This document shows, piece by piece, positions 1 to 33,507 of a stretch of 33,507 nt of DNA. Position 1 is the stretch's first letter. Each line of letters begins with the position of its first letter. Where the stretch lies: positions 1 through 33,507 of the IMG/VR virus record IMGVR_UViG_3300037294_000299; one strand, written 5' to 3'. The position numbers were made by a program, and so were the translations under genes. The DNA comes from a virus. The notes beneath the pieces were generated by a model that saw nothing but the letters and a program-made list of their open reading frames with translations, was not told the DNA's origin and ran no database searches.

Positions 1-1875
1 AGGCAATACGCTTGAATAGTCTGCTACTGTTTTTGCTTTAATTCCGATTTCGTTTAAAGTCAAAGCCCCATTTTCTTCAATGCTTAACTTAAAATTTCGA
101 TAACGAACGGTGTATTGATGCCTATTCCCAGCAAGCAAAATCAACTGATATAAATTAACCTCGACATCTGCCGTTTCGGGTATTGTTACATTCGTAATTT
201 TTAAAGTATTCCAAGTATTCAAAGCTAAATTAGTCAATGGAATCTCAATGGTATTGACCGTTAAGCTGAACCCGTAAACATCGGGACTTATTTCATAAAG
301 GTAGTTAGAACCTACTTTGATCTGAAAAGCCATTGTATGATTTCCAAGTGTATTAGAAGGGCTTGAACTTACATTAACAAATGAGAATTCAAATTCAACT
401 GATAGTTTATTTGCTATTTCGTCAGCTATTAAAAAGCCTTGTCCTGAATCAGTAGTGCTTAAAGAAATTGCAGACAAATTAGGATCACTTAACCCAGCAG
501 TTGTGGTGGTAGTCCATATCTGAACTGAATCACCATTAGAATCGGAAACATATTGAACTCTAGCAAGATCTCCAGTAGGTCTTGAAGTTGGTTGATTTCC
601 AGGAAAAGCATTGACATATTCCCAATCTCGCAAAGTCCATGCACCTTGATAAGCCCCACCATTAGCCTGAAAGAATGAATCAATATTAAACTTATAATCA
701 AAGATTGCTCCGGCTGCAGCCGTACTTAAAATGCCTAATTTTAAAGTGGCTGTAAATTCGGTATAAGCTCGCCCGCTTCTTTTACTTGGCAAATTGAAAT
801 CACAAAGTAAATTCTGATCGTTGGTGACTGTTACGGCCTCGACAAAATCTCCGTTTCCATTAAATACCCGACCCGTTGCCGAACCTGAATTTAAGTCAGG
901 AATCCTGACTATCCAGAATTGATTTTCCCAAATAAATACCCTACAAAGAAAAGGATTTAATAGGTTTTTTATTACCTCGCTTGAGGGCAAATAGAGGTTA
1001 AAGATATTGTTCCCGTTTGTGTAGCTTGATATTTTCCCATCCGTAAAAATGGAAGCGTAAGGCGTGTAAAACTGCTCGAATAAAGATAGCGTTCCGGTCA
1101 TTCGATCTTCAAGAACAGAACAAATGATATTTGTATTTCTACGCTCTCTAAATGTTTGATTCAATACGCCAGTTAATGCTTGATGACTGATCCCAGAAAC
1201 TCCAAAAACGCCAGGGAATCGCTCAGGTAATGCTCGTATTGCATCCAATTGCTGTAATCCATCAATAGCCGTAAATGACTGAATTACATTCCCTGACTGA
1301 TCTGGACTATCAATATAATCTACGGTCATGTAGCCCTGGAAACGAATTACAGTTGCCTTTTTCAAGATAACCCTCCAATCTCTAATTCCACCAGTTAAGA
1401 ACTCATCAAACTGTCCGGATGTTCCTGCTAGCTCAAAATCTAAAGAACCTCTTACAATCGTTTTTAATATTGATTCAGGGCTTTGACTGTTTTCTCCAAA
1501 GTTCTGTGATATTTCTAACGCTGTTACCTCTTCGCTTGCCCCAACGTAATTGAAATTATAAATCTCTAATCTGATTGCAACACCTTCCAAATCGCATTTA
1601 TCAGAAAAGAATCTCAACCCGTAATCATTTGGAGGCGTTATGTTTCCCGTTGTGGTAAGATTGATCTTAGAGTCCCTTGATGGCATGTTAAATACAATCG
1701 GATTAGTGCTACCGATTACGGAAGAGTTAAGCCTCCACTCATCAATAAATAGCCCAGGCTCTAAAGTAATTCCAAGAGATAAAGAAGTCCCTTCCTCATA
1801 GAAGTCTAAAGGTGCAACACCATTTATAAGGATAGTTCCGTAATTTATCGGAAGTCTTAATCTGTATTCTGCCAT
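1..1875 (-). CDS. Large phage tail protein (tail tip or host-contact), C-terminus beyond the window
   Basis: An open frame of 625 codons starts at the ATG ending at 1875 and stays open to base 1, so the gene is cut by the window edge. It lies directly downstream of the tape measure gene in the late operon, where siphoviruses encode distal tail and baseplate proteins. The protein starts MAEYRLRLPINYGTILING and is rich in beta-type sequence, Asn, Thr and Ser, with no signal peptide or membrane segment, as expected of a structural tail protein. I do not recognise a catalytic motif. Read across the window ends, the frame joins the fragment at 33475-33507 (GGAPKPKPGA), giving a 635-residue protein if the genome is circular. 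Tail function is inferred from position and composition, not from a specific domain. Confidence 0.75.
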   Translation of the reverse strand, partial: MAEYRLRLPINYGTILINGVAPLDFYEEGTSLSLGITLEPGLFIDEWRLNSSVIGSTNPIVFNMPSRDSKINLTTTGNITPPNDYGLRFFSDKCDLEGVAIRLEIYNFNYVGASEEVTALEISQNFGENSQSPESILKTIVRGSLDFELAGTSGQFDEFLTGGIRDWRVILKKATVIRFQGYMTVDYIDSPDQSGNVIQSFTAIDGLQQLDAIRALPERFPGVFGVSGISHQALTGVLNQTFRERRNTNIICSVLEDRMTGTLSLFEQFYTPYASIFTDGKISSYTNGNNIFNLYLPSSEVIKNLLNPFLCRVFIWENQFWIVRIPDLNSGSATGRVFNGNGDFVEAVTVTNDQNLLCDFNLPSKRSGRAYTEFTATLKLGILSTAAAGAIFDYKFNIDSFFQANGGAYQGAWTLRDWEYVNAFPGNQPTSRPTGDLARVQYVSDSNGDSVQIWTTTTTAGLSDPNLSAISLSTTDSGQGFLIADEIANKLSVEFEFSFVNVSSSPSNTLGNHTMAFQIKVGSNYLYEISPDVYGFSLTVNTIEIPLTNLALNTWNTLKITNVTIPETADVEVNLYQLILLAGNRHQYTVRYRNFKLSIEENGALTLNEIGIKAKTVADYSSVLP

Positions 1876-1879
1876 TACC

Positions 1880-1887
1880 CAAAGATA
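1880..1887 (-). promoter_or_regulatory. TATCTTTG -7-like element just before the tail gene start
   Basis: The minus strand reads TATCTTTGGGTAATGG. The first eight bases fit the Bacteroidota -7 consensus TAnnTTTG, and the ATG follows four bases later, so any transcript from it would be nearly leaderless. The same string stands before the small terminase start (18189-18196), and a variant (TATCTTTA) before the large terminase start. It may be a promoter or a start-site context. Confidence 0.35.
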
Positions 1888-1901
1888 AAAAAAAATACTC
1901 A

Positions 1902-1931
1902 TTTGTTTGGTTAGTAAAAATATTAGGTTTA
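1902..1931 (+). promoter_or_regulatory. Candidate promoter of the inserted gene at 1959
   Basis: TTTG at 1902-1905 is followed after 18 bases by TAGGTTTA at 1924-1931, which matches TAnnTTTG in seven of eight positions. It points into the plus-strand gene at 1959 and lies between two minus-strand late genes. The spacer is slightly short for the Bacteroidota consensus. Confidence 0.4.
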
Positions 1932-1958
1932 GTATTGTGGAAACAAAACAGAAATGAC

Positions 1959-2420
1959 ATGGAACTATTTAAAAAAGAAAACGGCTTTATTAGCCCATTA
2001 AAAACAACTAAAACAGCTAATTATGGTTTAGCTGAAAATGAGGTGTCAATAATTTGGAGAACAAAGGATAATGGGAAAAATCCTAGTTATTCTATATGTT
2101 TTGGATCTAGGACTGACATTGATAGATTTAAGTATTTGTCAATTGCAAAAAAAAATGATACCATATATTTGGGTTTTCATAACAGTCTTGAAATTAGCCA
2201 TCATGCAAAAGTTTCTTTAACCGGAAAATCATCAAAAGATGATAGCATTACATCAACGGTTTATTCAAGGGTAGTGCTTGAATTTATTTTAAATTTTTTT
2301 GACAAACCTTTAGACATTGAACATTCATTTAGATATAAAATTGAAAAAATGCAGGCTATAAGTAATGCTGATATTCAAGTTTATAGTTTATCAAAAAAAA
2401 GGTCTTTATTTGGTATTTAA
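1959..2420 (+). CDS. Unknown 153-residue protein, antisense insertion (moron) in the tail module
   Basis: This plus-strand gene sits between the tape measure and the large tail gene, both on the minus strand. I chose the ATG at 1959 (MELFKKENGFIS); the frame is open back to a TTG at 1935. The product looks soluble and mixed alpha/beta, without signal peptide, membrane segment or a motif I recognise. It has its own candidate promoter upstream and a strong terminator directly after the stop, so it looks like an autonomous unit. Such genes in phages often act on the host or on competing phages, but nothing in the sequence shows its function. Confidence 0.75.
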   Translation: MELFKKENGFISPLKTTKTANYGLAENEVSIIWRTKDNGKNPSYSICFGSRTDIDRFKYLSIAKKNDTIYLGFHNSLEISHHAKVSLTGKSSKDDSITSTVYSRVVLEFILNFFDKPLDIEHSFRYKIEKMQAISNADIQVYSLSKKRSLFGI

Positions 2421-2423
2421 ATC

Positions 2424-2454
2424 AAAAGAGGGATTATTAGTCCCTCTTTTTTTT
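2424..2454 (+). terminator. Rho-independent terminator of the inserted gene
   Basis: AAAAGAGGGA (2424-2433), a seven-base loop and TCCCTCTTTT (2441-2450) form a perfect 10-bp stem followed by more T residues. It begins four bases after the stop codon at 2420 and touches the end of the tape measure gene. The symmetric A/T flanks of the stem mean it could also act on minus-strand transcripts. Confidence 0.85.
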
Positions 2455-4465
2455 ACCCTTTTGCGTTTTTACCTCTTGTCTCTTCAATTACAAATACTAA
2501 GTCAGTACCTCGAACGGTTGCGCTAAGTCCCAATGCCCCGTTTCCAGTAGATCCAAAGCCAGCACCTCCGAAGTTCTGACCTACCGAACCGCTCGACCCC
2601 GAAGCGATTGAAGAACCACCACCGCCGCCGCCTCCGCCTTTACCAAATGCACTTGAAATTAAAGCTATTGCACCACCAACAAAAACAGGCAATAAAGCAA
2701 GTCCAACAGGGCCTAAACTAGCAGCCGCACTAGATGCCGCAACAACTGCATTACCAGTCGCTATTTGCAAACTAGCCTGACTTTCGATAGTTGCCTGTAC
2801 TTTCTTTGCGGCCGCTTGCTTAAATATAGCTTGAATTATCTTAGGGGTATTTGAAAGTAAGGTTCCAATAAATCCTTTTAAAGCATCATTTCCGATATTC
2901 AAAGAATTTGCTATTTGATTTCCTAGCCCTGAAAATGATTGAGACAGAATTTCGTTTAATCCCTGGATTCTTTCAGTTTCTAAAGCTAAAGTGTCAGCTA
3001 TTTCAGTAATTGGAGGAGTGTCCCCAATTGGAATTTCAATCCTTTTAATGTCAGCATTCTTTTTATCATCTTTTGCAACTATACTTTCAGAAATTGAAGC
3101 TATTGAATCTTGAAGCCTAGCAGTTTCGGATAAAGCATCATTAAAAGCCTTAGCTTCCTCAGTAAGTCTCAAGAATGTAAACTCATTAATTATGTCAGCA
3201 GATTTACTAAATTGTTCAAACTTGGTAAGAATCTTGCTTGCTTCATTACCTAATTCTTTTGTGAAAACAGCACCATTTTGTAACTCTTCATTTATTTTTT
3301 TAATGAATTTAGTGTTATCACTTGTAATGCTTCCTATCTCATTTTGTAAATTAGCCTGCTCTTTTAATATCTTGTTTACATTAGCCTCAGCCAATTCTTT
3401 TTTACTAAATAAGTCTTGACCTATTCCAACAGCCTTTGAGCTAGGAGCTGACAAGACCTTTAATCTAGCTTCTTCTAGTTCCGTTTGCTTTTCTACCGCT
3501 TTATTTTCAAGAGTGAAAAGTTTTAAAGCATTTTCAGAAATGGCATTTGAAAAAGCCTGAGCCTTTGCCTTTGCTACAATTGACTTGGTTAAATCCCCAT
3601 AAGCCCCGCCTACATCACCCGTAAGAATCTGCTCCTTGGTTAGATTACCTAGATATTCAGGATAATCTTTTTGTAATTCATTAACGGCCTCAATTCTTTT
3701 GTTTAAAGGAACATTTGCATTCTCAGCTTGTAGCCTTAATAGTTCAAAATTCTGAGCCTCTTTAGTTGCGCTAGCTTGACCTTTAATTCCAGCTAAAGTA
3801 ACCCCATCTAAAGCCTCTCGGTATTTATCCAAAGCCTCAGCAGCATCTTCAGCACTTTCTTTTGATTTAAAGAATCCTTTTGCTGATAATACAGTTAATA
3901 CAGAAGTTAAAACAGATATTCCTAATACTAAAAGGTTTGCGGGTGAAATAATAGAGGCGAAAGCAGTTTTTAAAGCTGCGCCAGTTGAAGTGCTTGATGC
4001 TCTTAATTGCTGAAAGTTCCCAGCTAATTGAGTAATGTTGTTACCTATACCTATAATCCCAAACGGAGCATCTTGAATGATTCTACTAAATTCAATACCA
4101 ATTCCATTATAACTCGAAGTAGCTCTTCCAAGTCTTTGAATACCTTGCGTAGCTTGTGCCGTTGGTAGTCTCTGCAAAGCATTTCCAGCCCTTAGACCTG
4201 CCGTTGTAAGCCTGTTTAATTCAGTCTCAGCACGTTCTATTCTAATATTGTATTGAGAAATAGATCGAATGTCAGTAGCCCCTTCAAGATTACTTTTAAG
4301 GCTTTTTATTGAGTTCTTTAGACTATTTATTGATCCATTGCTCGAATCAAATTTAGATTTTAAATTATTAATAAAGCCTCCCAAAGCATTTTCCGCTAAT
4401 TTAAAACCAGAATTAAGCTGTGATATATTAGCCCCTATCTCTACTTCAATCTTTGGAGTTGCCAT
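2453..4465 (-). CDS. Tail tape measure protein
   Basis: The 670-residue protein follows the tail chaperone genes, the standard place for the tape measure, which sets tail length and forms the core inside the tail tube. Its N-terminus is helical and rich in Asn, Ser and Lys. Residues 128-150 contain RIIQDAPFGIIGIGNN, which I associate with tape measure proteins of Bacteroidota phages. A hydrophobic stretch at about 171-195 and another near 585-620, followed by a poly-Gly run, fit the membrane-active segments of this family. At about 0.15 nm per residue it would predict a tail near 100 nm. The start lies inside the end of the upstream chaperone frame (20-base overlap). Confidence 0.9.
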   Translation of the reverse strand: MATPKIEVEIGANISQLNSGFKLAENALGGFINNLKSKFDSSNGSINSLKNSIKSLKSNLEGATDIRSISQYNIRIERAETELNRLTTAGLRAGNALQRLPTAQATQGIQRLGRATSSYNGIGIEFSRIIQDAPFGIIGIGNNITQLAGNFQQLRASSTSTGAALKTAFASIISPANLLVLGISVLTSVLTVLSAKGFFKSKESAEDAAEALDKYREALDGVTLAGIKGQASATKEAQNFELLRLQAENANVPLNKRIEAVNELQKDYPEYLGNLTKEQILTGDVGGAYGDLTKSIVAKAKAQAFSNAISENALKLFTLENKAVEKQTELEEARLKVLSAPSSKAVGIGQDLFSKKELAEANVNKILKEQANLQNEIGSITSDNTKFIKKINEELQNGAVFTKELGNEASKILTKFEQFSKSADIINEFTFLRLTEEAKAFNDALSETARLQDSIASISESIVAKDDKKNADIKRIEIPIGDTPPITEIADTLALETERIQGLNEILSQSFSGLGNQIANSLNIGNDALKGFIGTLLSNTPKIIQAIFKQAAAKKVQATIESQASLQIATGNAVVAASSAAASLGPVGLALLPVFVGGAIALISSAFGKGGGGGGGGSSIASGSSGSVGQNFGGAGFGSTGNGALGLSATVRGTDLVFVIEETRGKNAKG

Positions 4466-4784
4466 TTGCTTTTAGCTTTTTTTGAATTTCTAGTAACTTT
4501 CTACCTTTTTCTTTATCCACTTGACTAACCGTTTCAACTTCAATTTCAGAATCCCAAGGCAAAGGAAAATGTTTATTACTCAATTTCTCTTTTACATGTG
4601 GTTGAGCAACAAGTAAGCTAGACCTTCTATTCATTTCCCATTGTTCCCGTAAATCAATCTCATGCCCTTCAACTACTAAATCTAACTCCATTCGATTAAA
4701 CAAAAAAAGCTGGTCTAGTGGAATTTTAGTTCTTCCCATGACCAGCAATAGTATTTCCATCAAAGAATAAGTCTTGCCTATTTC
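4446..4784 (-). CDS. Tail assembly chaperone, T-type extension made by -1 frameshift
   Basis: This frame encodes 112 residues when entered by a -1 shift at 4784-4790 and has no well-placed start of its own; the first in-frame TTG lies at 4763. Joined to the upstream frame it gives a 214-residue G-T type fusion. The text (MELDLVVEGHEIDLREQW, then RRSSLLVAQPH) resembles the T-part of siphovirus chaperones, which recruits tail tube subunits to the tape measure. The two-frame layout before a tape measure gene is a hallmark of this pair. The tape measure ATG lies within its last codons. Expression through frameshifting is inferred from the slippery site and frame relation. Confidence 0.8.
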   Translation of the reverse strand, partial: EIGKTYSLMEILLLVMGRTKIPLDQLFLFNRMELDLVVEGHEIDLREQWEMNRRSSLLVAQPHVKEKLSNKHFPLPWDSEIEVETVSQVDKEKGRKLLEIQKKLKANGNSKD

Positions 4785-5089
4785 TTTTTTTTAGTATCTT
4801 CTTTTGTTGCCGTTCCGTAAAGTTTCAATATTTCAGGCGTAGCATCCGATAAGCAAATTACCATATCTGCATACGTGAAAGAATCTAGTATCTCGCTTGC
4901 ATCCATCTTGATATTAGCCCCTGTTCTTTTAGAAGCTATCCGGTGCATTTGGAAAACCAATTCAGCAAGATCATTTAATGCAAATGTAGTTTCATTAAAA
5001 GCCGTTAAGAACTTCTTACCTCTGATTTCCTCCCATTGAGCAATTGCGCCCAAAGATACATACAGTTCTAAGTCTCCTATTTTGAGCAT
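4778..5089 (-). CDS. Tail assembly chaperone, G-type protein
   Basis: This 103-residue protein (MLKIGDLELYVSLGAIAQWE...) lies between the tail tube and tape measure genes. In siphoviruses this position holds the gpG chaperone, which coats the tape measure during tail assembly. Its end is Lys-rich (TKKK) because the last codons form the poly-A slippery site. Most ribosomes would stop at the TAG at 4778-4780, while a minority would shift and add the T-part. The start lies only three bases after the tail tube stop codon, which suggests coupled translation. Confidence 0.85.
   Translation of the reverse strand: MLKIGDLELYVSLGAIAQWEEIRGKKFLTAFNETTFALNDLAELVFQMHRIASKRTGANIKMDASEILDSFTYADMVICLSDATPEILKLYGTATKEDTKKKK
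4784..4790 (-). promoter_or_regulatory. -1 ribosomal frameshift site A AAA AAG
   Basis: In the G frame the minus strand reads ACT AAA AAA AAG AAA TAG. It contains the heptamer A AAA AAG in the correct phase, the same slippery sequence as in E. coli dnaX. A -1 shift enters the open T frame (GAA ATA GGC AAG), which runs 112 codons to 4446. The site lies two codons before the G stop. I see no strong stem-loop downstream. Confidence 0.8.
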
Positions 5090-5092
5090 AAA

Positions 5093-5506
5093 TTAAGTCG
5101 GTACGGTTGAGAATGCAGGCTGTCCTGAAAAGTCCATTGTAGCAGAAAATGAGATTTGAGTTTCATTGTCAGCGGTAACTTCAATGTTATTCAGCTGAAC
5201 ATTTACCGTTACAATCTCATCACCCGATTCAGTACCTCCCCAAATAGCCTCACCAACAGTTCCGAGAACGGCTGCTAAGTCAAACGCAGAAAGATTACCA
5301 GCAGAAGGTGCTTTATCATAATCTCCAGTAACCGAAATCGAACCTGTTTTATTTCCGCCAGTAAGTCTTGATCCATAGTCACCTGTGCAGCGATTACGAA
5401 CTAGGATAGACTCATTTGTAAATGTGATAGTTGACGATACTTTACAGACAACTTCAACTGCCCCAAATAGGACTGCAACTGTTGAACCTTTTTGAAATGT
5501 AGCCAT
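5093..5506 (-). CDS. Major tail (tube) protein
   Basis: The 137-residue protein starts MATFQKGSTVAVLFGAVEV and is rich in beta-prone Val, Thr and Ser. It lies upstream of the tail chaperones and downstream of the tail completion gene, the usual place of the siphovirus tail tube protein. Phrases such as TGDYGSRLTGGNKTGSISV resemble the tail tube fold, in which subunits form stacked hexameric rings. It has its own promoter (5532-5563) just upstream, which fits the need for many copies. The length is typical of small tail tube proteins. Identification is by position and composition. Confidence 0.8.
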   Translation of the reverse strand: MATFQKGSTVAVLFGAVEVVCKVSSTITFTNESILVRNRCTGDYGSRLTGGNKTGSISVTGDYDKAPSAGNLSAFDLAAVLGTVGEAIWGGTESGDEIVTVNVQLNNIEVTADNETQISFSATMDFSGQPAFSTVPT

Positions 5507-5531
5507 ATTGTTATTTGCTTATTCGTTTAAA

Positions 5532-5563
5532 CAAATATGAGAATAAAAAAATAAAATTGCAAA
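5532..5563 (-). promoter_or_regulatory. Promoter of the tail tube gene
   Basis: On the minus strand TTTG (5563-5560), a 20-base spacer and CATATTTG (5539-5532) give a near-consensus Bacteroidota promoter, about 26 bases before the ATG. The 22 bases at 5517-5538 recur with one mismatch at 12462-12483, before the prohead protease, so the two late promoters share their -7 element and leader. Confidence 0.7.
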
Positions 5564-5573
5564 AGGCTTAAAT

Positions 5574-6014
5574 CTACGACTGGAAAATATCAAATCGATA
5601 ATTAATCAGTTTTCGATAAGCTACCTCAGAAACGCCTTGCTCAATCAAAGAATTGCTAAACTCTTTAGTAATGCTCAAGACCTGAAAGCCTGAAATTGTA
5701 AAAGGCAAGATCATCGAAGACTGGATCTGATTGGAAATTAATTCGCTTGTAATTTTCCCACCTGAACCCATTGGAAACTTTGTAACTATGTCAATCTGTA
5801 AAGATACTGCTTGCCTTGTAGCGCATCTATTATTGGTAGTCTCAGCCTCATTTTGAGCCCCTATCAAAACATAAGCCTTACCGCCTCCGATATTAGCCGG
5901 AACTGTATTTGGATTTAAAAAGGAATCATTAATAGGGATAGTTATTGCATTAACTACCAAAGGAGCTATTTTTGATAAAACTGATTCTCTGAGTAAATGA
6001 GATATTTCTTCCAT
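5574..6014 (-). CDS. Probable tail completion (terminator) protein
   Basis: This 146-residue protein (MEEISHLLRESVLSKIAPLV...) lies between the HK97 gp10-like gene and the tail tube gene. That place is normally held by the tail terminator, which caps the tube and joins it to the head. Its size and a central pattern with LQIDIVTKF agree with this group, but I see no decisive motif. Its start codon touches the stop of the upstream gene at 6014, which indicates translational coupling. The call rests mainly on synteny. Confidence 0.6.
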   Translation of the reverse strand: MEEISHLLRESVLSKIAPLVVNAITIPINDSFLNPNTVPANIGGGKAYVLIGAQNEAETTNNRCATRQAVSLQIDIVTKFPMGSGGKITSELISNQIQSSMILPFTISGFQVLSITKEFSNSLIEQGVSEVAYRKLINYRFDIFQS

Positions 6015-6472
6015 TATTTTAACCCTCTAGCGATTTCATTTTTTAATTCCTGCACTAAGTTAGCTGTTTCTTCGAAGTATGAAGGGAATAGATACGGAGT
6101 CCCTTTTAGAGTTCCTTTTCCAGTCTTGAAGAAAATCTTTGCTATTGCCTTTATTTCAGGAGTATATCTAGGATCAGAATTGACTATCTGTAAGAAGTCT
6201 AAACCAGTCCCAAATTCCACGTAAGCGTCAATATCTTGAGTACCCTGAACACCTACAATCCAGTTTAATCCGTTGTTTTGCCTTACCTTATCAATCCTTT
6301 GTTTGATATTTAATTGAATACCTACTACCTGACTTGGCGCTCTCTGAATAGCCTTAACTTCAATTCCAGTCGCAGTATCTTCCAAAACATCTTTAGTGAT
6401 CTGAATAGCCTGTTCAACTTGCTTTTTTATCTCCCTAATAGCCTGATCTAATCCTAATACCCGAACGCTCAT
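6014..6472 (-). CDS. HK97 gp10-like neck / tail-component protein
   Basis: The 152-residue protein has a charged helical N-terminus (GLDQAIREIKKQVEQAIQ), a central IEVKAIQRAP segment and a C-terminal part with YVEFGTG and GTPYLFPSY. This arrangement is typical of the HK97 gp10 family found between head closure and tail completion proteins, thought to help connect head and tail. It overlaps the upstream head closure gene by four bases and meets the downstream gene at one base. The order matches many HK97-type phages. Confidence 0.75.
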   Translation of the reverse strand: MSVRVLGLDQAIREIKKQVEQAIQITKDVLEDTATGIEVKAIQRAPSQVVGIQLNIKQRIDKVRQNNGLNWIVGVQGTQDIDAYVEFGTGLDFLQIVNSDPRYTPEIKAIAKIFFKTGKGTLKGTPYLFPSYFEETANLVQELKNEIARGLK

Positions 6473-6795
6473 GCTCTAATCATTGTAATTATCCATTCCT
6501 TAAATTGTCTTGCATCACTTAGAGAAATACCGGTTATCTTATGATTGAATCCTTTGTATTGAATCTGATAGATTTCAGAAGGTGTAAAGCCTGATCTTAC
6601 CTGAACGCCTATTCGATAAGTATTGGGTAATTGAAGCTGTAAAGACTCAATATCTGAACCTCCTCTAATCTGAATAGCCCTGCAAAAAGTTGATAATACT
6701 AAAGACTCTGTTGGTATTGAACCGCCAAATCCATCTGGAGATGAACCGAAATTAATAAAACTGCATTTCTGATCGTATTTACCAAAGTTAATCAT
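6469..6795 (-). CDS. Head closure protein (head-tail joining)
   Basis: The 108-residue protein (MINFGKYDQKCSFINFGSS...) has the pattern of the phage head-tail joining family related to SPP1 gp16. It starts with a short strand, then a DGFGG turn, a central RAIQIRGGSD segment and the late GFNHKITGISLSD strand pair. Such proteins plug the connector after DNA packaging and form the tail docking site. It overlaps both neighbours by four bases (ATGA type), within a tightly packed head-tail cluster. Confidence 0.75.
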   Translation of the reverse strand: MINFGKYDQKCSFINFGSSPDGFGGSIPTESLVLSTFCRAIQIRGGSDIESLQLQLPNTYRIGVQVRSGFTPSEIYQIQYKGFNHKITGISLSDARQFKEWIITMIRA

Positions 6796-6977
6796 TTGGA
6801 AGATATGTAAGCGTGAAACTTCAATGTTACTACCTTGAACCCACCATCATCATGGGCATCCTCTACAATTGAGCTAATAGTGCAAGGTATTATTTCTCCT
6901 TTAGGAGTAATAAAATGAAACCCACCTTTATCGTCAAAAACGCATTTAACCATTTTACTTTTAATTTCATCTGTCAT
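6792..6977 (-). CDS. Small unknown protein in the connector cluster
   Basis: This 61-residue protein (MTDEIKSKMVKCVFDDKGG...) is embedded by four-base overlaps between the gp6-like connector and the head closure gene, so it is very likely translated. It is small, soluble and beta-rich, with no recognised motif. Position suggests a structural or assembly accessory role; nothing else shows its function. Confidence 0.65.
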   Translation of the reverse strand: MTDEIKSKMVKCVFDDKGGFHFITPKGEIIPCTISSIVEDAHDDGGFKVVTLKFHAYISSK

Positions 6978-7435
6978 ATCATCAAATCATTTCTGTATCT
7001 ATTCTCTATCACTAGAGAAGAACTTAACTCGTTCTTGTAAATATTCTCAGTTAACTGATTCTGCCTAAATGCAAATTCAGTAGCTATTCTATTAAGCATA
7101 GCTACCTTTAAATCGATAGGTAGTGGATTAGCCGTATTGAATCCAGCTAGATATGAGTAATTCACTATCTCATATTCATCCGTTGTAACATCCTCAATCC
7201 AAGGGCCAATAGGGTAAATCCTTTCATCCCTGCTATTTTCTGAAATTACCACTTCGACTTCAAAGTAAGATTGACCGCTTTGCTTTTCCGATTGTATCCT
7301 AGCCGAAGGAATTAACTTGTCTTGAATCAGATCGTCAAAATCCGAGAAGTCTATTTGAAGCCAGGTTTTAGCCTCAGCCAAAGAAATAGGCTCTGTTACT
7401 GTTATTGGTAGTACCTTTGAAATTCTAAGTGGCAT
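6974..7435 (-). CDS. Head-tail connector protein (HK97 gp6-like)
   Basis: The 153-residue protein opens with VTEPISLAEAKTWLQID followed by a helix with DDLIQDKLIPSARIQSE. This is the typical start of the phage gp6-like connector family that forms the ring under the portal. A later helix with LKVAMLNRIATEFAFRQ also fits. It heads the tightly overlapping cluster of connector, closure and neck genes. In most phages it follows the capsid gene directly; here an accessory block with a methyltransferase and a glycosyltransferase separates them. Confidence 0.85.
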   Translation of the reverse strand: MPLRISKVLPITVTEPISLAEAKTWLQIDFSDFDDLIQDKLIPSARIQSEKQSGQSYFEVEVVISENSRDERIYPIGPWIEDVTTDEYEIVNYSYLAGFNTANPLPIDLKVAMLNRIATEFAFRQNQLTENIYKNELSSSLVIENRYRNDLMI

Positions 7436-7454
7436 CTCTTTTTTTGTTTACAAT

Positions 7455-8666
7455 TTACGGATTTTTCATTAAATGTTTCTTTCCATCACTACTCCAAGGA
7501 TCACTAGCCCATAATCGGTAGGAGTGCCACACGTATAATGACCTAATTAATCCTAGTTTCAATCCTTTTTCTCTGACTTTTACGTTAAATATCGTATCAA
7601 AACTAATACTATTCTCTTGGAATCCTCCGACTAAATCAAAGGTACTTTTTTTGAATGCCATAAAAAAGCCCGCTATTCCATGCTCAATAGGTTCAATTCC
7701 TGAACCGATGTAAGAATTAGCTATCAGATTATGATTTCTCATATTCATATCATCTGAGAATTTACCCCCGTTACATTGCCTAGTTTCTTTTATCCGGTTG
7801 GTATAGCATCCAACAAGGCCAAACTTTGTACCATCTAATTGTAAGGCTTCCTTAACTCGTTTTCCCCAATCGCTAGTTATATAGCAAATGTCCCCATCCT
7901 GGATAACTATCCAATCATTAGGATTCTCAATAAGCCTGCAGAACCGATTAATAGCCCCTCCAATATTCAAATCAGAACTCCAAGGATTAGAATACCATAC
8001 GTTGAAGTCAACTCTTTTTCCAGATCCGATATGACCACTATTTAACTTGAAATAGGAATACATGACCGCTCTTTTAATGCCCTGTATTCTAAATCCCGTA
8101 ATATGGCAAGCAATTGGAATCGTTAACTGATCCCTATGAGAATATTCCTGGACTAACTCATTCCAAACAGTTTCTAATTCCTGAACTTCTTTAGATTTGT
8201 CCCGAATCATTATCCCAGACTCCCATAAACCTAAATCATCTTTGAAGTTTATTTCCTTAGCATAGTCTAAAGTTCGCTTACAATTAATTTCAGTATCTTT
8301 TTCAATCTGAATTACCTTTTTAGCCTCATCTTCAATATTTTTCCTAGATTGATGAATAGATTTCATTAGACCGCCTTTATAATAGTGATTAATCAAGTCG
8401 TTAGGACTAGATATTAATTCAATATTGGAGTCATGGTAAATCGTTAAATCATAGCCTTTAGTATATTCATGGCTTAAAATCTTGATCCTTCTTTGTTGCT
8501 TAATTGGGTTAATTTCACGCTCAATATATTTCATTTCCCATCCCTGAACCTTTAGCGTTTTATCATCGGTGAAACACCAATAATCAAAGCCTGAATAGAC
8601 ATTTGCTTTCTTTAGAACGTCGTATCCGTTCGTTAATACGGTGTAGATTAGTTTTTTATTAGCCAT
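7455..8666 (-). CDS. Two-domain glycosyltransferase-like protein
   Basis: The 403-residue protein seems to fuse two sugar-transfer domains. Residues 1-200 resemble DUF616/TOD1-like glycosyltransferases: YTVLTNGYD, FDYWCFTDD, then QQRRIKILSHEY and YDLTIYHDSNI. Residues 215-403 resemble a GT-A fold with a QDGD metal or nucleotide-sugar motif at 256-259, a GFFMAFKK stretch, VGGF, FDTIF (356-360) and a late YVWHSYR. The gene overlaps the upstream methyltransferase by 19 bases, so the two are probably co-translated. Its place between the capsid gene and the connector suggests modification of capsid or surface sugars, but the acceptor is unknown. No signal peptide or membrane segment is seen. Confidence 0.75.
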   Translation of the reverse strand: MANKKLIYTVLTNGYDVLKKANVYSGFDYWCFTDDKTLKVQGWEMKYIEREINPIKQQRRIKILSHEYTKGYDLTIYHDSNIELISSPNDLINHYYKGGLMKSIHQSRKNIEDEAKKVIQIEKDTEINCKRTLDYAKEINFKDDLGLWESGIMIRDKSKEVQELETVWNELVQEYSHRDQLTIPIACHITGFRIQGIKRAVMYSYFKLNSGHIGSGKRVDFNVWYSNPWSSDLNIGGAINRFCRLIENPNDWIVIQDGDICYITSDWGKRVKEALQLDGTKFGLVGCYTNRIKETRQCNGGKFSDDMNMRNHNLIANSYIGSGIEPIEHGIAGFFMAFKKSTFDLVGGFQENSISFDTIFNVKVREKGLKLGLIRSLYVWHSYRLWASDPWSSDGKKHLMKNP

Positions 8667-9187
8667 CCTTCAGAATCAAAGTAATCCACAAATGAAATAT
8701 CAGAGGTAAATCCTATCTCTAGCTTATGATTAGACTTTTTAATACATCCTAAGCCATATTGCTCGTCAATGTAGGATAGCTTCAATTTAGTTGACTTAAG
8801 GCCATGCCAGCACTTAAAAACGTCTCCTGTCCATTCCTTAGAATTTCTTGGTATCAATGTCATTTCCTCATTACTAGGTTTAATGTCATGAATGAGAATC
8901 ACCCCGCCTTTATTCAAGACCTTCCAAGAGTTTAAAATATCCCTTTCGACTTGTTCCGAATGATGCAAGCCATCAATAAAAATCAGATCAAATTTATCTT
9001 CGTTATGAGTGAAATATTCATCTGATTGCATTACAGCAATATCTTTTCCTTTACCGATCGGATCAATACCTATCTTAGTTTCGCATTTGATCTTATTGAA
9101 ATTGTGCCCATCACCGGAACCGATTTCAAGGTAGGATTTAAACCCGTTTTTATTAATTAGATCTTGGATTATGTTTTCTTTTTTCAT
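8648..9187 (-). CDS. Class I SAM-dependent methyltransferase
   Basis: The 179-residue protein has the class I methyltransferase landmarks. Motif I is EIGSGDG (21-27), the acidic residue after strand 2 is in GIDP (40-43), FDLIFIDGLHH is at 67-76, and a late GGVILIHD at 94-101. The pattern is closest to the small Methyltransf_24 type enzymes that often modify sugars or small molecules. It overlaps the glycosyltransferase gene, so I infer they act on the same product, for instance a methylated glycan. A role in DNA methylation is unlikely, as no DPPY or NPPY motif is present. Confidence 0.8.
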   Translation of the reverse strand: MKKENIIQDLINKNGFKSYLEIGSGDGHNFNKIKCETKIGIDPIGKGKDIAVMQSDEYFTHNEDKFDLIFIDGLHHSEQVERDILNSWKVLNKGGVILIHDIKPSNEEMTLIPRNSKEWTGDVFKCWHGLKSTKLKLSYIDEQYGLGCIKKSNHKLEIGFTSDISFVDYFDSEGWLIKN

Positions 9188-9247
9188 GTCTGATTACGTT
9201 TAAAATGATTTTTGGTATAAGGAATGGTGTATATATCGGAGTTATGG

Positions 9248-9568
9248 TCAATTAGGCAATGGGTGAATTTCAAATAAAATATCCAAAAAATCCCCACCTG
9301 TGATTTCACCATTTAAGCAGTCAATTAAGGCTTGATTGATTGTTATTGTAATTTTCTCATTTTCTGTTATCTCCCTTAACTTTCCTGTATATCTACTTTC
9401 TAATATTTTTTGAATTAAAAGTTTGTCAGGCGATGCGATCCATTGATCTGTGAAGAATTTACATTGAGCTTTAAATAGTTTTAATTCAATGTCACTTAAA
9501 TCACTGACCATAACACCACCTTGACCAGATAGGGTCTCCTGCTTATTATCTTGATTTTTACTACTCAT
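9248..9568 (-). CDS. Unknown 106-residue protein in the accessory block
   Basis: The protein (MSSKNQDNKQETLSGQGG...) has a polar, probably disordered N-terminus of about 20 residues. A helical, charged body follows with LKLFKAQCKFFTDQWIASPD and an ILESRYTGKLREITENEK segment. I recognise no family. It is transcribed with the methyltransferase and glycosyltransferase genes downstream. The 60-base gaps on both sides hold no further frame that I can support. Confidence 0.6.
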   Translation of the reverse strand: MSSKNQDNKQETLSGQGGVMVSDLSDIELKLFKAQCKFFTDQWIASPDKLLIQKILESRYTGKLREITENEKITITINQALIDCLNGEITGGDFLDILFEIHPLPN

Positions 9569-9628
9569 AATGTTTTGTTTAAGTTGATATTTTATTTTCT
9601 CACTCCCTACCTCGTCAAGCCTCAGACG

Positions 9629-9811
9629 TTAGCCATTATCAAGTCTATTCAGTAACTGCGTCAAATAAATATCAATCATAACTTCATCTAATCCTGCATC
9701 TAAGCTAATCCTGAAAGTTTTAGCCTTACCTCCGTCATTTGGCATGTAAGTACCATCATAGGTAACGAAACTATCATTTTTCAACTCTCGCTTGATTGTG
9801 TAGCTAATCAT
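9629..9811 (-). CDS. Small unknown protein
   Basis: This 60-residue frame (MISYTIKRELKNDSFVTYDG...) overlaps the end of the upstream gene by eight bases, which supports translation. It is beta-rich at the start with a helical end (IDIYLTQLLNRLDNG). No motif is recognised. It belongs to the accessory block between capsid and connector genes. Confidence 0.55.
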   Translation of the reverse strand: MISYTIKRELKNDSFVTYDGTYMPNDGGKAKTFRISLDAGLDEVMIDIYLTQLLNRLDNG

Positions 9812-10412
9812 TGTTTAGGTATTCTTTAGCAAACTTAGCTATTTTAGAAGCCTTATCATGTCCAATTGCATGTGAAAATCTTAATTCTAATCTAGAAGAT
9901 TCGTTACCTGGATCTACTTTTGACCAGTAATTCAAATCTACCTTAATCCTTTTAGGTAGCTTCTTAGCCCATTTGCCTTTGTCGTAAATTTTAACTTGTC
10001 CGTAAAAAAACCAATCAAATTCTTTTTCATAGGTGAATTTATGTTTTCCAGTGGTGACAACATGTACTAATTCTCCACATGGTAATTCAAAACGATCTCC
10101 CTCATTGAACATCTCATACAACTCAAAAGCACTAGCCCTTAATTGATCACCGTAGGCTTGTTCGGTTGATGGTTTAGAGTTTATGTAACTTATAACATTG
10201 CCTGTTTCAGTTCTAAACCCGATAGAATCTCGCCCGCAAACCTTTCTTACTTTATTATTAACTAGGTTTTGCACAAACTCCACCCCCTCCCAAATGTAAT
10301 TTGGTTTTACATGAATTAATGTTCCTAGCTTATCCGATTCCTTGTAATTGGAAATATCAAACCCTTCCTTTTCGCAAATAGCCTTGAGCCGTTCAAAATC
10401 TTCTGTTTTCAT
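9804..10412 (-). CDS. Unknown 202-residue protein, first gene of the accessory block
   Basis: The protein (MKTEDFERLKAICEKEGFDI...) is soluble with mixed structure, aromatic residues (EFDWFFYGQVKIYDKGKW) and no recognised motif. It directly follows a terminator for the capsid gene and a candidate promoter, so it opens a new transcription unit that runs through the methyltransferase and glycosyltransferase into the connector genes. Function is unknown. Confidence 0.65.
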   Translation of the reverse strand: MKTEDFERLKAICEKEGFDISNYKESDKLGTLIHVKPNYIWEGVEFVQNLVNNKVRKVCGRDSIGFRTETGNVISYINSKPSTEQAYGDQLRASAFELYEMFNEGDRFELPCGELVHVVTTGKHKFTYEKEFDWFFYGQVKIYDKGKWAKKLPKRIKVDLNYWSKVDPGNESSRLELRFSHAIGHDKASKIAKFAKEYLNND

Positions 10413-10433
10413 AATTTGTTCCGTTTAGTTCCC

Positions 10434-10463
10434 TAAATTTAAACCATTATTTTTATTAAACAA
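10434..10463 (-). promoter_or_regulatory. Candidate promoter of the accessory and connector unit
   Basis: On the minus strand TTG (10463-10461), a 19-base spacer and TAAATTTA (10441-10434, seven of eight to TAnnTTTG) lie about 22 bases before the ATG at 10412. The position right after the capsid terminator makes a restart of transcription plausible. Confidence 0.5.
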
Positions 10464-10464
10464 T

Positions 10465-10492
10465 AAAAAAACCCCCGAATAATATTCGAGGG
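10465..10492 (-). terminator. Terminator after the capsid gene
   Basis: The minus-strand transcript forms CCCUCGAAU, loop AUU, AUUCGGGGG, a nine-pair stem with one U-G wobble that pairs cleanly only on this strand. A run of seven T residues follows. It lies about 28 bases downstream of the capsid stop codon. Confidence 0.85.
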
Positions 10493-10519
10493 CTTTCAAC
10501 CAAACTAAACAGAAATTTT

Positions 10520-11791
10520 TTAAGTAGTCTCCAAGATAGCTTTTGCGGCAGCGAAGGTTCCCTTAATCAAAACAGGTACATCGTTAGCGGAAACGAACTG
10601 AACGATTCTCTGCTCGATTCTAACCGTCTGCAAGTTATCAATGAAGTCAGTTCCAGATTCACCAATAGCAACCTGAATTCCTGATCTCAATTGAACATTG
10701 ATTACAGAAAGATCACCGCCGATAAAGTCAAGAGAAGCGGCTGAAAGTGCATTTGTTCCGATCAGTGGAACTCCCCAAGCTCTGACACCGCCCTGGGCAT
10801 CGAAAGTAACGCCAGCAGGTAACACGTAATGAGAATCAGTACCTTTAGCACTTAGCATAGAATGCAATTGACCGTTATCAACAAAGATTCCAGTTACCAT
10901 TCCGTTTGCAGCTTTAGCCTGAGCGATAATCGCATTGATTACATCCCAGTTAGTAGCATTGTCAACCGTACCTGGTAAAGTGGAACCACCTGTGAAGGTT
11001 GTGGACTTTGAAGCCAAACCTACCAATTGAGGGGAAGTGCCATTACCGTTAAAGAGTTGATTCTCGATAACCGTTTCCACTCGCTTAACCCCGTTGCTCT
11101 GAATGTAAGAGAATAGATACGCTGCATCCTCTAGCATCTCCATAGTCACTTTCATGTGAACTCCGATCTTCTCAACCTTGGCTCTTTGCTCTTTATATTG
11201 AACATCGATCTGAGTTTTAGAAACTCCTTCACCAATGAAAACAGGAACGCCCTCTTCATCGTACTCTTCAACCCATACAGCGTACTGAGTAGAGATTTGA
11301 CCTACCGATACATTTGAAAGGTAAGTAAGAAGTCTTTGTCTGATAGGAGATACAATACCTGTAAATTCAGATATTGTTACCTGACGGCTTGATGCTGCGT
11401 TTCCGATAGTCGAAGCCAAAGAGATAGTCCCTACCGCTTTTTCTTCAATCTCGAATACCAAAGGAGCTTTCAATCTTTCGTTTCCAGACTTCAATTTTAG
11501 AATCTCTTTCTGAATTGGCTCGTAAGCCTTCAAGAATGATTCTCTGAATGTCTCAGATTTTACAACGGTTTCGGCATTTCGCTTTTGGATCATCAAATCC
11601 AAATCCTGCAATTGCTTTTCTAGCTTTCCTGCATCTTCTTTGGATAGCATCCCATCCATTTTCTTAAGCAGTTCTTCAGCTTTTACCTCAGCTTCTTTAG
11701 CTAGTTTTTCAGCGTTTTCAGCTTTCGTGTTGAATGCTTCACCCGCCTTTTTGATTAGACCATCTACGGCCTCTAATGTTAATTCTTCCAT
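10520..11791 (-). CDS. Major capsid protein, HK97 type with N-terminal scaffold domain
   Basis: The 423-residue protein begins with about 100 residues of charged coiled coil (AFNTKAENAEKLAKEAEVKA, then LEKQLQDLDLMIQKRN). This matches the delta domain that HK97-type capsids use as internal scaffold and that the prohead protease removes. The rest reads as an HK97-fold body, with QISTQYAVWVEEYDEEG, EKIGVHMKVTMEMLEDA and a C-terminal DNLQTVRIEQRIVQFVS. It overlaps the protease gene by 13 bases and ends before a strong terminator, as expected for the most abundant virion protein. Confidence 0.93.
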   Translation of the reverse strand: MEELTLEAVDGLIKKAGEAFNTKAENAEKLAKEAEVKAEELLKKMDGMLSKEDAGKLEKQLQDLDLMIQKRNAETVVKSETFRESFLKAYEPIQKEILKLKSGNERLKAPLVFEIEEKAVGTISLASTIGNAASSRQVTISEFTGIVSPIRQRLLTYLSNVSVGQISTQYAVWVEEYDEEGVPVFIGEGVSKTQIDVQYKEQRAKVEKIGVHMKVTMEMLEDAAYLFSYIQSNGVKRVETVIENQLFNGNGTSPQLVGLASKSTTFTGGSTLPGTVDNATNWDVINAIIAQAKAANGMVTGIFVDNGQLHSMLSAKGTDSHYVLPAGVTFDAQGGVRAWGVPLIGTNALSAASLDFIGGDLSVINVQLRSGIQVAIGESGTDFIDNLQTVRIEQRIVQFVSANDVPVLIKGTFAAAKAILETT

Positions 11792-12459
11792 GATTCTAAT
11801 GATTTTTTTAAGTCGTTAAGAGTTATTTTATTCTTATCGGCTTCTCCAATCTTGGAAGTGGAATCTACCGGCTTCACTATTTCAAGAAGTGATTTTAATT
11901 GTATATCTAATAGTTGTAATGTTTCATCCGTTGCATCTGAGGTTTTGACGAACTTTTCTAGGATTGAGATGTAACTCATTGCATCCTTTAGGTTCTTAGC
12001 CTCTATAAATGTAGTCTCAGGATTTGCCCCTAGGAATTGAATAGCTGAGATTTCATAAAGTCCGACCTCTTTTAGCTTGTTGGCTTTTAATGTAGGATCA
12101 AAATGTTCTTTGATGATTCGGTATCCATAGGAATGCTGGTTAAAGATCCCAGACTCTACCATTTTCAAGAAATCTACCCCCAGGTTATGAGATCCTACTT
12201 TTGCCTCGTAAAATCCCCCGTCGTTTTCCTCGTATAGCTCAGTTATTACAGCAGGTACTTTAGTCCTATCATGATCCATTAAGAATTTGATTAGCTTCTT
12301 ACCTTGGGGCCCACGCTCAGAGATTGATTTAGAGAACATTCCATATTCGCCAATGTCCCCAGCCAAATCTTTTACGTTGTGTTTCGCAAATTGACCTTTA
12401 ACAATCCCTTGCTTTAGATCAATATCTTTAAAACCTAAATCAAACCCTTTATTGAACAT
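11779..12459 (-). CDS. Prohead maturation protease, HK97 type (S78)
   Basis: The 226-residue protein has the catalytic layout of the HK97 prohead protease: His63 in FLMDHDRTKVPA, Ser110 in QHSYGYRI and Glu136 in VGLYEISAIQF. It cleaves the capsid delta domain during maturation. The last 60 residues are charged and helical and may be self-cleaved. It lies directly upstream of the capsid gene. A strong promoter of its own (12477-12509) separates it from the plus-strand insertion that interrupts the portal-MuF-protease order. Confidence 0.92.
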   Translation of the reverse strand: MFNKGFDLGFKDIDLKQGIVKGQFAKHNVKDLAGDIGEYGMFSKSISERGPQGKKLIKFLMDHDRTKVPAVITELYEENDGGFYEAKVGSHNLGVDFLKMVESGIFNQHSYGYRIIKEHFDPTLKANKLKEVGLYEISAIQFLGANPETTFIEAKNLKDAMSYISILEKFVKTSDATDETLQLLDIQLKSLLEIVKPVDSTSKIGEADKNKITLNDLKKSLESWKN

Positions 12460-12476
12460 TCGCTTATTCGTTTAGA

Positions 12477-12509
12477 CAAATATACAAAATCTAAAAAATA
12501 AAATCCAAA
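12477..12509 (-). promoter_or_regulatory. Promoter of the protease and capsid genes
   Basis: On the minus strand TTTG (12509-12506), a 21-base spacer and a perfect TATATTTG (12484-12477) precede the ATG at 12459 by 17 bases. The following leader repeats that of the tail tube promoter (12462-12483 against 5517-5538, one mismatch in 22). It restores expression of the head genes downstream of the antisense insertion. Confidence 0.75.
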
Positions 12510-12547
12510 TTGGTTTGATTAGTCAAATATTTAGGTTTATATTTAGG

Positions 12548-12908
12548 CACAACGGGATGCAGATAGGCGAAGAAGCCGAAACGAGAACTTAATTTAAAAC
12601 GATAAATTTGATACTTATGAAAAATATTCTTATGAAACTGAAACGGCTTTTTTGCCTATGTGCTGTTAGCAGTAGTGCTTCACGACACTTCTTGTTTGCA
12701 GCAACATTCAAATTGGATACTTACGAAACCGCTATACAGAATTTTGGACACGTTAGAAAAACAGATTTCCCAACAATTACAAACTTGAAAGATGTGGTTA
12801 GGTCTTACCACAAAAAAGCAAATAACATTGTAATACTTTCAGTTAGTGAGGTTAAAGAAGATGAATTTAAGCGGTTTTTTTTGGAGCAGGATTAGCATTA
12901 CTGCTAAC
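12548..12908 (+). mobile_element. Gene cassette A with GTTAGC-type inverted repeats
   Basis: The segment begins near CACAACGGGATGCAG and holds one plus-strand ORF. GTTAGCAGTAGTGCT at 12665-12679 is repeated inverted, with one mismatch in 15, at 12894-12908, where it starts inside the stop codon. The 17 bases at 12660-12676 recur at 29173-29189 with one difference and in the same reading frame. It splits the minus-strand head module. No recombinase is encoded and the right end is unclear. Calling it a mobile cassette is an inference from its similarity to cassette B. Confidence 0.45.
12617..12895 (+). CDS. Unknown 92-residue cassette protein
   Basis: I chose the ATG at 12617 (MKNILMKLKRLFCLCAVSSS); an in-frame TTG at 12608 is possible. 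The first 20 residues look like a weak hydrophobic leader but are part of the repeated cassette start (LCAVSSS here, LVGAVSGS in the HNH gene at 29112). The remainder, from ATFKLDTYETAIQNFG, is a small alpha/beta domain with a NNIVILSVSEVKEDEFKRFF end. No family is recognised. The gene is antisense to the head genes, so it is probably a passenger unrelated to virion assembly. Confidence 0.5.
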   Translation: MKNILMKLKRLFCLCAVSSSASRHFLFAATFKLDTYETAIQNFGHVRKTDFPTITNLKDVVRSYHKKANNIVILSVSEVKEDEFKRFFLEQD

Positions 12909-12954
12909 GGGGATGATTGACCAAGTGCTATTAAAAATATAAACAACAAAAGAA

Positions 12955-13275
12955 ATGGAACTGATTGAAAAGTGGGAAAAGAGATACTCCGACTTAAACG
13001 AGGAATATTTGAGAACCAAAGGAATGATGACAGAAAGAGAAATCAATGAGTGCTTATTGCATTTAAGGAGTATTTCTGGATTTATAGAGGATTTAAAAGC
13101 ATTGGGTCAATCTGGTGTTGTAGATAGTGACGACCTTATTAGCAGGGAGTCTTTAATAGAGCAGATTAGTCAGACTAACCAATACTATAAAAAAGAAGGG
13201 AGATTTGATTATTCAGCAGGGCTTGAAAAAGCAAGATACTTAGTAGCAAGACATGGAAGAGAGGACGTTTTGTAG
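12955..13275 (+). CDS. Unknown coiled-coil protein next to cassette A
   Basis: The 106-residue protein (MELIEKWEKRYSDLNEEYLR...) is highly charged and almost entirely helical. Heptad-like stretches occur at about 1-45 and 60-100. It has no recognised domain. It lies on the plus strand 59 bases after the cassette ORF and converges with the MuF gene. An imperfect hairpin at 13296-13314 without a T-run follows. It probably forms one inserted unit with the preceding gene. Confidence 0.6.
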   Translation: MELIEKWEKRYSDLNEEYLRTKGMMTEREINECLLHLRSISGFIEDLKALGQSGVVDSDDLISRESLIEQISQTNQYYKKEGRFDYSAGLEKARYLVARHGREDVL

Positions 13276-13359
13276 TCATTATCTACAACTCGGAAATAGA
13301 TGTAATACGTCTATATATCTGTTTAAAAATCAATTTTATATTTCGATAGATTAAATCAA

Positions 13360-14109
13360 TTAAAACGATTCTGGATAATTACGCCTTGCATATCGTTCTG
13401 AAATGTACACTACCGAACATCTGCAATTGATAGTTTGAGAAGCTCCACCGTTTAAATCTCCAGGCTTATCCATTCCACCTCCTAAATCGAATAGGCTATT
13501 TTTTGGAATAGGCTTATTCTGTATTGCGATATGTTCAGGCCTAGGCTCTCTAGCTCCTGAGTGCATCCATATCTTGTATAAAGTAGTTCCCGACTCTCGT
13601 TCCCAATCATTTGCAGATCGTTCTTTTCCTACATTGTTTGCCCTTGTGCTTTCGGTTGTGGCAATTGCTAAGGCCCTCTTTTTAGAACCTATCAAGTCAA
13701 TCAATAGCTTTTGAGTCTGACCCGGATTCATACCATTTTCAATAGCATCTCCTAATACTGTTCTGATTTGTGCCAATGTATTATCATTGACCTTGGTAAT
13801 CATGCCTCCAAGATTATCTATTACCCATGACCTAATCCACGCTTTCCAAGTGGATAGGAAAAAACTAGAAGGTACAAAGCTCTTTTGTGCCGGCTCAAAT
13901 GATCTGATTCGATTATATTCTTTAGTCGCAGAATCCACAAAAACACGCTCGTAGAATCTTTGATAAGCCTTAACCATTATTTGAGGATCTGGATTTTCCA
14001 CCGCTTGCGCTCTCAATGCTTCAAGAAATATATTAGTCCCAAATCGGATATAAGCATTCATATCTGATCTGTTTTGTCTTCTTAGTTTGGATAGATTGAG
14101 TTTAGGCAT
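13360..14109 (-). CDS. MuF-like minor head protein (SPP1 gp7 family)
   Basis: The protein of about 249 residues ends with the typical Mu gpF C-terminal module: YKIWMHSGAREPRPEHIAI, a loop with PKNSLFDL, then GGASQTINCRCSVVYIS with the conserved NCRC. Such proteins bind the portal and are packaged in the head. I chose the ATG at 14109 (MPKLNLSKLRRQ), which overlaps the portal stop by eight bases; a GTG further up at 14130 is less likely. No toxin domain is attached. It is separated from the protease by the plus-strand insertion. Confidence 0.88.
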   Translation of the reverse strand: MPKLNLSKLRRQNRSDMNAYIRFGTNIFLEALRAQAVENPDPQIMVKAYQRFYERVFVDSATKEYNRIRSFEPAQKSFVPSSFFLSTWKAWIRSWVIDNLGGMITKVNDNTLAQIRTVLGDAIENGMNPGQTQKLLIDLIGSKKRALAIATTESTRANNVGKERSANDWERESGTTLYKIWMHSGAREPRPEHIAIQNKPIPKNSLFDLGGGMDKPGDLNGGASQTINCRCSVVYISERYARRNYPESF

Positions 14110-15481
14110 TCCCAAAATCACTAAAATCACCGCCTCCCATGCTCATAGCCTCGGTACTTGATATAAGGCTTGAGCTTATCCAATGCATATCCATAGCCGG
14201 ATCTTCACTTAGATCGAAACCTGTCATAATCCTTAATTCGTTAGGAGTATAGGCTTTATTTTCTCCATAGGTTTTAAATAGTAACTCCATGTCAGGCTGG
14301 AGCTCAGCGAACTGCGTAGTATCAAAGTCTAATACTCGACCTTCCCAACCGTTCATTTGTAAGAACTCGTTTATTTTTTCCTCAAAGAGTTGTAATTGAG
14401 GCAAAACCACATCCGTAACCAATGATTTTTGAGCCCCTTCCAAATTGGCATTCGTGGCATTTGGCTTGAAAATAACAGGATTAACGCCCCAAAGTCCGCA
14501 TAGCTTTTCGTCATCATAATTCATGGAGTTGATTATATCTAAAGAAACAGGACTCAACCCTATTGAATCATATCGCAAAGGAATAGAACTAGCTACTATC
14601 CTATTTCTATTTGCTGATCCATCCACCCTTTCTTGGATACGTTGGTCTATTTGCGCTCTAGCTTCCGGTGTTGGCCATTGATCCGCATTCGGGAAATTAG
14701 GAGAAACAATACCTTTTGCACCTTCATTCTGCATGGCCTTTAATCCCGCTGCAACTGATTCGTTATTCTTTTGTAGAATGTTCTTACCCGCCAATAATGG
14801 GCTTTGACCTCTTAATTGAGAGCCTGCCGTATCCCAAGTCAGATTACTGTTTTTGATATGTAAAACATCGCTTGCAGGGATTTCAATTGACTGATTGCCT
14901 ATTGCTAGTTTATAGCCTTTAACTGGCATAAATGCCCCTCCACTTACTATCGCTACATAGTTAGCTGGCATTACCCAAAGTTCCACCAACTTACCTGCAT
15001 TCTTTCCCGTTTCGGGTCTGAACCCATAAATAAAAGCCTCTCCCAAAGTGTTGTACCACGTAGAAAGGTCTGAAATGAATTCCTTTGATGATTGCCTAGG
15101 ATTGGGATTTTTAATCAGTTTATGAAAGTCATCTAATGGATTCAGTTCGTTCAATTGCTTTTTAAATATTCGTTCCTGAGCCTTGATATTAGCGTTTGAG
15201 TTGTATTTGAAGGATTTATAAGACTTCATTACCTTTCCATCTTCTCGATAGGTAACAATTGGAACGGTTGCTGATTTGTCCGCTATCTTTTTAATAATGG
15301 AATAAACCATTGCATTCCCTTGATAGCCTTGCTCAATGTAGGTTCTGTTATTGGAGTCGTACCAGGTTATAAGGCTGTTATTCGTTGTATAGCCGTAAAT
15401 GATTCGATCTAATAGATTGACATCTGTTTCGGTTGTACGTATTGATTGAGGTGCTAGAAGGGCCTTAATAGCATTTAGCAT
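14102..15481 (-). CDS. Portal protein, HK97 type
   Basis: The 459-residue protein matches the HK97-type portal in size and order of motifs. It has an N-terminal YIEQGYQGNAMVYSIIKKIA helix, LIKNPNPRQSSKEF, a central LGEAFIYGF, VSLDIINSMNYDDEKLCGLWG, and the NATNANLEGAQKSLVTDVVLPQL helix with the C-terminal PNELRIMTGFDL. Twelve copies form the ring through which the terminase pumps DNA. It lies upstream of the MuF gene with an eight-base overlap. A terminator for the preceding gene lies just before it, so it must have its own start of transcription or depend on read-through. Confidence 0.93.
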   Translation of the reverse strand: MLNAIKALLAPQSIRTTETDVNLLDRIIYGYTTNNSLITWYDSNNRTYIEQGYQGNAMVYSIIKKIADKSATVPIVTYREDGKVMKSYKSFKYNSNANIKAQERIFKKQLNELNPLDDFHKLIKNPNPRQSSKEFISDLSTWYNTLGEAFIYGFRPETGKNAGKLVELWVMPANYVAIVSGGAFMPVKGYKLAIGNQSIEIPASDVLHIKNSNLTWDTAGSQLRGQSPLLAGKNILQKNNESVAAGLKAMQNEGAKGIVSPNFPNADQWPTPEARAQIDQRIQERVDGSANRNRIVASSIPLRYDSIGLSPVSLDIINSMNYDDEKLCGLWGVNPVIFKPNATNANLEGAQKSLVTDVVLPQLQLFEEKINEFLQMNGWEGRVLDFDTTQFAELQPDMELLFKTYGENKAYTPNELRIMTGFDLSEDPAMDMHWISSSLISSTEAMSMGGGDFSDFGNA

Positions 15482-15522
15482 ATTGCGTTTTCTTTTGCGT
15501 AAATTACGGCAAAAAATAGGAA

Positions 15523-15550
15523 TATAAAAAAAGCCCTATCTCTAGGGCTT
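15523..15550 (-). terminator. Terminator between the small terminase-side genes and portal
   Basis: AAGCCCTA, a four-base loop and TAGGGCTT (15531-15550) form a perfect eight-bp stem. On the minus strand a T-run (complement of 15523-15530) follows directly. It lies 20 bases after the stop codon of the gene at 15570. Confidence 0.85.
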
Positions 15551-15569
15551 AATCGGGTAATTATTCAAC

Positions 15570-15926
15570 TTAATTTTTTTCATTTACTATCTCTATCAAT
15601 TCCTCCCTTGAATTTATTATCGTTACTTCTTTGGATTTCCATGCCGAAAGTAACCCGATCAACTCAGTAAAGTCTTTTTCATTATCCACGTTTGTAATGT
15701 ACTCCAATACGTTTGTCAAGTAGTAAAATGTCTCTATTTCCTCTTCATTGTAAAAGGTATGAACTTTCTTGCTGATCCGTTCTAAGTCCGGCTTTAGGTT
15801 CTTTAGCTTGTTTAATAGGTAGGTATCAAACTGTTTCAGGTTTTTCGAGTTCCCGTATAAGTCGAGCATTACTTCCGCCATGCTTTGAAATACTAGAAAT
15901 GAAAGGGCTTGTTTTTGTCTAGTCAT
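15570..15926 (-). CDS. Unknown 118-residue helical protein
   Basis: The protein (MTRQKQALSFLVFQSMAEVM...) is mainly helical and charged, without membrane segment or recognised motif. It sits between the terminase and portal genes, three bases after the small membrane protein gene, and is followed by a terminator. A role in packaging is possible from position only. Confidence 0.65.
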   Translation of the reverse strand: MTRQKQALSFLVFQSMAEVMLDLYGNSKNLKQFDTYLLNKLKNLKPDLERISKKVHTFYNEEEIETFYYLTNVLEYITNVDNEKDFTELIGLLSAWKSKEVTIINSREELIEIVNEKN

Positions 15927-15928
15927 GG

Positions 15929-16096
15929 CTATTTCCTTGGATTAATTACACCTTCAATCCAAATGATCGAAGCAAGTACGGTGAATATAAAAGCCCCTCT
16001 AATTGGTGCGCCCCAGTCAATGAATGACCAAGCGATAAAGGAAAAGATCAGATACATTACTGAAATTATGATTACTGACGATCCGATTAGTTTCAT
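15929..16096 (-). CDS. Small two-helix membrane protein
   Basis: A 55-residue frame starts at the ATG ending at 16096. This ATG overlaps the stop of the upstream gene as ATGA, which strongly suggests translation. Hydrophobic segments lie at about 4-27 (IIISVMYLIFSFIAWSF) and 33-50 (AFIFTVLASIIWI) with a short loop, ending in NPRK. Size and topology would fit a small holin, but its place between terminase and portal, far from the endolysin, leaves the role open. Confidence 0.65.
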   Translation of the reverse strand: MKLIGSSVIIISVMYLIFSFIAWSFIDWGAPIRGAFIFTVLASIIWIEGVINPRK

Positions 16097-16326
16097 GGGT
16101 TTAGTTTAAGTGCGATAACTAAATAATCTTTGGAGTAGCTTAATAAGCATTTTAGACCCATTAAATAAAGATTTTCATTTGGAAATGACCCTCTATTATC
16201 AATAGATACATAATCTAAATAAAACCTAGGAATCACAATTGTATCTGGGTTCTCATAATTCTTTTCAATGAATAACCTTTTAGCCTCATGTATTTCCTGA
16301 AATACTTGAATTTCTTGTATTTTCAT
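16093..16326 (-). CDS. Unknown 77-residue protein
   Basis: The protein (MKIQEIQVFQEIHEAKRLFI...) is soluble, with a helical start and a second half reading LYLMGLKCLLSYSKDY. Its stop overlaps the start of the membrane protein gene, and its start lies one base after the stop of a 20-codon frame upstream. No motif is recognised. Confidence 0.6.
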   Translation of the reverse strand: MKIQEIQVFQEIHEAKRLFIEKNYENPDTIVIPRFYLDYVSIDNRGSFPNENLYLMGLKCLLSYSKDYLVIALKLNP

Positions 16327-16327
16327 A

Positions 16328-16390
16328 TCAATTTGGATAATGAAAAAGATCTGAAAACTTTTCCTCTTTGTTAAATGATTTTAGTTTCAT
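16328..16390 (-). CDS. Possible 20-residue ORF
   Basis: An ATG at 16390 opens MKLKSFNKEEKFSDLFHYPN and ends in TGA one base before the next gene's ATG (TGATATG). It starts about 23 bases after a perfect -7 element. It could be a tiny real protein or a leader that couples translation to the next gene. Its shortness keeps confidence low. Confidence 0.35.
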   Translation of the reverse strand: MKLKSFNKEEKFSDLFHYPN

Positions 16391-16412
16391 TTGCTGTCTC
16401 GTTTATTTAATC

Positions 16413-16420
16413 CAAACCTA
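16413..16420 (-). promoter_or_regulatory. -7 element before the small gene cluster
   Basis: The minus strand reads TAGGTTTG, a perfect match to TAnnTTTG, followed by a leader with AAACGA as in other promoters of this window. No good TTTG is found at the usual upstream distance, so strength is uncertain. Confidence 0.45.
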
Positions 16421-16447
16421 CAAAACCCAATTCAATAAACCTAATAT

Positions 16448-17761
16448 TTATATTGAGAATTCAAAAGTAGTTCCTAAATAAAACCACATTCGCATCATTA
16501 AAGCATCTGAAAAGTCAGGTGAACGCCCTATTGACTCCTTAACCTTGTCTTTACTCATAAGGGATAATTTCTGATCTGAATCTATTTTATCCCTTTTAAC
16601 TTGCTCCAATTCCTGAATTATAGCCTCTGAATAGTTTTCAAATGGCTTACTAAAATAGATTGATCCTGAATTGACCTTTTCAGCCAAATGGAAATAACAT
16701 TGAGTCTTTAGATTCTGATATTGAACTGTTTTACCCTCTTCTTTTAATGCACTCGACCCATTTACAAATCCCTTACATCCTAAAATATCAACAGCTCCAC
16801 CGCCTACCCCATCTTCATCGCAAATGATATTAGAGTTTCTTACTTGGTATCTATTGGCATAATCTCTAATTACTTGCGCAGCCTCGGTAATCTTCGACTT
16901 ATCAATGGTTATAATCTCTAAAATTATAAAGCCTGACCAAACTATAATAACAGCCTTATCGCTTCCAAATCGGGCAATATCTGCCGTTATGTACATTTCA
17001 CCTTTTGGCACATATTCGTTTGACCATAGGTCTAAAATAGCCTCATAATTTATAAGTTTAGCCGGATCATCATCAAATTCCCAGTTACCAAAATAAAGCC
17101 TTTGTTTGCTTGTCTCATCGAGGCTAAGAAGTGATTTTAGGTAAGACTTTGGTAAGTGAGGGTTATCCGTTGGCAAAGCCTGTATAAATGCCCTATCCTC
17201 TTTTAGCTTAGCTTCTTTGAAAGGCTTATAGAATTCCTTATAAACCCATTTCTTAGTAGGATTGCAAGTCCCTAATATCTTTGGGATTATTCCAAATTCA
17301 TTGAGCTTATATCTGATTCTGGACTTGACTATCTGCCATGCCTTATAAGATACTTGGCTAACTTCATCAATAAAAGCACCACATATTTCAAGCGATCCAA
17401 GGGAATCGAATTCAGGATCACTAGGATATAGATACAGGTCTTTTAGAAGTATCTCAGAACCATTATAGAACTTAATTACCCCAGATTGTTGATTGAAATT
17501 GAATTGATCTGATATTTTTAACCTAGTAGCTAGTTCAAAGAAAGTCGCTAAAGTAGTCTCTTTTAAGGTCTTTAATTTAGATCGACCCATTAACCATCTT
17601 GAACCTGGATAGGCTTGGCATTGCTCTATTAACCACATACAGCCTAAAGCAGACTTACCTCCTCCAGCTGCACCTCCGTATATTAACTCCTCTGTAATTT
17701 GATCCTTTAAAAAATAGACTGCATTGTCTTGTTTAGGAATCAGTTTCAGGTTTAGTTCCAT
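16448..17761 (-). CDS. terL: Terminase large subunit (packaging ATPase and nuclease)
   Basis: The 437-residue protein carries the full terminase set. The Walker A motif is GGAAGGGKS (29-37), the Walker B motif is IDEVSQ with Asp132 and Glu133, and the coupling motif is LGTCNP (163-168). The RNase H-like nuclease has acidic residues at Asp261 (ITADIARFGSDKA), Asp315 (IICDEDGVGGG) and in PDFSDALMMRMW (416 and 419). It translocates DNA into the prohead through the portal and cuts the concatemer. It overlaps the small terminase gene by 29 bases. Confidence 0.96.
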   Translation of the reverse strand: MELNLKLIPKQDNAVYFLKDQITEELIYGGAAGGGKSALGCMWLIEQCQAYPGSRWLMGRSKLKTLKETTLATFFELATRLKISDQFNFNQQSGVIKFYNGSEILLKDLYLYPSDPEFDSLGSLEICGAFIDEVSQVSYKAWQIVKSRIRYKLNEFGIIPKILGTCNPTKKWVYKEFYKPFKEAKLKEDRAFIQALPTDNPHLPKSYLKSLLSLDETSKQRLYFGNWEFDDDPAKLINYEAILDLWSNEYVPKGEMYITADIARFGSDKAVIIVWSGFIILEIITIDKSKITEAAQVIRDYANRYQVRNSNIICDEDGVGGGAVDILGCKGFVNGSSALKEEGKTVQYQNLKTQCYFHLAEKVNSGSIYFSKPFENYSEAIIQELEQVKRDKIDSDQKLSLMSKDKVKESIGRSPDFSDALMMRMWFYLGTTFEFSI

Positions 17762-18185
17762 TCCCTAAAGATATGATATTTATACTTCCTTGGATTTTCT
17801 GATCTATATCTATCTTATCTCCGTATTTTTTGGGATTCAATTTAGACACGATCCATTTTCTAGTGTCAACTCTTAATCTTGACCTCTGGATAAATTCAGT
17901 ATTTGGTCTGGAAGATTTAACACCATCGCCCAAATCTATTTCAATTTCATCATTAGAACTATCATCTGCAATAGTAATCATATCTTCAAAAATAGCCTCA
18001 GCCCTTAATTCAGTTGCGCGCGCGTATTGTTTCACTTTGGATTCATCATTTTCTAACCAACTGTAAAAGGTAGCGGGACTAGGCATGTTTTCAGCCTTTA
18101 AAACAGTCCTTAAGGCTTCACCTAGTTCAACACGTGAACAGATTATAGAGAATATTTTTGTCTTTTCGAGATCAGAATAAGCCAT
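17733..18185 (-). CDS. terS: Terminase small subunit
   Basis: The protein of about 150 residues starts at the ATG ending at 18185 (MAYSDLEKTKIFSIICSRVE). It has an N-terminal HTH-like part with GEALRTVLKAENMPSPATFYSWL, as in the terminase small subunit families that bind the packaging site. A charged helical middle and a C-terminal STAR-like stretch (RLRVDTRKWIVSKLNPKKYG) follow. The motif KWIVSKLNPKKYGDK is very typical of this family. It precedes and overlaps the large subunit gene and is the first gene of the late direction. The alternative TTG at 18191 would add two residues. Confidence 0.88.
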   Translation of the reverse strand: MAYSDLEKTKIFSIICSRVELGEALRTVLKAENMPSPATFYSWLENDESKVKQYARATELRAEAIFEDMITIADDSSNDEIEIDLGDGVKSSRPNTEFIQRSRLRVDTRKWIVSKLNPKKYGDKIDIDQKIQGSINIISLGNGTKPETDS

Positions 18186-18188
18186 GCC

Positions 18189-18196
18189 CAAAGATA
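18189..18196 (-). promoter_or_regulatory. TATCTTTG -7-like element before the small terminase gene
   Basis: The minus strand reads TATCTTTGGGCATGG, with the ATG three bases after a perfect TAnnTTTG. A TTTG lies 15 bases further upstream (18215-18212). Transcripts would be almost leaderless. The same arrangement precedes the tail gene at 1875. Confidence 0.4.
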
Positions 18197-18236
18197 CGTA
18201 TAAAAATAATTCAAAAATAATAGTAAAAATATTAGG

Positions 18237-18263
18237 TTGTTAACTTCGTTTTGACGTACTTTG
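18237..18263 (+). promoter_or_regulatory. Early promoter at the divergent junction
   Basis: TTG (18237-18239), a 17-base spacer and TACTTTG (18257-18263) resemble a Bacteroidota promoter with a short -7 element. It is the only strong candidate for the first early gene and points away from the terminase. The leader contains an 18-base block (18265-18282) repeated exactly at 19645-19662. Confidence 0.5.
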
Positions 18264-18264
18264 A

Positions 18265-18282
18265 TTTATCAATTAAACGAAA
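18265..18282 (+). repeat. 18-base early leader repeat, copy 1
   Basis: TTTATCAATTAAACGAAA occurs here and again at 19645-19662, each time directly after a -7-like element on the plus strand. A diverged form (ATTCATCAATAACA) follows the -7-like element at 29997. The repeats probably mark initial transcribed regions or regulator binding sites of the early promoters. Confidence 0.6.
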
Positions 18283-18299
18283 CTAAACAGACAAAAATT

Positions 18300-18566
18300 A
18301 TGAACACTAAATTTAATACAATCGAAACAATCAGAACAGACTCAAATATTACTGGCAAAATTCAAGCGTATATTGATGCTTGTGATTCATTTGAAGTTGA
18401 GGCTTCAAAATATTCAAGTAATAGTAGTTTTGTTAGCAGAAAAAGTGCTGAAGAGGTTAGTTTGTCATATGATAAAGCTAAGAATTCTAATTGTGAGTAC
18501 ACTTGTTATGCAAATGCACACGCGGCTGAGGCTTGGCTTTCAAAGGCTTGGAATAACGCAAATTAA
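18300..18566 (+). CDS. Unknown first early protein, 88 residues
   Basis: I chose the ATG at 18300 (MNTKFNTIETIRTDSNITGK); the frame extends up to a TTG at 18261 that lies within the promoter. The protein is small and polar, rich in Ser and Ala, with AEEVSLSYDKAKNSNCEYTC and a helical HAAEAWLSKAW end. No motif is recognised. As the first gene after the early promoter it may act early on the host. A UUCG-loop hairpin follows it. Confidence 0.6.
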   Translation: MNTKFNTIETIRTDSNITGKIQAYIDACDSFEVEASKYSSNSSFVSRKSAEEVSLSYDKAKNSNCEYTCYANAHAAEAWLSKAWNNAN

Positions 18567-18577
18567 TTTAATCAATA

Positions 18578-18591
18578 GCCCCTTCGGGGGC
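18578..18591 (+). other. UUCG-capped hairpin after the first early gene
   Basis: GCCCC, loop TTCG, GGGGC form a very stable five-bp stem with a UUCG tetraloop. No T-run follows, so it is more likely an RNA processing or stability element than a terminator. Confidence 0.5.
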
Positions 18592-18613
18592 ATTACTTAA
18601 CTAAAACAGAAAC

Positions 18614-18724
18614 ATGAAAACGCAAACATTAGAGAACATCGCATTTACAGGAGTATTAGCCATAGCCGGATTAATCCTAGCCTTTGGAGTCTACTTCACA
18701 AGTCAAAACCTTTTCATTTACTAA
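18614..18724 (+). CDS. 36-residue single-span membrane protein
   Basis: An ATG at 18614 opens MKTQTLENIAFTGVLAIAGL and ends at TAA 18722-18724, with one hydrophobic helix at about 9-28. It lies three bases before the next gene start, which supports translation. Small membrane proteins are common in early phage regions; function unknown. Confidence 0.55.
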   Translation: MKTQTLENIAFTGVLAIAGLILAFGVYFTSQNLFIY

Positions 18725-18727
18725 GCT

Positions 18728-18985
18728 ATGAAAACAATCAAAACAGAATTCAACGGTAAAGGCTTCGATCTAACCGTTTCTGGTTATCATTATGGAGATC
18801 GTCTAAACGTATCAATCCATGACATAGCTGTTGAGGATGAGTTGCTAAGTGATGAAGAGATCGAGTCAATCACTCAAGAGGTTTTTTGGCAAATCGACTG
18901 CCAAGAAGGTGAAATATACGAACGCCTAAATGAACAGGCAGTAGATTTTGGATTTATTGAAATTTGTTCACGTGGTAAATATTAA
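18728..18985 (+). CDS. Unknown acidic 85-residue protein
   Basis: The protein (MKTIKTEFNGKGFDLTVSGY...) starts with a beta-rich part (YHYGDRLNVSIHDIAVEDE). A very acidic helix follows (LLSDEEIESITQEVFWQID). No family is recognised. It is packed between the small membrane protein gene and the next early gene with gaps of a few bases. Confidence 0.65.
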   Translation: MKTIKTEFNGKGFDLTVSGYHYGDRLNVSIHDIAVEDELLSDEEIESITQEVFWQIDCQEGEIYERLNEQAVDFGFIEICSRGKY

Positions 18986-18989
18986 CGGT

Positions 18990-19310
18990 ATGACAGAATT
19001 CAAAGGAACAAAGGGAAAGTGGATTATTGAAGGTGAACCACGCTTCAATATGGAAGACAATGATAATGATGGAACCTTTCAGATAAAAACAAAAAATGAT
19101 ACAACAGTTTCAGAGTGTGCTGCTTATAAGTTCTTTGGTATAAAGAGTATTGAAGAAGCTAATTACAACGCCAAACTAATCTCAAAAGCACCTGAAATGC
19201 TTAATATGTTGGATCGTATTTTATTTACTGTTTTTTGGAACGGTTCGAATCTTAACTTAAAAGATAAAAAAGATATTGAACAACTAATCAAAGAAGCTAC
19301 CGAGCTATGA
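18990..19310 (+). CDS. Unknown phage protein with SKAPEML motif
   Basis: I chose the ATG at 18990 (MTEFKGTKGKWIIEGEPRF); the frame extends upstream into the previous gene without need. The 106-residue protein has an N-terminal beta part and the motif EANYNAKLISKAPEMLNML. The pattern of Asn-Ala-Lys-Leu-Ile-x-x-Ala-Pro-Glu-Met-Leu is widespread in small phage early proteins of unknown function. A helical C-terminus follows. Its stop overlaps the next start as ATGA. Confidence 0.7.
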   Translation: MTEFKGTKGKWIIEGEPRFNMEDNDNDGTFQIKTKNDTTVSECAAYKFFGIKSIEEANYNAKLISKAPEMLNMLDRILFTVFWNGSNLNLKDKKDIEQLIKEATEL

Positions 19311-19477
19311 AAACTATCCAAATAACCGCAAGCGAATACGCCCAAAAATGGGGATGCACTCCTAGGCATATTCAGAACAAATGCAAAAACGGTGATCCGT
19401 TACCGCACGCTATGAGAATCGAAAGGTTCGGCAAGTCCTGGATGATTCACGTTTTAATCTCATGGTATGAAAGCTAA
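19307..19477 (+). CDS. Small helix-turn-helix protein, excisionase-like
   Basis: This 56-residue frame starts by ATGA overlap with the previous gene. It reads MKTIQITASEYAQKWGCTPR, then a second helix with HIQNKCKNGDPLPHAMRIER and a wing-like FGKSWMIHVL. A helix-turn-helix followed by a short beta wing is the layout of excisionase and MerR-like winged DNA-binding proteins. With no integrase seen, a role as transcription regulator of the early region is more likely than excision. Confidence 0.6.
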   Translation: MKTIQITASEYAQKWGCTPRHIQNKCKNGDPLPHAMRIERFGKSWMIHVLISWYES

Positions 19478-19592
19478 GAAAAAAGCAGAATATGAAGCCG
19501 AAAAAAAAGTAAATTATATTTTAGCCTTTGTCACATTTGTAGGCTTAATCATCACTTTCCTATTGATGATAATTTACCACCTCATATTTTAA
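19467..19592 (+). CDS. 41-residue single-span membrane protein
   Basis: An ATG at 19467, inside the end of the HTH gene, opens MKAKKKAEYEAEKKVNYILA with a Lys-rich start and one long hydrophobic helix at about 17-40. The 11-base overlap with the upstream gene and the clean positive-inside topology support a real protein. Function is unknown. Confidence 0.5.
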   Translation: MKAKKKAEYEAEKKVNYILAFVTFVGLIITFLLMIIYHLIF

Positions 19593-19636
19593 TCAAATTA
19601 ATTGACTATTTACTAGGATACTAAATCGGGAATGTA

Positions 19637-19644
19637 TAATATTG
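19637..19644 (+). promoter_or_regulatory. Second early promoter (-7 element)
   Basis: TAATATTG matches TAnnTTTG in seven of eight positions. It is followed at once by the 18-base leader repeat at 19645-19662 and an ATG at 19670. No clear TTTG is found at the expected upstream distance, so this promoter may need an activator. Confidence 0.45.
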
Positions 19645-19662
19645 TTTATCAATTAAACGAAA
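19645..19662 (+). repeat. 18-base early leader repeat, copy 2
   Basis: An exact copy of the block at 18265-18282, placed in the same way directly after a -7 element and before the first start codon of the next early unit. Confidence 0.6.
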
Positions 19663-19669
19663 GGAAAAC

Positions 19670-19765
19670 ATGATACGGACCACATCACTATCTCATTACA
19701 AGTCATTAAAATTAAAAGGTATATCAGTTCAATTAGTAACATTAACAGACTTAAACAGAAAATGA
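19670..19765 (+). CDS. 31-residue small ORF
   Basis: An ATG at 19670, eight bases after the leader repeat, opens MIRTTSLSHYKSLKLKGISV and ends in TGA overlapping the next ATG (ATGA). Placement right after a promoter and the stop-start overlap favour translation, perhaps as a coupling leader. It is basic and has no motif. Confidence 0.45.
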   Translation: MIRTTSLSHYKSLKLKGISVQLVTLTDLNRK

Positions 19766-20067
19766 AAATCAAGATCAAAACAGAAGTTGAAAAAGAGGTA
19801 GAATTACCTCATTATTTCAGGAGCAATAAGTACCCTAATACGGTAGGAATGACCGTTGGCAATAAGTCAATGGTATTAGTCGAAAGTAACGGGCTATCCT
19901 CAGATATTGAGACTATGGAGGGTTTAGGGCTATATCCTGAGATTAGGATATTAGCTATCAGTTGGAATACCTCATATTTTTCAGCTGGAGTAACTCAGAT
20001 TTCAGAAGTCGAGTTTAAGAACCAATTTTTGAAAGTTAGCTTGGACATTGAAAAACTATTGAACTGA
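19762..20067 (+). CDS. Unknown 101-residue protein upstream of the recombination genes
   Basis: The protein (MKIKIKTEVEKEVELPHYFR...) is beta-rich, with a KYPNTVGMTVGNKSMVLVES core and a helical end. No motif is recognised. It shares its last base with the first base of the annealing protein gene start (20067), so the two are coupled. Confidence 0.65.
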   Translation: MKIKIKTEVEKEVELPHYFRSNKYPNTVGMTVGNKSMVLVESNGLSSDIETMEGLGLYPEIRILAISWNTSYFSAGVTQISEVEFKNQFLKVSLDIEKLLN

Positions 20068-20678
20068 TGGAAAACTTAGAGATTTGGAATAAATTAAAAT
20101 CAGTCCCACAAAATAGGCTAAAGACTATCCAAGCTGGAAGACTTAAAGGCATGTCAGATATAAATCCACAATGGAGATATGAGAAGCTTACAGAAATTTT
20201 TGGGATTTGTGGAATAGGATGGAAATTTACTATTGAAAAGCAATGGATCGAAAAAACAGATACCGGAGCAGTCGCATCATTTGTGAATATTAACCTATTT
20301 ATTAAAGTTAATGGGGAATGGTCAGATGCAATTCCCGCAAACGGTGGAAGCATGTTTATTGCAATGGAGTCTAAAGGGCCTTATGTTTCAGACGAATGCT
20401 TTAAAATGGCAATAACTGACGCTATTGGAACGGCTGCAAAAATGATTGGAGTTGCCTCAGATATTTACCAAGGCTTGCCAGGGACTAAGTATGATAAGCA
20501 ACCTGACCCAATTACCGATACAAGACCTTTTTTGAATAAAGGTGAAAAGCTAGATAAGGCAATTGAATACCTTTTAAAAGGTGGTAGTATTTCCAAGATT
20601 GAGGAAGGATATAAGCTATCAAAAGAGATCAGAGAAGTGTTAAATCAAACAGTAGACAAACTAAAAGAAACAGTATGA
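20067..20678 (+). CDS. Rad52-like single-strand annealing (recombination) protein, probable
   Basis: The 203-residue protein has the conserved run GRLKGMSDINPQWRYEKLTE, followed by FGICGIGWKFTIEKQW, a strand-rich middle and the helix ECFKMAITDAIGTAAKMIGV. I know this pattern from phage recombination proteins with a Rad52-type fold, often placed beside Gp157, SSB and RusA genes. Such a protein would coat single strands and pair them during phage recombination and repair. The helical C-terminus may bind a partner. The exact subfamily is uncertain. Confidence 0.6.
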   Translation: MENLEIWNKLKSVPQNRLKTIQAGRLKGMSDINPQWRYEKLTEIFGICGIGWKFTIEKQWIEKTDTGAVASFVNINLFIKVNGEWSDAIPANGGSMFIAMESKGPYVSDECFKMAITDAIGTAAKMIGVASDIYQGLPGTKYDKQPDPITDTRPFLNKGEKLDKAIEYLLKGGSISKIEEGYKLSKEIREVLNQTVDKLKETV

Positions 20679-21160
20679 AATCATTATTCACAATTTCAAA
20701 CGAGGCTATTGAGTTAGCCTCGTTTCTCGAAGAAGGCGAACTATCTCCAGAAATGGAATTAGCCTTGGTAATCAACCAGAATGAGCTACAGGAAAAGTCA
20801 ATCAATTACGGCTACGTAATTCGAACCTTTGACCATGACATAACCGCTATTGATACGGAGATCAAGCGACTACAGGCCCTAAAAACGGCTAAGAACAACG
20901 CGATAGACCGGATGAAGGAAAGCGTATTGCAAGCGATGAACATTTACGGAATCGAAAAGATTGAAAGCCCTACTTTGAAACTATCAATCAGATCCTCAAA
21001 ATCGGTAGATATTGGATTAGAAGAAATGATACCTTCGGAATTCAAGAAAGAAAGGACTACCATATCGATTGACAAAGTAGCGATTAAGAAAGCTATTGAT
21101 TCAGGTGAAAGTGTACCAGGTGCAACTATTAAGGAAAATCAAAACCTACAAATCAAATAA
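20675..21160 (+). CDS. Siphovirus Gp157 family protein
   Basis: The 161-residue protein shows the Gp157 layout. There is a helical N-terminus, a long charged coiled coil (TAIDTEIKRLQALKTAKNNA, then IDRMKESVLQAM), the turn GIEKIESPTLKLSIRSSKSV and a C-terminal part with IPSEFKKERTTISIDKVAIK. Members are found next to phage recombination genes; their precise role is not settled. It overlaps the annealing protein gene by four bases, which ties it to recombination and replication. Confidence 0.85.
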   Translation: MKSLFTISNEAIELASFLEEGELSPEMELALVINQNELQEKSINYGYVIRTFDHDITAIDTEIKRLQALKTAKNNAIDRMKESVLQAMNIYGIEKIESPTLKLSIRSSKSVDIGLEEMIPSEFKKERTTISIDKVAIKKAIDSGESVPGATIKENQNLQIK

Positions 21161-21161
21161 C

Positions 21162-22301
21162 ATGACAGAAATAGATAAGACTTATTGCACAAAACGTATT
21201 TTTGAGTTTTTAGAGGAAATAGCAACTTTTCCGTTCGATGAACAGGTTGAGATTCAAAACTCTATTAAAACTAAAATGCATGAATTAAGCCCTTTTAAAA
21301 ATGAGCCAGTTGATTGCGTTATTTGGGTTAAAAACGACAAGGTTGTAGCAAATGATTACAACCCTAATAAAGTGGCACCTCCTGAAATGGAGTTGCTAGA
21401 GGTATCAATTATGAATGATGGCTATACTCAACCAATTGTGACATGGCCAAAAGGTGATAAAATTGAAGTTATTGATGGTTTTCACAGGTCAAGAGTTGGA
21501 AAGGAATCTTTAATAGTCAAAGAGAGAGTTAAAGGATATTTACCAACTGTTATTATCAGAAAAGAGCAAGAATCTAAAAATGATCGTATTGCCTCAACTA
21601 TTCGGCATAACAGAGCGAGAGGTAAGCATCAAATAAATGCCATGTCTGAAATTGTCATAGAACTAAAGAACCGGAATTGGTCTAATGCTAGGATAGCTAA
21701 ACAGCTTGGAATGGATGATGATGAAATATTAAGATTGTGCCAGATTTCAGGACTTCAAGAACTATTTAAAGATTCTGACTTTTCTAAATCTTGGGAATCC
21801 TCTGATTCAGTAGAGTATGAAATTTTAACCGATGATTTTGATGAAATTCAAGATGTTAGAACCGTTAATACTTCTGATCCTGACCGTATTTTTCATACAT
21901 GGGATAAATGGGAGTGCTACAAAGCAGGGTTTTATAACAAAACAATTCCAGGAATGACAACCGAAGAATGTGAATTGGCTTATTCTAGGTTATTGTCAAG
22001 TGAGGATAAATTTTCTCAAGCCTTAAACGGAGTTATTACTCAGTGGAAAAATTCATGTGAACACTATCTTACCAATACTGCTATGAATCGAATAGCTTGG
22101 TTAGGGCAAGCAGCAATGTGTTTTGCCCTTGGCATTCCTTCTGAGTTTAGATCAGGGTTTAATATTCTCAATACTGAACAGCAGGATAATGCTAATCATT
22201 TAGCTTTAAAATATCTAAATATTTGGATGGGCTCAAATAATAGAAAAGAGATTCAAATGGATGAGGCTTTATCGATCGGCAGACAAGTAAACATTTATTA
22301 A
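21162..22301 (+). CDS. ParB-fold protein, IbrB-like, with extra C-terminal domain
   Basis: I chose the ATG at 21162 (MTEIDKTYCTKRIFEFLEEI), giving 379 residues and a one-base gap to the previous stop. Residues 50-130 form a ParB/sulfiredoxin-type domain with NDYNPNKVAPPEMELLEVSI, DGYTQPIVT and the signature IDGFHRS (104-110). An HTH-like part follows (NWSNARIAKQLGMDDDEI). The C-terminal 130 residues (WDKWECYKAGFYNKTIPGM, later NRIAWLGQAAMC) seem to be a separate helical domain. The gene stands one base before a PAPS-reductase-type gene, the IbrB/IbrA arrangement. Biochemical activity is unknown; a nuclease or nucleotide-binding role is possible. Confidence 0.8.
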   Translation: MTEIDKTYCTKRIFEFLEEIATFPFDEQVEIQNSIKTKMHELSPFKNEPVDCVIWVKNDKVVANDYNPNKVAPPEMELLEVSIMNDGYTQPIVTWPKGDKIEVIDGFHRSRVGKESLIVKERVKGYLPTVIIRKEQESKNDRIASTIRHNRARGKHQINAMSEIVIELKNRNWSNARIAKQLGMDDDEILRLCQISGLQELFKDSDFSKSWESSDSVEYEILTDDFDEIQDVRTVNTSDPDRIFHTWDKWECYKAGFYNKTIPGMTTEECELAYSRLLSSEDKFSQALNGVITQWKNSCEHYLTNTAMNRIAWLGQAAMCFALGIPSEFRSGFNILNTEQQDNANHLALKYLNIWMGSNNRKEIQMDEALSIGRQVNIY

Positions 22302-22302
22302 T

Positions 22303-23541
22303 ATGGCAACTAAAATATACCAAGAATCAAACGTTCTTGAAGCATCAAAAGATAGGATTTCACACGTTTTTGATCACTTCGAAGAAATTTATATTAGCTT
22401 TTCAGGTGGAAAGGATAGTTCGGTAATGACTCACTTAGTTTTGGCTGAGGCAATTAAAAGAAATAGGAAAGTCGGTTTATTGATAATTGATTTAGAGGCT
22501 CAATATAAAGACACTATAAGCCACATTACTGATGTTGTGAGAGAATATAGAGACAATATTAACCTTCATTGGGTTTGTGGTGAATTACTACTAAGAAATG
22601 CAGTTAGTAATTTTGAACCTCGTTGGTGCGCATGGGATTCTGAGAATGAGAACCTTTGGATTAGGAGAAAACCCTACAATGCTTCTGATTTAAGCCAATA
22701 CGATTTCTATAATCCTAAAATGGAGTTTGAGGAATTTATGGTCCTATTTGGCCAATGGTACGGCAAAGGAAAATTGACCGCTGGATTTATAGGTATTAGA
22801 TCAGATGAAAGTTTGCATAGGTATCGAGCAATAACTAGCAGAAAAGACGGATTGATGTTCCATGATAAAAAATGGACTACAAAAGTTTCAAAGGATCTTT
22901 TTAATATTTACCCTATTTACGACTGGAAAACTCAAGATATTTGGGTTTATCATGGTAAATATCCTGAAAAAAGCCATAATAAGATTTATGACAAAATGAA
23001 TCAGGCTGGGGTTAAATTAAGTCAGCAAAGACTTTGTCAGCCTTATGGAGATGACCAAAGAAAAGGATTGTGGCTTTATCACATACTTGAGCCGGACACT
23101 TGGTTTTCTCTTTTAAAGCGTGTCTCAGGTGTTAATTCAGGGGCTTTGTATATTAATGATAATGGCAATATGACTGGTTATCATCACATTGATAAGCCTG
23201 ATGGATATACTTGGGAAACTTTCTGCAACTTTCTTTTAAGCACAATGCCAAAAACTACTAGTGAACATTATAGAGTTCGTTTTAAAAAGTTTATCTCAGG
23301 ATGGAAACAAAGGGGCTACGATAAAATACCAGATGAGGCACCAAGGGAATTAGAGGTTAATTGCTGGGTTCCGTCATGGAAAAGAATGTGCAGGGTTTTG
23401 CTTAGAAATGATTATTGGTGCAAAGGTTTAGGTCAGTCTCAACCAAAATCAGAGGCTTACATTAAATACAAAGAAATAAAAGCTAAGAGAATAATCAATG
23501 AAAAGATAAAATCTAAGCAACTAAATCCTGAAATATTCTAA
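22303..23541 (+). CDS. PAPS-reductase / PP-loop ATPase family protein, IbrA-like
   Basis: The 412-residue protein has the PP-loop SGGKDSS at 34-40 in IYISFSGGKDSSVMTHL. An LLIIDLEAQY strand, a region with FIGIRSDESLHRYRAI and PIYDWKTQDIWVY, and a C-terminal half with NCWVPSWKRMC follow. PAPS-reductase-like enzymes with this long C-terminal region match the IbrA group (DUF3440). They activate a substrate with ATP and, in related Dnd systems, transfer sulfur to DNA. The ParB-type gene directly upstream completes a pair known from E. coli prophages, where it affects gene expression. The reaction here is unproven. Confidence 0.85.
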   Translation: MATKIYQESNVLEASKDRISHVFDHFEEIYISFSGGKDSSVMTHLVLAEAIKRNRKVGLLIIDLEAQYKDTISHITDVVREYRDNINLHWVCGELLLRNAVSNFEPRWCAWDSENENLWIRRKPYNASDLSQYDFYNPKMEFEEFMVLFGQWYGKGKLTAGFIGIRSDESLHRYRAITSRKDGLMFHDKKWTTKVSKDLFNIYPIYDWKTQDIWVYHGKYPEKSHNKIYDKMNQAGVKLSQQRLCQPYGDDQRKGLWLYHILEPDTWFSLLKRVSGVNSGALYINDNGNMTGYHHIDKPDGYTWETFCNFLLSTMPKTTSEHYRVRFKKFISGWKQRGYDKIPDEAPRELEVNCWVPSWKRMCRVLLRNDYWCKGLGQSQPKSEAYIKYKEIKAKRIINEKIKSKQLNPEIF

Positions 23542-23665
23542 TCATAAAACAATTTTCCTAGACCAACGGGAAACGCTTGGTAATCACTACGATCGAGCGA
23601 TAGCAAAGTATTACGAGCATCAAAAGCATTTACAAAATAAAACAGAAGATACAAGATGGAAATGA
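23528..23665 (+). CDS. Possible 37-45 residue ORF without ATG start
   Basis: A frame open after a TAA at 23522 reads LDQRETLGNHYDRAIAKYYE and continues EHQKHLQNKTEDTRWK to a TGA at 23663-23665. This TGA overlaps an ATG of the next gene in ATGA fashion. The text is protein-like and helical. Only CTG (23528) or ATT (23552) could start it, so it is either an unusual start or a gene that lost its start. It fills most of the gap between the PP-loop gene and the HTH gene. Confidence 0.35.
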   Translation: MKYSNHKTIFLDQRETLGNHYDRAIAKYYEHQKHLQNKTEDTRWK

Positions 23666-24069
23666 CCGACCGACAAAAACAGATCAAAGATTTATACGAT
23701 CAAGGTCTAAAAAGCAAAGAGATAAGCCAAATAACAGGCTATCGAATACACCAAGTCAATCATACGCTTTACAAGGAGCTTTATTTGAATGAAAAGAAGA
23801 AGCCTGTATCAATCAAAGATATAACCATAGCAAAAGAACTCCGGAAAAAGGGCTTAAAATTTAAAGAAGTAGCAAAGGAAATGAATTCGACAATCGAAAG
23901 GGTTAAGTATCTGATTGGCACGTATCAGACAAAAGTAACCAAAGCAGACATTAAGGTTTTTCATGATCTTTGGCTAGATCAGATGAGTTGTACCAAGATA
24001 GCTGTTAGAACTGGATTTAAATATAAACAGGTCTATTACCAGCTTCAAAAAATGGGCTTGGTAGGGTGA
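23662..24069 (+). CDS. Protein with three tandem helix-turn-helix units
   Basis: The protein of about 135 residues consists of three similar units. They are RQKQIKDLYDQGLKSKEISQ with ITGYRIHQVNHTLY, then AKELRKKGLKFKEVAKEMNS with TIERVKYLIG, then IKVFHDLWLDQMSCTKIAVR with TGFKYKQVYYQLQ. Each looks like a homeodomain-type HTH as in resolvases and sigma region 4. It probably binds repeated DNA sites as a regulator or initiator accessory. The ATG at 23662 is favoured by the stop-start overlap upstream; the ATG at 23656 is also possible. The replication operon leader follows it. Confidence 0.65.
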   Translation: MTDRQKQIKDLYDQGLKSKEISQITGYRIHQVNHTLYKELYLNEKKKPVSIKDITIAKELRKKGLKFKEVAKEMNSTIERVKYLIGTYQTKVTKADIKVFHDLWLDQMSCTKIAVRTGFKYKQVYYQLQKMGLVG

Positions 24070-24088
24070 AAATTAAGTGAAAAAACGT

Positions 24089-24096
24089 TATATTTG
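24089..24096 (+). promoter_or_regulatory. -7 element before the replication operon leader
   Basis: TATATTTG is a perfect match to TAnnTTTG. It lies 14 bases before a small ORF and 65 bases before a terminator hairpin. No TTTG is present at the usual distance. It may start a separate leader transcript for the replication genes. Confidence 0.5.
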
Positions 24097-24109
24097 AGTG
24101 TATAAAAAA

Positions 24110-24181
24110 ATGAATATTGGAGGTAGGAGTCTGATATTTATTTTAAAGGTGAACAACCTTAGCCGATCTAACTCCTACTAG
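24110..24181 (+). CDS. Possible 23-residue leader peptide
   Basis: An ATG at 24110 opens a 23-codon frame (MNIGGRSLIFILKVNNLSRS...) that ends in TAG at 24179-24181, inside the terminator stem. A terminating ribosome would cover the hairpin and favour read-through, while the upstream segment 24123-24130 can pair with the hairpin loop. The layout resembles an attenuator. It has no SD, and the peptide shows no run of one regulatory codon, so this remains tentative. Confidence 0.35.
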   Translation: MNIGGRSLIFILKVNNLSRSNSY

Positions 24182-24193
24182 GTCGGCTTTTTT
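24161..24193 (+). terminator. Terminator or attenuator hairpin before the replication genes
   Basis: AGCCGATCT (24161-24169), a 10-base loop and AGGTCGGCT (24180-24188) form a nine-bp stem with one wobble, ending in a T-run (24188-24193). ACTCCTAC in the loop (24171-24178) is exactly complementary to GTAGGAGT at 24123-24130, so an alternative pairing or a pseudoknot is possible. A small hairpin AAGGT-GAACA-ACCTT lies between. It either ends the upstream operon or controls entry into the replication genes. Confidence 0.7.
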
Positions 24194-24204
24194 ATTTTAA
24201 AATT

Positions 24205-24831
24205 ATGGAAGGAAAAAAATCTTTTGTTCTTTATTGTGATTTAATAGAAGTTATTGAAGATTTAACCGATACTCAGAGAGGTAAATTACTTACTACTATT
24301 CTTGAATATGTTAATGATTTAAACCCAAATATTGATTCAATTGAAGATAAATTAGTCAAAGTTTCATTCAAACATATTAGACAGGACTTAAAAAGAGATT
24401 TACAAAAATGGAAGAATATATCTGAAAGGAATAGCCTTAACGGTAAAAAGGGAGGCAGGCCAAGTAAAAACCCAGAAAACCCACCGCTTATTTTGGGAAA
24501 CCCAAATAAACCCAGAAAAGCCGTTAATGATACTGTTAATGTTAATGATACTTTAAAGGAAAAACATTTAGAGGTTTTCAGGAAAGTATATCAGGATAAA
24601 GGTTGGATTGAATCAGTTTGCATGAAATTTAAATGCGAAATGGAAGATTTGAAAAATCATTTGATTGAATTTAAAGATTCAACCTTGATAAAAGAAGAAT
24701 TCAAAGAAGATACCTCAGATACTAAAAAGCATTTCATTAACTGGGTTAATAAGGGAAATCCAATAAAAGGATCAAATCAAAATAAAATTATTTTAGAACC
24801 TAGTAAAACTTACTCAAGAAATCCAGAATGA
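24205..24831 (+). CDS. DUF6291-like replication initiation protein, probable
   Basis: The 208-residue protein opens with KKSFVLYCDLIEVIEDLTDT, a segment with GKLLTTILEYVNDLNP, and VSFKHIRQDLKRDLQKW. This is the N-terminal domain I know as DUF6291 in Bacteroidota phages and prophages. A Gly/Pro-rich linker (KGGRPSKNPENPPLI) leads to a C-terminal helical domain ending KKHFINWVNKGNP, as found in phage primosome and helicase-loading proteins. It overlaps the DnaB gene by four bases, so a role in loading the helicase is inferred from context. Confidence 0.7.
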   Translation: MEGKKSFVLYCDLIEVIEDLTDTQRGKLLTTILEYVNDLNPNIDSIEDKLVKVSFKHIRQDLKRDLQKWKNISERNSLNGKKGGRPSKNPENPPLILGNPNKPRKAVNDTVNVNDTLKEKHLEVFRKVYQDKGWIESVCMKFKCEMEDLKNHLIEFKDSTLIKEEFKEDTSDTKKHFINWVNKGNPIKGSNQNKIILEPSKTYSRNPE

Positions 24832-26285
24832 GAAATCAAACAAATAATTTAGGGATTGTTCCACCTCAAGCAGTTGAATTGGAGATGGCTGTTTTAGGAG
24901 CTGTTTTATTAGAAAAAGACGCATTAGAATCAATTATTGAAATATTGACTGATGATTCTTTCTATAAGGATTCTCATAGAGTCATTTTTAAGGCTATCCT
25001 AGACCTTTTCTCAGATTCAGAGCCTATTGATATGCTAACGGTAACTCAAAGGCTTAGAAAGCAAGGAAATTTGGAAATAGCTGGAGGTGCTTTTTACATT
25101 ACTGATTTGACTTCAAGTGTAGGCAGTGCGGCAAATATTGAGTTTCATGCTAGAATAATTCAAGAGCATTACATAAAACGTCAAGTAATTAGGTTTTCAA
25201 GTGAGGCTAGTAAGTTTGCCTATCAAGAAACATCAGATGCTTTTGAAGTTTTAACTAAAGTTGAAACTGATATTTCAAGCATTACAAATTCGATGAATGC
25301 AGGAAACGTATTCACAGGATATTCACTACTTGAAAACTCATTTAAACGAATTAAAGTAGCCTCAGAAAAACCAGATGGAATAACCGGAATTCCTAGCAAT
25401 TTTAAGGAATTAGACAAGATCACAGGAGGATGGCAAGGTTCGGACTTAATAATTATAGCGGCTAGGCCAGCTATGGGTAAAACTGATCTTGCTTTAAATA
25501 TCGCTTTAAATGCTTCAAAATTAGGTTTTAAAACAGGTTTATTTAGCCTTGAAATGTCAAAGGAACAATTAATGGATAGGGCTTTAGCTATTGATTGTAT
25601 GATTGACAGAGGTAAGATTAAAAGCGGTAGGTTAGATCCATCCGATTGGCTTAGCCTAACTAAACCAAACGCAAATACATTTAAAAATTTCTACATAGCG
25701 GATGAACCTACTTTGTCAACTTACGGACTTAGGGCAAAATGTAGAAGGTTAAAGAAAAAGGAAGGCATACAAATGATTGTTATTGACTATTTGCAGCTAA
25801 TGACCTCAGAAGTTAAAGGAAGTACCAATGACCAAGTAAGCCATATTTCAAGAACTCTTAAATTGATTGCTAAGGAATTAAATATTCCAGTTATTGCGCT
25901 TTCCCAGTTGTCAAGGGCAGTAGAAACAAGAGGAGGAGATAAAAGGCCAATGCTATCTGATTTAAGAGATTCAGGAGCTATTGAACAAGATGCTGACATG
26001 GTATTATTCCCGTATAGACCTATTTATTATGGTATTACACAAATGAGCGATGGAACGGATACCAAACAATTAATGCAAATTGATATTGCGAAACATAGGT
26101 CTGGAAGTGTTGATACAGTAAACACTAGGTATCTTGGTAAGTATGGGAAAATAGTAAATTTTGAAGATAGCGAAGAATCATTAACCTCGAATAAATCTGA
26201 ATTTAACCAGGTAAATAAATTTGCATCAAACGGATTAAATGATTTCGAATTAAGCGATAGACAAGATAAAACAGCACCATTTTAA
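24828..26285 (+). CDS. dnaB: Replicative DNA helicase, DnaB family
   Basis: The 485-residue protein has both DnaB domains. The N-terminal domain starts VPPQAVELEMAVLGAVLLE (11-29) and continues to about residue 150. The RecA-like C-terminal domain has Walker A ARPAMGKT (212-219), FSLEMSKEQLMDR, Walker B MIVIDYLQLM with Asp320, and the late ALSQLSRAVETRGGDKRPM and DLRDSGAIEQDADMVLF motifs. It unwinds DNA at the phage replication fork. It starts by ATGA-type overlap with the DUF6291-like gene. The length is normal and all key residues are present. Confidence 0.96.
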   Translation: MRNQTNNLGIVPPQAVELEMAVLGAVLLEKDALESIIEILTDDSFYKDSHRVIFKAILDLFSDSEPIDMLTVTQRLRKQGNLEIAGGAFYITDLTSSVGSAANIEFHARIIQEHYIKRQVIRFSSEASKFAYQETSDAFEVLTKVETDISSITNSMNAGNVFTGYSLLENSFKRIKVASEKPDGITGIPSNFKELDKITGGWQGSDLIIIAARPAMGKTDLALNIALNASKLGFKTGLFSLEMSKEQLMDRALAIDCMIDRGKIKSGRLDPSDWLSLTKPNANTFKNFYIADEPTLSTYGLRAKCRRLKKKEGIQMIVIDYLQLMTSEVKGSTNDQVSHISRTLKLIAKELNIPVIALSQLSRAVETRGGDKRPMLSDLRDSGAIEQDADMVLFPYRPIYYGITQMSDGTDTKQLMQIDIAKHRSGSVDTVNTRYLGKYGKIVNFEDSEESLTSNKSEFNQVNKFASNGLNDFELSDRQDKTAPF

Positions 26286-26287
26286 TT

Positions 26288-26869
26288 ATGGAAAACAACT
26301 ATCAACAGCTAAAACTAAGACTTGATAATAATACTATTCAGGATTTTATTAATGATTGGGAAAGTATTATAGGGCAAATTAAGTGTAAAATGTCCTTCAT
26401 TTTTTGGGCAAAAAAACTTACTGATTTAGAAATGCTAACAGCTAGAACTTCATTGATTGTAAGGGGATCATCAGATTTAAACCATAAAATTTTTATAACC
26501 AAGTTCGCTTTAAAATATGGATTTGTGGGCCAAAGTTTCCTAAAAAAAAGGTATGATAATCCATTAATTATGGATGGAAAAGAAATCGGTTATCCAGTTT
26601 ATTATTTATGGTGTAGGAATAATCCTAAGTTTCAACCTCCAAATTCTATTGGTATTTACTATCTTTTTAATAAAGGATTGCTAGTTTATATCGGGTTTAG
26701 TAGGAAGATCAGAACTAGAATTCGATCTCATAAAATTGAAAAAGTAAAAGAGTTTGATGCTATTTTATGGGAAACAAAAAAAGGAATTCACTTTACAAAA
26801 TGGCTACAAATTGAAAGAGAATTGATAAAATACTGGAAACCATCACTAAATAAAAACTACTTAGAATGA
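26288..26869 (+). CDS. GIY-YIG endonuclease domain protein
   Basis: The 193-residue protein has an N-terminal region of about 115 residues without a recognised fold and a C-terminal GIY-YIG module. The module shows GIY (122-124), YIG (134-136), the Arg-rich SRKIRTRIRSHK and the catalytic-type Glu in IERELIKYWKPSLN. Such nucleases cut DNA in recombination, repair or homing. It lies between DnaB and RusA with two-base and four-base spacing, so it seems a regular part of the replication operon rather than a free homing gene. Confidence 0.85.
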   Translation: MENNYQQLKLRLDNNTIQDFINDWESIIGQIKCKMSFIFWAKKLTDLEMLTARTSLIVRGSSDLNHKIFITKFALKYGFVGQSFLKKRYDNPLIMDGKEIGYPVYYLWCRNNPKFQPPNSIGIYYLFNKGLLVYIGFSRKIRTRIRSHKIEKVKEFDAILWETKKGIHFTKWLQIERELIKYWKPSLNKNYLE

Positions 26870-27213
26870 TTGAATTTAAAATTAATAAAAAGCCGATTTC
26901 AGTCAATCAATGCTGGCAAGGAAAGCGATTCAAGACTGATAAATATAAATCATTCGAGAAAGAAATGCTTTTAACTCTTCCAAAATCTAAGGCTAAAATA
27001 TCCGATATGATTAGAATTGATTTCTTTTTTGGATTTAGCTCACCCTTATCTGACTTAGACAATCCTGTAAAACCTTTGATTGATATTTTGCAAAAAAAAT
27101 ACGGATTTAACGATAATCAAGTTTTTGAACTAAATGTAAGGAAATCAATAGTTTCAAAGGGTAATGAATTTATATCCTGTTCAATAACTGATTTACTTCC
27201 ATTTGATTTGTAA
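26866..27213 (+). CDS. rusA: RusA-type Holliday junction resolvase
   Basis: The 115-residue protein carries the RusA signature DLDNPVKPLIDIL (63-75) followed by KKYGFNDNQVFEL. The acidic residues Asp63, Asp65, Asp73 and Asp83 fit the metal site that cuts four-way junctions. Phages use it to resolve recombination and replication intermediates before packaging. It overlaps the GIY-YIG gene by four bases. A possible promoter follows its stop codon. Confidence 0.9.
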   Translation: MIEFKINKKPISVNQCWQGKRFKTDKYKSFEKEMLLTLPKSKAKISDMIRIDFFFGFSSPLSDLDNPVKPLIDILQKKYGFNDNQVFELNVRKSIVSKGNEFISCSITDLLPFDL

Positions 27214-27230
27214 AATATTTTAACTTAAAG

Positions 27231-27261
27231 TTGCATAAATAAAATATTTAGATTAATATTA
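27231..27261 (+). promoter_or_regulatory. Weak candidate promoter before the SSB-like gene
   Basis: TTG (27231-27233), a 20-base spacer and TAATATTA (27254-27261) lie 21 bases before the ATG at 27283. The gap after the RusA gene (69 bases) is the largest in this operon section, which favours a start site here. The -7 match is partial. Confidence 0.35.
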
Positions 27262-27282
27262 CAAAAACTAAACTATAAAAAA

Positions 27283-27540
27283 ATGAGCGATTACGACAAC
27301 AGTTTAAGTGGTGCATTATTCAAGAATGACAAAGGCGACAATCCTAAACGTCCCGATTACAAAGGTTTTTATACTGATGCTGAAGGTAGGGAATTTTGGG
27401 TATCATCTTGGCTCAAAGAATCTAAGGATGGCAAGAAGTTCTTAAGCCTATCCATGCAACCGAAGGAAACAGCGCATACCCCTAAGAAGGAATTTGCAAG
27501 TGCTGAAAAAGAGGATACAAGCGGAGATCTTCCGTTCTAA
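27283..27540 (+). CDS. Small DNA-binding protein with SSB-like C-terminal tip
   Basis: The 85-residue protein reads ALFKNDKGDNPKRPDYKGFY, then DAEGREFWVSSWLKESKDGK and KFLSLSMQPKE. This is a short beta-rich domain that I know from small phage and plasmid proteins annotated as DUF736-like or single-strand binding. The C-terminus is acidic and disordered and ends in SGDLPF. It closely mimics the DDIPF tip with which bacterial SSB recruits repair proteins. Its place after RusA in the replication operon supports a single-strand binding role. Confidence 0.7.
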   Translation: MSDYDNSLSGALFKNDKGDNPKRPDYKGFYTDAEGREFWVSSWLKESKDGKKFLSLSMQPKETAHTPKKEFASAEKEDTSGDLPF

Positions 27541-27789
27541 ATGAAACTCCCTAAAATCAATAACACATACGAACTCAATTACCGGATTAAATCCAATATC
27601 GGGATTTGGGGTAATTGGATAAAAGGAACTGGTGAATTCAAAGGAATTGAATTAGTCCAAGATCAGATTAAGACTATCCGTAAATCTCACGTCAATAAAG
27701 TTATTGAGATTGAATTTAGGTACGAAGATGAATTAAAGGGATATTCAGGAGAAATAACAGGTAAAACAATCATTTATGAAACAAGATAA
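27541..27789 (+). CDS. Unknown 82-residue protein
   Basis: The protein (MKLPKINNTYELNYRIKSNI...) is basic and beta-rich, with WGNWIKGTGEFKGIEL in the middle and a strand-rich end. It begins directly after the SSB-like stop codon without a gap and overlaps the next gene by 14 bases. No family is recognised; location suggests an accessory role in DNA metabolism. Confidence 0.6.
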   Translation: MKLPKINNTYELNYRIKSNIGIWGNWIKGTGEFKGIELVQDQIKTIRKSHVNKVIEIEFRYEDELKGYSGEITGKTIIYETR

Positions 27790-28015
27790 AAAATTTATTA
27801 AGGTACGGGACAAATTGGCTGAATACATATCTTTCAATAAAACATTTGGAAGCAAGAACGCCAACACCTACAAGAAGCTAAACGGGTCAACTCTTAATGG
27901 AAAGATAAATCACGATCTAAGCCCGAAGGATTTACAGGTTATTGATGAAGGTATCACCGAGGCTTTGCATAGCATAAATCAATTTAAAAAAGCAATTGAA
28001 ACCAAACAGAAATGA
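27776..28015 (+). CDS. Unknown basic 79-residue protein
   Basis: The protein (MKQDKKFIKVRDKLAEYISF...) is Lys- and Asn-rich with a long helical end (LQVIDEGITEALHSINQFKK). It overlaps the genes on both sides, by 14 and 4 bases, which supports translation. No motif is recognised. Confidence 0.6.
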   Translation: MKQDKKFIKVRDKLAEYISFNKTFGSKNANTYKKLNGSTLNGKINHDLSPKDLQVIDEGITEALHSINQFKKAIETKQK

Positions 28016-28233
28016 CAACGGAGCTATTAAAGAAAGCGATTACCTCGCATTTCGCATGCAATAAGAATAATCTTGTCTGCGATGTGAAATTTGAAGATAG
28101 TGTTAAAGCTGCAAAGGCTTTTTTCCTACATATTAAAGGGACTCAAAATGATCTATTCGACTCTCTAATTCAGAAAACCAGGTACAAAATTAAACTTAAA
28201 CTAATAAACAGATACTTACATGAAAACGGATAA
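28012..28233 (+). CDS. Unknown 73-residue protein
   Basis: The protein (MTTELLKKAITSHFACNKNN...) is helical and basic, with EDSVKAAKAFFLHIKGTQND in the middle. It starts by ATGA overlap with the previous gene and overlaps the lipoprotein gene by 14 bases. No motif is recognised. Confidence 0.6.
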   Translation: MTTELLKKAITSHFACNKNNLVCDVKFEDSVKAAKAFFLHIKGTQNDLFDSLIQKTRYKIKLKLINRYLHENG

Positions 28234-28504
28234 ACTATTTCAGTTAGGAGCATTGGCAATATTATTTGCAATGCTATTGATAACCATGTTTTCCTGCACT
28301 CCAAAATCTGGACTAGCATATCACCAAGGATTGCAGAAAGAAGCTACATTTGAGAATCGGATGAAATCTAATACTTCTTTTACTCTTCAAAGTGCAAAAG
28401 ATACGGGTAAATCCGGAAATCAAAGATTAAAGGATGAAAGGCAATTTGAAAAAGATTCAACCAACCTAGCAGAAGCTAGAATTAAAAACTACAAAAACAA
28501 TTAA
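28220..28504 (+). CDS. Predicted lipoprotein, 94 residues
   Basis: A signal peptide of type II is clear: MKTDKLFQLGALAILFAMLL followed by ITMFSC, with the lipobox Cys at residue 26. The mature part is short, polar and helical (QRLKDERQFEKDSTNLAEAR), so it may form a coil in the periplasm. There is no acidic export signal after the Cys, so surface exposure is not indicated. Early phage lipoproteins often alter the host envelope, for example in exclusion of other phages; that is inference only. Confidence 0.7.
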   Translation: MKTDKLFQLGALAILFAMLLITMFSCTPKSGLAYHQGLQKEATFENRMKSNTSFTLQSAKDTGKSGNQRLKDERQFEKDSTNLAEARIKNYKNN

Positions 28505-28508
28505 GACT

Positions 28509-28877
28509 ATGAAAAACTACCTATTGATCGCAATTATGGCATTACTTGTAAGCTCTTGCGGAATGATTAAAGGCACTTCCAGAACTGCACCCAGCTATTA
28601 CTTTGCAGACATTGACGGTTATGGAATGATATTTAAAGATGGATTGGAGAAGGTTGAAAACGCCCGTAGGACTCAATCCATTACAGGTGTAAAAGATATT
28701 ACCGTTAAGAAAATAATTAAAGGTAAGAATGAGATTTGGGAGGTAACCAATAAACTAGATGATTTACTTTTATCCGTTCACATTGACAAAATGGTAAGAA
28801 TTGAAGAGTTAAAAGATGCTAATATAGTTTCTATACCATTGAATATGATTGTGGACTATACAAGAGCTGTTAAATAA
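28509..28877 (+). CDS. Predicted lipoprotein, 122 residues
   Basis: The N-terminus MKNYLLIAIMALLVSSCGMI is a lipoprotein signal with lipobox VSSC (Cys17). The mature part of about 105 residues is alpha/beta, with YYFADIDGYGMIFKDGLEKV and a late IVSIPLNMIVDYTRAVK. It follows the first lipoprotein gene by four bases, so both are made together and may act as a pair in the envelope. The stop codon overlaps the next start codon (TAATG). Confidence 0.7.
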   Translation: MKNYLLIAIMALLVSSCGMIKGTSRTAPSYYFADIDGYGMIFKDGLEKVENARRTQSITGVKDITVKKIIKGKNEIWEVTNKLDDLLLSVHIDKMVRIEELKDANIVSIPLNMIVDYTRAVK

Positions 28878-29044
28878 TGTGGCTACTTATAAATCTTAAG
28901 GAAAATAGTTTCAAAGGCTATTACAGCTTCCGAAGACTTGCAAATGACATAGGGCTGCCAAAGTCAGTAGAAAAGCCTTCTATTCCTCTAAGAATTGGTG
29001 AAACTTATGAGATTAGACCTATTGAACTTGATGATAGGATTTGA
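28877..29044 (+). CDS. Unknown 55-residue protein
   Basis: An ATG at 28877 overlaps the lipoprotein stop codon (TAATG) and opens MWLLINLKENSFKGYYSFRR, ending at TGA 29042-29044. The segment GYYSFRRLANDIGLPKSVEK may be a small DNA-binding or modified HTH stretch. It ends ten bases before the left end of cassette B, so the insertion respects the gene. No family is recognised. Confidence 0.55.
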   Translation: MWLLINLKENSFKGYYSFRRLANDIGLPKSVEKPSIPLRIGETYEIRPIELDDRI

Positions 29045-29111
29045 TTTTTGGTTTATAACGAATGGGGCTACCAGAAGGACGGGATTTAAACCACAAAATA
29101 AACTTAGAAAG

Positions 29112-29777
29112 ATGAAAGATATTTTAACCACAAATGCTTCTAACGAAGCCGAAAGCCCCGCCTTTTTGGTAGGTGCTGTTAGCGGTAGTTATTCGTTTAA
29201 TTTGTCATTAGATGATTTGCCAAATGAAGAATGGAAAGATATTCCAGATTATGATGGTATGTATCAATGTTCAAATTATGGCAGAATAAAAACATTAAAA
29301 AGAGAATTTGTAAGAGAAATAAAAGGGCACATAGTAACTGGATATACTATTGAAAAAATAAGAAAACCAACTTTGATAAAACCAAAAAACGCCAATATTT
29401 CAGTATTATATTTATCGTTAAAAGTTAATGGGGTAAGAAAAACTGACACTGTAAATCAATGGGTCGGGATAACATTTATAGGTGATAAAAAAAAAGGATA
29501 TCATTTTCAACATAAAAATAAAAATGGTTTAGATAACCGACGTGAAAATATTGAACAGGTCACTTTAAAAATTAGCAAATCAAATGACCATAAAAAAAAC
29601 AAAAGGACATATCATAACTATCCACACTTGCCTAAGCAGAAATTAAAAATAGAAAGAGAGGATGGGGCTTTGTTTACATTCTCAGAAATAGTAAAGGAAT
29701 ATGGCAGAAGTGCTTATTTTAATATTTTAAAAGGAAGTAACGTCAGAGGCTTTAAATGGAACGTAAGTCTTTTATAA
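29112..29777 (+). CDS. HNH homing-type endonuclease with NUMOD4 domain
   Basis: I chose the ATG at 29112 (MKDILTTNASNEAESPAFLV); a frame start at 28995 would overlap the previous gene. Residues 1-26 are the cassette leader with GAVSGS. NUMOD4 follows at 39-60 (EEWKDIPDYDGMYQCSNYGR), then the HNH core GYHFQHKNKNGLDNRRENIE at 129-148. The C-terminus has a DNA-binding repeat (TFSEIVKEYGRSAYF, then VRGFKWN). Such enzymes nick or cut DNA at long sites and spread with their own gene. The first HNH His position reads HFQH, unlike the common VHHIN, so catalytic fitness is not certain. Confidence 0.85.
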   Translation: MKDILTTNASNEAESPAFLVGAVSGSYSFNLSLDDLPNEEWKDIPDYDGMYQCSNYGRIKTLKREFVREIKGHIVTGYTIEKIRKPTLIKPKNANISVLYLSLKVNGVRKTDTVNQWVGITFIGDKKKGYHFQHKNKNGLDNRRENIEQVTLKISKSNDHKKNKRTYHNYPHLPKQKLKIEREDGALFTFSEIVKEYGRSAYFNILKGSNVRGFKWNVSLL

Positions 29778-29796
29778 TTACCTCTAACGGCGGCGA

Positions 29797-29848
29797 CAGC
29801 TATGCGACGGCCTTGTGTTGCGCCTGCGGCAAGGCTGTGGTATAGCTG
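29797..29848 (+). repeat. GC-rich long hairpin at the end of cassette B
   Basis: CAGCTAT (29797-29803) pairs with ATAGCTG (29842-29848) and GCCTTG (29810-29815) with CAAGGC (29830-29835). The bases between pair except for one G-G and two wobbles. The result is a nearly continuous 19-bp stem with a 14-base loop, flanked by TAAC on the left and GTTG on the right. It contrasts with the AT-rich surroundings and resembles folded recombination sites such as attC, though the consensus boxes do not match well. Confidence 0.65.
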
Positions 29849-29940
29849 GTGTTGTAATCTGGTGAGGGGTTCAAGGGAATGATCTTCAACTTATCGGAGA
29901 GGCTTTCTTTTATTTTTTTGAGGGGAGGAAAAAAATATTT

Positions 29941-29995
29941 GTAAATAATTACAAAAATAATTCTTTGATTGCTTGTTTTGTTCGTAATTATTTAC
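29941..29995 (+). promoter_or_regulatory. Pair of operator-like dyads
   Basis: GTAAATAATTAC (29941-29952) is perfectly inverted at 29984-29995 (GTAATTATTTAC). Each copy is itself a dyad of GTAA, four bases, TTAC. The right copy lies between the TTG and -7 elements of the promoter at 29978-30003. This is the typical layout of a repressor site with an auxiliary upstream site. The bound regulator is unknown. The rest of the 257-base gap from 29778 holds only the cassette hairpin. Confidence 0.55.
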
Positions 29996-30003
29996 GTTAT
30001 TTG
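29978..30003 (+). promoter_or_regulatory. Early promoter before the gene at 30035
   Basis: TTG (29978-29980), 16 bases and TTATTTG (29997-30003) are followed by ATTCATCAATAACAC, a diverged form of the leader repeat after the promoters at 18257 and 19637. It overlaps the right operator dyad. Confidence 0.45.
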
Positions 30004-30034
30004 ATTCATCAATAACACTAAAAGATACAAAGCC

Positions 30035-30334
30035 ATGACAACTCAAGATCTAACAAACAACAGAGACAGAATAATTAGAAAAATTCAATTTCAAATGGAT
30101 GGAGATTCCGCAGCAAGAAATCAAATGGTAGTCCCTGTAATGACTAAGATGGTAGCATACCTGAACAACACAAAGTATTCTGAAATGAAGCCTACTATGG
30201 CTAATATCGACAAGCTAACCGTTGCAGCTGCTATATCTTGGATTAAGTATGACTACAAGCCATTTTCAAGCATGACACAATCAGAGGTTAATGCCTTTGA
30301 AAAAAGAAGAGAAGAAGCTAAGAGACTATATTAA
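30035..30334 (+). CDS. Unknown 99-residue protein
   Basis: The helical, basic protein (MTTQDLTNNRDRIIRKIQFQ...) has no signal or membrane segment. Middle text reads VMTKMVAYLNNTKYSEMKPT and a C-terminal charged helix ends it (EVNAFEKRREEAKRL). It is the first gene after the operator-bearing promoter, so it may be regulated separately from the replication operon. No family is recognised. Confidence 0.65.
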   Translation: MTTQDLTNNRDRIIRKIQFQMDGDSAARNQMVVPVMTKMVAYLNNTKYSEMKPTMANIDKLTVAAAISWIKYDYKPFSSMTQSEVNAFEKRREEAKRLY

Positions 30335-30354
30335 TAACTATAAAAACAAGTATT

Positions 30355-30585
30355 ATGACCAGCAAAGACATTCAAGGGCTATACTTTCAAGGATTGCTAA
30401 TAGCCATTACTTATTCAGAATCGATTAAAAAAGTATTTGAAATGGAATCAATACCAAAAGGATTCTCTGTGAATGAAGATCACCCAGCTAATGGATATTC
30501 CTTAGTTGACTCTAATGGAATTCAGCACATCTATGATTTAGAACCTTTGAAATTCTATTCAGAATTAATGAATCTCAATGATTGA
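30355..30585 (+). CDS. Unknown 76-residue protein
   Basis: The protein (MTSKDIQGLYFQGLLIAITY...) is mixed in structure with KVFEMESIPKGFSVNEDHPA in the middle and an acidic end. It follows the previous gene after 20 bases and overlaps the next by eight. No motif is recognised. Confidence 0.6.
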   Translation: MTSKDIQGLYFQGLLIAITYSESIKKVFEMESIPKGFSVNEDHPANGYSLVDSNGIQHIYDLEPLKFYSELMNLND

Positions 30586-30802
30586 CAAAGAACTCCGAGA
30601 GGCTGGACACACATGGAAAAGTCTCTCGGAATTGCTTGTTGAAAATCCGAGCAACTTTAAAAGAAAGCTGGTTCAGAATATCGAAAAGCTAAATAAGTGG
30701 CTTGAACCTCTGAATCTGCAAATCCAAATCGCTCCTAAAGAGCGAAAGAGCGTTGGGAAAAAACAAAAGAAAGGGATAGTGAAAATGAGGGTTGATGTTT
30801 GA
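30578..30802 (+). CDS. Unknown basic 74-residue protein
   Basis: The protein (MIDKELREAGHTWKSLSELL...) is helical at the start and strongly basic at the end (PKERKSVGKKQKKGIVKMRV), which suggests nucleic acid binding. It starts inside the previous gene. It is the last gene before a 169-base gap that holds a hairpin (30841-30863), the TATAACG-GTGTTGTA junction and the promoter of the last early unit. Confidence 0.6.
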   Translation: MIDKELREAGHTWKSLSELLVENPSNFKRKLVQNIEKLNKWLEPLNLQIQIAPKERKSVGKKQKKGIVKMRVDV

Positions 30803-30840
30803 TGTGATGCCCTCACTGGATTATAACGTGTTGTATATGG

Positions 30841-30863
30841 TTAGTTGGCTTTTCGCCAATTAA
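30841..30863 (+). other. Hairpin after the early gene at 30578
   Basis: TTAGTTGGC, loop TTTTC, GCCAATTAA form a nine-bp stem with one wobble. No T-run follows on either strand, so termination is uncertain. It stands between the early operon and the consensus promoter at 30918. Confidence 0.4.
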
Positions 30864-30917
30864 TTATATATAATGGTATCTACTTTTTACCCGACTTAAA
30901 GAATCTTTTAAAATATT

Positions 30918-30948
30918 TTTGTTATTAACTTAAATTGTATTATATTTG
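30918..30948 (+). promoter_or_regulatory. Consensus promoter of the last early unit
   Basis: TTTG (30918-30921), exactly 19 bases and TATATTTG (30941-30948) match the Bacteroidota promoter consensus completely. The ATG of the next gene lies 23 bases downstream. This is the strongest promoter in the window by sequence. Confidence 0.85.
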
Positions 30949-30971
30949 TATATACTTAAAACATAAATATT

Positions 30972-31244
30972 ATGAAAATTTTATTTGATATTAGAATTGG
31001 AAGTGGTGGTCGGACGTATAAATACTCTTTAAATATTCAAAGTTATTGGATAATTAAAGGTAAAAAAGTTTGTAATGAATTAATAACCTTAAACGGCATG
31101 ACCTCTGAAATGGTAAAAGGTATAGTAAATGAATATAATAAAACGCAAACTTTAACAGGTGTTCATTTAAGAAATATAAATTACTACTTAACTAAAAAAG
31201 GAACAAGTGTTGAGAAGTTAAATAGTGAAATTGAAATAATATGA
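30972..31244 (+). CDS. Unknown 90-residue protein with own strong promoter
   Basis: The protein (MKILFDIRIGSGGRTYKYSL...) is basic, with beta strands at the start and a helical middle (MTSEMVKGIVNEYNKTQ). No family is recognised. It is the first gene of a two-gene unit with a consensus promoter and a terminator. Its stop overlaps the start of a ribbon-helix-helix protein (ATGA). The arrangement resembles small two-gene regulatory or toxin-antitoxin units, but nothing in this protein shows toxicity. Confidence 0.65.
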   Translation: MKILFDIRIGSGGRTYKYSLNIQSYWIIKGKKVCNELITLNGMTSEMVKGIVNEYNKTQTLTGVHLRNINYYLTKKGTSVEKLNSEIEII

Positions 31245-31375
31245 AAAATCCAATAAGTGCAAGAGTTGAAGAAAAGATTTTAAAAGATTCTAAAGCAGTA
31301 GCCAAACTCGAAAACCGAAGTTTTAATAATTTGCTAGAAACTGCATTGATATCCTACTGTAAGGGTAAATTGTAG
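31241..31375 (+). CDS. Small ribbon-helix-helix type protein
   Basis: This 44-residue frame starts by ATGA overlap and reads MKNPISARVEEKILKDSKAV, then AKLENRSFNNLLETALISYC. A short strand with ISARV, a helix and the RSFNNLLETAL helix are typical of CopG/Arc-like ribbon-helix-helix DNA-binding proteins, which act as dimers. It probably represses its own promoter or phage genes. It is followed by two terminator hairpins. Confidence 0.65.
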   Translation: MKNPISARVEEKILKDSKAVAKLENRSFNNLLETALISYCKGKL

Positions 31376-31387
31376 ATAACAAAAAAA

Positions 31388-31410
31388 TAAAGCCCGTTTC
31401 ATTGGGTTTT
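31388..31410 (+). terminator. Terminator 1 of the last early unit
   Basis: AAAGCCC, loop GTTTCATT and GGGTTTT form a seven-bp stem with one wobble ending in TTTT. It lies 13 bases after the RHH stop codon. Confidence 0.55.
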
Positions 31411-31428
31411 ATTGCAAGTTATAAACCG

Positions 31429-31457
31429 AAAAAGGGTAGCTAATAACTACCCTTTTT
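31429..31457. terminator. Two-way terminator between early and lysis units
   Basis: AAAAAGGGTAG (31429-31439), a seven-base loop and CTACCCTTTTT (31447-31457) form a perfect 11-bp stem with A and T flanks, so it can stop transcription from both strands. It separates the plus-strand early region from the minus-strand lysis genes. Confidence 0.9.
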
Positions 31458-31478
31458 GCATACAACAATAAACCCAAC

Positions 31479-31931
31479 TTATTTTTTACCAAAAATCAAA
31501 TGAAATACTTTCTGAGTTACTGAAATTAACGCAGCTATTGGAGCCTTTCGATTTATAATAAATCCAAGTACATCTCCAGCTAAGAAAACCCAGTCTTTAG
31601 CCCTTCCCTGCTTCATCTTAGAATGGATATACTTCACATAAATTTCCCATGTAATAGCCAAATTATCAGTATCCTTTGCAAGTCCATCAAGGATAGTAAG
31701 TTCTTTGATTAGATGAGGCAACTTCTCTTTGATGAACTCATAAGCCTCATTATCTTTTTCGGATACCGTTTTATCAAGAATCCATTGAATAGATCCATCA
31801 TGATCTTCAATACCTTCCTTAACGTAATTGGTAATTCTAACCGCTAAAGGAGCTTTACTTTCTAGTTCCTGCGATATGTCTGTAAAAGCATTTCTTAGGA
31901 AATTTCCGATTTTGTCAAATAGTTTTTTCAT
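31479..31931 (-). CDS. Unknown 150-residue protein after the endolysin
   Basis: I chose the ATG ending at 31931 (MKKLFDKIGNFLRNAFTDIS), one base after the endolysin stop; a longer frame to 32000 would overlap the endolysin. The protein is helical with an amphipathic start and a hydrophobic C-terminal stretch (FLAGDVLGFIINRKAPIAAL). It might associate with membranes. Its place beside the endolysin and the membrane proteins suggests a part in lysis, without a recognised motif. Confidence 0.65.
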   Translation of the reverse strand: MKKLFDKIGNFLRNAFTDISQELESKAPLAVRITNYVKEGIEDHDGSIQWILDKTVSEKDNEAYEFIKEKLPHLIKELTILDGLAKDTDNLAITWEIYVKYIHSKMKQGRAKDWVFLAGDVLGFIINRKAPIAALISVTQKVFHLIFGKK

Positions 31932-31932
31932 A

Positions 31933-32322
31933 TTATTTTTTAGTTTGTTGATTCCATCTTGCAGCATGTCCACGAATATCATAATGGGTAAAAGTGTCAT
32001 AAATACCTATCCCGCCTTGAGTCATTTTTCCACCATCAATAAGCATTTCAATTTGTTTTGCTAAAGCATAAGGGCTTACTCCTTTAATTACAATATCGGC
32101 AGCCATACCCTTTACATGGTAGCTATTTTTAACGCCTCCAATTCTTTCATTATGCGCCGGACTTCTATAACCTGAATTAATGGTAATAGCTGAGCCAAAA
32201 TGATCTCTTAGAACCTGGAGATTATTCGCCAATTTTTGAATATTTACTTTTACATCTTCGGGAAAAAAGCCAAAGTCTTTAGATTGAAATTCAGGAAGCG
32301 AAAAGTTTTCAGTTAGTTTCAT
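31933..32322 (-). CDS. Endolysin, M15 family peptidase
   Basis: The 129-residue protein has the M15 zinc peptidase pattern. INSGYRSPAHNERIGGV (48-64) is followed by YHVKGMAADI with zinc ligands His69 and Asp76, and FTHYDIRG with His113. The size and the single domain match the Peptidase_M15_3 type that cleaves the cell wall peptide bridge. No signal peptide is present, so it would need the holin-like genes upstream for access. It starts by ATGA overlap with a 38-residue gene. Confidence 0.9.
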   Translation of the reverse strand: MKLTENFSLPEFQSKDFGFFPEDVKVNIQKLANNLQVLRDHFGSAITINSGYRSPAHNERIGGVKNSYHVKGMAADIVIKGVSPYALAKQIEMLIDGGKMTQGGIGIYDTFTHYDIRGHAARWNQQTKK

Positions 32323-32435
32323 TTCTTCTTAGTAAATAGTTTTTTAATCTTCCAGAATTGAATAGGAATTTTAACCTCATAAATCCACTTTTGAGACTTA
32401 TCTTTTTTAGTGAATAAGTCTTTAATTATTTGCAT
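32319..32435 (-). CDS. Small basic 38-residue protein
   Basis: An ATG at 32435 opens MQIIKDLFTKKDKSQKWIYE and ends in TGA overlapping the endolysin start (ATGA). Its own start overlaps the previous gene. It is Lys-rich with aromatic residues and no membrane helix. Overlaps on both sides make translation likely; function unknown. Confidence 0.55.
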   Translation of the reverse strand: MQIIKDLFTKKDKSQKWIYEVKIPIQFWKIKKLFTKKK

Positions 32436-32881
32436 ATTTGATCTAATAAAGAAGAACAGTTGCCAACGCAAACCCGTAAATAAGCAGGTTTTTCGAGGGT
32501 GTAAGGCATGTAATTATCTTGCGGGTAAATCTTTAAAGTATCTCCTTTGAATAGCTTTAAATCTGAATTTACATCATAGATAACGCCTGAAAGAACTTCA
32601 ATGAATTTACACTTCTTTTCAAATTTATGAGAATAAGGTGTGGAATTAGCTGGGTATAAAATCACATATTGGTTATTTTCTAACCAATAAATCAAAGGCG
32701 AATTAGGATCATTTTGGAATACATGGGTAAAAATCTTACGATCAAAATCTAATCCTTCACTAGATTCCCTATCTAAGCTCATCAGAGCCTTTATAGAATT
32801 GCTCGCCGCTATTGCTGTATCAAATAGCGTATGCCTCTTAGCAGGCTTGAAAACTGCTGATATAAACCCGTTACCTTCCAT
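32426..32881 (-). CDS. Unknown 151-residue protein, possibly cupin-like
   Basis: The protein (MEGNGFISAVFKPAKRHTLF...) has a C-terminal beta-rich half: VIYDVNSDLKLFKGDTLKIY, then YTLEKPAYLRVCVG. This could form a cupin-type barrel, but the metal-binding His residues are absent. It lies within the lysis gene cluster and overlaps the membrane protein gene upstream by 11 bases. Function is unknown. Confidence 0.6.
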   Translation of the reverse strand: MEGNGFISAVFKPAKRHTLFDTAIAASNSIKALMSLDRESSEGLDFDRKIFTHVFQNDPNSPLIYWLENNQYVILYPANSTPYSHKFEKKCKFIEVLSGVIYDVNSDLKLFKGDTLKIYPQDNYMPYTLEKPAYLRVCVGNCSSLLDQICK

Positions 32882-33146
32882 CTCTTATGTTTTTAATTAT
32901 CTCTAATATCTCAGTTAAAATAATCTTGTTTTCTCGGTCATCTTGAGATTCTTTTGAATATCGTTCCTCCCATAGTAGAGTAATCTTAATCAAGGCTTCT
33001 GCCAATTGCTCAATCTTAAGCCATGCAGACTCCAATTTTTTCCAAAGTGTATAGGCTACAAATCCCATCAAAACCACTAAAGCGGACTGAGATAAAAGCG
33101 TTTGTACAAATGGACTTGGATCTAATTGCGCTAATATCGGGAACAC
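32871..33146 (-). CDS. Single-span membrane protein with coiled coil, holin-like
   Basis: The 91-residue protein has one hydrophobic helix at about 17-35 (LLSQSALVVLMGFVAYTLW) and then a long charged helix (KIEQLAEALIKITLLWEERY). An N-out, coil-in layout of this size occurs in phage XhlA-like holin or antiholin proteins. It is adjacent to the four-helix membrane protein and lies upstream of the endolysin. Its first bases overlap the upstream gene by 16 bases. Confidence 0.65.
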   Translation of the reverse strand: MFPILAQLDPSPFVQTLLSQSALVVLMGFVAYTLWKKLESAWLKIEQLAEALIKITLLWEERYSKESQDDRENKIILTEILEIIKNIRDGR

Positions 33147-33478
33147 TTAATTAATTTTATAGATGAAAATCCTAAGCTAGTAAGTATAATTATGCCCATA
33201 TAAATTTGGATGTAGTCCAAAGATATAAAAAAATGAATCAAATTTAAAATGTTAAGGAGTCCTAGCCCTATGATGCAAATCCAAGTGTATAGGCAATACC
33301 TATGCAAATGAGCATAGAAAGCTAATACAAGTACAAAAGAAAGGCTATGAGAGGTTATTTCACCAATCCACCAATGATCTAATATCCAAATGTCATAAAG
33401 CGAAAAAACCCACCATATAAGGTCTATAAATAATAGACTGAATGGTAGGTGTTTTATTAATGCTTTAGACTTTTTCAA
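33131..33478 (-). CDS. Multi-span membrane protein, candidate holin
   Basis: The 115-residue protein begins with a TTG start at 33478 (MKKSKALIKHLPFSLLFIDL) that overlaps the upstream stop as TTGA. About four hydrophobic segments rich in Trp, Ile and Leu follow (FIDLIWWVFSLYDIW, then SFVLVLAFYAHL, TWICIIGLGLL, IYMGIIILTSLGF). It stands at the head of the lysis cluster, so a holin role is plausible, though I recognise no family. Confidence 0.6.
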   Translation of the reverse strand: MKKSKALIKHLPFSLLFIDLIWWVFSLYDIWILDHWWIGEITSHSLSFVLVLAFYAHLHRYCLYTWICIIGLGLLNILNLIHFFISLDYIQIYMGIIILTSLGFSSIKLIKCSRY

Positions 33479-33507
33479 GCCCCTGGCTTTGGTTTAGGCG
33501 CACCACC
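33475..33507 (-). CDS. C-terminal fragment of a structural protein cut by the window edge
   Basis: The last ten codons read GGAPKPKPGA and end in TGA at 33475-33477, overlapping the TTG start of the membrane protein. A Gly/Pro/Lys-rich tail is common at the end of phage tail proteins. In frame it continues the gene at 1-1875 if the window ends are joined. Confidence 0.45.
   Translation of the reverse strand, partial: GGAPKPKPGA

Follow-up and report, generated by a model that had tools for sequence, protein, structure and literature searches.

We found that two adjacent genes in a phage early operon encode a module of the IbrAB kind in a new, three-part form: an IbrB-like ParB-fold protein, an IbrA-like PP-loop enzyme, and an all-helical domain, here called Cdom, that is a genuine, new, and conserved partner of IbrAB in many phages. 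With a chance that we put just short of even, this cassette is an ATP-dependent module for modifying nucleic acid, in which the ParB half would position the complex, Cdom would provide docking or shape the substrate, and phage DNA would be marked or protected.

The window, which is the whole stretch of DNA that we analyzed, comprises IMG/VR virus record IMGVR_UViG_3300037294_000299 in full (33,507 bases). Its terminase is closest to that of Flavobacterium phage 11b (67% identity), and the host is flavobacterium-like. Two open reading frames (ORFs) on the + strand, ORF 1 (21162-22301, 379 amino acids) and ORF 2 (22303-23541, 412 amino acids), are open throughout and separated by one base, position 22302. 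The ORF list also held a longer ORF 1 starting with TTG at 21096; since ORF 1 homologues are mostly 355-392 amino acids long, we favored the ATG at 21162. The sequences IDGFHRS, SGGKDSS, and NRIAWLGQAAMC are all encoded in this pair. As a sequence-only reading of the window had proposed, the pair lies between recombination and replication genes, with a Gp157 match (PF05565, E 4e-36) and exonuclease-type recombination PHROGs on the 5′ side and a replisome-organizer-like gene, DnaB helicase, a weak GIY-YIG match (26288-26869), RusA, and SSB on the 3′ side. Among loci of the fused type, 69 of 80 adjoin replication/recombination gene clusters. The early region of the window also contains a NUMOD4/HNH homing-type endonuclease gene (28995-29777).

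The first 215 residues of ORF 1 (21162-21806, + strand) form the IbrB-like half, which has a ParB/sulfiredoxin fold followed by a helix-turn-helix-like part. Although the Pfam ParB_N match was weak (E 7e-4, below cut-off), residues 1-215 matched a ParB-like PHROG at E 1e-70, and a Foldseek search with the AlphaFold model retrieved Noc, KorB, and ParB-CDP/CTP structures and, more weakly, sulfiredoxin. The helix-turn-helix region (residues ~134-215) was modeled with low confidence. These results uphold the initial identification of ORF 1 as an IbrB-like ParB-domain protein. A DGFHR motif (residues 105-109; 21474-21488, + strand) occupies the position of ParB box II and the sulfiredoxin nucleotide motif; D105, G106, F107, H108, and R109 do not vary in 48 fused homologues, and from established ParB motifs we take DGFHR to be the box II equivalent. 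A second motif, KNDRIASTIRHNRARGKH (residues 139-156; 21576-21629, + strand), is box III-like and invariant at nearly every position across the 48 homologues. A search of 30 cassette-bearing phage records that detected its positive controls gave no ParA partner (AAA_31 family), and we therefore rejected a ParABS partition system.

ORF 2 encodes an IbrA-like PP-loop enzyme with a DUF3440 region, in agreement with the identity first read from its sequence. Its Pfam matches to DUF3440 (E 3e-34) and PAPS_reduct (E 3e-13) are both past cut-off, and its PHROG match is to PAPS reductase (E 1e-77). A structure model (pLDDT 86, pTM 0.81) has CysH (best, E 7e-7), CysD, and FAD synthase as its nearest solved folds in Foldseek. 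The SGGKDS PP-loop motif (residues 34-39; 22402-22419, + strand) is intact: S34, G36, K37, D38, and S39 are invariant across 67 diverse IbrA proteins, as are E65, R166, E169, S170, R173, N226, R243, and others, and S[GA]GKDS is present in 180 of 184. The second nucleotide-site motif of the PAPS-reductase group, GxRxxES (residues 164-170; 22792-22812, + strand), is found in all 184. DUF3440 matches in two stretches spanning residues ~236-387 (23008-23463, + strand), of which the best is 236-339, and other cassette layouts encode a C-terminal-like fragment of this region as a small protein of its own.

Two features expected of sulfur chemistry are missing from IbrA. The catalytic ECGLH motif of PAPS reductases occurs in none of the 184 proteins, and 14 representatives sharing <60% identity have no invariant cysteine column, the best column being cysteine in 11 of 14. 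Together, these results argue against both the PAPS reductase label and DndC-type phosphorothioation. As a PAPS reductase, IbrA would be an auxiliary metabolic enzyme of sulfate assimilation, as phage papers treat such genes (PMC10434257) and as the PAPS_reduct match and the CysH-like fold would allow. However, the constant partners of IbrA are a ParB protein and Cdom, not sulfur genes, and because ECGLH is absent throughout we rejected this role as extremely unlikely. Phage IbrA-type genes are nonetheless classed in PHROG 2302, and reported, as sulfur-metabolism auxiliary genes despite the missing ECGLH; such genes may be something else.

The sequence-only reading had also linked the pair to DndC. 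IbrA and DndC belong to the same PP-loop superfamily, DndC profiles match IbrA weakly, and DndB, like IbrB, is a ParB-superfamily protein (PMC10853773). The link was not supported: the DndC equivalog model TIGR03183 scored 17.7 bits against a cut-off of 290.4, the PADLOC DndC match reached only E ~1e-6, and the cysteine dyad and Fe-S ligands of DndC have no counterpart in IbrA. Cysteine desulfurase was absent from 30 phage records in which positive controls were detected, although host IscS could serve, and DndE was absent from 30 cassette-bearing records in a search run without a positive control. On the model scores, the lack of an invariant cysteine, and the missing desulfurase, we rejected DndC-like phosphorothioation of DNA as highly improbable.

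CysD and FAD synthase adenylate their substrates without a catalytic cysteine. Since these enzymes are structural neighbors of IbrA, which likewise has no invariant cysteine, we infer that IbrA is an adenylating enzyme with an intact PP-loop ATP site. The weaker structural matches of the model include TilS, TtuA, and NcsA, and an enzyme of the TilS/TtuA type could act on RNA, in particular tRNA. We consider this very unlikely, as IbrA is nearer to the CysH/CysD/FAD-synthase group than to the tRNA enzymes, and the ParB partner and the DNA-replication setting point to DNA.

The third component, Cdom, occupies residues 238-379 of ORF 1 (21873-22301, + strand). It had no family match in Pfam or PHROG (residues ~238-379), no significant match in a profile search of the PDB (7rpr, at E 0.08, is at chance level), and no clear Foldseek match among solved structures, so our attempt to identify it by fold or profile failed. 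Its AlphaFold model is a confident helical bundle, with pLDDT mostly >90 over residues 251-370. The fused C-terminal domain noticed in the original reading is also separable, since Microcystis, Pseudomonas, Pseudoalteromonas, and Mycobacterium phages and many viral contigs encode it as a gene of its own next to IbrA. Standalone Cdom adjoins IbrA in loci L002, L003, L004, L007, and L088-L103. In Microcystis phage Mwe-JY13 and Pseudomonas phage Amjad_SA, the Cdom gene separates IbrB from IbrA; in Pseudoalteromonas phage XCL1123 it follows IbrB, and in Mycobacterium phages Gaia and Nebkiss it comes two genes after IbrB.

To survey the linkage of the three parts, we used several scans, which partly cover the same contigs. 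In viral contigs carrying the ParB fusion, IbrA was the next gene in 80 of 80, separated by -1 to 13 bases in 79 and by 524 bases in one, indicating that the pair is not a chance neighborhood; this set was picked by patterns from the fused protein and carries no information on the frequency of fusion. With the Pseudomonas Cdom alone as query, we obtained 16 viral contigs, all arranged IbrB-Cdom-IbrA. Searching from a single distant Cdom sequence found nothing, and a search seeded with an alignment succeeded. Among the 80 loci of this alignment-seeded scan, IbrA was present in all (two are cut by contig ends), and IbrB was missing from only four, each cut by a contig end. The layouts were IbrB-Cdom-IbrA (42 loci), IbrA-cupin-IbrB-Cdom-DUF3440C (17), Cdom-DUF3440C-IbrA-IbrB (8), and Cdom-IbrA-IbrB (6), together with a few permutations or cut loci. 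A Cdom alignment gave five loci in 84,980 species genomes, both partners being present in all five. On every contig that carries Cdom and is long enough to show its neighbors, IbrB and IbrA lie adjacent.

The dependence runs in one direction. A sequence search of phage records found Cdom in only six, all with IbrA and IbrB, and the IbrB half in 218. A profile search with all filters off gave no Cdom match around the IbrAB pairs that we examined from E. coli, Chlorobiaceae, Lactobacillus, Streptococcus, Flavobacterium, and Fusobacterium. Cdom therefore depends on IbrAB, whereas IbrAB can occur without Cdom; the many pairs that lack it, such as those of E. coli, Streptococcus, Lactobacillus, and Chlorobiaceae phages, indicate that the basic function does not require Cdom.

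Two further proteins accompany some of these layouts. In one IbrA clade, an ectoine-synthase-like cupin is encoded between IbrA and IbrB or, in Gaia and Nebkiss, as a fusion with IbrB (L004 5607-5999; L007 4608-5000; ~20 viral contigs among L109-L188); its presence suggests an extra chemical step there. A small DUF3440-C-terminal-like protein accompanies Cdom in two layouts (L004 6822-7130; L007 6246-6446; many of L109-L188).

The three parts are also inherited together. Distance matrices correlated at 0.85 between the ParB half and IbrA and at 0.73 between Cdom and IbrA. For neighboring replisome-like, exonuclease-like, primase, ERF, and NinG genes, the correlation with IbrA was 0.27-0.58, whereas in the same loci that between the ParB half and IbrA was 0.86-0.92. 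DnaB, at 0.74 over only 11 loci, is the exception; apart from it, the three parts are co-inherited far more tightly than with the neighboring replication genes. In the IbrA tree, which was built from a Cdom-seeded sample and has a long branch for the Flavobacterium phage row, the IbrB-Cdom fusion was gained once (99% support), with the separate-gene Microcystis phage as sister of the fused clade. The cupin was likewise gained once (99% support), and absence of Cdom is scattered.

DUF3440 was found in none of 40 related phage contigs picked by terminase or primase. The cassette is thus a mobile, sporadic, and exchangeable unit among phages. Such a distribution would also suit defence, superinfection exclusion, or counter-defence directed at competing phages, plasmids, or host restriction by a route other than marking the phage's own DNA. 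A search of 5426 complete E. coli genomes (query L006 1831-3644) found IbrAB-like pairs in 1848, mostly on the chromosome, which fits the same idea. Yet PADLOC offers no family for IbrB, its DndC and BrxP matches to IbrA are weak and at superfamily level, and the cassette has no nuclease or toxin component; we regard a defensive role as improbable. The annotations of the E. coli pairs are PAPS reductase and IbrB-like protein.

Comparison with known systems places the window pair closest to IbrAB. Both subunits of E. coli IbrA/IbrB (COG3969/DUF3440 plus ParB-like) are homologous to those of the window, and the genes are adjacent: IbrA of an E. coli phage is 41% identical to the window IbrA over 94% of the length, and IbrB is 51% identical over the ParB part. 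However, the E. coli gene order is the opposite, and the E. coli pair lacks the Cdom that is fused to IbrB in the window. Mwe-JY13 and Amjad_SA have the components and order of the window, with IbrA proteins 60% and 49% identical to ours, respectively, but encode Cdom as its own gene, whereas in the window clade it is fused, with a single origin. XCL1123, Gaia, and Nebkiss contain all three proteins in IbrA-cupin-IbrB-Cdom modules that differ in the cupin, in the separate DUF3440-C-terminal protein, and in an IbrA only ~32-33% identical. CysH, CysD, and FAD synthase share the PP-loop fold and nucleotide-site motifs with IbrA, which differs in lacking the catalytic ECGLH and in having the DUF3440 extension and the ParB and Cdom partners.

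The main rival to nucleic-acid modification is a role in gene expression. The ParB-like protein would sit at promoters and act with the PP-loop protein, a sensor of ATP or adenylate, to switch transcription of the phage or the host, making the cassette a co-activator or a regulator of host takeover. This role has the only experimental precedent, as E. coli IbrAB is known solely for activating the eib genes of prophages (Sandt 2002, cited in PMC6008420). A ParB fold with a helix-turn-helix-like part resembling Noc and KorB, and the placement of the cassette in an early operon, are as a regulator would have them. However, an intact PP-loop and many polar residues strictly kept across very diverse phages go beyond the needs of a plain regulator, the enzyme-like cupin partner of one clade suggests chemistry, and the effect in E. 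coli could be indirect, through DNA modification. We therefore judge the co-activator role unlikely. We found no biochemical function of IbrAB described in the literature.

The best support is for nucleic-acid modification, to which we give about an even chance. It was also proposed in the sequence-only reading, with counter-defence as the alternative, and stands in that general form; the DndC-type route attached to it found no support. Systems for DNA modification repeatedly pair a ParB-superfamily protein with a modifying enzyme, as in DndB and DndC or DpdB and the TGT-like DpdA (PMC10853773, PMC12839542), and a ParBc protein is often encoded near a phage cytosine-modification pathway (PMC12783734). 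The window cassette parallels the Dnd and Dpd pairs in this respect (PMC10853773, PMC12839542) but belongs to neither system, having no DndC cysteine features and no desulfurase in the 30 phage records. By analogy with these pairs, nucleotide and DNA binding would fall to IbrB and ATP-dependent activation of the target to IbrA, with Cdom connecting the two or setting their orientation. The ParB/sulfiredoxin half would place the complex on phage DNA. Needing no catalytic cysteine, the IbrA PP-loop would adenylate either the target or a small-molecule group and so activate it, with Cdom docking IbrA to the ParB half or shaping the substrate. Early production alongside recombination and replication genes would allow phage DNA to be marked or protected while it is replicated.

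A more specific version, which we regard as doubtful, is an undescribed phage DNA modification that is independent of cysteine and driven by adenylation, in which Cdom is an essential specificity or docking subunit and the cupin adds a chemical step in one clade. If so, the many IbrA-type auxiliary genes labelled "PAPS reductase" in phages would encode DNA-modification enzymes.

We also compared DNA methyltransferases in cassette-bearing and related phages. N6/N4 methyltransferases were rarer with the cassette (1 of 27 versus 9 of 40, p 0.04), but length matching reduced the difference to 1 of 25 versus 6 of 25 (p 0.10). C5 methyltransferases did not differ (7 of 25 versus 5 of 25), and the count for D12 methyltransferases was 0 of 50. 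As the C5 enzymes showed no difference, functional replacement of methyltransferases by the cassette is not established, and the N6/N4 counts are a weak hint at most.

IbrAB is widespread, occurring in about a third of complete E. coli genomes, with the IbrB half matched in the 218 phage records noted above. The presence of Cdom in a large subset of IbrAB, the cupin in one clade, and the missing catalytic cysteine define a three-protein complex for purification and assay.

An SF2 helicase was considered as a general fourth component. SNF2-type helicases adjoin IbrAB pairs without Cdom, or lie one small gene away, in Lactobacillus, Streptococcus, Flavobacterium (FCL-2), and Fusobacterium phages (L189 2545-3714, L190 2515-3750, L191 2803-4014, L193 5862-7058). 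In 30 Cdom-bearing records (27 fused-type, three with separate Cdom), no SNF2-type helicase passed the cut-off and ResIII was present in six; the helicase is therefore not part of the Cdom variant, and we rejected it as a general component. Gene 102 of Mycobacterium phage Nebkiss (L007 2350-3246) is labelled "DNA helicase", but Pfam finds in it a PD-(D/E)XK nuclease domain and no helicase. A few kilobases from IbrAB, Fusobacterium phage phiFN37 carries a second ParB-like gene beside a queuine tRNA-ribosyltransferase and a queuosine transporter (L193 8454-10456), an arrangement resembling DpdA-type 7-deazaguanine systems.
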